NCBI GenBank assembly: GCA_947246015.1
Contig: CAMXQE010000004.1
Span: forward strand, 62,001-126,000
Reading direction: 5' to 3'
DNA: 64,000 nt
DNA from: an uncultured Lachnospiraceae bacterium
Lineage (GTDB): Bacteria > Bacillota > Clostridia > Lachnospirales > Lachnospiraceae
The notes beneath the pieces are model-generated. The model did not search any database. It saw only the letters and a program-made list of their open reading frames with translations, and had not been told where the DNA came from. The stretch's first letter is position 1. Each line of letters opens with the position of its first letter. The position numbers and the translations under genes were made by a program. This document shows, in pieces, positions 1 to 64,000 of the stretch.

Positions 1-981
<981 letters not shown>

Positions 982-1026
982 AAAAAGGTAAGAAAAAGTA
1001 AAAAAAGTAAGAAAAAGTAAACAGTA

Positions 1027-1074
1027 AATCCCTGCACCGCTGAAACCAAATCCTGTTTTCCGTGTGCAGGGATT
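1027..1074 (+). terminator. Probable terminator after the GH51 gene
   Basis: An 11-bp perfect stem (AATCCCTGCAC at 1027-1037 with GTGCAGGGATT at 1064-1074) encloses a loop of about 26 nt and lies 46 bp after the stop. The following T-rich stretch is weak, so it may act for both converging genes or be only a transcript-end stabiliser. Confidence 0.5.
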
Positions 1075-1113
1075 CTTATTGCAAATATCTTTTAACTATA
1101 TCTTTCCTCCGTC

Positions 1114-2052
1114 CTATACTCCATTCTCCGTCTGTTCCATAATCGGACTGTAATTAATACGTACAGCAATATCCTGATTATAATTGCCGAATGTCTTTCC
1201 AAATATCGTCAGACCACCCACATGTTCCGCATTTTCCTCTACTTCCAGCTTAAACTTAATCGTACTGCGGAAATCAAAATCAAAATCCTTTATATTAATA
1301 TCCGATACCTGCAGTCCGTCAATAAAAGTACCTTTCTTATTGATTACAAGAATCTTCAGCAGTCCATACTGATTCCAGTTCGGATACCACCAATCCGGTG
1401 TAAATATACCTTTTATGTTTCCAAAATCCCCGGGACTGGTCCAAAGCGCAACTTTTTTATCATTGATAATAAAAGAGATATCCGAAGGCCATACATCATT
1501 TACACCGGGAGCCTCTGAGCCGATTTCCAAAGAAATCGTAATCTGATCTATCTTCTGTCCGAAAGGTATGAAATTGGGAATCACATATTCTACATGGCCC
1601 CTCGTAAACCAAAGAATATCCGCATTATACCTGTCCGGATGGGAAAAATAACGGGTATCATCCACTTCGCCTATAATCGCCGTGTTAGACGCAAGACCGC
1701 AGGTCGGGAATACTTCATAATTCGAAAAATGTCCCACCTTCAAATCTGTCTGGTATACGTTCTTGAAATCTTCCTGTGCATCCAGCTCAATCAGTATCTT
1801 ATCCAGACGCACCGAACATTTCTTTTGATTGCCATGACCCGCCGACTCATTCGTTACAACAATCAGCCCGCAGTCCTCCAGTTTCTTTATATGGCTTGTC
1901 AGCGCTCCATTGGTAATATTCAGCCTGTTGGCAAGCTCATTCATGTTCATTCCGTTATTTTCCAATAAAATTTTTATGATTTCTATACGGACTTCCGACC
2001 CTAATGCTTTAAAAATATCCAACCCTTCGTCCAATGATTTAATGTGTAACAT
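1114..2052 (-). CDS. ArsR-type winged-helix transcriptional regulator with large C-terminal domain
   Basis: Predicted DNA-binding regulator of 312 aa. Residues about 8-85 form an ArsR/HTH_20-like winged helix (A-L-G-S-E-V-R-I-E-I-I-K-I-L-L-E then N-E-L-A-N-R-L-N-I-T-N-G-A-L-T-S-H). The remaining 220 residues are a beta-rich domain with no motif I recognise; ordinary ArsR repressors are only about 100 aa, so this is probably a ligand-sensing extension. The start is fixed by AGGAG six bases before the ATG. The position beside a GH51 gene suggests control of arabinoside use (inference). It has its own near-consensus promoter. Confidence 0.75.
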   Translation of the reverse strand: MLHIKSLDEGLDIFKALGSEVRIEIIKILLENNGMNMNELANRLNITNGALTSHIKKLEDCGLIVVTNESAGHGNQKKCSVRLDKILIELDAQEDFKNVYQTDLKVGHFSNYEVFPTCGLASNTAIIGEVDDTRYFSHPDRYNADILWFTRGHVEYVIPNFIPFGQKIDQITISLEIGSEAPGVNDVWPSDISFIINDKKVALWTSPGDFGNIKGIFTPDWWYPNWNQYGLLKILVINKKGTFIDGLQVSDINIKDFDFDFRSTIKFKLEVEENAEHVGGLTIFGKTFGNYNQDIAVRINYSPIMEQTENGV

Positions 2053-2106
2053 ATATTTCTCCTAGGTGTTATATATTTTAGATATAATTAAAATATTCTA
2101 TAATTT

Positions 2107-2134
2107 ATTATATCATTTTAGAGAAATTAGTCAA
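2107..2134 (-). promoter_or_regulatory. Sigma-A-type promoter for the ArsR-type regulator
   Basis: On the minus strand TTGACT (2129-2134) and TATAAT (2107-2112) are separated by 16 bp, about 55 bp upstream of the ATG. The surrounding sequence is very AT-rich. No other gene lies between the promoter and the regulator. Confidence 0.7.
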
Positions 2135-2177
2135 TCATTTCTATTGCTTCTTCAGTCTGTCAGACCATTACTCCTTC

Positions 2178-3959
2178 CTACTCTCCGGCCGGTATTAAAT
2201 AGCTGCTGACCGCATATACTACCTGTCCGTTATAGTCCAGTCTGGACCATCCCGTATTTACATTGATTCCGGTTCTTGTAACCACATCTCCATTCTTTAT
2301 GGTCGCCACTATGGTGTCATCGTTCTGCGTACCCGGCTCGCTCCTGAGATTACACTCTATCTTAGGCGTAACAGACTCGTTCACATCCATATAAACAGAA
2401 GTATCCGGCTCTGTCTGTACATACCCCATATCTGTCGTTAAATAACTGCTGATGGCATAGAGTATCTGCCCGTTATAATCCACCTGCGACCAGCCGTTGT
2501 TTCCTATACCGGTACGCGTCACTGTCTCCCCATTATGCAGAACCGCAACAATGGTATCCTCTTTGGCAGAACTTGCCTCACTCCGGAGATTCGTTACATT
2601 TTTTGCTGTCACCACTTCATTGACCGGCTGATAATCGGAAACCGGCCCCGTCACCTGAGGCTGATAATCTAAATCCGTAGTCAGGTAACTGCTCACTGCA
2701 TATACCTTTTCTCCGTTATATTCCAGTCTGGACCATCCATTTGCCGATATGCCGGTCCGGACCGCTGTCTCCCCATTTGTCAGCTTTCCTACTATGGTCG
2801 CGTCATCTGCGGTACTTGGTACGCTGCGCAGATTCGTTTCTATTTTTGCAGTGACTTGTTCATTTACCTCCGTCATATTCAACAGCGCCTCCGGGTCCGC
2901 CTCCACCGTTTCATAGGGAGTATCATCCACCGCCTCGGCCGCCTCACTGTAACTGAAATAAGCCACATTCATATCCACGCCCTTTCCGATTCCCGGTACC
3001 GTTCCCTGACTGGTATACTGCCACATTTGATGAGTTCCGGTATAACTGGATGCCGCTGTCTGCGGATAAGGCACATCCGGATATTGGGATACCCAGATTT
3101 TATATCTGGATGCAAGCCTGTCCGTGTCCCACAGCACATTCCCCTCCATTTCATTCTTCGACGCATAAAACATAGGCGTATAGCCTTTTTCCTGTATATA
3201 ATCAAGAAAAGCAATGGCACAATCGCTCCTCAATGCTTTATCCATCCCATACTGTCTGCTCTCCGCAGACTGAAAACCTTCACAATTATATGCCACCGGA
3301 TAAGTAATCGGATATCGGGAAATAAATCCTGCCACCCATGCAGCTTCTTCCCTTGCTTCTTCTTCGGATACCGCAGTAGAAAAGAAATATGCCCCCAGCT
3401 TAATTCCCGCTTCTTTGGCCTGCTGCATATTATACTTCGCCAAAGGGTCCTCCATAATGACTCCCGTCTTCTGTGTACGGTAGCCGAGCCGGATTATGGC
3501 AAACTCCACTCCTGCACCGGCCGCCTGCTCCCAGTCTATGGTTCCCTGCCACTTGGCTACATCAATGCCAAAAGAAATATCCCCTGTCTCGTTGGCTCCC
3601 TTTATCACCGCACTGATATCTGTCTGTGCACCCGCTCCGTCTTCCTTTATACTTTCTGCTTCCTGCGGGTCTTCCTCGTCATCCATCTCCGCAACTTCGG
3701 CTGCTATCGGTATATCCCCATCCTCTTTCGTATCTTCTTTTTTATCCTCTGCTTCCTGAATGTTTTTCTCATCTTCTTTCGATATCTCCTGCACGATTAT
3801 TTCCTGACGGACGGCTGTCTCTTTCTCTGCCTCTCCGCAGCCGGAGCAGAACAATGCACTTATCAGTACAGCGTTGGCAAATAGAAGTCTGCTGCCTCCT
3901 GTCTTTAAAACAGTCCTTGTATATTTTTCTTTGTCTTTGCTTTCGGTATTCCTGCCCAT
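2178..3959 (-). CDS. Exported GH25 lysozyme with three C-terminal SH3 repeats
   Basis: Peptidoglycan muramidase of 593 aa. An N-terminal hydrophobic segment (about residues 24-41) ends in C-S-G-C, an atypical lipobox, followed by an acidic Glu/Asp-rich linker to about residue 125. The GH25 domain (about 128-340) shows G-I-D-V-A-K-W-Q-G at its start. Its catalytic D-x-E triplet reads N-C-E (in P-V-A-Y-N-C-E-G-F), so the first Asp is Asn while the Glu is kept. Three SH3 repeats of about 60 aa follow, each with N-L-R-S and ending near Y-A-V/I-S-S-Y-L, probably for wall binding. GAGGAGA lies just before the ATG. It is a single gene, probably involved in wall remodelling. Confidence 0.88.
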   Translation of the reverse strand: MGRNTESKDKEKYTRTVLKTGGSRLLFANAVLISALFCSGCGEAEKETAVRQEIIVQEISKEDEKNIQEAEDKKEDTKEDGDIPIAAEVAEMDDEEDPQEAESIKEDGAGAQTDISAVIKGANETGDISFGIDVAKWQGTIDWEQAAGAGVEFAIIRLGYRTQKTGVIMEDPLAKYNMQQAKEAGIKLGAYFFSTAVSEEEAREEAAWVAGFISRYPITYPVAYNCEGFQSAESRQYGMDKALRSDCAIAFLDYIQEKGYTPMFYASKNEMEGNVLWDTDRLASRYKIWVSQYPDVPYPQTAASSYTGTHQMWQYTSQGTVPGIGKGVDMNVAYFSYSEAAEAVDDTPYETVEADPEALLNMTEVNEQVTAKIETNLRSVPSTADDATIVGKLTNGETAVRTGISANGWSRLEYNGEKVYAVSSYLTTDLDYQPQVTGPVSDYQPVNEVVTAKNVTNLRSEASSAKEDTIVAVLHNGETVTRTGIGNNGWSQVDYNGQILYAISSYLTTDMGYVQTEPDTSVYMDVNESVTPKIECNLRSEPGTQNDDTIVATIKNGDVVTRTGINVNTGWSRLDYNGQVVYAVSSYLIPAGE

Positions 3960-4210
3960 TTCTCTCCTCTTTCCTGTATCATCCCTGTTCCCTGTTTATT
4001 CCTTCTTTATTACAGCCATATTATATAACACACTTCCTTTATCTGTACACAATCATAATAAAATCCTTAGAAATTCTTCAGAATTTGTCCTCCGAATTAT
4101 TCATTTTTCTCTCCTAATATAAAACCAATACAAAATATATGAGTCTGGCATGAAGATTTTTTCCGACAGATTCCGTTATTATATTTAAATACGCACAAAG
4201 GAGGCAGATT

Positions 4211-5233
4211 ATGAAATATATCACATTTACCGTACCCTGTTACAATTCCGCCGCTTACATGCGCAGATGCATCAACTCGCTGCTTGTTTTTAAGGATGAA
4301 GCAGAGATTATTATTGTGGATGACGGCTCCACGGACGCTACGCCCGAAATTGCCGATGAATATGCCCTGCGCTTTCCGGAAACAGTCAGGGTCATCCATA
4401 AGGAAAACGGCGGCCACGGTTCCGGCGTCAATGCTGGTCTTGCAGCCGCAGAAGGCTTGTACTTCAAAGTTGTGGACTCCGATGACTGGCTGGACGCACG
4501 CTCTCTCCAAAAAGTCCTTTTCCGAATCATGCATTGGGAAAGAGAAAAGAATCCCGTGGATATGATTGTCTGTAATTATGTCTACGACCATTTGTATGAA
4601 CACAGAAAAAAGTCCATGTCATACCGCAATGTATTTAAGGAAGAACAGGTGCTTGGATGGAACGATATCGGTATGTTCTCCCCCTCCCAGTATCTTGTTA
4701 TGCACTCTCTTATTTTCCGTACCGATGTACTCAGGAAAAGCGGAGTGACTCTGCCGGAACATACCTTTTATGTAGATAACATTTTCGCATACCGTCCGCT
4801 GCCTTATGTGAAAAGCATTTATTATATCGATACCGATTTATATCACTATTTTATCGGCCGGGAAGACCAGTCAGTGAATGAAGAGGTTCTTAAAAAACGT
4901 ATCGACCAGCAGATATATGTAACGAAAATCGTTGCCGACTGCGTGGATATACAGAAGGTAGCAGAACAATATCCCAAGCTGGCGAAATACATGATGAGAA
5001 ATATATCCATTATGCTGGCTATCTCTTCCATCCACCTGCTTCTGATTAATTCCGATGAAGCATGGAGAAAAAGAAGCGACCTATGGAATTATATAAAGTC
5101 CCATCACAGGAGTATGTACCGGCGGCTCCGCTATACCACCCTAAGCGGATTTACTTTCCTGCCAGGCAGAACAGGAAGATTCGTAACAGTAACAGGATAC
5201 CGTACTGCCCGGAAAATATACCAATTTAATTAA
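4211..5233 (+). CDS. Family 2 glycosyltransferase
   Basis: GT-A-fold transferase of 340 aa that should move a sugar from a nucleotide-sugar donor to a surface glycan or lipid acceptor. Visible motifs are V-P-C-Y-N-S at the N-terminus, D-D-G-S-T-D (nucleotide binding) and the metal-binding D-S-D-D-W near residue 95. No clear membrane anchor is seen. AAAGGAGG lies six bases before the ATG. It is the first gene of a three-gene operon: the stop overlaps the first possible start of the next gene (TAATG), and a flippase-like gene follows. That suggests a glycolipid or wall polymer pathway; acceptor and sugar cannot be told. Confidence 0.85.
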   Translation: MKYITFTVPCYNSAAYMRRCINSLLVFKDEAEIIIVDDGSTDATPEIADEYALRFPETVRVIHKENGGHGSGVNAGLAAAEGLYFKVVDSDDWLDARSLQKVLFRIMHWEREKNPVDMIVCNYVYDHLYEHRKKSMSYRNVFKEEQVLGWNDIGMFSPSQYLVMHSLIFRTDVLRKSGVTLPEHTFYVDNIFAYRPLPYVKSIYYIDTDLYHYFIGREDQSVNEEVLKKRIDQQIYVTKIVADCVDIQKVAEQYPKLAKYMMRNISIMLAISSIHLLLINSDEAWRKRSDLWNYIKSHHRSMYRRLRYTTLSGFTFLPGRTGRFVTVTGYRTARKIYQFN

Positions 5234-5253
5234 TGGAAAGGTCTGTGTATGAT

Positions 5254-5784
5254 ATGGAAAAATTATATATCGCTTTGGTAGATACGCCCGGACTTTTCGC
5301 ATGGATGATACGGAAAGTAATTAAAATCAATTATATCCATGTCGTTTTGTCCCTTGATAAAGGACTGCGGGAAGCGTACAGTGTCGGCAGGAGAAATCCC
5401 TTCCTTCCCTTTTTCGCCGGTTTTGAAAAGGAAGACCTGCTTCAGATATCACGCGCATTCCCTACGGCACGCTATAAAATTTACAGCATACCGTGCACAA
5501 AAGAACAGAAAACACGGATTATGCTTCAGCTTACGGAAGATTACCGGAAGCGCTTTCATTACCATTATTGTATTATAGGACTTCCGTTTCTGCTTATGGG
5601 AAAATCTTTTTATCAGAAAAACCATTACACTTGTTCCTCTTTCATTGCAAGAATACTGGAGGAAAACGGAGTACTTACCTTTTCAAAACATTTTTCACTG
5701 GTTACGCCGAGGGATTTTTACGAATACGATTCCGAAGATATCATATTCGAAGGCCCCCTCCGCATGTTAAGGAGCTGCTTATGA
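5254..5784 (+). CDS. Permuted NlpC/P60 (papain-like) hydrolase candidate
   Basis: Small protein of 176 aa from the ATG at 5254, or 183 aa from the ATG at 5233 that overlaps the upstream stop. GGAAAGG at 5235-5241 favours the later start. A His in N-Y-I-H-V-V-L-S comes early and a Cys in H-Y-T-C-S-S-F-I-A comes late, the H-before-C order of permuted papain-like NlpC/P60 hydrolases such as YiiX. The Cys is followed by a helix (F-I-A-R-I-L-E-E-N-G), as is usual for these enzymes. No signal peptide is seen. It lies between a GT2 gene and a flippase-like gene in one operon, so action on a lipid or peptide-linked intermediate is possible. Assignment rests on motif order only. Confidence 0.55.
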   Translation: MEKLYIALVDTPGLFAWMIRKVIKINYIHVVLSLDKGLREAYSVGRRNPFLPFFAGFEKEDLLQISRAFPTARYKIYSIPCTKEQKTRIMLQLTEDYRKRFHYHYCIIGLPFLLMGKSFYQKNHYTCSSFIARILEENGVLTFSKHFSLVTPRDFYEYDSEDIIFEGPLRMLRSCL

Positions 5785-6836
5785 AACTAAAAAAACAAAC
5801 CGGAAAACTCATAAACAAGGGAATCCAGCCACTGTCCTTTTTGTTTTTCATGCTGCTTACCTTCTATATTATATTCAGCAAAAACGATGTGCGAACCATT
5901 TACGCCGCCATAAAGACCCTGCACCCTCTCGCTCTTATCCTGACAGCCGCCTGCGCTGTATTCTACGTTTGCGCGGAAGGTTTTATGATATGGTATCTTC
6001 TCCTTGCTGCCGGTAGGAAAACCCGCCTGTTCCAATGCTTTGGATACTCGTTCATCGGCTTTTTCTTCTCCGGCATTACACCTTCCGCTACCGGAGGCCA
6101 GCCGGCACAGCTTGTTATTATGAAAAAAAACGGCATCCCTCTTGGAGATGCCACTCTTACTCTGATGACCGTTGCTCTGTTGTACAAACTGGTTCTGGTT
6201 CTTATCGGCGCAGGATTGCTCCTTTTCTGGAAAGACGGGCTTCATACCTATTTAGGCAGCTATACCGCCCTATACTGCCTCGGCCTGTGCCTGAACCTGC
6301 TATTGGTCATTCTGCTTCTGCTTGTTATGTTTCATGGGGAATGGCTGGAAAAACTTCTTCTTTCCGCAGAAAAAATCGGTATCCGTCTCCGCCTCTGCAA
6401 ACCTTCCCAGCAGAGAGCTGCTGCCTTTCACCGTATCGTTACCGATTATCAAAGCACATTCCGTTTTTTTCTTTCCCATAAATCCAAAATCCTGTTCGTT
6501 ACTTTCTGCACCTTTTTGCAAAGATGCAGCCTGTTTCTGCTGCCCTGTCTTATCTACCGCGGAATGGGACTGAACGGATTCCATGTCCTGACTATCCTGG
6601 CCTTGCAGGCTTCCGTTTATATCTCTGTGGACATGCTCCCCCTTCCAGGCTCACAGGGGATTTCGGAACTCATGTACCACACTGTTTTTGCTTCCGTCTT
6701 TACCGGAGACACCCTCACCGCCTCCATGTGTATCACAAGAGGCATCAGTTTCTATTTCCTGCTGATTCTGGGAGCTGTCATTTCATACCGGACCTTTTGT
6801 TTCCGGAACAGACTGCCCCTGCATTCACAAATATAA
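5781..6836 (+). CDS. Flippase-like membrane protein (UPF0104, lysylphosphatidylglycerol synthase TM domain)
   Basis: Integral membrane protein of 351 aa with about eight hydrophobic segments. It carries I-T-P-S-A-T-G-G-Q-P-A-Q, the hallmark of the MprF-type flippase domain (PF03706), and a late glycine-rich P-L-P-G-S-Q-G-I-S-E-L-M motif also typical of the family. The cytoplasmic aminoacyl-transferase domain of full MprF is absent. The start at 5781 is preceded by AAGGAG and overlaps the upstream stop (ATGA), so translation is probably coupled. Likely role: moving a lipid or glycolipid made by the upstream GT2 across the membrane (inference). It ends only four bases from the convergent antiporter operon. 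Confidence 0.85.
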   Translation: MKLKKQTGKLINKGIQPLSFLFFMLLTFYIIFSKNDVRTIYAAIKTLHPLALILTAACAVFYVCAEGFMIWYLLLAAGRKTRLFQCFGYSFIGFFFSGITPSATGGQPAQLVIMKKNGIPLGDATLTLMTVALLYKLVLVLIGAGLLLFWKDGLHTYLGSYTALYCLGLCLNLLLVILLLLVMFHGEWLEKLLLSAEKIGIRLRLCKPSQQRAAAFHRIVTDYQSTFRFFLSHKSKILFVTFCTFLQRCSLFLLPCLIYRGMGLNGFHVLTILALQASVYISVDMLPLPGSQGISELMYHTVFASVFTGDTLTASMCITRGISFYFLLILGAVISYRTFCFRNRLPLHSQI

Positions 6837-6840
6837 AATA

Positions 6841-9003
6841 TTACACCCACAGCAGATACACAAGCGTCAAAATCAATCCCGTGCAGAACAGCAGAAGCCC
6901 AAACGAAAGACTCCTCCCGATAATTGTACTGTCTTCCGCAAGTTCCTCATGCTTCAATGCCAGCTTATGCTCATATTCCTCCTTACGGGGAGCCTTTTTC
7001 CATACCGTGCGGTTCAGCAAATGAACTACATGGTCCATCTCCATACCTATTGCATGTGTAAGGAAATTGCCCTCTTTTAATTCATGCGGTATCTTACTGT
7101 CCTTATAAATGGTTTTCCTTAACAGCACTACAATACCGTCCGGTAAACTGTCTAAAATCCGGCAGACTACTCCGAATATCATCGGCAGTACTTTTAACAG
7201 CAGCGGGCGGTAAACCGCTTCTTCCAAATCCCAGTATTTATTCCAGCGGTCTGCATATACCGTTTCATTCCCTTCTTTCTTCATCATCCCTTTCCTGATA
7301 AGAACAAGATAAATGATAAGACCGATTAGAATCGAAACTAACGCACCCTTCAGATTTGTAATACTAAAATACCGTATCGTGCTTTCTGCGGCCGAATGCA
7401 TGAAATCCTCACCCATATCTGCAATTTTGTCCATTATCATACCCGGCAGGATACCCATGACAGGAAACAGCAGAGCGCCTGCTGTCAAAGCTGCAGCGCT
7501 TACTTTATTCATATATGTCCCACGCATTGCGTCATATTTTTCCTGCAATGCACTGTCCCGATTCTTCTCTATGAACAATGCCACATACAGTTTTAACATA
7601 TATGCTACTGTACAACCGCCGCTGATTAAGAAAATCCATTCAATCCCTTTCATAGCGCCCACACTCAGAAAACTTTCACTTATACGGCCTATCTGAAGCG
7701 CTTCCATATATTCCACAATACTCTCATGGATTAATGTCTTGCTGACATACCCGTTCCACAGCGGAATACCGCCAATTCCCATAGCTCCCATCAGAAAAAT
7801 GAAATGTAGCAGCGGTTTCTTACGTCCGAATCCCCTGATTTCATTCAAATCCAGCTTATGGATGTTCATATAAACGACGCCTGCCGCCATAAACAGTACC
7901 AGCTTAAACAGAGAATGATTCACCATATGGAGCAGCGAACCCCTTACTGCCAGACTGTTCTCATCCCCCAGCAGACCCTGCATTCCGATTCCTACAAGAA
8001 TAAATCCAATCTGGGATACCGAGGAACAGGCCAGCGTACGTTTCAGATTCACGGAAAACAGCGCCAGCACCGCACCTACCGTCATTGTTATTACGCCGAT
8101 TACCAGAATCAATGTACCCCATTTTCCATCATGCAGAAAGATATTGCAGCTAAGCACCAAAATACCGAAAATTCCGGTTTTCGTTAAAATACCGGACAGA
8201 AGCGCACTTGCCGGAGCCGGAGCAACCGGATGTGCCTTTGGCAGCCATATATGCAGCGGGAACGCTCCTGCTTTCGCACCAAATCCAAACAGCATACATG
8301 CTCCTGCGATATATAGTTTCTTCCTTTGTACTTCATATTCCATTCCTGTACCGCTCATAATATCCGCACACATTTCATACAGATTCAGCATGGTCAGGGT
8401 ACCTGTCGTATGATACAACAGGAAAATTCCCATTAACATCACCAGACCGCCCATAACCGCCACTGCCAGATAGGTTTCCGCCGCCCGCAGCGAATCCGCC
8501 TTTTCATCATGCGCCACCCATACATAAGAAGTAAAGGACATTAGTTCAAAGAAAATAAACGTTGTATACAAATCTGCCGACAAAAATATGCCCATGGTCG
8601 CCCCTAACGTTACCAGCATGAACAAATAATACCTGTTCCGATTCTTATACCGGGCAAAATATTCTCTGGAGAACAGCGTAGATAACAGCCACATAAACGA
8701 TGCAATCAATCCATACAACACCCGGAATCCGGAATATACGACAAGATTCATCCCCATACCGCAAAACTCCGGAATCCGGAAAACAAAAGGGTTATATCCA
8801 AATACCTGTTCTGCGCTGCCGGAAATGCCATGGGCCTTGTACGATACAAAAGCCACATACAGCATTGCCGCAAATTCCAGCGTCACAATTACATCCGCGG
8901 CATAGTCCCTGACCGTTTCGTTCTTCCTCCCAATCAAATAAGAAATCCCTGCGCCAACCATCGGAAAAAATACCAAAAACCCTAACATCAAATTTCCTTC
9001 CAT
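6841..9003 (-). CDS. NuoL/MrpA-type proton-conducting antiporter subunit
   Basis: Membrane subunit of 720 aa, last gene of the ten-gene Mrp/Mbh-like operon. The antiporter core shows the conserved TM5 Glu (F-F-E-L-M-S) and the TM7 Lys with H-x-W-L-P (F-G-A-K-A-G-A-F-P-L-H-I-W-L-P). After about residue 480 there is a long extension with further membrane segments and a charged loop. The open frame extends further upstream, but AGGAGGT seven bases before the ATG at 9003 sets the start, just after the upstream stop. The C-terminal MbhD/MbhE parts of a true MrpA are encoded separately upstream. Expected function is H+ movement coupled to Na+ or K+ exchange. Confidence 0.85.
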   Translation of the reverse strand: MEGNLMLGFLVFFPMVGAGISYLIGRKNETVRDYAADVIVTLEFAAMLYVAFVSYKAHGISGSAEQVFGYNPFVFRIPEFCGMGMNLVVYSGFRVLYGLIASFMWLLSTLFSREYFARYKNRNRYYLFMLVTLGATMGIFLSADLYTTFIFFELMSFTSYVWVAHDEKADSLRAAETYLAVAVMGGLVMLMGIFLLYHTTGTLTMLNLYEMCADIMSGTGMEYEVQRKKLYIAGACMLFGFGAKAGAFPLHIWLPKAHPVAPAPASALLSGILTKTGIFGILVLSCNIFLHDGKWGTLILVIGVITMTVGAVLALFSVNLKRTLACSSVSQIGFILVGIGMQGLLGDENSLAVRGSLLHMVNHSLFKLVLFMAAGVVYMNIHKLDLNEIRGFGRKKPLLHFIFLMGAMGIGGIPLWNGYVSKTLIHESIVEYMEALQIGRISESFLSVGAMKGIEWIFLISGGCTVAYMLKLYVALFIEKNRDSALQEKYDAMRGTYMNKVSAAALTAGALLFPVMGILPGMIMDKIADMGEDFMHSAAESTIRYFSITNLKGALVSILIGLIIYLVLIRKGMMKKEGNETVYADRWNKYWDLEEAVYRPLLLKVLPMIFGVVCRILDSLPDGIVVLLRKTIYKDSKIPHELKEGNFLTHAIGMEMDHVVHLLNRTVWKKAPRKEEYEHKLALKHEELAEDSTIIGRSLSFGLLLFCTGLILTLVYLLWV

Positions 9004-9020
9004 ATGGCACCTCCTAACTT

Positions 9021-10496
9021 TCAATAGACTCCGTTCGCTACATCTCCGAAAAATTTCACGGCCGGCCCGGAGAATAATCCGAACACTACCATCATCACCG
9101 TAAATACTGCCAATGGCACAAGCATTTTCCAATTCGGGTCTTTTACGCCCTCCAGCTTCCCATCATCAAAATCCGCTGCCGGGAAAAATGCCCTTATCAC
9201 AATCGTCAGCATATAAATTGCCGTAAGCAGAGCTGACAGCAGCAGACAGCCGATACCGAAATAAGCAAGCGTTTCTCCGCTCTCTACCACTGCGTATGCC
9301 AGATTCCATTTACTGATAAAACCTGCCAGCCCCGGCACACCCATAAGCGCCAGCGCCGACACGGTAAACGTACCGAACACCCATGGCATCTTTTTTCCCA
9401 TACCGTCCAGCTCATGGACATAATGCTTATCTGTCTGGTGCATGATTGCTCCGGCGCAGAAAAAGGAACAGATTTTCATAAACGCATGAAATACCATATG
9501 GGAAAGCGCCGCCATCATTCCGAGAGGAGTCATAATTACCGCACCGAACAGAATATACGACAGATTACTTATCGTGGAATATGCCAGCCGCCTCTTGATA
9601 TGTGTCTCTTTCACCGCCCTGCTGCATCCGTAAACAATCGTAAACATAACCACGGCCATCGTTGCATACTGTGCCCAGGTCCCCCTTAAAAATTCCGTAC
9701 CAAAACTGTAATAAGTAAGACGCAGTATGGCAAAGGCCCCGGCTTTCACTACCGCTACCGCATGGAGCAGTGCCGTTACCGGAGTAGGCGCCACACCCGC
9801 CTGCGGCAGCCATGAGTTAAACGGGCAAATCGCCGCTTTTACACCGAACCCCATAAAAGCAATCACATAGACCCAAAGCAAAGTGTTCGCTCTATTGCCG
9901 ATTTTCGCCGTATCCAGTACACCGCCAAGCACAAAATCAGTCGTACTTCCATATATGATAATAAAAATCAGACCGATAAAAGCAAAGGCTGCCCCTCCCA
10001 GCGAATAATACAGATACTTACGGCTTGCCAGTATTGCTTCCCTCGTAAGCGTATGCATTACAAGAGGTACCGTTACCAAAGTCAGCAGCTCATAAAAGAA
10101 ATACATGGTCAGCAGATTGCCTGCCAATGCAATGCCGAGCGTAACCCCATAGGTCATTGTATAAAACATAAAAAATACCGTTTCATGTTCTTCCTTTGTC
10201 ATATATTCAAATGCAAACAATGTAGCAAAAGGCCATAAGAACGAAACTAACCCGGCAAACACCATCGCCATTCCGTCCACCTTAAAAGCAATGGTCAGAT
10301 TTCCTGTAAAATTAGCCAGTACGAACCGCTCCTCCGGACTGTTAACGAGCAATGACCATACAAATAAAGTATTCAATACCACCAAAGTTTCCAAAAACAC
10401 TTCCATGTGCCTTCTCTTTTTGAAAGGAATCACAGGCACCAACACGCCGGCTGCAATCGGCAATAAAATGACTGTCAACAGCATAACTTCACTCAT
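9021..10496 (-). CDS. MrpD/NuoN-family antiporter-like subunit (third copy in operon order)
   Basis: Membrane protein of 491 aa of the Proton_antipo_M family with about 14 hydrophobic segments. It keeps the TM5 Glu (F-F-Y-E-L-L-T-L-V-T) and the TM7 Lys (G-F-G-V-K-A-A-I-C-P-F-N-S-W-L-P), where the usual His of H-x-W-L-P is Asn. GGGAGGAGG precedes the ATG and the upstream stop is 14 bases away. Each such subunit in Mrp and complex I relatives forms one ion path. Whether this copy moves H+ or Na+ cannot be read from sequence. Confidence 0.85.
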   Translation of the reverse strand: MSEVMLLTVILLPIAAGVLVPVIPFKKRRHMEVFLETLVVLNTLFVWSLLVNSPEERFVLANFTGNLTIAFKVDGMAMVFAGLVSFLWPFATLFAFEYMTKEEHETVFFMFYTMTYGVTLGIALAGNLLTMYFFYELLTLVTVPLVMHTLTREAILASRKYLYYSLGGAAFAFIGLIFIIIYGSTTDFVLGGVLDTAKIGNRANTLLWVYVIAFMGFGVKAAICPFNSWLPQAGVAPTPVTALLHAVAVVKAGAFAILRLTYYSFGTEFLRGTWAQYATMAVVMFTIVYGCSRAVKETHIKRRLAYSTISNLSYILFGAVIMTPLGMMAALSHMVFHAFMKICSFFCAGAIMHQTDKHYVHELDGMGKKMPWVFGTFTVSALALMGVPGLAGFISKWNLAYAVVESGETLAYFGIGCLLLSALLTAIYMLTIVIRAFFPAADFDDGKLEGVKDPNWKMLVPLAVFTVMMVVFGLFSGPAVKFFGDVANGVY

Positions 10497-10510
10497 ACTC
10501 TGCCTCCTCC

Positions 10511-12031
10511 CTAAAAAAGTCCCGATACGATTTCGGAAATATAAGCCGCCAACGGATTCGGAAACATACCTGATATTACTGCCAGTACAGCTAAAATAAC
10601 TAACGGCACCAGCATAAAGGGCGAAGCTTCTTTTTTCAGGGAAAAGAATAATTTCTTCGCTTTTTCTTCCTGTCCGTCATATAAATAACCCGAACCCGGG
10701 AAAAATCCTTTCATTGTAAGCGGCAGCAGATAACCTGCCGTAAGCAGCGCACTAATCAGCAACACCACAGGACCGAGCCAGGAAAATACCGGAATACCGG
10801 AAGCAAGCGCTCCCTCCGCCAGATACCACTTACTGATAAATCCGCTGGCAGGCGGTATACCGATAAGTGCAAGCGAAACAAATGTATAACACCACATCGT
10901 TACCGGCATTTCTTTACCGATACCGCGCAGCTCATCCGCTTTTGTTTTTCCGGTTTTATGGATAACCGCTCCGACTGCAAGGAACAGCCCGCACTTTATA
11001 ACGGCGTGGAATACCACATGGAGAAGCGCTCCCTCCACTGCCGTCGGATGCAGTAAAGATAAGCCAAATAAAATATAGGAAAGCTGGCTCACCGTAGAAT
11101 ACGCCAGTCTCTTTTTCAATACATTCTCCCTGTATGCCAGCATGGAACCCATAAACACCGTAACTAACGCCAGAATCATCCAAACCGTCTGCACCCAGCT
11201 CCCACGTATAAAATCCGCTCCGAACATATAAAAAACTACACGGATAATGCCCAGTACACCGGCCTTTACAATGACTGCGGACAATACTGCACTGGCCGGA
11301 GCCGGAGCCACCGGATGAGCCGCAGGCAGCCACGCATGAAGCGGGAACATACCCGCCTTTACGCTGAAGCCGATAATCATAAAAAAGGATACTATGAGAA
11401 GAAGATTTTCATTTCCGGGCACCAGTGTCCGGTCCAACACTCCTCCTGCCGTAAAAGTAAGCGTATTGCCATACCGATACAGAAAATACAGTCCAAACAG
11501 CGCCATATAAGCTCCGCAGAAAGAATAAAACAAGTATTTCAACCCTGCCATGACAGCCTCCCTGCTCCTTGTATGCAGAACAAAGGGCATGGACAGCAGA
11601 GTCATTAATTCATAAAACATATAAAAAGTAACGAGATTACCGGAAAAGCCCAATCCTATAAGTATACCGAATACCATCAGATAGTACCCGTAAAACCGTT
11701 TTTCACCCTCTTCTTTCTTTCCGTCTGCAGGTTCCATATAAGAAAAAGCAAAAAAACCGGCCAGTTCCCATACCACAGTCACTACTGCCGAAAACAGCAA
11801 CCCAAGCGAATCCGGCTTCAGGTAAATCGGCAGGGCTTTAGATAACTGGAACAATATCACTGCCTGACCTTTCACATGAAACAGCGCATACACCACCGAA
11901 CAGCCCGTTATCACCAGCAGGGCTCCCGTCACTCCAAGCAGCAGTTTTCTATTTTTCGGTTCCTTCACCACCAATAATAGGAATCCCGTGATGATAGGAA
12001 ATATTATCGGAAACAGCATTGCAACCATCAT
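10511..12031 (-). CDS. MrpD/NuoM-family antiporter-like subunit (second copy in operon order)
   Basis: Membrane protein of 506 aa, Proton_antipo_M family. It has the TM5 Glu (M-F-Y-E-L-M-T-L-L-S), TM7 Lys and a full motif G-F-S-V-K-A-G-M-F-P-L-H-A-W-L-P, followed by A-H-P-V-A-P-A-P-A-S-A. Two Met codons stand at the start; AGAGGT lies seven bases before the first. It lies 36 bp after mrpD and 14 bp before the next paralogue. Its H-A-W-L-P motif is closer to canonical MrpD/NuoM than the copy downstream. Confidence 0.85.
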   Translation of the reverse strand: MMVAMLFPIIFPIITGFLLLVVKEPKNRKLLLGVTGALLVITGCSVVYALFHVKGQAVILFQLSKALPIYLKPDSLGLLFSAVVTVVWELAGFFAFSYMEPADGKKEEGEKRFYGYYLMVFGILIGLGFSGNLVTFYMFYELMTLLSMPFVLHTRSREAVMAGLKYLFYSFCGAYMALFGLYFLYRYGNTLTFTAGGVLDRTLVPGNENLLLIVSFFMIIGFSVKAGMFPLHAWLPAAHPVAPAPASAVLSAVIVKAGVLGIIRVVFYMFGADFIRGSWVQTVWMILALVTVFMGSMLAYRENVLKKRLAYSTVSQLSYILFGLSLLHPTAVEGALLHVVFHAVIKCGLFLAVGAVIHKTGKTKADELRGIGKEMPVTMWCYTFVSLALIGIPPASGFISKWYLAEGALASGIPVFSWLGPVVLLISALLTAGYLLPLTMKGFFPGSGYLYDGQEEKAKKLFFSLKKEASPFMLVPLVILAVLAVISGMFPNPLAAYISEIVSGLF

Positions 12032-12067
12032 ATCTACCTCTATTCCGCAGTATGTTTCACCATACCG

Positions 12068-13582
12068 CTATGCAAACATATTCAGACCCCATCCAATCAA
12101 ATCCACAATCGGCTGCGATAAGACGCCCAGGAAAACATTCAATACGATAAAACATATCAGCGTTACCGCATATACTTTATTCTCACGCCACGTCACCGTA
12201 GGATACTCCGTATTTTCTACCGGCGTGTAAATACGGATGACTGTCTTCATAAAATAAATCGCATTCAGAACCGTACTGATTCCCAACACAATTAAAGCCG
12301 GAAACATTTTCCCATCATTCTGAACCGCCGCCTGGGAAAACAGCAGCTTGCTGATAAAGCCGGAAAACATAGGCACGCCTACCATAGACAGCGCACCCGC
12401 CGTAAAGGTCGCCCCCGCTATCTTATTCCGGTATCCGGAACCCGTCAGCTCTATGAATTTCCTGCTGCCCCCCGATACGTCGGTAAGTCCGATTGCGGCA
12501 ATGAAAAGCAAAGATTTCGTAGCCGCATGGGAAAGCACATGAAATACCGAAGCCACCATTCCTACCTGTGTTCCCAGACCAACGCCCATATAGATATAGC
12601 CAATCTGCGCAATGGAAGAAAAGGCAATCATCCGCCGCACATCATTCTCCTTTATCGCGCTCAGTGAGCCAAAGACCATCCCCATCAGCCCGAATATGAA
12701 TAAAATATCTATAATCCTGCTGTCGCAGAATGTGTCGAAACCTATGACGCGGTAAATAATTTTAAACAGCAGGAATATATATCCTTTCGAAACAAGGCTG
12801 GAAAGAATTGCTGCCGAGGAAACCGTGGAATACCCGTAAGCATCCGGAAGCCATGCATGAAACGGAAACAATGCACTCTTAATGGCAAGACCGACAGAGA
12901 TAATTGCAATCGTTACCATCAATGGCACATGGAAACTTCCACCAGCACCCGAAAGATATATGCCTGTTACCTGCTCCTTAATATTGGACATTAACAGATG
13001 TCCCGTCATATCATACAGCATACAGAGTCCGAGCAGGAACAGACCGGAGCCTAACAGACTCATAATCATATACCGTACTGCTGCTTCTATGGTACGGCCG
13101 TTCTGCCTTATCATAATGAGGCCGCAGGCAGAAATCGTGTTGATTTCCACAAACACATATGCCGTAAACAGGTCATTGGTATAGATTAATGCAAGAAGGG
13201 AACTCAGCATCAAATCTGTTAATATGTAATACAGATTACGTTTTCCCTCTTCTACCTCCTGTATCAGCTTATGCTTTCCGCCCATCAGGGAAAGAAGCAT
13301 GATGACACAGAAAAATAATGCCATACCCGCTTCCAACACTCCTATCCGCAGTTCATTGCCCCACGGAGCCGGAAAACGTCCCATTACATATACATAAAAT
13401 TCTCCTGTCCGCACCGTGAACAGAAGCACTGCCGCCGACATCAGGATATTTATGCAAAGCACTGCTGTATTGATTCTCTTTGCACTCTTCCCTTTCAGCG
13501 CAGAACTGATGATTCCCGCAAACATACAAAGCATAATGGAGAAACAGGGAAAATTCTGCACCAATTCCATTTGTCCCGTCAT
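12068..13582 (-). CDS. mrpD: Na+/H+ antiporter subunit D (MrpD/MnhD)
   Basis: Antiporter subunit of 504 aa that directly follows the MrpC gene, as in canonical mrp operons. TM5 Glu is in V-F-V-E-I-N-T-I-S, and TM7 Lys in G-L-A-I-K-S-A-L-F-P-F-H-A-W-L-P-D-A-Y. The A-Y-G-Y-S-T-V-S-S-A-A segment that follows differs from the A-H-P-V-A-P-A-P of the two later paralogues, so this is probably the true MrpD and the others are extra copies. GGAGGGG lies before the ATG, overlapping the end of mrpC. It works with MrpC as part of the ion path. Confidence 0.86.
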   Translation of the reverse strand: MTGQMELVQNFPCFSIMLCMFAGIISSALKGKSAKRINTAVLCINILMSAAVLLFTVRTGEFYVYVMGRFPAPWGNELRIGVLEAGMALFFCVIMLLSLMGGKHKLIQEVEEGKRNLYYILTDLMLSSLLALIYTNDLFTAYVFVEINTISACGLIMIRQNGRTIEAAVRYMIMSLLGSGLFLLGLCMLYDMTGHLLMSNIKEQVTGIYLSGAGGSFHVPLMVTIAIISVGLAIKSALFPFHAWLPDAYGYSTVSSAAILSSLVSKGYIFLLFKIIYRVIGFDTFCDSRIIDILFIFGLMGMVFGSLSAIKENDVRRMIAFSSIAQIGYIYMGVGLGTQVGMVASVFHVLSHAATKSLLFIAAIGLTDVSGGSRKFIELTGSGYRNKIAGATFTAGALSMVGVPMFSGFISKLLFSQAAVQNDGKMFPALIVLGISTVLNAIYFMKTVIRIYTPVENTEYPTVTWRENKVYAVTLICFIVLNVFLGVLSQPIVDLIGWGLNMFA

Positions 13583-13585
13583 CTT

Positions 13586-13960
13586 TTATAGCCCCTCCTT
13601 CTTCAGCTGCAGGGATATTTCATCCAAATCCAGCGTGTGATATCTTTTATACAACCGTATGGTAAGTGACAGCATAAGTGCAGAAACGGACACGGATACC
13701 ACAATACCAGTCAGCACCAGACCGCTTGGAACCGGATTGATATAGGCTTCTACACTTTGCACTCCATCCACTACAATGGGCGCTACTCTGCCGCTGATAT
13801 ATCCTTTTTCCGCTAAAAACAGATATACTGCCGTATCCATGATATTCAGACCGATTATCTTCTTTATTAAATTGCTCTGCAGCAGCAGATTTCCAAAACC
13901 AATTACAAACAAGAGAATTGCAACGGCTTCTCCATAATTTGAAAACAGACTGCCTCCCAT
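13586..13960 (-). CDS. mrpC: Na+/H+ antiporter subunit C (MrpC/MnhC, NuoK-like)
   Basis: Small membrane protein of 124 aa with three hydrophobic helices, homologous to NuoK. G-L-N-I-M-D-T-A-V-Y-L-F follows TM1, and N-P-V-P-S-G-L-V-L-T-G-I-V-V-S-V-S precedes TM3, both typical of MnhC. AAAGGAG lies nine bases before the ATG. It sits in the canonical B-C-D order and connects the antiporter subunits to the rest of the complex. Confidence 0.87.
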   Translation of the reverse strand: MGGSLFSNYGEAVAILLFVIGFGNLLLQSNLIKKIIGLNIMDTAVYLFLAEKGYISGRVAPIVVDGVQSVEAYINPVPSGLVLTGIVVSVSVSALMLSLTIRLYKRYHTLDLDEISLQLKKEGL

Positions 13961-14013
13961 TTTAAATCCACTCCTTTCCCATTACCTCTGCATAAAACCA
14001 CAGGGTAATCCGC

Positions 14014-14976
14014 TTACAGACCGCCTCTCCGGAATAAAGCATAAAAAGCATACATCGTACATGCCACTTCTATACCCACACAGATATTAATGGGGAAAAT
14101 AATACCCGCACTGATAATATGTCCGGGAATCCCAAGCGGAATATGGTTTTCCAATCCGTTCGCCCCCATTACATAATAATAAATCCCAATCAGCCCATAC
14201 ATACAGAGCGCCGTCACCTTAGCCACTTTGTAAACTTCCTCGTTAAAGAAACGCTGTGTTTTCTTAAAGCCAAATGCACTGACATATAAAATCAGTCCGG
14301 CTCCCATGGCCGCCCCGCCGGAAAAACCACCGCCGGGTGACAGATGCCCGTTTAAAATAATATAAATACCGAAAATGAAAATAATCGGAACCAGAATCGT
14401 AGCCACCCCTTGCAAAACTGCATCGTTTTTCGGTTCAAAACGCCGGTCGTTCTGAAGCTCCCGTTTCTTTAACTCGGCATCTTCCACCATCAGCATAATC
14501 ATGACACAGCAGGTAGCAATAAAAAGCACATTCGTTTCGCCAAAAGTATCAAAAGCACGATAAGTCAGAATCATACCCGTAACCACATTTACGGCTCCTG
14601 TTTCCTGCATACCGCTTTCGATATACCTTCTCGCCACTTCATTATTATCAGGATTTAACGCATTTCCCGTAGGCGGCAGATAAGAAACAGTGATAATCAG
14701 CATGGCCCCCAGCACAATACAGAAAACCACCGCCATAATTTTGTAAAACCAACGGAAAAATAACAGCGACTTATTTCTTTTTTTATCATAGACCTTGTCA
14801 CGTATCATCTGTTGTTCTTCCATACGTTCCTGAATCGTCGCTTCCTCTTCCTGATATTCTTCCTGCGGCTGCATCTCCACTTTCCCCACATAAGGGTCCT
14901 GACTTCCGGATAACCACCGGAAGAAATGAAAAGCCGCCGTTTTTTGGTATTCTTCCTCTGACTTCAGCTTACTCAT
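14014..14976 (-). CDS. MbhE-MrpB fusion subunit of the Mrp-type antiporter
   Basis: Membrane protein of 320 aa joining two subunits that are separate in Mbh complexes. The first part (to about residue 155 from this start) resembles MbhE, the last part of MrpA: T-G-A-V-N-V-V-T-G-M-I-L-T-Y-R-A-F-D-T-F-G-E. The second part is MrpB: G-I-Y-I-I-L-N-G-H-L-S-P-G-G-G-F-S-G-G-A. A charged soluble head of about 80 residues comes first. The start at 14976 has AGGCGGG seven bases upstream and overlaps the upstream stop by eight bases. In-frame starts at 14982 and 15000 are possible. Confidence 0.82.
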   Translation of the reverse strand: MSKLKSEEEYQKTAAFHFFRWLSGSQDPYVGKVEMQPQEEYQEEEATIQERMEEQQMIRDKVYDKKRNKSLLFFRWFYKIMAVVFCIVLGAMLIITVSYLPPTGNALNPDNNEVARRYIESGMQETGAVNVVTGMILTYRAFDTFGETNVLFIATCCVMIMLMVEDAELKKRELQNDRRFEPKNDAVLQGVATILVPIIFIFGIYIILNGHLSPGGGFSGGAAMGAGLILYVSAFGFKKTQRFFNEEVYKVAKVTALCMYGLIGIYYYVMGANGLENHIPLGIPGHIISAGIIFPINICVGIEVACTMYAFYALFRRGGL

Positions 14977-15253
14977 TGCCATTCCCGCCTTTCTCTCCAT
15001 CCGCTTCTTCTTTCAGTTCCTCGATTGCGTGTATTTTCTTAAGCGTTACAAAAAAAAGCACACTGGTGACACCCGCACCTACTGCTGCCTCTGTGATAGC
15101 CAAATCCGGCGATTCCAAACAAATCCATATAATAGACATCACAAGACTGTAGGACATAAAAATCATAATGGAATTCAGTAGTTTTTTGGAAAAACTAACA
15201 GAAATCGCACATACCACTAAAAATCCGAGTAAAATATATTGAAATACCTGCAT
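14969..15253 (-). CDS. MbhD-like subunit (DUF4040), equivalent to part of the MrpA C-terminus
   Basis: Membrane protein of 94 aa with three hydrophobic segments. L-E-S-P-D-L-A-I-T-E-A-A-V-G-A-G is the typical signature of MbhD and the matching C-terminal region of MrpA. AGGAGG lies eight bases before the ATG. Gene order E-F-G-D here matches the start of archaeal mbh operons (mbhA-B-C-D) rather than the mrpA-first order of Bacillus. A short Glu/Lys/Gly-rich tail closes the protein and overlaps the next gene. Confidence 0.84.
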   Translation of the reverse strand: MQVFQYILLGFLVVCAISVSFSKKLLNSIMIFMSYSLVMSIIWICLESPDLAITEAAVGAGVTSVLFFVTLKKIHAIEELKEEADGEKGGNGNE

Positions 15254-15280
15254 AAATAATCCTCCTGCTCCCTATCCGTC

Positions 15281-15649
15281 CTACTGCCGCTGCGCCTTTG
15301 TAAGCTCCCCGTCCTCTGTCAGTATCATATCCGTTTCACAAAATTCACTCAGTTTTTCATTCGTAGATACTTCCAGTCTGGCTATCAGATGGGAAGAAAC
15401 CGGAGAAGCCAGCCAAAGAAATGCCACAATCAGAATCATTTTCAGTGTAGTAAAATTAACTCCTGAAAAAATCATAAGCCCTATCAGGGAAATACTGATT
15501 CCCAGAGTATCCCCCATAGCTGCCGCATGCATCCGGTTCAGCACATACTTCATATGGAAGATTCCGAATATTTCTACAATAAATATGAAAAGCCCGCATA
15601 AAAGCACCACGGTTCCAACAATAAAACGTACCCATTCAATGATTCCCAT
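15281..15649 (-). CDS. mrpG: Na+/H+ antiporter subunit G (MrpG/MnhG)
   Basis: Subunit of 122 aa with three hydrophobic segments and the MnhG stretch H-M-K-Y-V-L-N-R-M-H-A-A-A-M-G-D-T-L-G. The start at 15649 is chosen because GGAGGAGCAGGAG lies directly before it; a longer frame upstream would overlap mrpF more deeply. It overlaps mrpF by 14 bases, so translation is probably coupled. The C-terminal tail after S-H-L-I-A-R is soluble and acidic. Confidence 0.86.
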   Translation of the reverse strand: MGIIEWVRFIVGTVVLLCGLFIFIVEIFGIFHMKYVLNRMHAAAMGDTLGISISLIGLMIFSGVNFTTLKMILIVAFLWLASPVSSHLIARLEVSTNEKLSEFCETDMILTEDGELTKAQRQ

Positions 15650-15977
15650 TCTCCTGCTCCTCCCTTGCGCTTTCATTCTCTTTATGTACACCCATGTACA
15701 CTTTAGTCAGGACAATTACCGCCAGAAAACTTATCATCGCATAAATAAGGCAGATATCCACCAGATATCCTTCCTTTAATAAAAGCGCCAGTATTGCAAT
15801 CATAACCATAACCATGGTGCCCATCATATTAACTGCTACAATCCTATCCGCCACACTTGGACCTTTCACAGCCCGTATCAGACAAAGGAATACCATCAGC
15901 GCAAGAAAAATTAACGCTCCCACGAAAACGGTCCGGTATGCCATTTCCAGCGCTGTCAGTTCACCCGTTACCACCAT
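15636..15977 (-). CDS. mrpF: Na+/H+ antiporter subunit F (MrpF/MnhF)
   Basis: Small membrane subunit of 113 aa with three helices. R-A-V-K-G-P-S-V-A-D-R-I-V-A-V-N is the MnhF hallmark and G-Y-L-V-D-I-C-L-I-Y-A-M-I-S-F typifies its third helix. The ATG at 15977 follows AAAGGA by about ten bases; an in-frame GTG at 15986 is too close to that site. It ends inside mrpG. Confidence 0.86.
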   Translation of the reverse strand: MVVTGELTALEMAYRTVFVGALIFLALMVFLCLIRAVKGPSVADRIVAVNMMGTMVMVMIAILALLLKEGYLVDICLIYAMISFLAVIVLTKVYMGVHKENESAREEQENGNH

Positions 15978-16027
15978 GCCATCCACATCCTTTCTTTTTC
16001 CCTTTCCTGTATTTTGGTTCTTTTTTT

Positions 16028-16495
16028 CTAACTTTTTGTTTTTTCTAATTTTTCCAGCAATTCCACAAATACGGAATGATTCATTCCCTTCGCCAGTTCT
16101 TTATCCAGACAATGCACCACATACTCATCATCTTCTAATGTAACCGTTATCGTTCCCGGCGTTAAAGTAATGGAATTGGCGAGCACCACTCTTGCCTGTT
16201 TCGTTTTCAGATTGGTCTTAAACCGGACAAGAACCGGCTCTAATTCATATCTGGAAGCAGTCATCAGCTTGATGACCGCAAAATTTGCTTTTATGATTTC
16301 CCATACCAATACACAGATATACAGCAGAATGCATGGAATACATTTCATGTATGCAATATCCTTCCGTATACTGTAATCCATGAACCTGCAGATAAAAAGA
16401 TACATTACGGCAGAAATTACCAAACCGAATACTGCCGTCTCTGCCGTTACCGTTCCGTTAAAAATAATCCATACCACGAAAAACAATATGTACAT
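16028..16495 (-). CDS. mrpE: Na+/H+ antiporter subunit E (MrpE/MnhE), first gene of the operon
   Basis: Subunit of 155 aa with N-terminal membrane helices and a C-terminal soluble domain. L-A-N-S-I-T-L-T-P-G-T-I-T-V is the MnhE signature. The start at 16495 has GGGAGGGA 11 bases upstream; a GTG further up (16540) lies inside the hairpin region and is unlikely. It begins the E-F-G-D-(E+B)-C-D-D-D-A order of the cluster. Upstream is trxA on the same strand, separated by a hairpin that may end or attenuate read-through. Confidence 0.85.
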   Translation of the reverse strand: MYILFFVVWIIFNGTVTAETAVFGLVISAVMYLFICRFMDYSIRKDIAYMKCIPCILLYICVLVWEIIKANFAVIKLMTASRYELEPVLVRFKTNLKTKQARVVLANSITLTPGTITVTLEDDEYVVHCLDKELAKGMNHSVFVELLEKLEKTKS

Positions 16496-16534
16496 CTGCC
16501 TGTCCCTCCCTGTCATAGCTGCTTTCAAAGAAAC

Positions 16535-16557
16535 GAACACCCGCTCCGCGAGTGTCC
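16535..16557 (-). terminator. Hairpin between trxA and the mrp operon
   Basis: On the minus strand about ten pairs (two of them G-U) close on the loop GGA and are followed by GTTTCTTTG. It lies 13 bases after the trxA stop and 40 bases before mrpE. It may terminate trxA transcription or attenuate entry into the ten-gene operon. Confidence 0.5.
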
Positions 16558-16569
16558 TGATTGTAATAC

Positions 16570-16890
16570 TTATTTTGTTACTTCCCCAAGTTTGCTTTCC
16601 AATTCCGCTTTTGATAAAGCTCCCACGCTCGTTTCTACTGCTTCGCTGCCTTTAAAAATTATAAAGGTAGGGATATGCATGACACGGTATTTCTGTGCAA
16701 TATCCATATTCTCCTCTATATTGCATTTACCGACTTTTACTTTCCCTTCATAAGCGCCTGCTATTTCCTCCACAATAGGCGCCATCATCTTACAGGGCCC
16801 GCACCAGTCGGCATAAAAATCCACCAATACCGGTATATCAGATTCCAATACCTCCGCCTGAAAGTTTTCTGTTGTGAATTTATGTTCCAT
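16570..16890 (-). CDS. trxA: Thioredoxin
   Basis: Thioredoxin of 106 aa, a cytoplasmic thiol-disulfide reductant. The active site W-C-G-P-C-K is near residue 30 and the cis-Pro loop reads H-I-P-T-F. Length and fold elements match the family without additions. GAGGTAAAAGAT precedes the ATG. It lies between trmB and the antiporter operon on the same strand; no thioredoxin reductase is in the window. Confidence 0.95.
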   Translation of the reverse strand: MEHKFTTENFQAEVLESDIPVLVDFYADWCGPCKMMAPIVEEIAGAYEGKVKVGKCNIEENMDIAQKYRVMHIPTFIIFKGSEAVETSVGALSKAELESKLGEVTK

Positions 16891-17008
16891 ATCTTTTACC
16901 TCACTTTCTGTTTTGCTGTTTTTTGTTTTCTTATTTTTCTTGTTTTTTCTGCTTCTTTTTTCTGTCGCTTTTTCCGTCGCTTTTCCTGTCCCTTTTTCCT
17001 GTCTTTAC

Positions 17009-17653
17009 CTATCGTTCAATCACATACTTGCAAATGGCATTTCCCATGGAAGAAAATCTCTCTTCATATTCTGTCATAATGTTCCCTTCCATCATGCTCT
17101 CATCCCGATGCAAATCAAACGTAACCTTTTTCGTCCGCCATCCTGCCGGTTCCAGTTCTTTCAGGGCAAACTCGAACAAACCGATATTGTCCGTCTTAAA
17201 TTCCAATTGTCCGTCCCTTTCCAATATCCTGTCATACCGGGCAAGGAATTCTTTTGATGGAAGCCGCCTTTTCGCATGTCTGTCCTTTGGCCACGGGTCG
17301 GAGAAATTAAGATAAATCCGTCCTACCTCTTCTGCATCAAACACATCCATGATTGTTTCCGCATCCATTCTTATAAAACGGACATTGGAAAGCGGTTCCG
17401 GCTCCTGTTCCATCTTCTGCACCGCTCTCAGTAATACGCTGGAATATTTTTCTATTCCTACATAATTAATATCAGGATGCGCCTTTGCCATATCCATGAT
17501 AAACTGTCCTTTTCCCATACCTATCTCAATGTGTATAGGATTAGTGTTCCCAAAAATCTCCGGCCAATTCCCTTTTTGCTCTTCCGGATTGTGGATGACA
17601 AACCCGCTTTCACCGATAACTTCCCTTGAACCTGCTATATTCCTTAACCGCAT
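17009..17653 (-). CDS. trmB: tRNA (guanine-N7-)-methyltransferase
   Basis: SAM-dependent enzyme of 214 aa that methylates G46 of tRNA. The N-terminal R-L-R-N-I leads to H-I-E-I-G-M-G-K-G-Q-F-I (SAM loop), V-G-I-E-K-Y-S-S-V-L (acidic ribose contact), then L-N-F-S-D-P-W-P-K-D-R-H-A-K-R-R-L, the TrmB signature. AAAGGAG lies eight bases before the ATG. It is divergent from the D,D-carboxypeptidase gene, and a purine-rich spacer of 118 bp separates it from trxA. Confidence 0.95.
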   Translation of the reverse strand: MRLRNIAGSREVIGESGFVIHNPEEQKGNWPEIFGNTNPIHIEIGMGKGQFIMDMAKAHPDINYVGIEKYSSVLLRAVQKMEQEPEPLSNVRFIRMDAETIMDVFDAEEVGRIYLNFSDPWPKDRHAKRRLPSKEFLARYDRILERDGQLEFKTDNIGLFEFALKELEPAGWRTKKVTFDLHRDESMMEGNIMTEYEERFSSMGNAICKYVIER

Positions 17654-17765
17654 ACCGCTTACTCCTTTTCTCCGAGCCTTATTTTACACCTTTTGGAAAA
17701 AAAATAAAAGAGCGGATTTTGCGATTTATTTAAAAAAAATTTCATTTATTTTTCATAAAATCAGT

Positions 17766-17793
17766 TTGGTTTTCGCCAAAAATAGTGTATTAT
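17766..17793 (+). promoter_or_regulatory. Possible promoter of the D,D-carboxypeptidase gene
   Basis: TTGGTT (17766-17771) and TATTAT (17788-17793) are spaced by 16 bp, 40 bp before the ATG. The -35 is only a partial match. Confidence 0.45.
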
Positions 17794-17833
17794 TAAAAGT
17801 ACTTATTTTTTAAGCATGATAGGAGTATTCATA

Positions 17834-19330
17834 ATGAAATTACCTTTAAGAACTAAAAAATACAAGAATAAAATAAAAATCTTAGCGTTTTCTTTATACA
17901 TATTCTGTTCTGCTTTTTTTAGCTGCACCATATATCCGTATGCAGCCAGTTTAGAAGAGCTGACTACAGAGATGGAAAACCGGAAAGCGCTTCCCGTGGA
18001 ATCCAATGAAATAGAAAACTGGCCCAAAGGTCCCGCCGTAAGTGCGGAGGCCGCTATTGTGATAGAAGCCAATACCGGAATCATCTTATACAGCAAAAAC
18101 ATCCATGAACAGCTCTATCCGGCCAGCACCACCAAGATTCTTACCTGTCTGATTGCCGCAGAGACTTCTTCCCTGGATGAAATGGTTACTTTTTCCGAAA
18201 ATGCCGTATTCTCCATCCCCCGCGGCAGTTCCCACATGGGTATGGATATGGGACAGGCTCTGACCATGGAAGAAGCTCTCTATGGTATCCTTGTAGGTTC
18301 TGCCAACGAAACAGCAAATGCAGTGGCGGAGCACATCGGCGGCAGCATTGAAGGCTTTGCCGATATCATGAACCAAAAGGCGGAAGAGTTAGGATGCACG
18401 GACTCACATTTCGTAAATCCTAATGGATTACATGACGATAACCATTATACATCCGCTTATGATTTGGCTACCATCGCCCGCGCCTTTTTCCAAAATGAAC
18501 TTTTGGCCAAAATGTCAAATACGCCTACCCGCCATTTTGAACCTACCGATACCCAGCCTGATGATTTCATCCTGCGCACCCATCATCGAATCGTAACCGG
18601 TGAATACCAATATGAGGGACTCATTGGCGGCAAGACCGGATATACGGACATGGCCCGCCAGACTCTTGTTACCTGTGCGGAGCAGAATGGTATGCGTCTC
18701 ATTTGTGTTGTCATGAAAGAGGAATCGCCCAGTCAGTTTACGGATACCATAGACTTGCTCAACTACGGATTCAGCAATTTTGAAGTGGTGAACGTAGCGG
18801 AAAACGAAACAAAATACAACATTGAAAATGCCGATTTCTTTCAGTCTGAAAATGATATTTTCGGCAATTCCAAACCGATTCTTTCTTTAAATAAAGACAG
18901 TTATCTTATACTGCCAAAGACCACTTCCTTTGAGGATATCCAATCTTCCATTTCCTATGATGTGGAAGATAAGAATCAGATTGCCATTATTGATTACAGT
19001 TATAACGGCGTATATGTGGGAAGCGCTTCCATTGATGCGGCAGCCGATATTTCCTCCTATGATTTCGATACACCGGCTGAACCTGCGGCTGTTTCTGAAG
19101 AGAAAGAAACAGAAGAAGAGAATGTTATCTTTGTAAATGTGACCAAAGTACTGCTCTGCGTCCTCGCCGGAGCGGGTATTCTCATTCTGTTTTTTGTTAT
19201 CAAATCCATGATTCAGAATTACAGCTTCGCCGGAAGAAGAAATTATAAAGCACGCTATAACAAGAGAACCCGGTACAGGTATAAAACCAGGCGGGATTCA
19301 CAGCCGCCCCGATACGATGACTACGATTAG
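17834..19330 (+). CDS. D-alanyl-D-alanine carboxypeptidase (S11, PBP5/DacF-like), membrane-anchored
   Basis: Penicillin-binding enzyme of 498 aa that trims the terminal D-Ala from peptidoglycan stem peptides. A signal/anchor helix lies at about residues 12-38. The three active-site motifs are S-T-T-K (in Y-P-A-S-T-T-K-I-L-T), S-A-N (G-S-A-N-E-T-A-N) and K-T-G (G-G-K-T-G-Y-T). A beta-rich C-terminal region follows. The protein ends with a membrane helix (about 436-460) and a basic Arg/Tyr-rich cytoplasmic tail of about 35 aa. AGGAG lies nine bases before the ATG at 17834; an ATG at 17816 has no such site. It is a single gene ending in a hairpin shared with rep. Confidence 0.9.
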   Translation: MKLPLRTKKYKNKIKILAFSLYIFCSAFFSCTIYPYAASLEELTTEMENRKALPVESNEIENWPKGPAVSAEAAIVIEANTGIILYSKNIHEQLYPASTTKILTCLIAAETSSLDEMVTFSENAVFSIPRGSSHMGMDMGQALTMEEALYGILVGSANETANAVAEHIGGSIEGFADIMNQKAEELGCTDSHFVNPNGLHDDNHYTSAYDLATIARAFFQNELLAKMSNTPTRHFEPTDTQPDDFILRTHHRIVTGEYQYEGLIGGKTGYTDMARQTLVTCAEQNGMRLICVVMKEESPSQFTDTIDLLNYGFSNFEVVNVAENETKYNIENADFFQSENDIFGNSKPILSLNKDSYLILPKTTSFEDIQSSISYDVEDKNQIAIIDYSYNGVYVGSASIDAAADISSYDFDTPAEPAAVSEEKETEEENVIFVNVTKVLLCVLAGAGILILFFVIKSMIQNYSFAGRRNYKARYNKRTRYRYKTRRDSQPPRYDDYD

Positions 19331-19337
19331 ACCACTC

Positions 19338-19365
19338 TTTGGAGTTCCGAAACCGGAACTCCAAA
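19338..19365. terminator. Convergent hairpin between the carboxypeptidase and rep genes
   Basis: A perfect 12-bp stem (19338-19349 with 19354-19365) with a 4-base loop lies between the two stops. T-runs are short on both strands. The right arm is also the start of an iteron-like repeat, so the hairpin may instead be a paired Rep-binding site. Confidence 0.6.
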
Positions 19366-19377
19366 ATCTGCGTTTAA
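19358..19377 (+). repeat. Iteron-like repeat overlapping the rep stop codon
   Basis: ACTCC-N9-GTTTAA, with 19 of 20 positions identical to the copy at 20993-21012 in the upstream array. It covers the rep stop (19374-19376). Its ACTCCAAA end pairs with TTTGGAGT at 19338-19345. Confidence 0.7.
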
Positions 19378-20519
19378 TTCGACAGCAGCTGTAATTCCAG
19401 CTGGTTAAAGTCATATTCATTTTGCTCAAAATCATGAAAGCCATTCCCCAGATATTTTCTGGAATCCTTATACCCGTTTTTAATTGCCGCAATCATCCAT
19501 CCTGTAAAGTTAGCCGCCTTCACCTTCTGTTTCTGGTAAATTTCATAAGCATTCTTTACCCGTTCAAAATCATTCTCTGCCGCAACCGCAATCGCTTTAA
19601 TATCTTTCACGCGCATATCCTCATTTTCCAGCAGGTTATCAATCTGCTCCACTACGCCCATATCTGCGGTAACTGCAGGCGCAATCACAACCTCCGATTC
19701 CACCAGCTCCGCCATGCCGCTCGTCAGCTTCACGATAAAGGAAACCTCATATACCTTCCCGCCACGCCCCGACTTTCCTAATTCATAAGATACATTCATG
19801 CAGGCTTCGGGCATGGAGTTAATCTCTTTCACCGCCACATCGATTACCCGGTCTTTAAAATCCCCCCAACGGGCAAATGTCTTTTCTTTCGCAGCTTCCA
19901 CCGCTTTGTCATAATCCGGCGAACTTCCTTTCAGTACTCTCTGTACCCGGTCATAACTGGAATTGACTGCTCCTAAATCCAGTTTAAGCTCCGACAGGGA
20001 AAATGTAATCCGAAACAGATTTTCCGCCTTCTTCTTATCTCTTGGATAATATGCCTTTGATTTCAGCAATTCATATAACCGGAAAGAATATACGGATTTA
20101 AAGGACATCATGACCGGCAGACTCAGTTTTGTAAAATTCTGCTGCAATCCATAAAGATATTTTTCTAAATCGGAGTTGTATTTAATGGTAAATTTTCCGT
20201 TATCGTACAATGCGGTCTGCACAATATTCAATATCATAAACTTATGGTTCTCTCTGTCCTCCATTACAATCTGCCTGTTAGTAAGATTGTCTGCACAGGA
20301 ATAGAGCTGGTCATAAAAGGAACCGTTTGTTTTCTTCATATATTTCTTCAGTTCCGACGCCGTAACGGTGCTAATCAGCTGTCCGCTCTCATCTTTTCTT
20401 ACTTTTGTAAGGCTCACTGCAAGTATCTTATTCTCCAACAGAGAAGATTTGTACTTTGCACCGATTAAAAAATTACTTTTTTTGTATTCCACTTCTTCAA
20501 AGGGTATCGGCTCTTTCAT
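19374..20519 (-). CDS. Plasmid-type replication initiator, Rep_3/RepB family
   Basis: Initiator protein of 381 aa. The N-terminal pattern (N-x-L-I-x-A-K-Y-K-S-S-L-L-E-N-K-I-L-A-V-S-L) and the later F-R-L-Y-E-L-L-K-S and K-L-D-L-G-A-V motifs are those of Rep_3 initiators, which use two winged-helix domains (here about 15-150 and 155-260) to bind iterons and open the origin. The last 100 residues form a less conserved tail. GAGGTAAG lies before the ATG. Its promoter and at least eleven iteron-like repeats lie upstream, four of them between the promoter and the gene, so self-repression is likely. No mobilisation or partition gene of plasmid type adjoins it. Confidence 0.83.
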   Translation of the reverse strand: MKEPIPFEEVEYKKSNFLIGAKYKSSLLENKILAVSLTKVRKDESGQLISTVTASELKKYMKKTNGSFYDQLYSCADNLTNRQIVMEDRENHKFMILNIVQTALYDNGKFTIKYNSDLEKYLYGLQQNFTKLSLPVMMSFKSVYSFRLYELLKSKAYYPRDKKKAENLFRITFSLSELKLDLGAVNSSYDRVQRVLKGSSPDYDKAVEAAKEKTFARWGDFKDRVIDVAVKEINSMPEACMNVSYELGKSGRGGKVYEVSFIVKLTSGMAELVESEVVIAPAVTADMGVVEQIDNLLENEDMRVKDIKAIAVAAENDFERVKNAYEIYQKQKVKAANFTGWMIAAIKNGYKDSRKYLGNGFHDFEQNEYDFNQLELQLLSN

Positions 20520-20525
20520 GACTTA

Positions 20526-20564
20526 CCTCATTTCTGCACTGCATTTTGCGCATATCAAGTTTGT
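20526..20564 (-). repeat. Dispersed leader repeat, copy A (before rep)
   Basis: A 39-bp segment immediately upstream of the rep start that includes its ribosome binding site. It matches 31070-31108 at about 36 positions and more loosely 42529-42560. On the minus strand it reads from TATGCGCAAAA to GAAATGAGG. Confidence 0.7.
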
Positions 20565-20619
20565 GGATGCAGCGCAGACACAAACTTGTGGAGTGAAAGA
20601 TTTGAAAAATCTTTCACTC
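20556..20619 (-). promoter_or_regulatory. Two hairpins in the rep leader
   Basis: CAAGTTTGTG (20556-20565) pairs perfectly with CACAAACTTG (20579-20588). Next to it, 20591-20603 pairs perfectly over 13 bp with 20607-20619 around a 3-base loop. Both are inside the rep transcript, 40-100 bases before the ATG. No strong U-run follows on the minus strand, so translational control or antisense pairing is as likely as termination. Confidence 0.55.
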
Positions 20620-20768
20620 TGGTCCTCCGTTCTTTACCATTCCAGGCATATTCTGTTTTAAACGCTCTTTTTGGACTAATTTATATTTTTAACTACAAAT
20701 TTGGAGTCTCTCCGTTTACAAACGATAATTTTGGATTTCCATGACTCCAATTTTCTCGGTTAAATCAT

Positions 20769-20798
20769 ATTATCCGCTTTCTTGTAGTATTTTGTCAA
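20769..20798 (-). promoter_or_regulatory. Promoter of the rep gene
   Basis: On the minus strand TTGACA (20793-20798) and GATAAT (20769-20774) are 18 bp apart. An iteron copy (20744-20763) begins six bases downstream of the -10 element, in the position expected for an autorepression operator. The transcript leader before rep is about 240 bases. Confidence 0.72.
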
Positions 20799-20802
20799 TA
20801 AA

Positions 20803-20826
20803 AAAACCACTAAATATAGTGGTTTT
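20803..20826 (-). terminator. Intrinsic terminator upstream of the rep promoter
   Basis: A 10-bp perfect stem (20803-20812 with 20817-20826) with loop AATA is followed on the minus strand by an unbroken T-run. It directly precedes the rep -35 box, so it should insulate rep from transcription coming from the histidine kinase side. Confidence 0.7.
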
Positions 20827-21373
20827 AAGCATTTTCAGCGATATAACTTTTATTTCGGTTACTTTACATAAAATCGGGATATAACTAACGCACTTTTTGG
20901 AGTCACAACCCTGCAAACCCGGTCGAATCATCAAATATTATGTATAAATTCAACAATGAACTCCGTTTTTCGCGTTACTTTATCCGATATGGACTCCAAA
21001 ATCAGCGTTTAAATATACATACTCCGTTTTTCGCGTTTAAATAAGGGTTTTCCTCCGTTTTTTCCGTTAAGTTTCCTATTTCCCTCCGTTCTTTTTCTCC
21101 GCGGATATTCCTATAAAAACCCATCCGGCAGCTCCATTTTTTACGTTAAGATACTGAAAATTCAAGAACAGCTTTCTCCCCGCCGTATGGACGGTTTTTC
21201 CAAAAAACGCGTTGAAATACTATGGAAAACCCTTATATTTCCCTTTTTCTCTCTCTCTGAATCAAGAAAAGAAAATTGTTGTTTTTATTATTTAAATGAA
21301 AGAACAAACCAAAGCATGGCTGAAAATTATTTTCTGCAAAACGCTTTTTCAGAAATGTTTTTTCTGCGCGTCC

Positions 21374-23698
21374 TTATTTGACAGACTGAAACGAAACCGT
21401 CACTACAAACAAATCCGCTATTGTTTCTACCTTAAAACTTCCTCCGCAGGCTTCCGTAAAACTTTGGGCTATGGACAGTCCCAAACCGCTGCCTCCGTCC
21501 GTGCGGCTCTTATCCCCGCGGATAAACCGTTCCGTGAGGTCCACATCCGAAGGCAATTCTTCTTTGGATGTATTTTTCACACTGGCAACTGCATCCTCTT
21601 CCCCATTCTTTAAGTTAATATAGATTCTGGAGCCTTCCAGAGAATATTTTAAGGCGTTCTGAATCAGGTTCTGAAAGACCCGGTATAGCCTGCTGCCATC
21701 CGCATATATCGTCACTGCTTCATCCGGTATCTCGCACTTTATGCTGACCGGACTATCTGCAATCTGTTCCTGCATATCCGCTATTGTCTGATGAATAAGC
21801 TTGCAAAAATCCAGATTTTCCATATGCACCGGAAGTTCTCCGGATGCGGCTTTGCTCACTTCAAATACATCCTGCACCATTGTCTTCAGCCGTTGAGACT
21901 TACTCTCTAAAATAGAAACGTATTCTTTTACATGTTCCGGCATTCCCTCCTCCTGCTTCAGCAATTCCACATAGCTGATAATGGATGTCAGGGGCGTCTT
22001 GATATCATGTGAAACATTGGCAATCAGCTCCACCTTCATACGTTCACTCTTTATCTGCCTGTCAATCGCTTTATTCATCCCATCCCTGATATCATTCAGT
22101 TTTTCCATCGCTTCCGCCAGACCGGAAGTTTCAGATATTTCTGCATTTTCCTGCAATTCCCCATTGTGGACGGCTTCTATCTGTCCCACAAGCCGGTCCA
22201 TATCCACTGCCAGTCTGCGCATATTTTCCGCATATAAAAATTGCAGAAAGAGAATACACACAAACAGGATAAAAGTAATAATTAGTAGCTCCGTTCCCCT
22301 CCTATGCGCAGCGAATACCGTAACAGGCAGCAGCGTAGACAGCAGTCCCAGCAGAAATACCCATATATTATACCGCACCATCCGTTTGCTGAACGGAAGC
22401 TTCAGCATGGATGTACGGAACAAACCGATTATTTTAGCTGTAAGGCTTATCCTCCAGGGCTTTTTATTATATCTGGCATCATTGGCAAACAGCCATAGAA
22501 ACCCGATAATCAGTAAAAAGATAACCGTAAACAGTATTCCCCTGCCAATAGTAAAACCCTGTAATTCATATACAAAACTGTTTCCCTGCCACCAGAACAT
22601 CCGCAGAGCCTCTATGCCCGCCATCAGAAACAGAAAGAAGAATGCCAGGACAGGCAGGAGTTTTACTTCATACCATATTTTTCCTGTCACACGGGCAATA
22701 GACACACATGCCTCTTTCCTGTATTCACGGAATGTCAGCCCCAGCGCTGCGAACACAAAAGCAAGCAGGGAACTGAAAATCCAATTCCTGTAAGATGCAG
22801 CTTTGTCAAGGCTCTGCATCTTCATTTTGTATAACAGGTTACTGTAGTAGGTATTACCTTTTCCATCATAATTTTTCTTAATAATAATCTCCGGCTCTTT
22901 GGCCACTGCCATATAGATACGGGAATCCCTGTATGCATCATCCGCAGGTACATTGTTATATCCGGGAATATACCAGTCATAATCCCAGTAATCTCCATAT
23001 CCATGGATGCTTACATCTGCTTCTGCCCCGTCTTTTAACACCTGAAGCGTTTCTCCGTCATAATACAGCAGATAATTGTATCCTTCCGGCATTACAAAAT
23101 TCATTTCCCCACCGTCCGTATTTATGGTGTAATTCCATTCCTCCGTCTGTCCGCTGTCCAATCCCAAACTTTCATAATTCGTATACAGTACTTCCCCTTT
23201 ATTCTCAATCCGGTAGAGGATGTTTGTATTATACCGGATTCTGTCATGCATATCTTCCGCTTCCGCTTTCGTCATGGACCACCAGTCGTAAACGACGTCA
23301 TATCCTCCATCCCATCCGAATCCACTGCCGTAATAGTTATAATAAGTTTTGCCGGATGGTATATAATCCTCTTCCAATATGCTCATTTCTTCTTCTGTCC
23401 AGGGTTCCGCTGCTGCTTCCCATTCATCCAAAAACTCCCCGGGCTCTCCGACCTGGTCCGGATTGGTTCCGGCAACAGACATTTCCAGAAAATCACTCAT
23501 ACAGCCGAGAATATAATCTCTAAATTCTTCCGTATCCTGATAGTCCCTGCCAAGAACTTCTTCCACATGTTTTGGAAAATCCCTGTAACCGTACATTTCC
23601 AGACATAACCCTGACAAATTCACTATGATAATCGTGAATCCGGCCAGCCATGAAACCAAACCAATTACCATTTTACTTTTTTTCGATTTTATATCCAA
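21374..23698 (-). CDS. Membrane sensor histidine kinase
   Basis: Kinase of 774 aa paired with the response regulator upstream. One membrane helix (about 9-31) precedes an extracellular Tyr/Asp/Glu/Trp-rich domain of about 275 aa; five to six further helices follow (about 305-490), then HisKA with V-S-H-D-I-K-T-P-L-T and HATPase with N-L-I-Q-N-A-L-K-Y-S and G-S-G-L-G-L-S-I-A. The frame starts at a TTG inside the regulator's last codons; an ATG at 23671, just after the regulator stop, is an alternative, and neither has a good ribosome binding site, so translation is probably coupled. The ligand of the large Y/W-rich outer domain is unknown. Confidence 0.9.
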   Translation of the reverse strand: MDIKSKKSKMVIGLVSWLAGFTIIIVNLSGLCLEMYGYRDFPKHVEEVLGRDYQDTEEFRDYILGCMSDFLEMSVAGTNPDQVGEPGEFLDEWEAAAEPWTEEEMSILEEDYIPSGKTYYNYYGSGFGWDGGYDVVYDWWSMTKAEAEDMHDRIRYNTNILYRIENKGEVLYTNYESLGLDSGQTEEWNYTINTDGGEMNFVMPEGYNYLLYYDGETLQVLKDGAEADVSIHGYGDYWDYDWYIPGYNNVPADDAYRDSRIYMAVAKEPEIIIKKNYDGKGNTYYSNLLYKMKMQSLDKAASYRNWIFSSLLAFVFAALGLTFREYRKEACVSIARVTGKIWYEVKLLPVLAFFFLFLMAGIEALRMFWWQGNSFVYELQGFTIGRGILFTVIFLLIIGFLWLFANDARYNKKPWRISLTAKIIGLFRTSMLKLPFSKRMVRYNIWVFLLGLLSTLLPVTVFAAHRRGTELLIITFILFVCILFLQFLYAENMRRLAVDMDRLVGQIEAVHNGELQENAEISETSGLAEAMEKLNDIRDGMNKAIDRQIKSERMKVELIANVSHDIKTPLTSIISYVELLKQEEGMPEHVKEYVSILESKSQRLKTMVQDVFEVSKAASGELPVHMENLDFCKLIHQTIADMQEQIADSPVSIKCEIPDEAVTIYADGSRLYRVFQNLIQNALKYSLEGSRIYINLKNGEEDAVASVKNTSKEELPSDVDLTERFIRGDKSRTDGGSGLGLSIAQSFTEACGGSFKVETIADLFVVTVSFQSVK

Positions 23699-24371
23699 TG
23701 CCCCACACCACCTTTAAATATTCCGGTTCCTTCGGATTCCATTCGATTTTTTCCCGAATCCTCCTGATATGAACCATCACTGTATTTTCCACCGCATATG
23801 CTTCCTCGTTCCATACGCGCCTGTAAATTTCTTCCGCAGGGAATACCCTGCCCAGATTGCACATAAGCAAATCCACAATTTTTGTTTCTGTCGCTGTCAG
23901 TTTCACAGGTTCTTCATCCGTATACAGAACCCTTTCCTCTTTGTTGTACCTTAGCCGCCCGTTCACGACATTAGCCGTGGAAAGCGAAGCGTTGATATCC
24001 CCCAGGCAGGTATATCTGCGCAGCTGGCTCTTTACTCTTGCCGCCAATTCCGCCGGATTATATGGTTTCGCCACATAATCGTCCGCCCCTATGGAAAGTC
24101 CCAGCACTTTATCCGTATCTTCACTTTTGGCGCTCAATAGGATAATCGGGATATTCCTCTTTTCTCTTATCTTCATTACCGCAGACAACCCGTCCAATTT
24201 CGGCATCATTACATCAATGATAATTAACTGCACCTGACTTTCCGCTATAATCTCCAACGCCTGCATCCCGTCATAAGCCTTTAAGACCTCATATTCCTCC
24301 TTTTCCAATAACAGCGCTATCGCTTTTACGATTTCTCTGTCATCATCCACTACTAAAATCCGTTCCTTCAT
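23673..24371 (-). CDS. OmpR/PhoB-type response regulator
   Basis: Regulator of 232 aa. The receiver domain (1-120) has V-V-D-D-D, the phospho-acceptor Asp in I-I-D-V-M-M-P-K-L-D-G, the conserved Thr/Ser position as L-L-S-A-K-S and the Lys in V-A-K-P-Y. The winged-helix DNA-binding domain (about 130-230) ends with V-W-G-I-G-Y-K-I. AAGGTAAGGG lies before the ATG. It is the first gene of the pair; the 190-bp region upstream holds no clear promoter box that I can defend. Confidence 0.93.
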   Translation of the reverse strand: MKERILVVDDDREIVKAIALLLEKEEYEVLKAYDGMQALEIIAESQVQLIIIDVMMPKLDGLSAVMKIREKRNIPIILLSAKSEDTDKVLGLSIGADDYVAKPYNPAELAARVKSQLRRYTCLGDINASLSTANVVNGRLRYNKEERVLYTDEEPVKLTATETKIVDLLMCNLGRVFPAEEIYRRVWNEEAYAVENTVMVHIRRIREKIEWNPKEPEYLKVVWGIGYKIEKK

Positions 24372-24563
24372 ATTGCCCTTACCTTTCTTTTTGCAGCGCT
24401 GCCCTTCCGCTTAAGCATATTGCTATCATAGCGGATATTTCTTACAGCCATATCATCCTGTTTCTTACAAAAATCTTAAAGCCGCCAATAAGAGATACCC
24501 TGTACGGATTTCACCATTGACGGCTTATTCTTCTCAGGAACGTCAGCAATTTCCAAACACGCT

Positions 24564-25487
24564 CTAAGAATGTTTTTGTTTTATCTTTTTTTCATTAATC
24601 AGATTTGCTTCTTCTTCTGAAATAAACTTGGTTGTTTTTACAATATATATTTTTTCATTCTCAGATTTTCTTACCCGTATCTTGGCCTTCACATACCCAT
24701 GGACATTACAGTATCCCACACAGTAATAATGTTTACTGTTAGGCGTAAACCATTTCATTTTGCGCTTTATATTCCGCCTGCACAGATAACATCTGACACT
24801 CATGACTTCCCGGTCGGCAAAAGCCTCTGATTTACTTTCAAATTCCCTGGAAATGTATTTGGCATAGTTATCAAAAATAACTTTAATCTCATCCTTACGG
24901 GTTTTAGGAGTTACAAATACATCAAAAGAATAATTACTGTATACGGATTTATCCAGTTTTGCCATGACTTTTGCCGTGTAATAAGCATCGCTGTATGCCC
25001 TGTGGAATGGAATATCTTTTTCCACTTCCAGAAAATCAATGGCATACTCCAGCGTCCTTCTGGATTTCCCGTCTTCAAACCCTATGCTGAACAATTTCTG
25101 TATGTCATAGTATTTCATCGGTTTGTCTTCCAACGGCTCCATTCCGTAAAACTTCATATTCTTCTGAAGTTCCAGCAAATCCATAGGACTCCACGTACAA
25201 AAAATATATTCTTCCCCGCACCATTCCAGAAAATCCCCGGCTACCTCAGGAAAATATTTTTCGTTTTCCAGCTCTTCCATTCTGATATGAATCAGGTCCT
25301 TTGTTATATGATTCATCTCATGATAGACCTGCGGTTTAATCAAACGGCTGAATTTATCTGTTATTTCAAAATCTTCCTTTAATTTCACCGCACCAATCTC
25401 TATGATTTCAAAGGGAATCCCCTTCACTTCCCCTTCTTTTCCGGTATTACCCTGATTCCATTCAAGGTCAAATACTATATAATTCAT
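24564..25487 (-). CDS. DnaQ-like 3'-5' exonuclease with C-terminal cysteine motif
   Basis: Exonuclease-family protein of 307 aa. DEDDh residues are visible: D and E in V-F-D-L-E-W, D in S-P-M-D-L-L-E-L, and H and D in H-R-A-Y-S-D-A. This makes it a KapD-like RNA or DNA trimming enzyme. After about residue 225 a C-x-x-C and later C-x3-C-x-x-H arrangement (C-Y-L-C, Y-Y-C-V-G-Y-C-N-V-H) suggests a zinc ribbon for nucleic acid binding. AGGT lies eight bases before the ATG. It lies 23 bp downstream of the kinase-like gene, so both are probably one transcript. Confidence 0.82.
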   Translation of the reverse strand: MNYIVFDLEWNQGNTGKEGEVKGIPFEIIEIGAVKLKEDFEITDKFSRLIKPQVYHEMNHITKDLIHIRMEELENEKYFPEVAGDFLEWCGEEYIFCTWSPMDLLELQKNMKFYGMEPLEDKPMKYYDIQKLFSIGFEDGKSRRTLEYAIDFLEVEKDIPFHRAYSDAYYTAKVMAKLDKSVYSNYSFDVFVTPKTRKDEIKVIFDNYAKYISREFESKSEAFADREVMSVRCYLCRRNIKRKMKWFTPNSKHYYCVGYCNVHGYVKAKIRVRKSENEKIYIVKTTKFISEEEANLINEKKIKQKHS

Positions 25488-25510
25488 CCATAATACCTGT
25501 TCTTTCCGGT

Positions 25511-26128
25511 TTATAAATCATCCCAGTCTCTCTTCATCTTACATTCTACTGCCGCTTTCAGCAGACCCGCCGTTCCGTCCACGCCAAATTCACTGCTGTC
25601 TATCAGCATATCTTTCCCCTCTTTCTGGTCCCAGTTATTATCCGTAAAATATTCATAATAATTCTTTCTTGTTTTATCCATATAACGCACTACTTTTTCT
25701 GCTTCTTCCTTTGAAAAATTATACCGCTCCATTACGGTTTCCACACGGATGCTGTAAGGGGCATAAATATAAACTTTCAATACTTCAGGGCGGTTTCTCA
25801 ACACATAGTCCGCCCCCCTCCCTACAATAACACAGGATTCCCCGCTCTTTACGATTTTTCGGATGGTTTCCGCCTGCGCACGGTATATCTTTTCATTGGG
25901 ATTGTCCTGTATGAAATCAAAACCGGGCGCAAATTTAATCACTTTGCCAATCAGTTTTTCATCTCCTCTTCCCATCGTCTTCCATTCTATTCCGCTCTCT
26001 TTCGCAGCCCTCTCAATCAAATTCCTGTCATAAAAATTAATCCCCAGTTCCTTTGCCAGTTTTTCTCCAATGCGGCGTCCGTTACTGCCAAAGCACCTTC
26101 CTATTGTCACTACAATCTGTCTCTCCAT
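25511..26128 (-). CDS. Cytidylate kinase-like protein (Cytidylate_kin2 family)
   Basis: P-loop-related protein of 205 aa. The N-terminus I-V-V-T-I-G-R-C-F-G-S-N-G-R-R-I-G is the modified P-loop of this family (normally G-R-x-x-G-S-G-G-R-x-I-G), followed by L-A-K-E-L-G-I-N-F-Y-D-R-N-L-I. V-G-R-G-A-D-Y-V-L appears mid-protein. The family is often annotated as cytidylate kinase, but true CMP kinase activity is unproven for it. It precedes the exonuclease on the same strand. Confidence 0.75.
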   Translation of the reverse strand: MERQIVVTIGRCFGSNGRRIGEKLAKELGINFYDRNLIERAAKESGIEWKTMGRGDEKLIGKVIKFAPGFDFIQDNPNEKIYRAQAETIRKIVKSGESCVIVGRGADYVLRNRPEVLKVYIYAPYSIRVETVMERYNFSKEEAEKVVRYMDKTRKNYYEYFTDNNWDQKEGKDMLIDSSEFGVDGTAGLLKAAVECKMKRDWDDL

Positions 26129-26226
26129 ACCTTATCACCCGTACCTTTCTCAATTTGCAGGCAAAAATACACGTACAAGCATATTTGATAATTATAGTAT
26201 AGCCGATTGCAGAAGAATGCACAAGA

Positions 26227-26673
26227 CTACGTAAACCCATCTTTTTCTTCATCATATTTATAAAATTCATATCCTTCTATCAGTTCAATCAGTTTTGATT
26301 CATAATTTTTAGACGGAGAATAGGGATATTCGGCTTCCTGCAGGTATTGTACTGCCAATATGTAATGTTTTTGCCCGATTAAGTTCTCCCAGTTCGGCCC
26401 TTCCTGATTATCTTCCCGCCATATGGCAAGATAATTATTATGGGAACGTACCGCATGGCAGATTGTCTTATGACGTCTGATACCGTCATGTCTGCGGGGA
26501 AATAACACTATTTCTTCCATATTCTGTACAGACTTCCCCCAATCCGTTCCTTCAACTGCAATAGCAATAACCAAAGACGGCAGGCATATTTTCCTGCCTC
26601 TCCAGTCCTCCACTGCTGATTTCGCAACCTGATGAACAAAATCCTGCTTTTCCTTCCTTTGCTCAATCTGCAT
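26227..26673 (-). CDS. GH73-like glucosaminidase domain protein without signal peptide
   Basis: Protein of 148 aa resembling a bare FlgJ/GH73 glucosaminidase domain: D-F-V-H-Q-V-A-K-S-A-V-E-D-W at the start, L-P-S-L-V-I-A-I-A-V-E-G-T-D-W-G carrying the expected catalytic Glu (normally E-S-x-W-G), then N-Y-E-S-K-L-I-E-L-I-E-G-Y-E-F-Y-K-Y-D at the end. The usual length is about 150 aa, so the domain is complete. There is no signal peptide or wall-binding module. It overlaps the end of the phosphatase gene by 11 bases and appears to be the last gene of the endolysin/DUF2589 operon. Confidence 0.68.
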   Translation of the reverse strand: MQIEQRKEKQDFVHQVAKSAVEDWRGRKICLPSLVIAIAVEGTDWGKSVQNMEEIVLFPRRHDGIRRHKTICHAVRSHNNYLAIWREDNQEGPNWENLIGQKHYILAVQYLQEAEYPYSPSKNYESKLIELIEGYEFYKYDEEKDGFT

Positions 26674-28912
26674 TATCCTGACTCTCCTTTCCGTAATCTG
26701 TATCTTTCTTCTTACAAATCAAGTGGTTTTTCCCTCCGGTATACTTGTATCCCATCCAGTCCATCCGTTTCTTCACAAGGTAAATGCCGAGTCCCCCTTT
26801 TTTCCTGTCCTCCAGCAGTTCCTCCACATCCGGGTCCGGCTTCTCCAAAGGATTATAAGGAATCCCATCATCTTCAAAATACAGACAGACTTCCTGCTGC
26901 GTGGGTATTCCGTTTTCCGCCGGAGTGTTTCCGCTTCCCTCTACCGCAATTCCCAGTGTAACTTCTGCTGCCTTGCTGTAATAGCAGATATTGGAGAAAA
27001 TTTCATCTACCGCCATCTGTATTTTTATGATTGTTTTCATGGATACTCCTTTTTCTATCAAAGTTTCTTCCACAAAATCGGCAAATTCCCGGATATACTT
27101 CATGTCCGGTATTCCTGTTTTCTTCTTGTATACCGTTCCGTGATAGGTAAGCGCTATCATGGTAATATCATCAAACTGCTCCGTATCCTGCTGGAACCGA
27201 CTGATATCCTCCCATATTTCCTTTAGTAACTCTTCCGGTGTCCGGATATTTTCTTTCTCTGCCACTGTCTTCAACCGTCCTTCTCCATATAATTCTTCCC
27301 GTATACTGGTAGCTTCTGTTACGCCGTCCGTATAAAGCAGAAGGGTATCTTCTTTGTTAATATGTATCTGTGACTTACTATAAGGAACTCCTTCCATGCC
27401 CGCCAATACCAGTCCTCCAAAAGTCGTATCATAATAGCAATCGCCGTTCTGTTTCCGAATCAAAGGCCGGCAGTGCCCCGCATTCACAAACACCAGCTCT
27501 CCGGTGGAAAGGGTCAGAATACCTATCCAGGCAGTGACAAACATACCGTTTTTATTATTGCTGCACAGTCTGTCGTTTATTTCTTCCACTGCCTGTTCCA
27601 AAGAATGACCCGCCATAATATGGCTCATAATATGACTGCGGATTAAAGTGCGGGATACTACCATGAACAATGCGGCCGGAACCCCTTTCCCTGATACATC
27701 CGCCATAACCAGTACCAGACGGTCATCATCCAGTAAAAAGAAATCATAAAAGTCACCGCCTACGCCTTTCGCGGGCATCATGGCAGCTGCTATGGAAAAT
27801 TCCTTCCGGTCAATAAACGCCCCTTCCGTCTCCGGAAGCATGTCCGCCTGCAATCTCGCCGCTACAGTCAGTTCTGTCCGGATTTTTTCTTTTTCCTCCG
27901 TAACCCTCGTCACATTCTGAATGTAATATCCTACATCCTGCATCATTTTCCAAAATGCAGCCGCCAGATATCCGGGTTCACCTGACAGCCGTGCCAGTTC
28001 CTGGCATTCCCTCATCCAGACTGCCAAATCATTTTCCTTACTTACGTCCTCAGGTTCACCTGCTACCTGTCTTTTCCTGTCCGCATATCCGATTGCCACT
28101 CTTGAGAGTTTTTCAATCGGAATGGATATCTTGTTCTGTAAATACTGCAGGAAACAGACGGATACTCCGCACAGAATAAAAAAGTCCACGGACACCCGTA
28201 TATATACCCTGTTCCAAAGCTGCAAAGCATCCTCTGTATAATGTATCGCTTCTGCATAAGAGGAAATCCCCATTAAGCTTGCCGAAAGCATACTGAGAAT
28301 CAAAAATATCAGTACAAACCTTACATTCAGCGTCAGCACATGCCTGCGTTCCTGGCCTCCCGCCATACTGCACAAAAGTATGATGGGAATTCCCAGCAAA
28401 ACAGAAAATACCAGATTGTTAAAAAATAAAAGGAGGGTAGACTGCGACCAAAATGTCCCCAGCCCCAAAAGATGCAGCATTCCTCCAAGCATAACTGCCA
28501 TCAGCATCGAATCCAGAATTACAATTCCCAAATAACGTCTGACATCCTTTGCATTGTTGAACCAGATTCTTTTCTTTCCTTTATATTCCTTATTTTCTTT
28601 TTTTCCCTTTCCCCAATTCCACATAAGATAAGGTATCCATCCGTACAGAAACTGAGCGATAAACCCATACAGGCATACCTGTACCGGATATCCGGAAAGT
28701 AAATCTGCCGCAAAATTGCCCACCGCACATCCCAAAGCCCCTGTTGCACCGAACAATATGCCGAATGCTGTCGGAAATGCACTCGCCGGCCTCACTTCTG
28801 TTAATCCTGTCATCCCAAACAGCTTCCGGAAGGGCATCGTAACCAAAAAAAATAAGATGGCAGTAACAATAAATATATTAATTTTTTTAATGATTTTCAT
28901 TTTTATCCCCAT
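26663..28912 (-). CDS. Membrane PP2C phosphatase fused to an anti-sigma-type kinase domain
   Basis: Protein of 749 aa joining three modules. Residues 1-210 form a membrane domain starting with G-L-T-E-V-R-P-A-S-A-F-P, shared with the neighbouring stand-alone protein and resembling ECF-S/QueT-type proteins. After a further helix pair and linker comes a SpoIIE/RsbU phosphatase (about 345-570) with metal-binding G-G-D-F-Y-D, A-D-V-S-G-K-G, Y-T-D-G-V-T-E-A and D-D-I-T-M. The end (about 590-735) is an RsbW-like HATPase with A-V-D-E-I-F-S-N-I and G-L-G-I-Y-L-V. Such fusions set the phosphorylation of a STAS protein; one lies in the same operon. No sigma factor is nearby, so the regulated target is unknown. 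Confidence 0.87.
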   Translation of the reverse strand: MGIKMKIIKKINIFIVTAILFFLVTMPFRKLFGMTGLTEVRPASAFPTAFGILFGATGALGCAVGNFAADLLSGYPVQVCLYGFIAQFLYGWIPYLMWNWGKGKKENKEYKGKKRIWFNNAKDVRRYLGIVILDSMLMAVMLGGMLHLLGLGTFWSQSTLLLFFNNLVFSVLLGIPIILLCSMAGGQERRHVLTLNVRFVLIFLILSMLSASLMGISSYAEAIHYTEDALQLWNRVYIRVSVDFFILCGVSVCFLQYLQNKISIPIEKLSRVAIGYADRKRQVAGEPEDVSKENDLAVWMRECQELARLSGEPGYLAAAFWKMMQDVGYYIQNVTRVTEEKEKIRTELTVAARLQADMLPETEGAFIDRKEFSIAAAMMPAKGVGGDFYDFFLLDDDRLVLVMADVSGKGVPAALFMVVSRTLIRSHIMSHIMAGHSLEQAVEEINDRLCSNNKNGMFVTAWIGILTLSTGELVFVNAGHCRPLIRKQNGDCYYDTTFGGLVLAGMEGVPYSKSQIHINKEDTLLLYTDGVTEATSIREELYGEGRLKTVAEKENIRTPEELLKEIWEDISRFQQDTEQFDDITMIALTYHGTVYKKKTGIPDMKYIREFADFVEETLIEKGVSMKTIIKIQMAVDEIFSNICYYSKAAEVTLGIAVEGSGNTPAENGIPTQQEVCLYFEDDGIPYNPLEKPDPDVEELLEDRKKGGLGIYLVKKRMDWMGYKYTGGKNHLICKKKDTDYGKESQDNAD

Positions 28913-28921
28913 TTCCGTACC

Positions 28922-29632
28922 TTAAACTGACAACATGACAAGTCCTGCTGCTGCCAGTACCGATACTGCCATCATCCATGGCTCCTCTGCCGGACTCCGG
29001 TTCCAAATGATTACAGAAACCCAAAGCAGGCACATGACTGCACTATAGGCAGAGAGCACTGTTATCCTGCAAACCTTTTTCTTGCAAAACAGATATTTTT
29101 CAGGTGCATCACAGCCTTTCATTCCCACGCTGTCAGAAGTCAGCATAATCAGCACAGGCATTCCCAAACCAATGGAAAAACCTATATTGTTGAAAAATAC
29201 ATACGTATATATCTGCCTTATCCATATTCCCTGCAGCAGATATAATCCAAAAGATAAAATCCACGCTACGGTCATGGCCCCTGAAAGACAAATCAGACAG
29301 TAATGAAAAATGTTTTTTCCGCTGTGCAGGTTCGGCCGTTCTTCCGAGAAAAAATGCCACAGCCTGTATGGAATCCATGCGGCCATGAAATTGCCAATAA
29401 ACCCCAGCACAGAACTAATAGAAAACGTACCTGCCATATCTGCAATCAGATTACCGATTCCACATGCCATGGCGCCCACCGGTCCGCACAGCAGTCCGGC
29501 TACGGGAGGTATGGCATTGACCGGTCTTACCTCTGTCAGCCCCTCCACCAGTACCATAACTTTAAAGGAAATTCCTAATATAAGAAAAGCTCCTAAAATA
29601 ATAAAAAACTGTTTTATTTTTCCATTTTTCAT
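28922..29632 (-). CDS. Stand-alone ECF-S/QueT-like membrane protein
   Basis: Membrane protein of 236 aa with about six helices. G-L-T-E-V-R-P-V-N-A-I-P-P-V-A-G-L-L-C-G-P-V-G-A matches the N-terminal domain of the phosphatase downstream (G-L-T-E-V-R-P-A-S-A-F-P-T-A-F-G), and F-F-N-N-I-G-F-S-I-G-L-G-M-P matches its F-F-N-N-L-V-F-S-V-L-L-G-I-P. The two therefore derive from one duplication. ECF-S proteins normally bind a small ligand for uptake; no ECF ATPase or T component is in the window. Its start overlaps the upstream stop (ATGA). A paired sensor with the phosphatase is a reasonable inference. Confidence 0.72.
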   Translation of the reverse strand: MKNGKIKQFFIILGAFLILGISFKVMVLVEGLTEVRPVNAIPPVAGLLCGPVGAMACGIGNLIADMAGTFSISSVLGFIGNFMAAWIPYRLWHFFSEERPNLHSGKNIFHYCLICLSGAMTVAWILSFGLYLLQGIWIRQIYTYVFFNNIGFSIGLGMPVLIMLTSDSVGMKGCDAPEKYLFCKKKVCRITVLSAYSAVMCLLWVSVIIWNRSPAEEPWMMAVSVLAAAGLVMLSV

Positions 29633-30537
29633 AATCTATTTGACCCTACCCCCTTTGCGCTCCTGCTTAAAAAGGAAAGTCCGGCTACAACTGCCCCCAA
29701 CGCAATCAATACGGCTCCTGCCGCCGAAGATAACTGAAAACCCTGTCCGCCTCCGTACGCTGCCGGCAAAAGCAGGGACAGAACTAACGTTACGACCGGT
29801 TCCGTAGAAGCAATAACCGTTACACTTACCGCATCCGTATATTTCTGTGAAAACATTAATGTAATATAAGCATATGCCTTGGCAAAAAATGCTAAAATAA
29901 ATATATTGGAAAGCAATTCCCTCGTATAGACAAGTCCTGAAAATGTAGCGGGATTTTCCCTGTACCAAAGAAGAAAACCTGTCAATGCGGTAAAAATCAT
30001 CTGCACAATACAGATGAGCAAAGGGTCTTCCTCCTTGGCATACCAGTCTACCGCAATGGTATACACGGCAGAACTGACACAACCGCCCAGCATATATATC
30101 GTTCCCAGGTGATAGAATCCCCCTATGGAAAACCTGCTGCTGACACACAGACCCGCCAGTATGATGACTGCGCCTGCGATATGGTTTGCCGTAGGTTTTT
30201 TATGGAAAAACAACTGTATTACCGGAACAATTATAATCGTAAGCGCCGCCAGAAAACTTGCATTTGATGCATCCAGCATGGAAATCCCTTTTTTTTCCAA
30301 AAGAAGGTTGACACTTAAAATTGCCGATAAAAAAAATCCTCTAATCCAGGTCTTCTTTTGCAGACCTTTCAGTCTGCCGGCAAATACCACCGACATAATG
30401 ACTGCCGCAATGCCGCAGGTCAATGTAAGATAAGCATAGGAAGATAAATTTTCAGGGAGATTCTTGATAAAAATATAAGATGCTGCCCAGCAAAGAGTAA
30501 TGGAGAAAAGCAGAATATTATTTTCCGTTTTCGTCAT
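29629..30537 (-). CDS. EamA/DMT-family transporter
   Basis: Ten-helix permease of 302 aa of the drug/metabolite superfamily. L-F-S-I-T-L-C-W-A-A-S-Y-I-F-I-K at the N-terminus and V-I-A-S-T-E-P-V-V-T-L-V-L-S-L-L-L-P in the second half are typical of the two EamA repeats. GGGAGTG precedes the ATG, four bases after the upstream stop. Substrate unknown. Its place between a DUF3574-like protein and the ECF-S-like protein suggests it belongs to the signalling part of this operon. Confidence 0.85.
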   Translation of the reverse strand: MTKTENNILLFSITLCWAASYIFIKNLPENLSSYAYLTLTCGIAAVIMSVVFAGRLKGLQKKTWIRGFFLSAILSVNLLLEKKGISMLDASNASFLAALTIIIVPVIQLFFHKKPTANHIAGAVIILAGLCVSSRFSIGGFYHLGTIYMLGGCVSSAVYTIAVDWYAKEEDPLLICIVQMIFTALTGFLLWYRENPATFSGLVYTRELLSNIFILAFFAKAYAYITLMFSQKYTDAVSVTVIASTEPVVTLVLSLLLPAAYGGGQGFQLSSAAGAVLIALGAVVAGLSFLSRSAKGVGSNRL

Positions 30538-30541
30538 GAAA

Positions 30542-31063
30542 TCACTCCCTTTCTTCCTGTACTTTACTGTAATAAACAGAATCCGAATTTTTTTCCTCCA
30601 GCAGAATCGAATTTTGGTTTAATGCCGGAAGAATATCATCCATAATCCGTATGATATCTTCCTCCTTTGCACGGATGGTATATACCAAAGTCTGTTCGCT
30701 GGTCAGCTTTCCTTTTTCATCAATCCATGCTCCTTCTGCTTTTGTCATCGTATAGCCGTCCACATACCGGATGCAGATTGCATTTATGATTTCCTGCGCT
30801 TCTTCCGTGGGAATCAGCTGCCTGTATTCGTCTTTGTCATTCAGCCCGATATACAATATGTACTCTTTTTCCTGCCTCTCCTCTGTTTCCTGTATGTCAG
30901 CGCTGTTTTTCCATTGTTCTGCAAAAAAGCATGTGAAACTGCCTCCCATACCGCCTGCCAAAGCAATACAGATAACTGCCAGCAGCAAAGCCGGTGCTTT
31001 TTCTAATTTTTCTACTCTTTTTGTTTTTGTGTCTTCCTTAACTTTTGTTTCTTCTCCTGTCAT
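30542..31063 (-). CDS. Membrane-anchored DUF3574-like protein
   Basis: Protein of 173 aa with a charged N-terminus, one membrane helix (about residues 21-43) and an outside domain. I-L-Y-I-G-L-N-D-K-D-E-Y, then V-D-G-Y-T-M-T-K-A-E-G-A-W and the following strands resemble DUF3574, a small alpha/beta domain of unknown function. The ATG at 31063 has GAGG eight bases upstream; the longer open frame is the dispersed leader repeat (copy B), not coding. Function unknown. Confidence 0.65.
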   Translation of the reverse strand: MTGEETKVKEDTKTKRVEKLEKAPALLLAVICIALAGGMGGSFTCFFAEQWKNSADIQETEERQEKEYILYIGLNDKDEYRQLIPTEEAQEIINAICIRYVDGYTMTKAEGAWIDEKGKLTSEQTLVYTIRAKEEDIIRIMDDILPALNQNSILLEEKNSDSVYYSKVQEERE

Positions 31064-31069
31064 ATTTTT

Positions 31070-31108
31070 CCTCATTTCTGCGCTGCTTTTTGCGCATACC
31101 AAGTTTGT
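31070..31108 (-). repeat. Dispersed leader repeat, copy B (before the DUF3574-like gene)
   Basis: A 39-bp segment nearly identical to copy A at 20526-20564 and, as there, it ends at the ribosome binding site of the next gene. Flanking sequence differs, so the unit itself has been copied. Confidence 0.7.
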
Positions 31109-31140
31109 CCTGCATATTTACTAATATGGTTTTGCCGGTA

Positions 31141-31440
31141 TTATTCCAAATCCATGATTTCCGAAAAACCTGTAATGACAAATACTTCCCTCACTTCCTC
31201 ATTGACGTTTCTGACTATCAGCTTTCCGCCTTGTTTTTTCATGGTTTTATGGGCAGAAAGCAAAACTCTCAGTCCGGCGGAAGATATATATTCCAGTTCC
31301 GCAAAATCCAAAACAACTTCTTTTCTCCCGCTCAGTTCCTCACCCAATTCTTCTTCCAACTGGGGCGCAGTGGTAGTATCCAGCCTGCCGCATACTTTCA
31401 TGGTGATTTTATCCTGTTTCTTTTTTATATCGATTATCAT
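31141..31440 (-). CDS. STAS-domain anti-anti-sigma factor (RsbV/SpoIIAA-like)
   Basis: Single STAS domain of 99 aa. V-C-G-R-L-D-T-T-T-A-P-Q-L-E is the first conserved block, and the phosphorylatable Ser region reads L-E-Y-I-S-S-A-G-L-R-V-L. AAGGAGA lies five bases before the ATG at 31440, which overlaps the stop of the previous gene. In partner switching an RsbW-type kinase phosphorylates this Ser and a PP2C phosphatase removes it. Both activities are fused in the protein at 26663-28912, so the two probably act together. Confidence 0.88.
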   Translation of the reverse strand: MIIDIKKKQDKITMKVCGRLDTTTAPQLEEELGEELSGRKEVVLDFAELEYISSAGLRVLLSAHKTMKKQGGKLIVRNVNEEVREVFVITGFSEIMDLE

Positions 31441-31724
31441 AAAGTCTCCTTTTCTTCCTCCTCCCATGCAGGTTTTCTCGTAAACCCTACATGATAGGTA
31501 ATTTTTTCCATGGTTAATTCATGTTCCCCAATCAGATATCTTCCAATCGTAATATCCTTTCCCATGATAACCCCTTTCGGATAGTCGTTCAGGCACTTAT
31601 TCAAAAGCGCCGCCTGTGCTTCTCTTGACTGCTCCGAAAGGGGATTGTTAGGATTAACGCTCCCAATGGGAACCAGTTTTACATATCGGATATCTGTCAG
31701 GGTAGTTTTTTCTTCCCTGCCCAT
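31437..31724 (-). CDS. Small protein of unknown function in the DUF2589 operon
   Basis: Soluble protein of 95 aa with no motif I recognise. It has one strand-rich middle (Y-V-K-L-V-P-I-G-S-V-N-P-N-N-P-L), a G-K-D-I-T-I-G-R-Y turn and a Glu-rich end. It overlaps the STAS gene by four bases (ATGA) and begins 17 bases after the second DUF2589 gene, which supports a functional tie between the DUF2589 proteins and the signalling genes. Confidence 0.6.
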   Translation of the reverse strand: MGREEKTTLTDIRYVKLVPIGSVNPNNPLSEQSREAQAALLNKCLNDYPKGVIMGKDITIGRYLIGEHELTMEKITYHVGFTRKPAWEEEEKETL

Positions 31725-31741
31725 ACCTATTCTCCGTTTAT

Positions 31742-33001
31742 TTATTTTTTCTTCTGGGCTGATGTATCCGCGGAAGCTGTATTATCTCCGGAAGTTGTAT
31801 GTTCCGAAACAGCAGGCGCCGTACCAGGCAGCGCTGCCGGAGCTTTTCCTGCTACCGCATCGCTGTACTCTGATTTCTTATCAAACAGCTCTGTCTCGAT
31901 TTGGCTGACATTTCTCTGATTGTCCACCGCACTCTTTTGCGCACCGAGTAAAGCAGCATAATAAGCCTCGCCTTTTTTGTATTCCTGCGGAGTTCCATTG
32001 TTATCCAATGCCTTTAAAGCAAACATTTCTGACAGTTCATCCGGGGATGTATTGCTGTCGGCAATCATTTTCACGAAATCTCCTGCCTGACTCTGGAATA
32101 CATTCCAGCACTGGTTGACTTCATCCATCGCCTGGCTGTATCCCATTACCAGTTTTTCACTGTCTTCTTTCTTTTTCTCCGCTGCTTTTCTCGCTTCGTC
32201 CGTCTTGGCTTCCTGAATTTCCTTATCCAGTTTGTCATTGTCAATGGCATTCATCAATCTGGTAATAGTTCCCTGATAAATATTCAACTGGGAACTGCCG
32301 ATTCTCTTTAACTGGGCTAAACTGTTCTCCAGCCCTCCTTTTGCAGCTCCCAAACGGTTTTCTATCTGACTGATTTCACTCCGCAGCGTCTTCAGACGCT
32401 CCGCCTTCAATCTAGCCTGTTCGGGCAGGCTCTGCCCGTTACCGTCCTTGATACTGCTTCCTACTAACATCGGCGCCACATTTGCCGCCATCATATCCAA
32501 TACCCTCGCCAGTCCTTCCGGCGTCCCATGGTTGGTAGCACGCACATCTACATGGTATTTCGCCGAATTATCAGAGCTTCTGGTATTGGACTGATGGGCG
32601 CTGATATTACCGGTTACGCTGACTTTCACAATCCCAAGATTCACGGAACCGGTTATCGTCGCCCCCATATCCATGGAAGATTCCTGACGCTCACTCTGTT
32701 TTACTTCCATGTCAAAAAGTATGTTCACCTCGTCTACCTGAAGGTTGGGAATGGGCACAATCGCCAGCATCGGTATATCTACTTTCATTTCATCCAGATT
32801 GCTGGTGCCGTCTTCATTTGCGCTGCGCTTCTGATAGCCGAACGCCACCGTCCGCACTTTTCCTTCCCCGTCAAATCCCACCCGGTTAATGAAGTCCGCC
32901 GTGGAATTTGCCAGCAGGGTGCTCGCATCCGCTGCTGCCCGCAAGGGGGCGCCGATTAGCTGGTCCATCTGTAATCCTGCAAATTGTTCTGCTATTGCCA
33001 T
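31742..33001 (-). CDS. DUF2589 protein, long form
   Basis: Soluble protein of 419 aa. The N-terminal part (1-190) is DUF2589: M-D-Q-L-I-G-A-P-L-R-A-A-A-D-A then I-P-M-L-A-I-V-P-I-P-N-L-Q-V-D-E-V. That block is shared with the paralogue at 34090-34950. Residues about 215-350 are helical, with Lys/Glu-rich heptads that suggest a coiled coil. The tail after 385 is rich in Ala, Pro, Thr and Ser. No signal peptide. AAGGGAT lies before the ATG. The function of DUF2589 is not established to my knowledge; the coiled coil suggests an assembly. Confidence 0.78.
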   Translation of the reverse strand: MAIAEQFAGLQMDQLIGAPLRAAADASTLLANSTADFINRVGFDGEGKVRTVAFGYQKRSANEDGTSNLDEMKVDIPMLAIVPIPNLQVDEVNILFDMEVKQSERQESSMDMGATITGSVNLGIVKVSVTGNISAHQSNTRSSDNSAKYHVDVRATNHGTPEGLARVLDMMAANVAPMLVGSSIKDGNGQSLPEQARLKAERLKTLRSEISQIENRLGAAKGGLENSLAQLKRIGSSQLNIYQGTITRLMNAIDNDKLDKEIQEAKTDEARKAAEKKKEDSEKLVMGYSQAMDEVNQCWNVFQSQAGDFVKMIADSNTSPDELSEMFALKALDNNGTPQEYKKGEAYYAALLGAQKSAVDNQRNVSQIETELFDKKSEYSDAVAGKAPAALPGTAPAVSEHTTSGDNTASADTSAQKKK

Positions 33002-33057
33002 AAAATCCCTTCTTTCTTAATTTAGTTTTTGTCTTATCCTTCAAAAAAATTTACGGT

Positions 33058-33648
33058 TTAAAATCCTAATCCCTCAAAAATCTCGGACAACGAAGAGTTA
33101 TGATAGGAATTCACTTCCATGCGGATGCGTTCTGCCTCCTCTTTCTCCACTTTTTTGAATCCTGTGGTTTTAAATTCCGCTGTTCTTAATTTTTTCTGTT
33201 TTTCATCTACATCTATAATCTGCCGGCATATTGCAACATAAATATCCTTTTCCGTAAGCTGTACCAAAATGATAAAGTCCAGCCTTCTGGAATCCTTATC
33301 GTCTTCTTCGCTTGTACGGGTTCTTATCCCGTCGATTGTAACGCTCGGTTCATCATGAATGATAAAATTAATTACTTTTGTTCCCTCCTCTGTTTCTTCC
33401 GGCAGCGCTTCATAGGCATTTGTGAAAAGATTGGGAGATGGGCCATATGTACAAAACTTTTCAAATAAGTCCTCCCATGTTTCATTTTTTGCAAGGGCCG
33501 CATATTTTCTGTCTGTCCGCTCAAACCATTGTACCTTTGCATTTCCGTCCGCCGACGCATCTTCAACCACTACGTCAAATTTGTGCCCTACTATTTTGCC
33601 GCCATTATTTATTAACTCTACATTACGTATTTCCACTATATTGCTCAT
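33058..33648 (-). CDS. Protein of unknown function between the two DUF2589 genes
   Basis: Soluble protein of 196 aa. Its first 60 residues are strand-rich (V-E-I-R-N-V-E-L-I-N-N-G-G-K-I-V-G-H-K-F-D-V), then V-I-N-F-I-I-H-D-E-P-S-V-T-I-D-G and a helical, Lys/Glu-rich end. No catalytic motif is visible. GAGAGGA lies before the ATG. The neighbours suggest that it works with the DUF2589 proteins; the beta-rich start could be a binding domain. Confidence 0.6.
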   Translation of the reverse strand: MSNIVEIRNVELINNGGKIVGHKFDVVVEDASADGNAKVQWFERTDRKYAALAKNETWEDLFEKFCTYGPSPNLFTNAYEALPEETEEGTKVINFIIHDEPSVTIDGIRTRTSEEDDKDSRRLDFIILVQLTEKDIYVAICRQIIDVDEKQKKLRTAEFKTTGFKKVEKEEAERIRMEVNSYHNSSLSEIFEGLGF

Positions 33649-33683
33649 ATCTTTTCCTCTCTTTTTCTTTTTATATTTTCTGT

Positions 33684-34097
33684 TTACTCCCCAAAAAAAT
33701 AGTTATAACATCTTTTTCCGGCTTTCCTGACCATGCTTCCTATCTTCAGAAATGGAAGAAAGAATGGTTTCTTCCGTTTCTGCGGAAATTCCATATACAC
33801 TACGCTGATACTATCTACCCACAGCCACATTTCCTCTGGAAGATTTCCGTTTTCCATTTCTGACTGCAAATCCAAGACAAGCCGCAGATTCATTTCCTCC
33901 GTCAGCTCTTTTACATGAAGACGGAGTTTCTGACGGATGCGTTCCTGTTCTTCTTCCTGGCTTTCCTCTTTTTCCGGCTTCTTCTTTTTTTCTTTCCATA
34001 CGGATTCTGTTTTTTCTGTTTCTTTTTCTGTTTCTTTACCTTTTGGTTTTTCTGCTCCTGATTTTTTCCTTCTAATCTTCTGCCATTTCTTATTCAT
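33684..34097 (-). CDS. Small Lys/Glu-rich protein of unknown function
   Basis: Protein of 137 aa. The first 60 residues are almost only Lys, Glu, Arg and Gln and probably disordered or coiled; the middle (L-R-L-H-V-K-E-L-T-E-E-M-N-L-R-L) is helical; the end is basic and aromatic. Its ATG at 34097 overlaps the stop of the first DUF2589 gene, so it is translated by coupling; a TTG 18 bases earlier is possible. No family recognised. Confidence 0.55.
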   Translation of the reverse strand: MNKKWQKIRRKKSGAEKPKGKETEKETEKTESVWKEKKKKPEKEESQEEEQERIRQKLRLHVKELTEEMNLRLVLDLQSEMENGNLPEEMWLWVDSISVVYMEFPQKRKKPFFLPFLKIGSMVRKAGKRCYNYFFGE

Positions 34098-34950
34098 AAT
34101 CTTTGTCCAATCCAAACTCGATTTCCTTGTTCATGATTTTCTCCTGATACTCCATAATGCGGTTGGCAATGTTGGACTGCGCCATCAGATACTTATCTTT
34201 ATCAAACTCTCTGGTCACTTCATCATAAGCGTCATAACTAATCTGCTGTAACCGTTCCTGTTCCGCAATCATATCCGAAATCTTCTGGTAAAGCAGTTTC
34301 AGCTTTTTAATTTTTGCCTTCATTTTCGAAACCTGCTGCCATGTATCCTTCTGTTCGTCAGTTCCCAAATTACCGTCCACCGCTACCGGTGTGGTGTCCG
34401 TTTTCTTGGCAATCTGGTTGGAGCTGAACATATCCGTCAGCCGCATGATTCCTTCGGTTGCCGGAAGGGAAGAAATCCTCATCCTGTAATTGACGCGGGG
34501 GAGAAAATCGCTCTCCCGCTGTTCGGGGGAACAAATACGGGCAGTAATCCTGCACTCTCCTTCTTCCCCTTTTTCAGCCATCACTTCGGTAGAAAAATCG
34601 ATTTCCGCTTTTTCCACATTCAGGTTGGTAATAGGCACAATGGACAAAAGGGGAACCTGCATCTGAAGGTTGTCCACACTGTAACCTTCTTCACCTTCCG
34701 GACGAACCTGCTCATAAGCAATGTTAATATTATTCAGTCGGACGGTTTCCTCCTGTCCGTTCTGCCGGAGAGTCCCCATACTCTTAATGGCATCCACCAC
34801 CTGCGCACGCAGCTGCTGGTTGGATTTGGCAAGGGCATGTAAAGGTGCATAAACCAAATCATCCAACGGAATAAACTCACTGTCCTTATAACCTTCCTGA
34901 CCACTTCCATTACCCAAAGTTTCATCCATATATTCCCTGTCTTCTGCCAA
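34090..34950 (-). CDS. DUF2589 protein, short form
   Basis: Soluble protein of 286 aa. L-D-D-L-V-Y-A-P-L-H-A-L-A and V-P-L-L-S-I-V-P-I-T-N-L-N-V-E-K-A match the long paralogue at 31742-33001. Residues about 200-275 are helical and charged, again like a coiled coil. The start is TTG at 34950 because AGGAGG lies nine bases before it; the first ATG (34929) has none. It directly follows the endolysin gene. Confidence 0.75.
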   Translation of the reverse strand: MAEDREYMDETLGNGSGQEGYKDSEFIPLDDLVYAPLHALAKSNQQLRAQVVDAIKSMGTLRQNGQEETVRLNNINIAYEQVRPEGEEGYSVDNLQMQVPLLSIVPITNLNVEKAEIDFSTEVMAEKGEEGECRITARICSPEQRESDFLPRVNYRMRISSLPATEGIMRLTDMFSSNQIAKKTDTTPVAVDGNLGTDEQKDTWQQVSKMKAKIKKLKLLYQKISDMIAEQERLQQISYDAYDEVTREFDKDKYLMAQSNIANRIMEYQEKIMNKEIEFGLDKDYE

Positions 34951-34975
34951 TGTTCCTTCCTCCTGTTCTTGCGGT

Positions 34976-36052
34976 TTAGCTTAAGAAAAGCGCTCTTTCT
35001 TCTTCCCTCCGCCGTGTCAGTCCGGCAAGGACTTTACCGCCGCCCTTATTGTACTGAAGTATTTTTTCCGCTACGGTATCCGCATCCCTGCCTGTTACCA
35101 GTTTCTGCAAATTGCCGTTTCCGCAGTTATAACAAAAACTGGTCAGGGCATCAAACCGGTTCTGATTCATCGGAAATGTAATCAGCCCCTTTTTCACACA
35201 GTTGTTCACATAACCCCCGTATTTTTTCAAATCTTCTTTTAACAATGCTTTTGCCGCTGCTTCTGATGCTAATTTGTCTCCTGCATTCACGCCTGCTGTA
35301 TGTCCGTAACCAATCGTCCATACTCCGGCCGGACATTTATATGCTTCCAGACGGCAGCCCTCATATCCGGCAATCAGGTCCACTCCCTTATCCGAAATAA
35401 ACATTTCACCTCCCGGTGCAGCCGGAGTATCCGGCGCTTTCTGTACATGAACCGATGCCTCCGGCGCCGTCTGCGCGGAAACCGTTCTGCCCATTGCCGC
35501 ATTCACATCCTTCCGGAATCCGTCCATGGTATAGCCGCTCTGCAATCCGTTCCAAAGATGGTCAGGGTCCCCGTGTCCGGTAGCAATCCCCCTGTCATGC
35601 CCTTCCTTATGGCTGACAATTACACCGTCCGCAAGAGGGTTCAGCCCAAACTGCTTACAAAGAAACGCAAACAATTCCACTGCTGCATCATAAGTACGCT
35701 TCACCACAGCCATCGCCGCATCTCTGTCCGAGCAGACAAACGTAGCCCCTCCGGTATACTTCATGCAGGAAGGTTCGCACATTTCCACCCCGATATGGGT
35801 ATCATTGGAACTGCCGCCCCCATGCCATGCCCGGTGTTCCCATGGCAAAGTCTGATACACCTTTCCCGTATTACCGTCAATAAAGGCATGGACACATGCT
35901 CTTGCAGCATTCGGACTGTTCCACTGCCGTATAAACACCTCCGCCGAGGGCTGCGGACAACCTACACTATGCAGCATAAGCCCCTTTACCTTAATTTTTT
36001 TTCCTGCCTTAAAACAGGGATTGTTTGTCAGAATACTTTCCACAATCTCCAT
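34976..36052 (-). CDS. Bifunctional endolysin: amidase_2 plus GH24 lysozyme
   Basis: Protein of 358 aa with two peptidoglycan-cutting domains. Residues about 1-185 are an N-acetylmuramoyl-L-alanine amidase (PGRP/Amidase_2) with zinc-ligand candidates in M-L-H-S-V-G and G-H-G-D-P-D-H, and H-R-A-W-H. After an Ala/Pro-rich linker, residues about 218-358 are a T4-type GH24 lysozyme with the catalytic Glu in A-G-Y-E-G-C-R-L-E-A-Y and the T-I-G-Y-G-H-T motif. There is no signal peptide, as in phage endolysins, and no holin is seen. AAGGAGG lies nine bases before the ATG. It is the first gene of the DUF2589 operon and directly follows the proposed invertible promoter. Confidence 0.88.
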   Translation of the reverse strand: MEIVESILTNNPCFKAGKKIKVKGLMLHSVGCPQPSAEVFIRQWNSPNAARACVHAFIDGNTGKVYQTLPWEHRAWHGGGSSNDTHIGVEMCEPSCMKYTGGATFVCSDRDAAMAVVKRTYDAAVELFAFLCKQFGLNPLADGVIVSHKEGHDRGIATGHGDPDHLWNGLQSGYTMDGFRKDVNAAMGRTVSAQTAPEASVHVQKAPDTPAAPGGEMFISDKGVDLIAGYEGCRLEAYKCPAGVWTIGYGHTAGVNAGDKLASEAAAKALLKEDLKKYGGYVNNCVKKGLITFPMNQNRFDALTSFCYNCGNGNLQKLVTGRDADTVAEKILQYNKGGGKVLAGLTRRREEERALFLS

Positions 36053-36134
36053 ATCATTTCCTCCTTTCTAAGACAAAAAGCGCCTAACCATTGTTTTAAA
36101 AATCCTTCCCTTATGCGCTTTCCAATGATATGCA

Positions 36135-36155
36135 AACATAATACGATATTTTGTT
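36135..36155. repeat. Left inverted repeat of the proposed invertible segment
   Basis: Nine-base arms AACATAATA and TATTTTGTT surround CGA. It matches the right copy in inverted orientation at 20 of 21 positions, including the asymmetric centre. Read on the minus strand it supplies TATTAT, which would serve as a -10 for the operon. It has no -35 at the right distance in the present orientation. Confidence 0.7.
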
Positions 36156-36603
36156 AAGAAGGATTTCCCGTAGTTTCATGGAATAAAGTTAGAAGGAGTT
36201 GTGGAAGTGGGACGCAGAGGATATAGATTTGATTAATTATAGACTTACTTTACTGAAATTATTAGAATGCACAGCGCCAGCAGGAGTGATTTGCCGGATG
36301 CTGGCGTAGGTTTGGTGTTCCATTTTTCATGCTTCGTTTTCAATGATATTTTTCTTAGCAGAATATCAAAATAATAAGGGGAACCGGTCATGGATGACCG
36401 GTTCAGCCCGATGCGGCAGGGATGCCGCTTGAGGGCGTCCCGCAGCCTGCAAAAATTTATATTATTCTGCTTAGAAAAATACATTGAAATAAGTGCATGG
36501 AAAATGGAACACCAAACCTACGCCAGCGTCCGGCAAATTACTCCTGCTGGCGCGTCCTTTGCTGCACACCAAAATTAATTTCAGAAAACCACTTGACATA
36601 TGC
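36156..36603. mobile_element. Proposed invertible promoter segment
   Basis: 448 bp between the two 21-bp inverted repeats, inside the 665-bp gene-free stretch 36053-36717. It carries a long imperfect palindrome (36274-36553) and, at its right edge, a TTGACA promoter pointing away from the operon. A tyrosine recombinase gene follows at once. A short frame with AGAAGGAG and GTG (36210-36239, nine codons) lies near the left end and may be chance. The present orientation is predicted OFF for the endolysin operon. Confidence 0.6.
36274..36553 (+). repeat. Long palindrome, possible structured RNA
   Basis: 36274-36332 pairs with 36495-36553 over 59 bp with three mismatches, all of which are G-U pairs in a plus-strand RNA. 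A second helix continues inward (about 36337-36366 with 36461-36490). The apex has a perfect 11-bp hairpin with a 2-base loop (36381-36404) and a GC-rich hairpin at about 36405-36435. It could be a structured RNA, a MITE-like insertion or a transcription block. Confidence 0.6.
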
Positions 36604-36621
36604 AACAAAATATCGTATTTT
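36593..36621 (+). promoter_or_regulatory. Outward-facing promoter at the right edge of the invertible segment
   Basis: TTGACA (36593-36598), 17 bp, TATTTT (36616-36621). The -35 is inside the segment and the -10 is inside the right inverted repeat. It now points to the 3' end of the recombinase gene and would make antisense RNA to it. After inversion the same -35 would pair with TATTAT of the left repeat and face the endolysin operon. Confidence 0.68.
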
Positions 36622-36624
36622 GTT
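36604..36624. repeat. Right inverted repeat of the proposed invertible segment
   Basis: AACAAAATA and TATTTTGTT around TCG: a 9-bp perfect palindrome with a 3-base centre. It is the inverted partner of 36135-36155. The bases just outside (ATATGC on the left, AA on the right) match the left copy in direct orientation, so att-like or operator roles are not excluded. Confidence 0.7.
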
Positions 36625-36717
36625 AACTTTTGGAAATTCCCCTGCTATTGTATGAATCCGGCTCCTTACGCCGACATTTTTCCTATGTATTACATTTTAT
36701 ATCACGCACTCTGAAAA

Positions 36718-37539
36718 CTAAAAATTCAACCCGTCCAGCTTACTGCGTTTTTCCTCTGCTGACGTCGTTGTATAAATACGGGTGGTTTCTAAACTGGAGT
36801 GCCCTAAAATATCCGCTAACTCCGTTAAGTCAGCATACTGCTTCATATATGTTATGGCAAAAAGGTGCCGGAAACTATGAGGGTGCGCTCTTTTTTTCTC
36901 TACACCTGCCATGTCTGCCATATGGACTAACATCTTGTATACGGCAATCCTGCTGATTGCTTTTTCCTGATTTCCCTTGAAGATTACCCCGTTTTGTATT
37001 TCTTCCATTTTGCAGTAATCTTTCAGTTCCACTACAAGTTTGGCAGGAAGATACACTTCTCTCGTTTTGCCTTTATTGCCTACCATAAATTTTCCCAAAG
37101 AAAGAACTTCTACCGTCAGAAACGCAAGTTCACTAATCCGTATCCCCGTGAACACCAGAACTCTTATGATGTAATAATATTTAAACCTCCCGCTTTCTTT
37201 TGCATAGGAAAGTATACTCCTGTATTCTTCCATGTTAATGACATTTTCCAAACACCTGCTTTTTTGCAGGCGCTCCGTTTTTACAGTGCAATTTTCGTAT
37301 CCTGCATATTTTAAATAACTGTTGACGGCTACAATATACAAATTTATCGTTGTCACTTTTTTATTTTGGCTTAACAAATGTTTCTTATAACCTATCATTT
37401 CCTTTTTTGTAATTGGCCTGCCGTCTAAATATTCCAGCAAAAGCGTTGCCTGTCTTACATAAATATAAATGGTTCCTTCTGATAATTCTTTTTGGAATAG
37501 ATAATCTGCATATTTCTCCAGCTTCTTTGCTTCTTTCAT
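36718..37539 (-). CDS. Tyrosine recombinase (integrase/invertase type)
   Basis: Site-specific recombinase of 273 aa. An N-terminal SAM-like core-binding domain (about 1-85) is followed by the catalytic domain with the complete set: Arg in F-T-G-I-R-I-S-E-L, Lys in G-N-K-G-K-T-R-E, H-x-x-R in H-P-H-S-F-R-H-L-F, His in L-G-H-S-S-L-E-T-T and the Tyr nucleophile in R-I-Y-T. The size suits Xer-type or phase-switch invertases; it lacks the extra arm-binding domain of phage integrases. GAGGT lies eight bases before the ATG at 37539. It is probably transcribed from the helicase side and lies beside the inverted repeats. Confidence 0.9.
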   Translation of the reverse strand: MKEAKKLEKYADYLFQKELSEGTIYIYVRQATLLLEYLDGRPITKKEMIGYKKHLLSQNKKVTTINLYIVAVNSYLKYAGYENCTVKTERLQKSRCLENVINMEEYRSILSYAKESGRFKYYYIIRVLVFTGIRISELAFLTVEVLSLGKFMVGNKGKTREVYLPAKLVVELKDYCKMEEIQNGVIFKGNQEKAISRIAVYKMLVHMADMAGVEKKRAHPHSFRHLFAITYMKQYADLTELADILGHSSLETTRIYTTTSAEEKRSKLDGLNF

Positions 37540-37621
37540 TTTGTTACCTCGCTTCCCTTTTACAAACATCCGGCATAAGAAGCTGTTTTCTATATAACAG
37601 GGGATATCTTACCTTACCATA

Positions 37622-40600
37622 TCATCTATATAAAACATAATCCTGTATTTCCCGCAGAAATCCAGCATTTGTCAAAGCTTCTCCGGCGGTATCCGGATAC
37701 TCTTTGACTACAACCCGTTTTAATGCAGGAAATATTTTTCCCCGTTTGTATTCCTGTACAAAAAGTTTCAGACATTCTTCCTGCTGCTTTTCTTCAAAGA
37801 TGCGCAGACTCTTTCCCTGTCTTTCCATGACCGCCACAGGGATACCACCGAAACATGCAACTGCATTCCCTGCGATATTCAAAAAGTTCCTTCCCTCCTT
37901 ATGAGGCAATATTTTTCCCCAGCATTGGGCGGAATCCGTCGCATTAATCCAGATTAATTTTTTCTCCGGCTTTTTAAGCATCCGCACTACGGAGGCATAA
38001 TCCGTTTCCCTGATAAACTGTATCCCTGACATGCCGTCCACAAAATAACCCCTTCTTGCCTGTCCGGTATATTCCCATATGCGCAGCACAGACAATGCCT
38101 CCTGCCATGAAAGCCCGCAGGCTGCTGCCGTTTCCCTGCTTAATATCAGACAGCGGTTAAAACAGTGTTCGATTCTTGTTTCCACGGAATGTTCTTTCCG
38201 TGGTCTTACCACATCCCATCTTCCGGCATTCAGCGCCTTTACTTTCACATTGACACGCTGGCGTACCGTGGCCTTTTTCATTTTGTCTTTCTGAAGCCAC
38301 TGGCGTATCGGTACAAAACTGTCCGCGCATACCAGCCCTTTTTCCATCAGGGACATTAGCGTACCATAAGGAGACTCCCCTTCTAACAGTCCGTTTAATG
38401 ACTGTAAAAAGCTGGCGCCCCGTTTTAAAAGTGTCTGATAAATGATTCTTTCTTTCTCCGTAAGTTCTTCTATTCGTATCCGCTCACTGAAATCCGCGTC
38501 CCAGTCGATGTCCTTCCGGGCATCAAAACATATCCCGCCTTTTTCCTCCATATGCCAGAATAATTCGCCTTTGGCCAGAAAAGTATCTAGCATTGCTTCC
38601 CGATAGTTTTTCACCCGTCCGGGAATCAGCACCCCTTCCCAAAAAGCAGCCGGAAAAACTGTCCCCGCATATTCCTTTAAAAGATTTTCCAGACATTCCT
38701 CCGCCGGCGCACTGGATTCCATATGGGAAAACAGCAGCGCAGCATAAGCCTCCGCAGGGCAGGTCTGCGCCGCTTCCCGGCGGTTTTTCAATGTCCGTAC
38801 TCTGGCACGGCGGTAAAGCTGCGCATGATAATATCTCCCATCCTGTTTTACCGCTTCCTCCTGACGGCACAGTTCCTCCAGTACTTCTTCCGCAGCAGAA
38901 ACAGACAGACCGTAACGCTGTGCCGTCTCCCCTGCATCCGCCGCACCTCTGTAACGCAGCATACGCCTTATGATAAGAAGCCGTTTTTCTTTGCAGGTCT
39001 TATCCTGCTGTCCTGCACGCTCCCCTTCTCCCAAGGCAGCCGTATATTCTTCTTCCTGTTCCGCCGCAATCCATAAGCCCTGTTCCAGATACAATACCCT
39101 GCCGTCCCTTGCCAGACTGTCCAGCCATTCTGCCGGAATGTCCAATTCACCTGCCGCTAAATCTCCTTCCGTCATAAGAAGGGAATGAAGCTGCTTTTCA
39201 TCCTTCGGAAGTTTCTCCCGCTCCTGTACGTGTATAAGCTCCTGCTGTTCCGGCTGCAGCAGATTCTCTTCCTGTCTCAGCGCTTCCTCCACTGCCCTGT
39301 GGATATCCCGCGGAGTAGGGGAATAGTCATACATAACTGCCGCTTCCTGTCCCCACTGGAGCGGGAGGGACATAGGAGAAGGTATCTCCGTATATACTTC
39401 CCTGACCTCTACTATACCGGAACGGATATCATGCAAAAGTTCCCTTACCCCTTCCGCGTCCCATAGTTCCTGCATACATTCCCGTCTTGTTTCCCGAATC
39501 AGCGGATGTTCTTTCTCCCTTACTACCTGTTCCAGCATCTCCGCACTTCGCAGCCGCTGCATCCAAAGGGGCTGCCGTCCGTTTTTCCGGACGCCCATCA
39601 TTAACGCACGGCCGCTGTTATACCGGAATGCCATATTAAAAACCGGAGTGACGGGCAGAAGAATTTCCAACTGCCGGATACAGGTATCCGGATTGATTTT
39701 CTGCAAAATTCCTTCCGGCAAAATTCCTTCTCCATAAGAATAAAGCAAAAACCCGTCTTCCTCATCCACACTTCCGATTTCCGTTCCAAGCTGTTCACCT
39801 GCCATTTTTGCCGCAAGCAGTGCCAAAGGCGCATGAATCCGTCTTCCAAATACCGAATGAAACATTAACTGACTGTTTCCGGAAGAATCCCTGAAATGCT
39901 CTGCTATAATCGTCTTATCATTTGGAAGTCCCTCTGTAATCTTCATCTGCCGTTCCAGATAACCGGATGCAAGACCGACGGCTGACGCATCCAGTCCCAG
40001 TCCGGCAAGGGCATCCGGCAGTTTTCCATCCTCACAGGCTTCCTGCAAAGAGCGGAACATACGCCCGAAGGCTTCTCCTGTCCGTTTATTCCTTCCTTTT
40101 ATTTCCCCTTTCCAGAAAGGAAGTCGCGCCCCTTCCACCGGAGCCTGTGTCACTGTCACGGTATCCCTGCTGATATTCACTACTTTCCATGCAAAAGAAC
40201 CAAGAATAAAACGGTCCCCCTTTCTGGATTCATAGACAAATTCTTCATCTACCTCCCCAAGTTTCACTCCATCTTCTGTTCTCACGCAGTAAAGTCCTTT
40301 ATCGGGAATCGTGCCGCCTGCAGAAACCGCCAGCATTCTGCTGTAACCGTCTCCCTCCACTTTCTCATGTATCCGGTCATATAAAATTCTCGGACGGGCA
40401 GGGATATCCCTTCCGTGTTCATAATCCCCCGCCAGCATACCAAGAACGGATTTCACATCCTCTATGGTGACATTGCGGAACGGCCATGCCCGCGGCAGAA
40501 TTTCCATCACCTCATCCAGCCCGTAACTCCGGAAAGCTGCCATGGAAACCAAATGCTGGGCAAGCACATCCAGACATTCCGAAGGCGGACTGACATGTTC

Positions 40601-41764
40601 AATCCCCCCTTCTTTGGCAAGCTCTGCCGTCATACCGCAAGATACGCATTCCGCCGGAGTCCTGGGAAAAAGATACATCACGCTGACCCGTCCCGGATTA
40701 TGCCCGGCCCGCCCCAGTCTCTGCATAGTGCCGGAAATGGTACGCGGACAGCCCACCTGCAGCACCTGGTCAATCTCCCCCACATCAATACCAAGCTCCA
40801 TGGAAGATGTAGCGCACAGAAGCCTTAACTGTCCGTCCCGCAGGGCAGACTCCGTTTCCATTCTCTGCTCCTTGGACAAACTTCCGTGATGCACCCGTGC
40901 AAAACCTTCCCCACCCAGTAAGTTCACATAATACGCCAGTTTTTCCGCATATCTTCTTCCTTCCACAAATGCAATGACACTGCGGTTTCCCTGACAATAC
41001 CGGTATACAAGAGCCCCCAGCTCCTCCCACAAAGGGTCTTTTCTCCTTCCTTTCGTCATATCCGCATACGGACCGAGTACCTCCAGCCTGACCTGCTTTT
41101 TCATGACAGGGGCTGCAATTCTTACTTTTTCCGGCGCCAGATATTCCGCTGCCATCTCTAAAGGTTCTATAGTAGCCGATAAACCGATGCGCTGCAGCGG
41201 TTTCCCGCAGAGAATATCCAGACGCGCCAGGGAAAGCATCAGATGTGCGCCCCGTTTCGTATCAATCAATGCGTGAAGTTCATCCAGTATCACAGCCTTT
41301 GCCGTTGCCAGAATATTCTGCCCTGTTTTAGACGTCAGCATCAGATACAGAGATTCCGGCGTGGTAATCAGGATATGGGGCGGATGCTTTATCATTCTCT
41401 GCCTGTCCCTCTGAATAGTATCGCCCGTCCGGATTCCTACTGTGATTTCTCCCTGTCTGCTGATTCCATTTAACGGACGGTTTAAATTTTCACGGATATC
41501 CGCTGCCAAAGATTTCAGAGGAGAAACATAGATTAACTGTAACTCCTCTTTTAATGTCCCCTCCTCCAGCTCTCTTTCCATCCGGTCAAGAAATACAAGA
41601 AAAGCAGAAAGTGTTTTTCCGGTTCCGGTAGGGGCAGACACCAGTACATGCCCGCCCCCCGCAATCAACCGCCATGCTGTTTTCTGGACCGGAGTCGGCT
41701 CCCCAAGTGTACTTCCAAACCACTCTGCTGTTTCTTCCCGAAAGAGCCTTAAAACATCTTCCAT
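37622..41764 (-). CDS. Lhr-type large ATP-dependent helicase
   Basis: Superfamily 2 helicase of 1380 aa. Motif I is A-P-T-G-T-G-K-T, motif Ia Y-V-S-P-L-K-S-L-A-A-D-I, motif II D-E-L-H, motif III S-A-T, and motif VI (L-G-R-A-G-H) is present. The length, the D-E-L-H box and the C-terminal winged-helix and beta-barrel regions fit Lhr, a DNA repair helicase. Residues about 800-1000 are Glu/Gln-rich. It is a single gene 82 bp upstream of the recombinase on the same strand. It is housekeeping rather than part of the switch as far as can be seen. Confidence 0.9.
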   Translation of the reverse strand: MEDVLRLFREETAEWFGSTLGEPTPVQKTAWRLIAGGGHVLVSAPTGTGKTLSAFLVFLDRMERELEEGTLKEELQLIYVSPLKSLAADIRENLNRPLNGISRQGEITVGIRTGDTIQRDRQRMIKHPPHILITTPESLYLMLTSKTGQNILATAKAVILDELHALIDTKRGAHLMLSLARLDILCGKPLQRIGLSATIEPLEMAAEYLAPEKVRIAAPVMKKQVRLEVLGPYADMTKGRRKDPLWEELGALVYRYCQGNRSVIAFVEGRRYAEKLAYYVNLLGGEGFARVHHGSLSKEQRMETESALRDGQLRLLCATSSMELGIDVGEIDQVLQVGCPRTISGTMQRLGRAGHNPGRVSVMYLFPRTPAECVSCGMTAELAKEGGIEHVSPPSECLDVLAQHLVSMAAFRSYGLDEVMEILPRAWPFRNVTIEDVKSVLGMLAGDYEHGRDIPARPRILYDRIHEKVEGDGYSRMLAVSAGGTIPDKGLYCVRTEDGVKLGEVDEEFVYESRKGDRFILGSFAWKVVNISRDTVTVTQAPVEGARLPFWKGEIKGRNKRTGEAFGRMFRSLQEACEDGKLPDALAGLGLDASAVGLASGYLERQMKITEGLPNDKTIIAEHFRDSSGNSQLMFHSVFGRRIHAPLALLAAKMAGEQLGTEIGSVDEEDGFLLYSYGEGILPEGILQKINPDTCIRQLEILLPVTPVFNMAFRYNSGRALMMGVRKNGRQPLWMQRLRSAEMLEQVVREKEHPLIRETRRECMQELWDAEGVRELLHDIRSGIVEVREVYTEIPSPMSLPLQWGQEAAVMYDYSPTPRDIHRAVEEALRQEENLLQPEQQELIHVQEREKLPKDEKQLHSLLMTEGDLAAGELDIPAEWLDSLARDGRVLYLEQGLWIAAEQEEEYTAALGEGERAGQQDKTCKEKRLLIIRRMLRYRGAADAGETAQRYGLSVSAAEEVLEELCRQEEAVKQDGRYYHAQLYRRARVRTLKNRREAAQTCPAEAYAALLFSHMESSAPAEECLENLLKEYAGTVFPAAFWEGVLIPGRVKNYREAMLDTFLAKGELFWHMEEKGGICFDARKDIDWDADFSERIRIEELTEKERIIYQTLLKRGASFLQSLNGLLEGESPYGTLMSLMEKGLVCADSFVPIRQWLQKDKMKKATVRQRVNVKVKALNAGRWDVVRPRKEHSVETRIEHCFNRCLILSRETAAACGLSWQEALSVLRIWEYTGQARRGYFVDGMSGIQFIRETDYASVVRMLKKPEKKLIWINATDSAQCWGKILPHKEGRNFLNIAGNAVACFGGIPVAVMERQGKSLRIFEEKQQEECLKLFVQEYKRGKIFPALKRVVVKEYPDTAGEALTNAGFLREIQDYVLYR

Positions 41765-41862
41765 CTTTTTCTTTTCCTTTCCACGCGGTTTTTTATAATT
41801 ATATCAATCGATAAATATCCCATTGCAAATACTATGGCGATACCTGCCGATAGTCCGGAATT

Positions 41863-42522
41863 TTATCTTATGGCCAATGTTCTAAGCATCTCTTCATATC
41901 TCTTTGTCTGATGCTCAATATCAGCCTGGGTAACACCATAATACCGATAAACATCACGAAATGCCCTATGATATTTTTTCATTGCTTTTTTAGATGTTCC
42001 CGATGCTGAACCACCAATATATCCATAATTCTTCTCAAAAATCAGCTTTGATTCAAATTCCCCCTTATTCATTTCCAGCATACATAAATCAATATCAAAC
42101 AGTTCCGTGGGAACTTCTTCTGCTGCTTTCTGTCTTTGTTCTATTAACATCATAAAATGCTTTATACTTTCTTCATCCTGTCCTTCTAATTTCGGATAGT
42201 CTTTAAATTCACCCAGCAGCTCAGGCTTATACTGCAAAATAAACGCAGCACGCAGCTGAATATATTCCATTTTGTATTCTCTTGAACTTTTGCTGATATC
42301 ACTATAACCCCATTTACTCTTAGCATGTTCTATCACTTGTTCCATCGTATGCGGATTTGCACTCAATGATTTTGCAATCCGCTTTTTTCTTAATGTGAAC
42401 AGTTTACTTTGAATCTTCTGTTTCAGCGTTTTTTTCGAACCTTTTCCACCAATCAGGAAAATTGATGTCGGCCCACAAGCTCCTCCGATAACGCTCACGG
42501 CATTTACTGCTTTCTTGTTCAT
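41863..42522 (-). CDS. Protein of unknown function with an IGGxxGPTSIF motif at its N-terminus
   Basis: Protein of 219 aa. Residues 7-25 (S-V-I-G-G-A-C-G-P-T-S-I-F-L-I-G-G-K) copy a motif known from the beta subunit of sodium-pumping decarboxylases (I-G-G-A-D-G-P-T), but the rest is soluble, helical and unrelated to that subunit. The start at 42522 follows GAGG of the dispersed leader repeat (copy C). The longer frame upstream is the repeat itself. Function unknown. Confidence 0.6.
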   Translation of the reverse strand: MNKKAVNAVSVIGGACGPTSIFLIGGKGSKKTLKQKIQSKLFTLRKKRIAKSLSANPHTMEQVIEHAKSKWGYSDISKSSREYKMEYIQLRAAFILQYKPELLGEFKDYPKLEGQDEESIKHFMMLIEQRQKAAEEVPTELFDIDLCMLEMNKGEFESKLIFEKNYGYIGGSASGTSKKAMKKYHRAFRDVYRYYGVTQADIEHQTKRYEEMLRTLAIR

Positions 42523-42528
42523 CGTTTT

Positions 42529-42560
42529 CCTCATTTCCTCACTACCTTCTGCGCATAAAT
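42529..42560 (-). repeat. Dispersed leader repeat, copy C (diverged)
   Basis: Shares CCTCATTTC, then CTGCGCATA in the same order and spacing with copies A and B, again ending at the ribosome binding site. Less similar outside these blocks. Confidence 0.5.
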
Positions 42561-42764
42561 TCATCTTTAAATACGTCCATACATACCAACATATATATGG
42601 ATATCGTAAACCAACTTGAAATCTGCATAACCAGCTCATCTCTTTCCAGCCTTTATTTTATATTCACACAGATATAATGTCAAACCGTCTACATATCCTA
42701 TGGCCTGTGCTTTTCTTTCTATATCCTATATTTATCCTATATTTATCAAAAGTATGGTAATCGA

Positions 42765-42920
42765 ATGCTCCTTTACTTTTCCATAAAGAATACGCAGATT
42801 ATAGAGGGAGATTCCCCTATCGTTGTAGGGGATAAAGTAGAAATTACTTATCAGAGATTGATGGGTGATGAAACACATCCAACCGAAACAGTAAAAATTG
42901 TGGCAGACATGACTAACTAA
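42765..42920 (+). pseudogene. Remnant of a gene, C-terminal 51 codons
   Basis: An open frame of 51 codons encodes an orderly domain end (E-G-D-S-P-I-V-V-G-D-K-V-E-I-T-Y, then T-V-K-I-V-A-D-M-T-N) but has no ribosome binding site and no N-terminal part, so it looks like the tail of a decayed gene, perhaps of a small exported protein. The rest of 42640-42979 shows no gene or clear site. Confidence 0.45.
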
Positions 42921-42979
42921 ATACTCCAGTATAATAATATTTTGTATTCAATCCTGTTTCAATATCATAATGAAAGACT

Positions 42980-43438
42980 TCAAGACTGAAACAATTTATC
43001 TAACTCTGCATTTAACATTGCCTTCATAACCTTTAATTCTTCCTCATCCGGTCTATATTGATTGGAATTTAACTCTGACTTATCCAGTCTCCATACCGGT
43101 TCTGGTTCGGGTGTATCTCCCGCCCGCCTGGGAAAAATATGCCAGTGCATATGAACCCCATTGCCCGCACCAAGCAATTCATAGTTAAGCTTATCCGGAT
43201 GGAATGCCTTGTAAACAGCCTCCGCAGTCAAAGACATTTCTTCCAAAAATTTCTGTCTGAAATTCCAGTCCAGAAAATGCAGCTCTGTTGCATGTTCTTT
43301 ACAGAGAAACAGCGTATACCCCTTAAATCTTTGGCAATCTCCCAAGACAACATATCCTGTCTTAAGTTCCCTGACAAAGAAAGGATTTTTCCCCTTTTCA
43401 ATTAAATCTATCCGTTCACATACGAAGCAATTACACAT
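42980..43438 (-). CDS. HIT-family nucleotide hydrolase/transferase
   Basis: Protein of 152 aa with the histidine triad H-M-H-W-H-I-F-P-R near residue 105. Two Cys pairs near the N-terminus (C-N-C-F-V-C) suggest a zinc site, as in several HIT proteins. AGGAGG lies eight bases before the ATG at 43438. It probably acts on a nucleoside phosphate conjugate. It is downstream of a membrane protein and adenosine deaminase gene on the same strand. Confidence 0.88.
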   Translation of the reverse strand: MCNCFVCERIDLIEKGKNPFFVRELKTGYVVLGDCQRFKGYTLFLCKEHATELHFLDWNFRQKFLEEMSLTAEAVYKAFHPDKLNYELLGAGNGVHMHWHIFPRRAGDTPEPEPVWRLDKSELNSNQYRPDEEELKVMKAMLNAELDKLFQS

Positions 43439-43471
43439 TACCGTTTCCTCCTTTATTCCATAAAACAAAAA

Positions 43472-44107
43472 CTATATATTCAGCATTTGCTCATATAAGT
43501 TCACTATGATACCTGCCTGTATCAGCCATACCAATAGCATTGACAGGAATAATCCATAAAGCAGCCCAAATAATCTTTTTTTCGCCGGAATAGCTGCTGA
43601 CAATGAAAATGTCATACCTAAATAGACAATCAATAACAACAGCTTATCTTTCACAGTAAAATACCAATCAGAAAAAACCGTTAAATACCATTCCGTAATG
43701 AATAAAACAAAAGGCAGCGAAACAATCAGATTCGTATAATACTTATTTTTATGTACATGCCATATCAGGGAACCACAAAACGGAGTGACCATTGCGACAA
43801 CTCCCCACAAAATAATCTGTGATTTCGGAAAGAATCCCAAAAACAGAACAGTATATCCATAATATGCAATCAACATCCCGACAAAAAATGCAAAAGAACG
43901 AACTGCTGCGAGTAAAGATGTTTTTGAACGAACCGCTATCAGCGCAGCTGCCCAGACCCATATGCCAAACCGCCCCATGATATCTGCAAGTATTGGGAAA
44001 TAGTACATAATCTCCCGCCCATCTGCAAATTTTGCAGTTACTCCCAAAACAACACCAACAATAAATGGCGATATGAGCGGGCGTTTGATTGATGTTTTCG
44101 CATTCAC
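43472..44107 (-). CDS. Integral membrane protein of unknown function (DUF6518-like)
   Basis: Membrane protein of 211 aa with six to seven helices. L-I-S-P-F-I-V-G-V-V-L-G-V-T-A-K-F-A-D opens the first helix. No transport or catalytic motif is recognised. It starts directly after the stop of a 62-aa membrane protein, so the two are probably co-translated. Confidence 0.65.
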   Translation of the reverse strand: MNAKTSIKRPLISPFIVGVVLGVTAKFADGREIMYYFPILADIMGRFGIWVWAAALIAVRSKTSLLAAVRSFAFFVGMLIAYYGYTVLFLGFFPKSQIILWGVVAMVTPFCGSLIWHVHKNKYYTNLIVSLPFVLFITEWYLTVFSDWYFTVKDKLLLLIVYLGMTFSLSAAIPAKKRLFGLLYGLFLSMLLVWLIQAGIIVNLYEQMLNI

Positions 44108-44296
44108 TTACTTTTCCTTCCACATATTTTTGTCTTCTATCTTTTTACAGGCTTCCATGATTCCATTCTTAACTGCCCATTTAATCACAAAATATAACGC
44201 AATCAAAACAACAATTGCTGTTCCCGCACTGATACCTAATTCCTGCCACAGACTGGTGAGTTCTTCACTCATTCCAAATTTTTCCCATAAGTCCAT
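44108..44296 (-). CDS. Small single-helix membrane protein
   Basis: Protein of 62 aa: acidic start, one membrane helix (about 25-43, A-G-T-A-I-V-V-L-I-A-L-Y-F-V-I), then a Lys-rich end. GGGAGAAATATGAC lies before the ATG. The stop abuts the ATG of the next membrane protein gene. Possibly a partner subunit; no family recognised. Confidence 0.6.
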   Translation of the reverse strand: MDLWEKFGMSEELTSLWQELGISAGTAIVVLIALYFVIKWAVKNGIMEACKKIEDKNMWKEK

Positions 44297-44358
44297 GTCA
44301 TATTTCTCCCTTTATTTTTTAAGTTCTTTTACTTTAACCTTCCTTTTCAGCTACTGAT

Positions 44359-45300
44359 TTATTTTGATTCCAGTCCGCTCCGGCGGATATTGTCCAATTC
44401 TTCTGCCGATAAACATCCCGATTCATATAGCCGTAAATATTCCTTGGATACATCTGAATCAAAAATCAAAATATCATCCGAGTTAATGGTAACATCCACG
44501 CCACTGCGGTAAAGCCGGCCGATTGGATGGCTTGACATATCGGAAATCCTTCCGAGCAATATGTTGCTGCTTGGAGTGATATTAAGGCGGATATCATGAT
44601 TTGCTAAAAAACGAACGACATTTTCATCATGAATTGCGGAAATGCCATGCTGGACTTCATGAAGTTCCAGTTCTTCTACAGCCCTTCTCACATCTTCTGC
44701 AGTTCCCCACTCGCCGACATGCGCTTTTAGACGCAGCCCCTCCTTTTTTGCCCGACGGTAAATGGATTTAAAATTTTCAATCGGCTGCGCAAATTCATCT
44801 CCGTATAAATCAATAGAATAAAAAGCCTTGTTTCCCCAAAAATGTGACAGACAATCTTCCAGATATTCGATGGAACAATGCCTTGACAGACCAATTTGCA
44901 GCCGCAATTCGATATCCGGAGCAATTTCCCTCTGGGCCGCGGTAAATGCTTCAATCAATTCATCAATATCATTATGAAAGTATTCGGAAAGTCCCCACAC
45001 ATCTTCCCCAATTTCCAGCACAGTAATACCGTCTTTTTGGGCCTGATGAAAAGCAGCCCGGATTAAAAGCTTTCTCATTTCCGATGTCTCAAATTTTTTT
45101 CCCAGATTTTCCCGGTTCCATGTATGCATTTCATCCATGGACGATATAGGACTTTTAACAGGTTCTATTTTTAATCCTGTCATTTTGTATAAATACTGCC
45201 GGTTTCCGCCCAATACAAAATGATTATGCAGGTCAGATTTAGGAAAAGCTCTGATTTTCTCTAAATTTTTTTGTTTCAATGCATCAATGAAGTTTTCCAC
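44359..45300 (-). CDS. Adenosine deaminase family protein
   Basis: Metal-dependent deaminase of 313 aa. H-x-H in L-H-N-H-F near residue 25, the catalytic Glu region H-V-G-E-W, then Q-H-G-I-S-A-I-H and the S-D-D motif (N-S-D-D) are all in place, so it should be active on adenosine or a related purine. It starts with GTG after AGGAG. The sequence is shorter than the usual 330-340 aa but not obviously damaged. Confidence 0.88.
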   Translation of the reverse strand: MENFIDALKQKNLEKIRAFPKSDLHNHFVLGGNRQYLYKMTGLKIEPVKSPISSMDEMHTWNRENLGKKFETSEMRKLLIRAAFHQAQKDGITVLEIGEDVWGLSEYFHNDIDELIEAFTAAQREIAPDIELRLQIGLSRHCSIEYLEDCLSHFWGNKAFYSIDLYGDEFAQPIENFKSIYRRAKKEGLRLKAHVGEWGTAEDVRRAVEELELHEVQHGISAIHDENVVRFLANHDIRLNITPSSNILLGRISDMSSHPIGRLYRSGVDVTINSDDILIFDSDVSKEYLRLYESGCLSAEELDNIRRSGLESK

Positions 45301-45324
45301 TATAAAGTCTCCTCGTTTTATTTA

Positions 45325-45724
45325 TTATGCCTTTTCTTCCCTTATTGTGATATAGGAAAACAGGATTCCTATAACCACGCATACCCATAGTACATCAACT
45401 TTTTTCGGTTTTCTTTTTTTTCTTATAAGCATAAAAGGCAGTATTGAAAATACATAACAGCACAAAAAGGTTCGTAAAGTTAATCCAAATATCCCTGTAT
45501 GCTGTTTCCGCCAAAGGTTCCTGTAATCCGGTAGACCAAACATATGCTAACACCAGCAGCAAGGAGGGAATATACGCAGTCATATATCTGAGGACCAAAG
45601 GCTTAACAGGCAGATTCATACCGTATTCCGGCTTAGCTGCTTCTCCGGTTTTTATATAGATTACTGGTTCCATTTTAGCAGCATCCTCTGTTTCTTCTAC
45701 AGTTTTCCCTGATTTTCTTCTCAT
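45325..45724 (-). CDS. Small multi-helix membrane protein, probably frameshifted
   Basis: The frame from 45724 codes for 109 aa (to 45395) with a soluble start and two membrane helices, and ends K-K-K-K-K-T-E-K-S. An overlapping frame continues K-R-K-P-K-K-V-D-V-L-W-V-C-V-V-I-G-I-L to 45325 with a third helix. The frames meet at an A8 run (45414-45421 on the minus strand); loss of one A would join them. It may be a real frameshift, slippage or a sequence error. GGGAG lies before the ATG at 45724. Function unknown. Confidence 0.55.
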
Positions 45725-45825
45725 CTCCCTGTCATCATATAGTCAACAGTAAAATAAAAACTTTTGTCGCTGCATAAATAGATATTTTATTATAACCTGC
45801 CTAAAATATCAAAACAATTTAACTG

Positions 45826-45945
45826 CTATGAAATGCTTTCTGGCTGCTGTAGAATGTTTCTTGCTTCAATCAACATTTCCTGCCTACATTTCGGGTAATA
45901 AAGTATGATTGAATTAAAAAACTTACTGGTTATTATATTTTCCAT
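45826..45945 (-). CDS. Small protein of 39 aa
   Basis: An open frame of 39 codons with AGGAG eight bases before its ATG, 11 bases after the stop of the AbrB-like gene. It encodes M-E-N-I-I-T-S-K-F-F-N-S-I-I-L-Y-Y-P-K-C, then R-Q-E-M-L-I-E-A-R-N-I-L-Q-Q. The strong site and the operon position support a real gene; function unknown. The rest of 45725-45956 shows nothing else. Confidence 0.5.
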   Translation of the reverse strand: MENIITSKFFNSIILYYPKCRQEMLIEARNILQQPESIS

Positions 45946-45956
45946 TTCACAATCTC

Positions 45957-46424
45957 CTAATATCTCTCGATTTCTCCATGAAAATTATGTGCTTTTTCCA
46001 GTAGCGGTCCTTTTGCTCCCATTGTAAAAGCAATATCACTGCTGCGGATAGATAACAGCTCCATTCCAGAATGCAATTCCAAAACCTCTGACGTGCTTTT
46101 TGGCAGCTTAACAATTCCATTCTTATTAATTGCAAGCCAAGCATATTTACGTCCTTTATATTGGATAAATTCACCCTCGGAAAGCTGACAATCCCTTAGT
46201 GCAGGACATTCTTCTAATATGTGCCTAAGTTTTGAATTTGACAGAAGCGAATATGTAGTGACACAAAAACCTCCTGTTATTTTACTCCCTGTAAAAATGA
46301 TAACTTTTCCATCTTCTGCAACATTATATTCCGACAATGCCTGTGGCGGGATGCGTATTGTTAAATCAGGGTTTATAACAGAAAGCCCAAATACAAATTT
46401 GCCCCCTTTATTGAGCTGTGGCAT
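45957..46424 (-). CDS. Protein with two AbrB-like hairpin repeats
   Basis: Soluble protein of 155 aa. L-T-I-R-I-P-P-Q-A-L-S-E-Y-N-V-A-E-D-G-K-V-I-I-F and later G-I-V-K-L-P-K-S-T-S-E-V-L-E-L-H-S-G-M-E-L-L follow the strand-proline-turn pattern of AbrB/MazE-type swapped hairpins. A DNA-binding role is inferred only. AAAGGAGG lies before the ATG at 46424. It is divergent from the PadR gene with a palindrome between. Confidence 0.5.
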   Translation of the reverse strand: MPQLNKGGKFVFGLSVINPDLTIRIPPQALSEYNVAEDGKVIIFTGSKITGGFCVTTYSLLSNSKLRHILEECPALRDCQLSEGEFIQYKGRKYAWLAINKNGIVKLPKSTSEVLELHSGMELLSIRSSDIAFTMGAKGPLLEKAHNFHGEIERY

Positions 46425-46491
46425 AAAAAACCTCCTTTCCAGTATTTCATTTTCGATGTTCATATGCTATAATAGCAGTGTTTATAAAAAC

Positions 46492-46509
46492 TACTTTATA
46501 TATAAAGTA
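46492..46509. promoter_or_regulatory. Palindromic operator candidate for the PadR regulator
   Basis: A perfect 18-bp palindrome (TACTTTATA and its complement), 36 bp before the PadR ATG and in the region shared with the divergent AbrB-like gene. PadR proteins commonly repress their own operon through such sites. Confidence 0.55.
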
Positions 46510-46544
46510 CTATAAATACAACAGGATGTCAAGGAGGAAATACT

Positions 46545-47087
46545 ATGCTGTCCAAACCCGCCACAATGCTTTTAGGACTTATCTATGAAAAACCGCTTAA
46601 CGCATATGAGATAATAAAACTCTTGAATTATATGAATGTAAAATGGTGGTTTAACATCGCTGATTCAACCGTATATTCAACTTTAAAAACCCTTGAAAAA
46701 AAGGAATTTATATTAGGCACTACCGAAAAAGTCGGCAATATGCCAGACCGTACCGTTTACAAGCTCACCGATAACGGGAAAAGCGAATTTATAAGCACTT
46801 TGAAAGCATCTATTCTGCAATTCAACTACGATACAAATATTTTTTCTATTGCCGCTTTCTTTCTAAGTACATTTACACTTGATGAACAGCAGGAGCTTTT
46901 ACAGGAACGGCTTAATATCCTGCAAAAATACCGTGCAGGGATTGAAAAGCAAATCAATCCGCTGTGGGAAAATGAGGTTTCCTCCACTCATTCCGCAAAT
47001 GTAAAAAGAATGATTGACCTTGTAGACGCTGAAATAACAGGGACAAACCGTTTGCTTGAAAGCTGCAATACCAACAACAGACTGTGA
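46545..47087 (+). CDS. PadR-family transcriptional regulator
   Basis: Regulator of 180 aa. The winged helix occupies about residues 1-85 (L-L-G-L-I-Y-E-K-P-L-N-A-Y-E-I-I, then D-S-T-V-Y-S-T-L-K-T-L-E-K-K) and a helical dimer domain follows. AAGGAGG lies before the ATG. A following start with its own ribosome site (47097) shows that a second gene once followed; it is cut short. Confidence 0.88.
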   Translation: MLSKPATMLLGLIYEKPLNAYEIIKLLNYMNVKWWFNIADSTVYSTLKTLEKKEFILGTTEKVGNMPDRTVYKLTDNGKSEFISTLKASILQFNYDTNIFSIAAFFLSTFTLDEQQELLQERLNILQKYRAGIEKQINPLWENEVSSTHSANVKRMIDLVDAEITGTNRLLESCNTNNRL

Positions 47088-47659
47088 GGAAAATCCATGA
47101 CAACAAACAGGTGGAGGTCGGGCTTACGCCGCATCAGTTTCAAATACAGAACCGCATCCCTATCATCGCCAGATACGATATATGGCTTAGTTATCTCTGG
47201 TCTTAACACGGAATAATTAGTAATAAGTGAATATTGCTCTTGTTCTAATCGGTATCCTAATCCCGGCTCAATAATTAGTACACGCCCGTATTTATCTGAA
47301 AGCATAGCCTGCATTGTAGTATCCGAAGCATATACAACTGTATTATTTTTCACTATATGAAGCGCATCATCAAGCGTAATTGCACCTTTAATAAAATTCT
47401 CAATCAGTTCTGAAATGGTACAGCATTTTTTATCGGCAATATATTTTCCTTTTTCATTACCATTCACATAAAGCAGCGTTCCAACATTCCCATTCTTATT
47501 TATCCCATGAAAAGAGTGATAATCTCCATCAGGCATTTTGATACCAATATAAAATTTATCTTTTTCTTTGACAATGGTATGTGTCCAAACCGCAAGGTCT
47601 ATATCAAAATTAAATCCTACAATGGTATCACTCCCGTTATGGACAAATCTTGTACACAT
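46988..47659 (-). pseudogene. Truncated choloylglycine hydrolase (linear amide hydrolase) family gene
   Basis: The N-terminal part is a clear Ntn-hydrolase: M-C-T-R-F with the Cys2 nucleophile, G-F-N-F-D-I-D, and later G-D-D-R. Homology ends near codon 185. The final residues are simply the antisense of the PadR gene's end (46988-47087), so the last third of the enzyme has been lost. The usual length is about 240-330 aa. Activity is unlikely. The acetyltransferase gene lies immediately upstream on the same strand. Confidence 0.65.
47097..47216 (+). pseudogene. Remnant start of a second PadR-operon gene
   Basis: An ATG with GAGGA six bases upstream opens a 39-codon frame (M-T-T-N-R-W-R-S-G-L at the start). 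After about ten codons it reads as the antisense of the truncated hydrolase gene. The original gene, perhaps a permease, seems to have been cut here. Confidence 0.35.
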
Positions 47660-47661
47660 AA

Positions 47662-48294
47662 TTAAATTCTCCTAATTTGCTCAATATTTCCAGACTGTAT
47701 CGCTTCCATATTCTGAGCAATTTTTTCACTTGACCAATTCCACCATTGAATCTCTAAAAGGTCAGAAATGGTCTTACCGTCAAAGCGTTTTCTTATAGGC
47801 TTTGCTGGAACACCGCCGACAACAGTATATGACGGAACATCCTTTGTGACAACAGCACGAGTCCCTATGATTGCTCCATCCCCAATCGTAACCCCTGCCA
47901 ATATGACCGCTTCATAACCAATCCATACATCATTCCCAATGATAATATCGCCCTTATTATCCCACGATTTTGCAACATCCTTTTTCTCAAGTCCCCACTC
48001 TTCAAAAAATAAAGGAAACGGATACGTGGATAAAGAAGCCATTGCATGATTCGCACTGTTAAAAAGAAATTTTGCTCCACAAGCAATTGAACAGAATTTT
48101 CCTATTTTCAGTTTATCGTTGTTAATTGGATAATGGTACAATACATTGTTCTGCTCAAAATTTACAGGGTTATTTGCAAAATCGTTATACATTGTATAAT
48201 CGCCAACTTCAATATTCTGATTAGTAATCACATTTTTTAAATAAACTGTCTGTATATCCTTTGTCCGTGGATATACTTTTCCTACATCAGTCAT
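47662..48294 (-). CDS. Vat/XAT-type hexapeptide acetyltransferase
   Basis: Left-handed beta-helix acetyltransferase of 210 aa. [28 protein letters not shown] (catalytic His) and [11 protein letters not shown] follow virginiamycin/streptogramin A acetyltransferases closely, as does W-W-N-W near the end. It may confer streptogramin A resistance or modify another hydroxyl compound; substrate cannot be settled from sequence. AGGAGG lies before the ATG. Confidence 0.83.
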
Positions 48295-48426
48295 TTTTTC
48301 ATCCTCCTGTCAAAACAAATTACATTACCATTTTATCCATCCGCCAGACGATTCTCAATACACCAAACAATACAGAACCAATCAGTAGAAAAAGAGAGCC
48401 GCCTTTCATACGGCAGCTCTCCATAG

Positions 48427-48690
48427 TTATCTCTGATATAATATTTTGCGTATGGCATATACGGAAAGATAATACTTATCCGCAAGTTCCTCAATGGAAA
48501 CACCTTTCTTATATTCCGCAATGATACGGTCATTACGTGTTTCAAGCTCTTTCCGATAGCCAGACAGTTCGCCCCAAGATTTATGCTGCTCACGTTTGGC
48601 AGGGATATAAATATATCCTGCCTGAACATATTTTTGCAGCTCCTCAATTAACATATCGGGGAGAATCTCATTTGCTTTGATATATTTCAT
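48427..48690 (-). CDS. CD3324-like small HTH protein
   Basis: Protein of 87 aa resembling the CD3324 family, related to Mor-type activators: I-L-P-D-M-L-I-E-E-L-Q-K-Y-V-Q-A-G-Y-I-Y-I-P at the start and a helix-turn-helix at the end (E-E-L-A-D-K-Y-Y-L-S-V-Y-A-I-R-K-I-L). AAGGAGG lies before the ATG. Role unknown, probably regulatory. Confidence 0.75.
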   Translation of the reverse strand: MKYIKANEILPDMLIEELQKYVQAGYIYIPAKREQHKSWGELSGYRKELETRNDRIIAEYKKGVSIEELADKYYLSVYAIRKILYQR

Positions 48691-48764
48691 ATGCAGGCTT
48701 CCTCCTTGATTTCCTTAAAGGCTGCCAGTGGCAGTATATACTTTAAGGCTACTGAATCCAAGCA

Positions 48765-48842
48765 GCAAAGCCAGTCATATCAAATCAGCGACTTCTCTTT
48801 ACTCCATGCAAATGTCGCTTACTATACTGGCTTTGCATGGAG
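48765..48842. promoter_or_regulatory. Overlapping alternative hairpins in a gene-free stretch
   Basis: GCAAAGCCAGT (48765-48775) pairs with ACTGGCTTTGC (48826-48836), and CTCCATGCAAA (48802-48812) pairs with TTTGCATGGAG (48832-48842). The two right arms overlap, so the hairpins exclude each other. The stretch 48691-49071 has no gene that I can support. Confidence 0.45.
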
Positions 48843-49024
48843 ATAAACTTTGTTTTTCCTTTTTTTGTTCCTACACATAACTTCCTCCAAATAACAATTA
48901 TCTGTCTAACCATCAAGAAAAACGGATTATTATCCCTGTCCTTGTTGGCATTGATTCTGTTGATTTTTCTATATTATATCACTTTCTATCCCCAAACTAT
49001 AAAAAACTCTTTTGGAAAATGAGA

Positions 49025-49062
49025 AACGCCGAAAACCTTGAAAAATCATTGTTTTCGGCGTT
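49025..49062 (-). terminator. Hairpin downstream of tRNA-Arg
   Basis: A perfect 12-bp stem (49025-49036 with 49051-49062) with a 14-base loop, ten bases after the tRNA 3' end. The T-run after it is short. Confidence 0.55.
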
Positions 49063-49071
49063 GTTTTCAGC

Positions 49072-49144
49072 GTCGCTAAGAGGATTTGAACCTCCGACCT
49101 ACCGCTTAGGAGGCGGTCGCTCTATCCTGCTGAGCTATAGCGAC
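49072..49144 (-). tRNA. tRNA-Arg (anticodon CCU)
   Basis: 73 bases with a 7-bp acceptor stem (GTCGCTA/TAGCGAC), D arm, anticodon arm ACCGC-CTCCTAA-GCGGT, giving anticodon CCU, and a T arm with GGTTCGAAT. CCA is not encoded. It is a single gene; tRNA genes are common island borders, and an accessory stretch with broken genes lies to its left. Confidence 0.95.
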
Positions 49145-49266
49145 AGTTACAAAATCTATATTTAGCTTTACTTGTTACCTTTTTCCTCTTAGGCAAGTGC
49201 AATATCCATTTAGTATTCTACCACAAGAAAGGAACTATGGCAACCTTTCATTTTAAATTTTATTTT

Positions 49267-49662
49267 CTAATTTTCTTCCTCCTCTCCCCATATTATTTCA
49301 TACTTACCTTTAAAGCCTTTTCCTTTTTCTGTCAGCCAAAGAGTTTCTGTTTTTTCCGAAACATATGTTTCAGTTCCGCTGTATGCTCCTTCTTTCGTTA
49401 CAGTAAAGACTTCTTTTCCTTCACTGTCCTCTAATATAAAAGTTACATTTCCTTTCTCCATTTCGATATTGAAATTAACCACTTCTCCCTCATTAACTTC
49501 TAATCTGTCACCTTTCTGCAATCCACTCCAATAAGAACTGCTTCTGGTAATGCTATTTTCTTTTCTATTTTCTACATTTATAGCAGATACATTATAATAC
49601 GTACAGCCTGTCATTAAACAAATCATTAAAACCATATAAAATATAAAAATTGTTTTCTTCAT
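49267..49662 (-). CDS. Small lipoprotein
   Basis: Protein of 131 aa with a signal peptide ending in L-M-T-G-C (lipobox) near residue 20. The mature part is a small beta-rich domain (F-N-I-E-M-E-K-G-N-V-T-F-I-L-E) with an acidic end. It is probably attached to the outer face of the membrane. It has its own promoter. No family recognised. Confidence 0.75.
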   Translation of the reverse strand: MKKTIFIFYMVLMICLMTGCTYYNVSAINVENRKENSITRSSSYWSGLQKGDRLEVNEGEVVNFNIEMEKGNVTFILEDSEGKEVFTVTKEGAYSGTETYVSEKTETLWLTEKGKGFKGKYEIIWGEEEEN

Positions 49663-49739
49663 CCTTAACCTGTCACCCTTCCTAATTTATACAGTTATAT
49701 TCGTATAAGATATATAAAAAATTTGAAATACAAAAACAC

Positions 49740-49775
49740 CGTATTACTGTATTGTTTTTATAATACAATAATACG
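49740..49775 (-). terminator. Hairpin overlapping the lipoprotein promoter
   Basis: Arms of 7 and 6 bp separated by one mismatch (49740-49753 with 49762-49775), loop of 8 bases. It follows the DUF3881 gene by 36 bases and could terminate it, yet it also contains the -10 of the next promoter. Confidence 0.5.
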
Positions 49776-49796
49776 ATGCATCAATTTTTTTGTCAA
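49768..49796 (-). promoter_or_regulatory. Promoter of the small lipoprotein gene
   Basis: TTGACA (49791-49796), 17 bp, TATTAT (49768-49773) on the minus strand, about 105 bases before the ATG. The -10 lies in one arm of the adjoining hairpin, an arrangement compatible with operator control. Confidence 0.68.
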
Positions 49797-49811
49797 TATG
49801 ATTTTTAATCC

Positions 49812-50708
49812 TTATATACCTTCCGGAAAATTAATATACCCCTGCATCCAGATATAACCTTTAAACCTGCGCCCTATCAGCGGTTCACCATACAAATCTT
49901 CTGCATTGATACATATATCAAATACTAAATCATTACAACTAATTGTCATCTGATATATTTCTTCCGAGGTCAGACGATTTTTCACTTTGTTGCAATCCAC
50001 TATTTCACCCAGAATAGAGTATTGGTCACATTCTACGCCATAGGGCATAAAATAAGTATCCACCAGACTAAAAACATCTTCTTTGTGGATTTTTTTAGAA
50101 ATAACAGTATAAGTATCCATATCTTCTAAAGTAAGACTCTCTATTGCATCCTCATCACCTTTTCTTGCTGCCTCAATTAAAGAATTTCTATTATTGGACA
50201 CTTTCTGGATAATCTGCCTGTCTTTTTCATTTTTAATAATCGGCATCATGATTTTCCCCTGAAGGGACAATCCCGATAAAGTAAGGGTAGTGCCTCGTAT
50301 CGGAAGACGATTTCCATTCTGCGCTTTTATATAAGGAATCATATTCTGAAGATAGAAAATCAGAGTAACACCTACCTTAATATCATCGCAGATTCCTGCA
50401 TAAGATTCTGTTCCTGCATGACGCTCTACGGAAATATCTTCCTCCGAACTGATTCCTGTTCCTCTCATGTAAGGATAATAATAATCATAAGTAAATTTAT
50501 CATCCGAATCAAATTCTCCGCAGACAGCTATCCCTATATTTTCGGCAAAATCTTTGCAAAATTCTGCCAATACATTTTCTTCGCAATTGGAAGTATAAGC
50601 GCGTTCATCCGACTCCATAATGATATCAGTAAGAAGTTTTTGCAGCTCTTTTCTATCTTTCAATTTACTGAAACCGATTGCCCTTAAATATTTGTGCAAA
50701 AATTTCAC
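49812..50708 (-). CDS. DUF3881 family protein
   Basis: Soluble protein of 298 aa starting K-F-L-H-K-Y-L-R-A-I-G-F, the usual opening of DUF3881, a family seen mainly in Lachnospiraceae. The end (P-L-I-G-R-R-F-K-G-Y-I-W-M-Q-G-Y-I-N-F) is also conserved. Function unknown. The frame opens with GTG at 50708 placed inside AGAGGTG; a TTG three codons on is the alternative start. It is downstream of serS. Confidence 0.78.
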   Translation of the reverse strand: MKFLHKYLRAIGFSKLKDRKELQKLLTDIIMESDERAYTSNCEENVLAEFCKDFAENIGIAVCGEFDSDDKFTYDYYYPYMRGTGISSEEDISVERHAGTESYAGICDDIKVGVTLIFYLQNMIPYIKAQNGNRLPIRGTTLTLSGLSLQGKIMMPIIKNEKDRQIIQKVSNNRNSLIEAARKGDEDAIESLTLEDMDTYTVISKKIHKEDVFSLVDTYFMPYGVECDQYSILGEIVDCNKVKNRLTSEEIYQMTISCNDLVFDICINAEDLYGEPLIGRRFKGYIWMQGYINFPEGI

Positions 50709-50738
50709 CTCTTTTCTTTTTTCCTATCAGACATCTTT

Positions 50739-52016
50739 TTATTTTATTACCTTCTGTCCGCCCATGTACGGCTGAAGCACTTCAGGAATTCTGATAGAAC
50801 CATCCTCCTGAAGATTATTTTCCAAAAATGCAATCAACATTCTGGGCGGTGCAACTACTGTATTATTTAATGTATGCGCATAATACTTGGTCTTTTCACC
50901 ATTTACCCTTATCTTTAATCTTCTTGCCTGCGCATCTCCGAGATTGGAACAACTTCCTACTTCAAAGTATTTTTTCTGTCTTGGTGACCAGGCTTCCACA
51001 TCATAAGATTTTACTTTCAAATCTGCTAAATCTCCGGAACAACACTCAATTGTCCTTACCGGAATATCCATGGACCGGAACAAATCCACAGTATTCTGCC
51101 ATAATTTTTCAAACCACATAGGGGATTCTTCCGGTTTACATACCACTATCATTTCCTGTTTTTCAAATTGATGGATACGGTATACTCCGCGTTCTTCCAG
51201 TCCATGAGCTCCCTTTTCTTTTCGGAAACAAGGAGAATAACTTGTAAGAGTTTTTGGAAGTTCCTCTTCCTGAATAATTGTATCAATGAATTTACCAATC
51301 ATGGAATGTTCCGATGTTCCGATTAAATATAAGTCTTCTCCCTCAATCTTATACATCATGGCGTCCATTTCGGCAAAACTCATAACGCCGGTTACTACAT
51401 TACTCCGAATCATAAAAGGCGGGACACAATATGTGAAGCCTCTCCCAATCATAAAATCTCTTGCATAAGAAATCACTGCTGAATGAAGTCTTGCAATATC
51501 ACCCATTAAGTAGTAGAAACCGTTACCTGCAACTTTTCTCGCACTATCTAAATCAATACCGTTTAATTTTTCCATAATATCCGTATGATATGGTATTTCG
51601 AAATCAGGTATCACAGGTTCGCCATATTTTTTGATTTCAACATTTTCTGTATCATCTTTTCCAATCGGTACGCTCGGATCTATGATATTAGGAATTACCA
51701 TCATAATTTTTGTTATTTGCTCTTCTAAATTTTTTTCTTTTTCTTCTAATTCTTCAAGACGCTTAGCATTGGCAGCTACTTCTTCTTTCTTTTTTTCTGC
51801 TTCTTCTTTTTTCCCCTGTGCCATTAGCATACCGATTTCTTTTGATATTTTATTCCGGCTTGCACGAAGGTCATCCGCTTCCTGTTTTGCTTTTCTGCTT
51901 TCCGCATCCAGCCCTATAACCTCATCTACCAGTTCCAGTTTATTTTCCTGAAATTTCTTTCTGATATTCTCTTTTACTGCATCCGGATTTTCTCTTAAAA
52001 ATTTGATATCAATCAT
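50739..52016 (-). CDS. serS: Seryl-tRNA synthetase
   Basis: Class II synthetase of 425 aa that charges tRNA-Ser and tRNA-Sec. The N-terminal coiled-coil arm (about 30-105, Lys/Glu-rich) is followed by the catalytic core with motif 2 (F-R-K-E-K-G-A-H-G-L-E-E-R-G-V-Y-R-I-H-Q-F) and motif 3 near the end (N-T-V-V-A-P-P-R-M-L-I-A-F-L-E-N). AAGGAG lies before the ATG. No T-box leader can fit in the 34 bases upstream. Confidence 0.97.
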   Translation of the reverse strand: MIDIKFLRENPDAVKENIRKKFQENKLELVDEVIGLDAESRKAKQEADDLRASRNKISKEIGMLMAQGKKEEAEKKKEEVAANAKRLEELEEKEKNLEEQITKIMMVIPNIIDPSVPIGKDDTENVEIKKYGEPVIPDFEIPYHTDIMEKLNGIDLDSARKVAGNGFYYLMGDIARLHSAVISYARDFMIGRGFTYCVPPFMIRSNVVTGVMSFAEMDAMMYKIEGEDLYLIGTSEHSMIGKFIDTIIQEEELPKTLTSYSPCFRKEKGAHGLEERGVYRIHQFEKQEMIVVCKPEESPMWFEKLWQNTVDLFRSMDIPVRTIECCSGDLADLKVKSYDVEAWSPRQKKYFEVGSCSNLGDAQARRLKIRVNGEKTKYYAHTLNNTVVAPPRMLIAFLENNLQEDGSIRIPEVLQPYMGGQKVIK

Positions 52017-52050
52017 AATAATACTCCTTTATTATTTTAAAATATATTTG

Positions 52051-53103
52051 TTATTGAATCATTTCCACTACTTCTGTAATACAGATTGTATCTGTCAATA
52101 AATCCCTGACAACATCTTTCCAAACTCTGTCTCCTTTCTTATCCAAAATAATTTTAATCACAGGCTTGTCCGTATATTTCTTATTCTGCCTTAAAATGAC
52201 ACCTATTTCTCCTTCATTTGTCTTTACATATGTGCCAACAGGATAAACCGCTGTAAATTCAAGAAATATGTCTACCACTGCTTTATCATATAATATATTA
52301 CTGAATTTCTTTAGATGTTCAATTGCTTCATGTACTTTCACCTTTTCATGTCCTATACCACAAATCAATTCATCAAATTTCTCACAGACAGCTACAATTC
52401 TTGCTTCCAAAGGAATATCCACAGCCTTTAACGGATAACCTGAACCATTCATACATTCATGATGAAATAATATAATACTTTTACTCAATTCGGATATCCA
52501 TGTTTCATTCTTTAAAACTGAGTATCCGTAAATAGGATGCTTTTTGTATTCCGAAGCTTTCACCTCTGTCATATTTTTAATATCTTTATTTACATAGTCT
52601 ACAGTAATATATCTTATACCTAAATCATGCAATAGGCAAGCTATACCTATATCATGTATTCTTTCATATGGAAGTTTCATCTTTAGTGCAGTCAGAATAG
52701 ATAAGGAGCATACTGTAATTGAATGTTCATAAATATCATTTTCTCTTTCCTTTATATCATAAATTTTTTCGGCTACTTCATCTTCTTCCAAAAGACTATT
52801 TATAATATAATCGGCTGTTTTACATAACTCAATTAAATCTCCATTTTTATTATAAATATGTTTTTCTAGAATACTCCTTACCTTTTCCTTTACTTCCTCC
52901 TCTAATTCCGCTTTCAGTATGTTTTCCCGTGTATCAATGTCCTCCTTAATATATACCTGTACAATTCCAAATTCTTTTAGTTTATCAATATATTCTCTTT
53001 TTAATATTGTTCCATCTAAAAGCAGCATTTTATATTCAGGAGTCATAACAGTTTTAGCAAGTATTTCTCCTCCACGTAATTCACTTATTTTACATACTTT
53101 CAT
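52051..53103 (-). CDS. HD-GYP domain phosphodiesterase
   Basis: Protein of 350 aa. A small N-terminal domain (to about 100) is followed by an HD domain with H-S-I-T-V-C-S, L-L-H-D-L-G and the GYP motif in H-H-E-C-M-N-G-S-G-Y-P-L-K. Such proteins split cyclic di-GMP. No membrane helix. GGGG lies seven bases before the ATG at 53103; an ATG at 53136 has its site too close. It lies between serS and the DUF4446 gene, a position common in this group. Confidence 0.87.
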   Translation of the reverse strand: MKVCKISELRGGEILAKTVMTPEYKMLLLDGTILKREYIDKLKEFGIVQVYIKEDIDTRENILKAELEEEVKEKVRSILEKHIYNKNGDLIELCKTADYIINSLLEEDEVAEKIYDIKERENDIYEHSITVCSLSILTALKMKLPYERIHDIGIACLLHDLGIRYITVDYVNKDIKNMTEVKASEYKKHPIYGYSVLKNETWISELSKSIILFHHECMNGSGYPLKAVDIPLEARIVAVCEKFDELICGIGHEKVKVHEAIEHLKKFSNILYDKAVVDIFLEFTAVYPVGTYVKTNEGEIGVILRQNKKYTDKPVIKIILDKKGDRVWKDVVRDLLTDTICITEVVEMIQ

Positions 53104-53164
53104 ATTAACCCCATTTATCTGATTCAGAAGATGCATTCCTATAATTCATAATTGAATTACAGCG

Positions 53165-53680
53165 CTATTCGTTAAGCCCCATCGCCATATCAAGCGCTTG
53201 TTTTTCTTCTTCTCCCAATGTTATACTGCACTGCCCGTTTTTAACTTCCTTTGTATAAGAATAGCAGCCTTCCGTACTATGAACAGAATTCAGAATAAAT
53301 CCATTATCATTTTCATCTAAAAGAACAAGACTGAAACTTAATTGCCCTCCCATTTCCCTGAATGCATCATATTTTACGATACCGATTTTTTGGAATGCAG
53401 ATTCCAATTTTTTATACAGGTTTCTTATATCTTTTTTATCTTTCTCCATAGAAGTTTTAATAAACTTATTATCTTCATATAAACCAATGATATCCATTTC
53501 CAGGCTTTTTGCATCTTTCCCCTGCATAAACTTCGTATATTTCTTTTTCAACTTTGAAGTATTTACAATCTGTACAATTACCAATATCATTAAAATCAAA
53601 ATTAACACTAATATTCCAATAAAAATATATCCAATATCCAGATTACCTAATCCAATGTAATTCAATATTTCACTATTCAC
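53165..53680 (-). CDS. DUF4446 membrane protein
   Basis: Protein of 171 aa with one N-terminal membrane helix (about 16-41), a helical part and a C-terminal domain with F-R-E-M-G-G-Q-L-S-F-S-L-V-L-L-D, the DUF4446 signature. It starts with GTG after GGAGG. Often found after parB; function unknown. Confidence 0.85.
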   Translation of the reverse strand: MNSEILNYIGLGNLDIGYIFIGILVLILILMILVIVQIVNTSKLKKKYTKFMQGKDAKSLEMDIIGLYEDNKFIKTSMEKDKKDIRNLYKKLESAFQKIGIVKYDAFREMGGQLSFSLVLLDENDNGFILNSVHSTEGCYSYTKEVKNGQCSITLGEEEKQALDMAMGLNE

Positions 53681-53710
53681 GGTTTCCTCCTAAAGTATTT
53701 AAACCTGTTA

Positions 53711-54616
53711 TCAATGTGTAAGTTTATCTGCAATTTTTTCTAAATCATCGTGATTATAAAATTCTATTTCAAGCTTACCGCTTCCTTCTCCCTTAGAAGA
53801 AATTATCACTTTTGTGCCTAATGCCTGTTTCAGTTTTTCCTCCATATCTTGATAAATTACCTCTAAAGCTTTATTTGTTTGAACTGTCTTTTTAGTCTTT
53901 GGAGGTGTATTCAGATTTTTTACCAGTTTTTCTACATCACGTACACTTAATTTTTCATCGAATATTTTCTGTGCAATAGTATACTGCTGTTCAGAATCTT
54001 CAATAGAAATAAGTGCGCGTGCATGACCGGTAGAAATCATATCATCTATTATCATCTGCTGAACTTCATCACATAGCTTTAACAATCTCATGGAATTAGT
54101 AACTGCAGTCCGGCTTTTTGATACCCGTTCTGCTACTTCGTCCTGCTTTAAGTTAAATTCTGTCAGAAGTCTTTTATAAGCAAGAGCCTCTTCTATTGGA
54201 TTCAAATCTTCTCTCTGAATATTTTCAATTAATGAAATTTCAACTATTTCCTGGTCCGTTAAATCTTTTATAATAACTGGTACGTCTTTCAATCCAGCCA
54301 TTTTAGCAGCACGCCAACGTCTTTCACCAGCAATTATTTCATAATATGTTTTTCTATCCTGTACCAAAATAGGTTGAAGTAATCCAAACTGTTTTATAGA
54401 TTCCGCTAATTCTAACAAAGAATCCTCATCAAAGTTTTTTCTTGGCTGTTCCCTATTTGGTTCCACCATTGTTATCTTAACCACTGTTTCAGGTTTTTTT
54501 TCTTTTTCATTATTTTCATTTATAGAATTTACATTATTCTTTGGTTCACTTGTTCCGACCGCATTCGGAATCAATGAATCCAATCCTTTGCCTAAGCCCC
54601 TGCCTCTGACAGCCAT
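53711..54616 (-). CDS. parB: Chromosome partitioning protein ParB (Spo0J)
   Basis: CTP-dependent clamp of 301 aa that loads at parS. The C-motif region shows E-I-I-A-G-E-R-R-W-R-A-A-K (CTP pocket), followed by I-E-N-I-Q-R-E-D-L-N-P-I-E-E-A and the helix-turn-helix (Q-D-E-V-A-E-R-V-S-K-S-R-T-A-V-T-N). A C-terminal dimer part follows. It starts 22 bases after parA, and two parS sites are just upstream of parA. Confidence 0.96.
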   Translation of the reverse strand: MAVRGRGLGKGLDSLIPNAVGTSEPKNNVNSINENNEKEKKPETVVKITMVEPNREQPRKNFDEDSLLELAESIKQFGLLQPILVQDRKTYYEIIAGERRWRAAKMAGLKDVPVIIKDLTDQEIVEISLIENIQREDLNPIEEALAYKRLLTEFNLKQDEVAERVSKSRTAVTNSMRLLKLCDEVQQMIIDDMISTGHARALISIEDSEQQYTIAQKIFDEKLSVRDVEKLVKNLNTPPKTKKTVQTNKALEVIYQDMEEKLKQALGTKVIISSKGEGSGKLEIEFYNHDDLEKIADKLTH

Positions 54617-54638
54617 ATTCTAATACATCCTTTCTTTA

Positions 54639-55397
54639 TTATTTGCTTATTATTTCTTCTGCTAACATCATATACGCTTCTGCTCCAGCTGACTTCGGAT
54701 CGTATATATTAATAGGCATACCATAACTGGGAGCCTCTGCTAAACGAATATTTCTGGGAATCATTGTCTTATATATATTCTGATTCAAATGACTTTTAAC
54801 ATTTTCTACTACCTGTGTAGAAAGATTGGTTCTTGAATCATACATCGTAAATACAATCCCTTCCATTTCTAAATCAGGATTCAATCTTTCTTTCACCAAA
54901 TTTACCGTATGTATTAATTGGCTTAAACCTTCCAAAGCATAATATTCACATTGAATAGGAACCAATACAGAATCTGCAGTCGTCATAGAATTAATTGTTA
55001 ACATATTGAGTGAAGGAGGACAATCAATAATAATAAAATCATATTGTTCTTTTACCCAATCCACTTCATTTCGAAGAATAAATTCTTTTTTATCTACTCC
55101 AATCAATTCTATTTCTGTTGCAGCAAGATTTACATTAGAAGGAATTAATGATACATTTTGAATTACTTCTTTTATGATGCACTCCTGTATCGAACACTCT
55201 CCTAAAATTAACTCATAAATTGTATTTTCCAAATCATTTTTTTCAATTCCATATCCGCTTGTAGTATTACCTTGTGGGTCTGTATCTATAACTAATACCT
55301 TTTTTCCTTTTGCTGCTAAAGCTGCGGATAAATTGATAGCAGTTGTAGTTTTTCCTACACCACCCTTTTGGTTTGCTATTGCAATAGTTTTTCCCAT
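54639..55397 (-). CDS. parA: Chromosome partitioning ATPase ParA (Soj)
   Basis: Walker-type ATPase of 252 aa. Deviant Walker A is K-G-G-V-G-K-T-T-T near residue 11, A' reads V-L-V-I-D-T-D-P-Q-G-N and Walker B I-I-I-D-C-P-P-S. AAAGGTGA lies before the ATG. With ParB and the neighbouring parS sites it segregates the origin region, which agrees with dnaA lying just outside the window to the right. Confidence 0.97.
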   Translation of the reverse strand: MGKTIAIANQKGGVGKTTTAINLSAALAAKGKKVLVIDTDPQGNTTSGYGIEKNDLENTIYELILGECSIQECIIKEVIQNVSLIPSNVNLAATEIELIGVDKKEFILRNEVDWVKEQYDFIIIDCPPSLNMLTINSMTTADSVLVPIQCEYYALEGLSQLIHTVNLVKERLNPDLEMEGIVFTMYDSRTNLSTQVVENVKSHLNQNIYKTMIPRNIRLAEAPSYGMPINIYDPKSAGAEAYMMLAEEIISK

Positions 55398-55564
55398 TTT
55401 TATTCACCTTTCGTTATTGCTATTAATTACTAAAAAAGATTATATCACTTATTCACATTATTATCTATATATTTCGTCTAATTCATTTATTTACAATGTT
55501 TCACACCTATTTTTATTATGATTTTAAAATGTTTCACGACATAAATTACAATATCTAGTTTTTT

Positions 55565-55580
55565 TGTTTCACGTGAAACA
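55565..55580. promoter_or_regulatory. parS site 1
   Basis: Exact 16-bp match to the parS consensus (TGTTTCACGTGAAACA), 168 bp upstream of parA. Confidence 0.95.
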
Positions 55581-55603
55581 TTATATTGTATTTTATTAAA
55601 TAC

Positions 55604-55639
55604 AAAAATTGAATGTTTCACGTGAAACATTCAATTTTT
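55604..55639. promoter_or_regulatory. parS site 2 inside a 36-bp perfect palindrome
   Basis: The 16-bp parS core (55614-55629) lies at the centre of a perfect palindrome of 36 bp with A5/T5 ends. It is 46 bases after the stop of the DegU-like gene, so it can also act as a terminator in both directions. Confidence 0.93.
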
Positions 55640-55684
55640 AAAATTCATATTAATCTTATTAATAGATGACCAACATATAAATAA

Positions 55685-56326
55685 CTAAAACAACTTAATT
55701 AAATTATTTTTAATTGCGAACACCGCTGCCTGCGTCCTATCATTTACATTAATCTTTTTAAAGATATTGGATATATGATTTTTAACTGTTCTTTCACTAA
55801 TATTTAAATTAAGAGCAATTTCCTTATTAAACATTCCATTCGCTACATTAACTAAAACTTCCATTTCTCTTTTAGTCAAAGAATCAATCTTTACTTTATC
55901 AATATCCCTATTTACCAATCTGCTATTCAATGCCGGTATTAAACTTGGCTGAATATAATTTTCCCCGTTAAATACATGGTTAATTGCATTTTTTAATTCA
56001 GCAGACTCAGAATCTTTTAGAATATATCCTTCAACACCGATATCAACTGCCTTCAATAAGTATTCTACTTCATTATGAACGGTAAGTATCAGTACTTTTA
56101 TATCTATATTATTTTTTCTTATTTCCTCCAATACTTCAATTCCATTCTTTTTAGGCATATTAATATCTAATAATAAAACATCCGGATTTATTATCTCTAA
56201 TTTTTCTAAACACTCAACTCCATCTGCAGCCTCTGCTACTACTTTTATACTTCCATCAAATTCAAGAAGCTGACGTATTCCTTCCCTCATCAAAACATGG
56301 TCATCCGATATCATAACTTTAATCAT
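55685..56326 (-). CDS. NarL/LuxR-type response regulator (DegU/LiaR-like)
   Basis: Regulator of 213 aa. The receiver has I-S-D-D-H, the Asp in L-L-L-D-I-N-M-P and the Lys in I-L-K-D-S. The C-terminal LuxR helix-turn-helix shows L-T-K-R-E-M-E-V-L and K-E-I-A-L-N-L-N-I-S-E-R-T-V-K-N-H. GGAG lies nine bases before the ATG at 56326; a TTG two codons upstream is less likely. It is encoded after its kinase with a few bases between. Confidence 0.92.
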   Translation of the reverse strand: MIKVMISDDHVLMREGIRQLLEFDGSIKVVAEAADGVECLEKLEIINPDVLLLDINMPKKNGIEVLEEIRKNNIDIKVLILTVHNEVEYLLKAVDIGVEGYILKDSESAELKNAINHVFNGENYIQPSLIPALNSRLVNRDIDKVKIDSLTKREMEVLVNVANGMFNKEIALNLNISERTVKNHISNIFKKINVNDRTQAAVFAIKNNLIKLF

Positions 56327-56338
56327 ATACAATATCTC

Positions 56339-57235
56339 CTATTTTTCTAATAATGGAATAACTATCTTAATAACCGTTCCCTTATCAGGTTTAGAATCAA
56401 TTTCCATGGTTCCACATAAAAGTTCTACTCTTTCCCTTAAAATATTAAGACCAAAATGTCTCTTTTTTTCAGATAAAACTTTTTCAGCATCAAAACTCTC
56501 ACCATTGTCAGCAACTATTATTATGCAAGTATTTTCAGCAATCTTTTTCAACTCGAAGAAAACCACAGAACCGTTAGAATGCTTAATTGCATTATTTGTA
56601 CATTCCTCAATAATTCTAAAAATCGTCATCAAAACTAAAGAATTATTACAGTTAATTTCTTCAATATTATAAAAGACCTCAAAATCAGAAGACTCTCTTA
56701 AATGATCCGCTAACCTCTCAAAAGATTCCTTCAATCCCAAATCATCAAATGTCATGGGACGGAGGTCAAATATTGTATTCCGAATCTCTTTAATAACAGA
56801 TCTGAGATTTTTGTTTACCGAAGTAAGCTCTAATTTTGCTTTTTCCGGATCCTCATTTATAAACATAGAACTGAATTCTATTTTATGAATGATATGTGTC
56901 AGATTTTGTAAGGAAGTATCATGTAAATCTCTGGCAATACGCTGTCTTTCCCTCTCCTGAATATCTAAAATCTGTAAACCACGATTAATGCTGGCGCTGT
57001 TCACAGAAATTAAATGATTCTTCTCCTCATTTCTTTTTGTCAATTTTTGACTTTCAAAAACATTTAATAAAGAACTTATTACTTTTATTTTATTATTCAA
57101 GTTCTCTATTTCTCTTTCATAATATTGATTCTCATTATCATTTGTACAATTTTGTTTCCTTTCTTCAACTGCTCTTTTTTGAGAAAAGAAATCTTCATAA
57201 ATTTTTCTTAGACCCTCATACAGTTCATCAGACAT
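56339..57235 (-). CDS. Cytoplasmic sensor histidine kinase (HisKA_3, DegS/LiaS-like)
   Basis: Kinase of 298 aa without membrane helices. The first 100 residues form a coiled coil, as in DegS; HisKA_3 has the phospho-His in R-I-A-R-D-L-H-D-T-S-L-Q-N-L, and the HATPase domain has E-C-T-N-N-A-I-K-H-S and H-F-G-L-N-I-L-R-E-R. AAGGGG lies before the ATG. It pairs with the response regulator. The signal must be cytoplasmic or come through a partner protein. Confidence 0.9.
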   Translation of the reverse strand: MSDELYEGLRKIYEDFFSQKRAVEERKQNCTNDNENQYYEREIENLNNKIKVISSLLNVFESQKLTKRNEEKNHLISVNSASINRGLQILDIQERERQRIARDLHDTSLQNLTHIIHKIEFSSMFINEDPEKAKLELTSVNKNLRSVIKEIRNTIFDLRPMTFDDLGLKESFERLADHLRESSDFEVFYNIEEINCNNSLVLMTIFRIIEECTNNAIKHSNGSVVFFELKKIAENTCIIIVADNGESFDAEKVLSEKKRHFGLNILRERVELLCGTMEIDSKPDKGTVIKIVIPLLEK

Positions 57236-57446
57236 TATTCTACCCCTTCGATTTCCTGCATCAACAAAATTTCTCCGTTATCCTTTCTTTAAAATATTTT
57301 ATTTATTTATACTTCATCCCTCTTATAAAAAATAAAGTAAATATAAATAGATATACTCCCTCCTATTCTACTATATTTTCCATATTTTCTATATAATTAT
57401 AATATAATAAAATCCGGAATCTGAAAAGATATTTTTTCTTTTTTAT

Positions 57447-57475
57447 TTGTATGTTTTAGCTTTATCCTATATAAT
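57447..57475 (+). promoter_or_regulatory. Promoter of the alpha/beta hydrolase gene
   Basis: TTGTAT (57447-57452), 17 bp, TATAAT (57470-57475), 40 bp before the ATG. The surrounding intergenic stretch (57236-57515) is very AT-rich and shared with the divergent kinase gene. Confidence 0.62.
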
Positions 57476-57515
57476 ATTAACATAAATATTTCAGAAAAAA
57501 GGTATATGTAAAAAT

Positions 57516-58463
57516 ATGAAAAATAAAATTAAAACTTTAATGATTTTATCCTGTCTTACAACAGCAGCCATGCATATTATCAACAGAATGAATTATTCTT
57601 TATATACAATTAAAAACTGCCTTAAATTTTCCGAAAATAATTACTATGAATGGCGTTTTGGAAAAATAAGATACATGAAAAAGGGAAGTGGATTCCCTCT
57701 TCTGCTTCTGCACGATTTTACAGTAGGAAGTTCTGCCTTTGAGTTCCATAAAATAATTGACGAACTTTCTCTCAACTATGAAGTATATGCAATTGACTTA
57801 CTTGGATACGGGTTATCTGATAAACCAAATCTTACATATACCAACTATCTCTATGTACAATTAATCATAGATTTCATTAAGAATGTCATTACTAAAAAAA
57901 CAAACATCGTAGCAACAGGAGATTCTATACAGATAGCTCTTATGGCATGTCATAACGACCCGGAAGCCATAAATAAAATGATATTCATCAACCCTAAAAA
58001 TCTATATGATTTAAATCAGATTCCTTCCAAGCAGACCAAATTACTGAAAATAATATTGGAAACCCCTGTTATCGGAACATTTATATACAATTTACTGACA
58101 AATAAAACTTCTATGGAAAATACATTCCGCCGGAATTATTTTTATAATCCTATTAATATAGAAGAAAAAGATATTTTATCTTACCTGGAATCTGCCCACT
58201 TGCCGGATCATAGTTCAAAATATATATTTGCAAGTTATATCGCTAAATATACCAATACAAATATCATACATGCATTAAAAGAAATCAATCACAGTATCTA
58301 TATTATCGGTGGGGAAGCAGAACAAGATATTCATACAACAATTGAAAATTATGTTTATTATAACAACGCAATAGAATCAGCATTTATACCTTATACAAAA
58401 CATCTTCCCCATATGGAAGCGCCTGAAAAAATAATTAATTATATTCATACTTTCTTACTGTGA
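57516..58463 (+). CDS. Alpha/beta hydrolase
   Basis: Protein of 315 aa with a hydrophobic N-terminus (about 7-22) that may be a membrane anchor. L-L-L-L-H-D-F-T-V-G is the oxyanion region and D-L-L-G-Y-G-L-S-D-K-P is typical of the fold. The nucleophile elbow reads G-D-S-I-Q where G-x-S-x-G is usual, and the C-terminal His is in H-L-P-H-M-E-A-P-E. It is the only plus-strand gene in the last 15 kb and its end overlaps the end of rsmG by 19 bases. Substrate unknown; reduced activity is possible. Confidence 0.78.
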   Translation: MKNKIKTLMILSCLTTAAMHIINRMNYSLYTIKNCLKFSENNYYEWRFGKIRYMKKGSGFPLLLLHDFTVGSSAFEFHKIIDELSLNYEVYAIDLLGYGLSDKPNLTYTNYLYVQLIIDFIKNVITKKTNIVATGDSIQIALMACHNDPEAINKMIFINPKNLYDLNQIPSKQTKLLKIILETPVIGTFIYNLLTNKTSMENTFRRNYFYNPINIEEKDILSYLESAHLPDHSSKYIFASYIAKYTNTNIIHALKEINHSIYIIGGEAEQDIHTTIENYVYYNNAIESAFIPYTKHLPHMEAPEKIINYIHTFLL

Positions 58464-59209
58464 ATTGGTTCCTTTGATGGAAGCCCTGCTTTTCGCGGAA
58501 ATTTTTTCGGTGTTGATTTTATTTTTTCAATTATAAGCAAATTCCTGTAAATATCCGAACCGGGTAACAAATAATCCACCTGCCCCACTGTTTTTCCTCC
58601 TAATACAGTTACGGCTTCTTCTGCAGCAGATAATTCTTCTATTAATTTTTCGGATTTATAAGAAATAAATTTACCGCCTTGTTTTACAAAAGGAATACAA
58701 TATTCCGAAAGTGTGGACAGATTTGCAACAGCCCTTGAAACGGCTAAATCATATTTTTCCCGTAACTGATCCTGTTTTGCATAATCTTCTGCCCTTCCAT
58801 GAACTGCATCTATATTCTTCAGTCCGAGTTTTATTATCACTTCATTTAAAAATTTAATTCTTTTATTCAGGGAATCAAGCAAAGTAACATTTACATCAGG
58901 AAAAACTATCTTAATAGGAATGCCGGGAAAACCAGCCCCGGTTCCAACATCAATCATGCACAGGTTATTTTTATTATTCCATTCATTTGAAAAATCATAT
59001 GCTTTTACAATAGACAGACTGTCCACAAAATGTTTTTTTAATACCTCATCAAATTCGGTAATTGCTGTTAAATTCATAACCGAATTCCATTCCATTAATA
59101 TTTCATAATATGCAATAAATTGATAAATCTGCTTCTCATTCAGAACAATTCCTATTTCCTTCAAATCTTCTTCAAATTGCTTTGTATCATATTTTTTCAA
59201 TCTATCCAT
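58445..59209 (-). CDS. rsmG: 16S rRNA (guanine527-N7)-methyltransferase
   Basis: SAM-dependent methyltransferase of 254 aa. D-V-G-T-G-A-G-F-P-G-I-P is the SAM loop; S-R-A-V-A-N-L is the RsmG motif. It has a basic tail of about 25 aa. The ATG at 59209 is ten bases after GGAG; an upstream in-frame start would lack a site. It follows mnmG as in many bacteria. Confidence 0.95.
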   Translation of the reverse strand: MDRLKKYDTKQFEEDLKEIGIVLNEKQIYQFIAYYEILMEWNSVMNLTAITEFDEVLKKHFVDSLSIVKAYDFSNEWNNKNNLCMIDVGTGAGFPGIPIKIVFPDVNVTLLDSLNKRIKFLNEVIIKLGLKNIDAVHGRAEDYAKQDQLREKYDLAVSRAVANLSTLSEYCIPFVKQGGKFISYKSEKLIEELSAAEEAVTVLGGKTVGQVDYLLPGSDIYRNLLIIEKIKSTPKKFPRKAGLPSKEPIHSKKV

Positions 59210-59260
59210 TTCATATTTCTCCGCTCTGAAAAACACTATAAAGTAACTATTCTGTCTGAT

Positions 59261-61189
59261 TTATTTTTTGTTATTATACTGCTCCAAATAAACAAGCAAT
59301 ACAGAAATGTCAGCTGGAGATACACCGGATATTCTGGATGCCTGGCCAACAGATACCGGTTTATAAGAAATCAGCTTTTGTCTTGCTTCCAAACGCAGAC
59401 TTTTAATATCATGATAATCCAGTTCTTCCGGTATTCTCTTCTTTTCCATTTTCTTAAACTGCCGTACCTGATGCAGCTGTCTCACAATATATCCCTCATA
59501 CTTAATTTCTATTTCAACCTGCTCAATTACATCATCCGGCAAAGGTTTCCTGTCCACATCAAGTTCCGCCAGTATATCATAAGATAATTCCGGACGGCAC
59601 ATCAATTCTGCCATATTTGTACCTGTTTTTAATGTAGAACTCCCATTTGAAATCAGGAAATCCTGCACATTTTTAGAAGCGCCAACCGAAAGATTTTTTA
59701 AACGTTTTATTTCTGCATCTATCATTGCTTTTTTCTTAAGAGTCGCCTGATAAGTTTCCTCTGAAACAAGCCCTGCCATATAACCCTTTTCCCTAAGACG
59801 TAAATCCGCATTATCCTGACGCAGCAAAAGCCGGTATTCCGCTCTTGAAGTCATCATACGGTAAGGTTCAAAATTATCTTTCGTTACCAAATCGTCAATA
59901 AGCACTCCTATATATGCTTCCGAACGGTCTATGGTTATCTGTTCCTTTCCAAGAATGGAAAGTGCAGCATTCATTCCGGCAATCAGACCCTGCGCCGCTG
60001 CCTCTTCATAACCGCTGCTTCCATTAAACTGTCCGGCACTGAAAAGTCCTTTTATTTCCTTAAATTCCAAAGTTGGAAACAACTGTCTCGGATTAATACA
60101 ATCATATTCAATCGCATAAGCATTTCTAACAATTTTACAGTTTTCCAATCCGGGAACTGTCCGGTACATAGCAAGCTGCACATCCTCAGGAAGCGATGAA
60201 GACATACCGCCCACATACATTTCATTCGTATGCATTCCTTCCGGTTCTATAAATACCTGATGTCTTTCTTTATCTGCAAACTTTACAACCTTATCCTCAA
60301 TGGAAGGACAATACCTTGGTCCTGTTCCTTCTATCACACCTGCATAAATCGGTGAGCGGTCTAAATTGCCGCGTATGATTTCATGCGTTTTCTCATTTGT
60401 ATAAGTCAGCCAGCAGGACACCTGGTCTATCTGCACATCTTCCGGATTTGTGGAAAAGGAAAAAGGAATTACTTTCTCATCGCCAAACTGCTCCTCCATT
60501 TTCGAAAAATCCAAACTTCTTTTATCCATCCTTGCAGGAGTTCCTGTCTTGAACCTCCTCATTTCTATTCCGAGTTCTTTTAAAGAATCTGTCAGGTAAT
60601 TTGCCGCCTGCAATCCATTCGGACCTGTATGGGTAATAGCTTCACCGCATAAACACCTTGCCTTTAAATAAGTTCCCGTACAAAGAATTACAGCCTTGCA
60701 TTCATAAACTGCTCCTGTGAATGTTTTGATTCCCGTAATCCTTTTTTTGGCGGTCTTATTTTCATTGTCCCTTTTGATTTCCATATCTTCCGCCAAAAGT
60801 TCGCATACTTCTGTCTGCTTAATAGTCAAATGATTCTGATTTTCCAATACTTTTCTCATAGAACGGGAATATTCCGCTTTATCCGCCTGTGCCCTTAAAG
60901 AATGAACGGCAGGACCTTTGGAAATATTCAGCATCTTAGACTGAATAAAAGTCTTATCTATATTCTTTCCCATTTCCCCGCCAAGCGCATCAACTTCTCT
61001 TACCAAATGTCCCTTGGAAGAACCTCCCACATTCGGATTACAGGGCATCAGCGCAATGCTATCCACACTGACCGTAAATATGACTGTTTCCAATCCCATT
61101 CTTGCACAAGCAAGAGCAGCCTCACATCCTGCATGGCCTGCACCTATTACACATACATCTGCTTTTTCCCTTATCTGCATCGCACCCAT
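59261..61189 (-). CDS. mnmG: tRNA uridine 5-carboxymethylaminomethyl modification enzyme, FAD subunit
   Basis: FAD protein of 642 aa that works with MnmE to modify the wobble U34. [10 protein letters not shown] is the FAD loop; [12 protein letters not shown] and [10 protein letters not shown] are GidA signatures. GGAGG lies 12 bases before the ATG at 61189 and six before a TTG at 61195, so either may be used. It is 18 bases after mnmE. Confidence 0.97.
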
Positions 61190-61207
61190 TTTCAAAAAAA
61201 CCTCCGT

Positions 61208-62626
61208 TTATTTACCCATACAGAATTTTGAGAATATCTCATTAACCAAATCCTCTCCGACTTCCTCTCCTATAATTGTACCAAGAGAAGCATAAGCGCT
61301 CATTAAATCAATGGAATAAAAATCTTCCGGCATATTGTTTTCTAAACTCTTTTTTACCTGAAGCATACTTTCATAAGCATTTTGAATCGCTTCCTTATGA
61401 CGCATATTTGTAATCACTACTTCATCATTAAAAGAAATCTCTCCCTTAAAAAACATGTCCCTGATTTCATTTTCAAACAAATCTATACCTGTATTTTCTT
61501 TTGTGGAAGTTTTAATAATTACAATATCTTTTTTATCACCATATCTTTTTCTGCATTCCTTCTTCAAAATGTCTTCCGTAACTACTGCATCCAAATCCGT
61601 TTTATTTAAAAGTATAATTGTCTTTTTATCCTCAATCATCTCTATGATTTCATAATCGCTTTCATCCAAAGGAATGGAACTATCTACCACATAAATAATC
61701 AAATCTGCATCCGAAGCATATTTCTTCGCTTTTTCCACACCAATTTTTTCTACCACATCTTCCGTAGAACGAATACCTGCTGTATCAATCACATTTAAAC
61801 TGATACCATGAAGTTTAATATTTTCTTCTAACACATCTCTTGTCGTTCCGGCAACATCTGTCACAATCGCCCTTTCCTCGCCAGCCAGAAGATTTAACAA
61901 AGAAGATTTTCCCGTGTTGGGTTTTCCTACAATTACTGTGTTAATGCCTTCCTTTAACATCTTTCCACTATCTGAAACATCCAGCAATTTCTTAAGTTCG
62001 GAAATCACCTTCTCCGTTTTTTCCATCAGTTTTTCTGAATATCCATCTAAACTGATATGCTCCGGGTCATCCAAAGCTGATTCAATAAAAGCAATTTCAT
62101 AAATTAATTCTTCCCTCAGTTTTTTTACCAACACTGAAACAGAACCTCTGAGCTGCTTTACCGAACTTTTTAATGCAAATTGATTTTTTGAATGGATAAT
62201 GTCAATCACAGCCTCCGCTTTTGATAAATCTATTCTTCCGTTTAAAAAAGCTCTTTTTGTAAACTCTCCCGGTTCAGCCAGACGGGCGCCATTTTTTATT
62301 ATCGCCTCCAATACTCTGTTTACTACCAGTACTCCTCCATGGCAATTAATTTCCACGGTATCTTCCGCTGTATAGCTGCGCGGAGCTTTCATCAGACTTA
62401 CCATAACTTCATCAATTACTTCATCTTCATCGGTTCCGTTATTTTTACCGTCTACAATAAATCCATAATGAATTGTATGCGAATTAAAATCAACTAATTT
62501 TTTCTTACCCGATTTTGTTCTGAATATTTTATTCACAATCTCTATGGCATCATCACCGCTTACCCGGACAATCCCGATTCCCGCTTCAGACATTGCGGTA
62601 GCGGCAGCAGCTATCGTATTTTTCAT
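61208..62626 (-). CDS. mnmE: tRNA modification GTPase
   Basis: Three-domain protein of 472 aa: N-terminal tetrahydrofolate-binding domain (about 1-120), helical domain split around the GTPase, and the C-terminal F-C-M-G-K that carries the catalytic Cys. GTPase motifs: G-K-P-N-T-G-K-S-S-L, D-T-A-G-I-R and N-K-T-D. GAGG lies before the ATG. Partner of MnmG. Confidence 0.97.
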   Translation of the reverse strand: MKNTIAAAATAMSEAGIGIVRVSGDDAIEIVNKIFRTKSGKKKLVDFNSHTIHYGFIVDGKNNGTDEDEVIDEVMVSLMKAPRSYTAEDTVEINCHGGVLVVNRVLEAIIKNGARLAEPGEFTKRAFLNGRIDLSKAEAVIDIIHSKNQFALKSSVKQLRGSVSVLVKKLREELIYEIAFIESALDDPEHISLDGYSEKLMEKTEKVISELKKLLDVSDSGKMLKEGINTVIVGKPNTGKSSLLNLLAGEERAIVTDVAGTTRDVLEENIKLHGISLNVIDTAGIRSTEDVVEKIGVEKAKKYASDADLIIYVVDSSIPLDESDYEIIEMIEDKKTIILLNKTDLDAVVTEDILKKECRKRYGDKKDIVIIKTSTKENTGIDLFENEIRDMFFKGEISFNDEVVITNMRHKEAIQNAYESMLQVKKSLENNMPEDFYSIDLMSAYASLGTIIGEEVGEDLVNEIFSKFCMGK

Positions 62627-62710
62627 ATTAGCTTAACCTCATTTCCATGCAGTTTTCATGCACTATCATTATCTTAGTCATCTTATCACATATTTGTACG
62701 TATTTCCATT

Positions 62711-62748
62711 AAAAAAGAACTGCGGATTTAACACAGCAGTTCTTTTTT
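62711..62748 (-). terminator. Intrinsic terminator after jag
   Basis: A 13-bp perfect stem (62711-62723 with 62736-62748) whose ends are A6/T6, loop of 12 bases, five bases after the jag stop. It separates yidC-jag from mnmE-mnmG-rsmG. Confidence 0.85.
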
Positions 62749-62752
62749 GGAT

Positions 62753-63376
62753 TTATCTCTTAAGCGTAACCACTACTCTCCTGAATGGTTCATCTCCTTC
62801 ACTATGGGTAGTAACATATTTATCATTCTGAAGAGCAGAATGGATAATCCTTCTTTCATAAGGATTCATAGGCTCTAATGAAACAGGGCGCTTTGTCCTT
62901 TTAACCTTATAAGCAATATTCTTGGCAAGATTCTCCAGTGTTTCCTTTCTTCTCTGCCTGTAATTTTCCGTATCTACTTTCACCCTGATATAATTTTCCG
63001 CTTCCTTATTGACAACCAAAGATACCAGATACTGCAAAGAATCCAATGTCTGTCCTCTCTTACCAATCAGGACGCCCATCTCATCACCGCTTAAATCAAT
63101 GTCCATAGAATTATCAAGCTCGTCATATTTCACATCTATTACTACGTTAAGTTTCATGGCATCGAATACATCATTTAAAAACTGCTTTGCATTGTCTGAA
63201 ACGGAATTCTTAACCCTTGCCTTAATAACCGCCGGTTTAGAACCTATTCCGAGAAAACCTGAAGAACCTTCTTCCAATACTTCATATTCCAGCTTGTCAC
63301 TGGTAACAAGCAGCTTCTGACAAGCCTCAGTAATTGCATCATTCACTGTTTTTGCCGATACCTGAATATATTCCAT
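62753..63376 (-). CDS. jag: RNA-binding protein Jag (KhpB)
   Basis: Protein of 207 aa: Jag N-terminal domain (about 1-50), KH domain with G-K-R-G-Q-T-L-D-S-L-Q-Y (about 105-150) and R3H domain with R-R-I-I-H and H-S-E-G-D-E-P-F-R-R-V-V. GGGAGG lies before the ATG. It follows yidC, as in most Firmicutes. Confidence 0.95.
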   Translation of the reverse strand: MEYIQVSAKTVNDAITEACQKLLVTSDKLEYEVLEEGSSGFLGIGSKPAVIKARVKNSVSDNAKQFLNDVFDAMKLNVVIDVKYDELDNSMDIDLSGDEMGVLIGKRGQTLDSLQYLVSLVVNKEAENYIRVKVDTENYRQRRKETLENLAKNIAYKVKRTKRPVSLEPMNPYERRIIHSALQNDKYVTTHSEGDEPFRRVVVTLKR

Positions 63377-63390
63377 TTTTATACCTCCCT

Positions 63391-64000
63391 CTATTTACGG
63401 TTATTCTTCTCATTATACTGTTTTACCATATTTGCCTTAGAAGCAATACTTCCCTGTTTTGCATTCCTGTTATAATATTCCGTAGACTTTCTGATTGCCT
63501 CGTCTTTTTCTTCCTGCGTCATCTTAGAAGTTGAATTTGCTTTTGATGCCAACGTTTGTGTTTTCGTATTCATAGTTGCATAATCATTCAGCATCTTGGC
63601 AGTAACACCCCGTTTTTCCAACTTCTTTTTATTTTTTTCAACATTCTTTTTAATGATTTCTTCCAAATCCATCTTATCGATATGCTTATTTATAACTATC
63701 TGCTGGATACTTCTCACCACAGAACCGGCAATCCAGTATATACCCATACCTGCGGGAAGTGAATAACAGAATATAGCTGACATAACCGGCATCATTATAT
63801 TCATTGTCTTCATAGAAGAAGCCATCGGATTATCCTGATTATTATTATTCGACTCTGCCTGAGGCATTAACTTCGTATTAATCCACTGTGTCAAAGCAGA
63901 TAATAAAGGAACAGCCAATGCTGCTATCACCATCAGAAATGTTCCGCTGTCCAATGCTTCATGAACAATATAAGAAGGAGAATTTCCTATATTTAATCCA
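63391..64000 (-). CDS. yidC: Membrane protein insertase YidC/OxaA (5' end outside window)
   Basis: C-terminal part of the insertase. The frame stays open from base 64000, adding residues upstream of A-L-D-S-G-T-F-L-M. The core shows I-A-A-L-A-V-P-L-L-S-A-L-T-Q-W and M-P-V-M-S-A-I-F-C-Y-S-L-P-A-G-M-G-I-Y-W, the YidC signature, followed by a basic cytoplasmic tail. The N-terminal helices and start lie to the right, with rnpA expected beyond. Confidence 0.94.
   Translation of the reverse strand, partial: GLNIGNSPSYIVHEALDSGTFLMVIAALAVPLLSALTQWINTKLMPQAESNNNNQDNPMASSMKTMNIMMPVMSAIFCYSLPAGMGIYWIAGSVVRSIQQIVINKHIDKMDLEEIIKKNVEKNKKKLEKRGVTAKMLNDYATMNTKTQTLASKANSTSKMTQEEKDEAIRKSTEYYNRNAKQGSIASKANMVKQYNEKNNRK

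Follow-up and report, generated by a model that had tools for sequence, protein, structure and literature searches.

A promoter-inversion switch predicted upstream of an endolysin/DUF2589 operon in an uncultured Lachnospiraceae bacterium and seen OFF across its close relatives

Recombinase, arms and split promoter at the locus

The window, that is, the whole 64-kb stretch of DNA analyzed here, belongs to a 3.9 Mb genome in 96 contigs. It contains a tyrosine recombinase gene, a segment bounded by two inverted 21-bp arms, and an operon in which an endolysin-like gene is followed by a first DUF2589 gene (DUF2589-A), two genes without a Pfam family, a second DUF2589 gene (DUF2589-B), the gene of a 95-aa protein and that of a STAS-like protein (Table 1). 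The lysin ATG was preceded by a good ribosome-binding site. When compared to PDB sequences, DUF2589-B had two weak matches (best E 0.072), and a literature search for DUF2589 returned only work on another subject, judged by title. PADLOC gave no matches for the eight proteins tested, and PHROGs matches were limited to the recombinase and the lysin.

Table 1. Features of the switch locus and of the operon behind it (window positions)
Feature	Position	Strand	Basis or remark
108-aa protein	31141..31467	-	read by eye as STAS domain; relatives in other loci
95-aa operon protein	31437..31724	-	relatives in other loci
DUF2589 protein B	31742..33001	-	PF11655, 2.9e-38
Operon gene without Pfam family	33058..33648	-	relative in L062
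Small charged protein without Pfam family	33684..34115	-	relatives in L051, L053, L062, L070
DUF2589 protein A	34090..34950	-	PF11655, 1.7e-15
First operon gene, endolysin-like	34976..36052	-	domain matches to Amidase_2 and Phage_lysozyme
Operon-side recombination arm	36135..36155		minus strand holds latent -10 TATTAT (36143-36138)
Segment, inversion predicted	36156..36603		arms and in-silico inversion
Inner palindrome	36274..36553		inverted repeat 36274-36352/36475-36553; 79-nt arms, 86%
TwoAYGGAY RNA (RF01731) inside segment	36333..36494	+	88.3 bits, gathering score 43; fold z -9.3
Promoter TTGACA-17-TATTTT	36593..36621	+	-35 inside segment; aimed at recombinase gene (OFF state)
Recombinase-side recombination arm	36604..36624		plus strand holds -10 TATTTT, used in the orientation seen
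Tyrosine recombinase, 283 aa, complete	36718..37569	-	Pfam Phage_integrase 4.7e-24 and SAM-like N-terminal domain

The recombinase was closest to XerA-, XerC- and XerD-type models, with scores below their cut-offs. Six residues (R144, K166, H231, R234, H257 and Y266), which we take to be the catalytic set of tyrosine recombinases, were invariant in ten aligned recombinases, the window's included, and the aligned genes remained open. Together with the Pfam domains, this agrees with the preliminary description of the locus, in which a complete tyrosine recombinase gene adjoined the sites. Among viral contigs, searching with the recombinase alignment yielded 103 relatives, of which 80, at 21-45% identity, were kept.

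As inverted repeats, the arms agreed at 20 of their 21 positions, the asymmetric three-base centre (CGA/TCG) included, exactly as previously claimed. Both are near-palindromic, having half-sites ACAAAATA/TATTTTGT of 8-9 bp each around 3 bp, and orientation is therefore fixed by the asymmetric centre only. Two half-sites around a short centre form the layout expected of a tyrosine-recombinase core site. Inverted 21-mers matching at 20 or more positions within 700 bp occurred at two places in the window, namely the arm pair and an inner palindrome, and at none in eight dinucleotide shuffles of it. The single mismatch between the arms is precisely the change between the -10 hexamers TATTTT and TATTAT.

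One strong promoter was found at the locus, and it reads toward the recombinase gene. On the minus strand of the left, operon-side arm, no TTGACA was present 16-18 bp upstream of TATTAT, and only a poor TTAACA-16-TTGCAT lay nearby. An in-silico crossover within the arm centres produced TTGACA-17-TATTAT on the minus strand, with the -10 ending at 36138, and thereby turned the promoter to the operon; in this inverted state transcription would start at about 36131, giving a 79-nt leader to the endolysin ATG at 36052. The preliminary description was thus accurate regarding the sole good promoter facing off the operon, the left-site -10 without a -35, their joining at exactly 17 bp upon inversion and, for the window, the OFF call. 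Because promoter-like sites as such were not rare (three found versus 2.4 in shuffles), the weight falls on the position of the promoter and on its conservation.

The inner palindrome, which the preliminary description lacked, holds an RNA element that scored above the gathering cut-off of the Rfam TwoAYGGAY covariance model. It is because of this palindrome and element that the window's segment is long, at about 450 bp versus 102-196 bp in relatives (154 in L113 and 120 in L228). TwoAYGGAY matches over the cut-off were dispersed in the genus, being present in 12 of 16 genomes, with 58 in one and three in the window's genome, and there were none in 14 control genomes. By geometry the element stays upstream of the promoter whichever way the segment faces, and the operon transcript is not expected to contain it. 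Its spread as a dispersed repeat questions a simple cis-regulatory role.

Layout, cargo and orientation in the close subfamily

The genomes searched numbered 299 and 397 in the family, 16 in the genus, 138 and 3 in two further genera, and 392 in the order; these sets overlap, their thresholds differ, and the best-scoring loci, not all matches, were read. The nearest named recombinase loci came from uncultured Lachnospiraceae and Acetatifactor, and five contig-database loci carried recombinases 55-76% identical to that of the window. After removal of duplicate contigs (L103-L107, which repeat L052, L053, L051, L054 and L069), the full split-promoter layout was present in 21 distinct loci (the window, L051-L055, L069-L072, L074, L108-L116 and L228), 19 of them read by script and two, L113 and L228, by eye. 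All 21 had the half-promoter at the recombinase-side arm and a spacer of 17. The -35 was TTGACA in 19 and degenerate in two (TTGACT in L071, TTGATT in L114). The -10 expected after inversion was TATTAT in 18, TAATAT in two (L052, L053) and TATTTT in one (L071), and that of the recombinase-side arm was TATTTT in 12, TATTAT in eight and TATTTC in one. Hence, the arm that is idle in the OFF state carries the better hexamer (Fisher p 0.008 over the first 20 loci, a guide only, since the loci are related and the counts were entered by hand). Moreover, the arm centres varied across loci (CGA, CAA, CTA) and had changed together in both arms.

Among recombinases at least 44% identical, no arm pair was found at L024/L073 (44% for L024). 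In genome G363, the switch and operon (L070) stood without an adjoining recombinase gene, relatives of which lie on other contigs of this genome. Of these, the gene on C66 ends 78 bases from the contig end with no visible arms, and no arm-like site was present downstream of a partial copy on C4; the two copies (L214, L215) are at contig ends elsewhere. In the sister genome G014, a contig end falls inside the recombinase gene and a contig end falls inside the segment. Terminator-like hairpins in the recombinase-to-operon direction were found in 11 of the 21 segments, the window's having none, with 6/21 in the opposite direction and 35 of 420 in shuffled segments (base shuffles, one direction). 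It is suggestive, not decisive, that such hairpins might shield the operon from read-through.

The genes behind the switch varied. A lysin relative was present in 15 of the 21 loci (the window, L051-L054, L069, L070, L108-L113, L115 and L116; L113 counted from its gene start only) and a DUF2589 relative in 13 (the window, L051, L053, L054, L069-L071, L108, L109, L111, L112, L116 and L228), that of L112 being a fragment. The DNA of L052, L110, L113 and L115 stops too early for DUF2589 to be judged, and neither gene was found in L055 (about 1.7 kb read), L072, L074 or L114; five loci (L108, L109, L111, L114 and L116) were read further downstream as L222-L226. The lysin, DUF2589-A and DUF2589-B were all present in ten loci. 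The first gene differed in several cases, specifically DUF6765 in L054, a DUF2971 protein in L055, an endonuclease/exonuclease/phosphatase-like protein in L072 and a short HNH match in L071. Judged by gene content, the switch and its varied operons resemble a conserved carrier with changing cargo.

Separately, 14 of the 397 family genomes, the window's among them, matched the amidase half of the lysin (34976-36052) closely (L082-L095); in most of these the alignment did not extend to the lysozyme half, and the DNA read held no matching arm pair. Downstream of the operon, in 26663-31467 of the window and in L051, L053 and L054, STAS and SpoIIE-type phosphatase genes were read by eye, and L051 had a weak GNAT match there. 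Perhaps a partner-switching regulator travels with the module, to judge from the STAS and SpoIIE-type genes.

With respect to orientation, every one of the 21 loci was OFF, with the split promoter at the recombinase-side arm, and none was ON; a single orientation was thus seen at the locus and in the close subfamily. The call was clear in 19 and weaker for L114 and for L071, in which two scans scored an operon-facing site higher. The L051 segment also holds an operon-facing TTTACA-17-TATATT. No TTGACA was found at 16-18 bp beside the operon-side arm in any of the 21 loci (L113 and L228 by eye), and the operon-side arm of G014, without an adjacent -35, reads OFF too. The groups L110/L111/L112/L115 and L052/L053 each shared one orientation. 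If loci are assumed to be independent draws, 0 of 20 ON places an upper 95% bound of 14% on the ON state. With 0 of 21 ON, a switch that is ON as often as OFF would not be expected.

Inversion in the wider recombinase family

Of 66 recombinase loci, which are best-scoring matches and not a census, nine had too little downstream DNA, and the remaining 57 were tested by half-site pairing with the centre masked. Arm pairs lay downstream of the recombinase in 46 of the 57. In all 46 the centres matched in inverted orientation, versus two in direct orientation, although the centres themselves varied widely from locus to locus, and permuted partners gave matching centres in 6.0 pairs on average and 13 at most. 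The other 11 had no pair at the thresholds used, although two of them, L052 and L109, have arms in the script reading. The 46 loci, each with its own inverted arm pair and 120-514 bp between the arms, form a large set of likely switches. Among these, the best promoter-like site in the segments of 29 more distant loci pointed toward the recombinase in 18 and away from it in seven, with four ties; the score differences were mostly small, and the scan is not taken as evidence of state. Based on the 18 versus seven, an excess of OFF may extend wider than the close subfamily.

A 222-bp segment was 99.5% identical but flipped between two near-identical loci, L118 and L132 (also L219 and L220), of genomes G542 and G465. 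Their flanks were collinear, with 98.2% and 99.4% identity over 5.7 and 5.1 kb. The recombinases of this pair are 39% identical to that of the window, and the arms of their subfamily lack a -10 of the sort described above. The gene downstream encodes 564 aa and starts MCDAIMGGGTSDMCGRRFGS. Because the segment is flipped between collinear contigs, this comparison of assemblies shows that inversion at such arms does take place in this recombinase family. The comparison of orientation in relatives, which had been set beforehand as a check, therefore gave a divided answer, with one state throughout the close subfamily and both states at a distant recombinase locus.

Interpretation, rival readings and known systems

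We consider it highly likely that the neighbouring tyrosine recombinase operates the locus as a promoter-inversion switch, seen here OFF, inversion at the window locus itself being a prediction from its arms. The invertible promoter of the preliminary description stands insofar as the layout recurs in 21 loci, the centres match and a distant pair is inverted; the fixed orientation of the close subfamily is among the outcomes that it had listed as counting against it. According to the proposed mechanism, the segment would flip through strand exchange in the arm centres by recombinase bound to both half-sites of each arm. The promoter is split, its -35 lying inside the segment and its -10 being supplied by the outer half of whichever arm adjoins. 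In the OFF state, TATTTT at the recombinase-side arm would drive transcription into the recombinase gene in the antisense direction. Inversion would bring in the better TATTAT of the operon-side arm and have the endolysin/DUF2589 operon transcribed from about 36131, and we infer from the hexamers that the two states differ in promoter strength. The turn of the promoter to its target gene, which was reproduced in silico for the window, is predicted from the arms at the other loci.

A reading in which the near-palindromic arms, each overlapping the promoter or a -10 box, are transcription-factor sites that resemble recombination sites by chance would account for their form. Operators, however, do not need a matching asymmetric centre, and the finding that centres match in inverted orientation in 46 of 46 pairs, against two in direct orientation, together with the location of these pairs behind a recombinase gene (46 of the 57 loci tested), makes it very improbable. 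Another reading, in which a mobile element enters or leaves between direct repeats (ATATGC...TTAA flanks) or the assembly is at fault, draws on the likeness in direct orientation of short flanks outside the 21 bp and on the repeat element inside the segment. Yet relatives with segments of only 102-196 bp still have the arms and the promoter, no empty site without the segment occurred among the 21 loci, and the flank likeness was not seen again in relatives inspected by eye. The direct-repeat reading was set aside on that last ground, and we give it next to no credence.

A former or locked switch has more to be said for it. Here, the subfamily would no longer invert, the arms would persist as operators bound by the recombinase or because they decay slowly, and the promoter would only make RNA antisense to the recombinase, as would fit a subfamily with 0 of 21 loci ON and a single orientation within both groups of loci noted above. 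Against this, TATTAT is kept in 18 of 21 operon-side arms, exactly where only inversion would use it, the centres CGA, CAA and CTA have co-changed in both arms, and the aligned recombinase genes are open with invariant catalytic columns. On balance, we hold a locked switch to be unlikely.

For the promoter-inversion switch that we prefer, the uniform state would mean that ON is rare, short-lived or harmful, and an OFF bias might arise in several ways. The antisense transcript could lower the recombinase, a brake that would be lifted in ON so that the segment flips back at once. Alternatively, ON cells might lyse, given the lysin, or lose in competition. FimE is a directional recombinase, and the one here may be directional as well. 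Because L070 is OFF without an adjoining recombinase gene, antisense control in cis cannot be the sole cause. It may also be that the subfamily seldom inverts. That the switch is held OFF by design, through unequal -10s, antisense self-silencing and ON cells that flip back or lyse and so leave every population looking OFF, is a tentative proposal that we regard as possible, if rather doubtful.

The fim promoter of Escherichia coli lies whole within the invertible element; unlike it, the window's -10 sits in the arm. What the two have in common is an invertible promoter and tyrosine recombinases (PMC7241687). In Clostridioides difficile, RecV inverts regulatory DNA that precedes an operon, as in the flagellar switch (PMC5386303) and cwpV (PMC2784873), and this one recombinase serves several segments (PMC7241687). 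The window's system is similar in the flipping of such a segment, as predicted, and differs from RecV in that the recombinase adjoins the segment and the arm supplies the missing part of the promoter. In a read-based survey of gut invertons, Clostridia inverton group 139 was linked to tyrosine-type recombinase group 35 and shifted orientation in culture, as measured from reads (PMC11892184). The window's system is akin to these in its host class and recombinase type, and the group 139 arms are little over 200 bp apart in two examples (PMC11892184). The words endolysin, amidase and lysozyme are absent from the main text of that survey, and the lysin target is a feature of the window. Our literature search on invertible promoters with a tyrosine recombinase, Lachnospiraceae or endolysin returned no title on this system; the combination of invertible promoter and endolysin appeared, by title, in gut-phage work.

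The system predicted in the window, a split-promoter inversion switch before a lysin/DUF2589 operon, thus belongs to a known kind, and it varies from the systems compared above in its arm-completed promoter, unequal -10s, lysin/DUF2589 target and uniform OFF state. Gut Clostridia were already known to have invertible promoters; this one would be tunable through its arms, and is present in 21 loci with one state seen. It would link phase variation to an operon with lysin and DUF2589 proteins, and makes testable the idea that bacteria use inversion to reach a rare state of lysis or release, and not to vary their surface. If the OFF-by-design reading is true, the inversion switch of these bacteria would serve a cell state that is rare, pulse-like or self-sacrificing.
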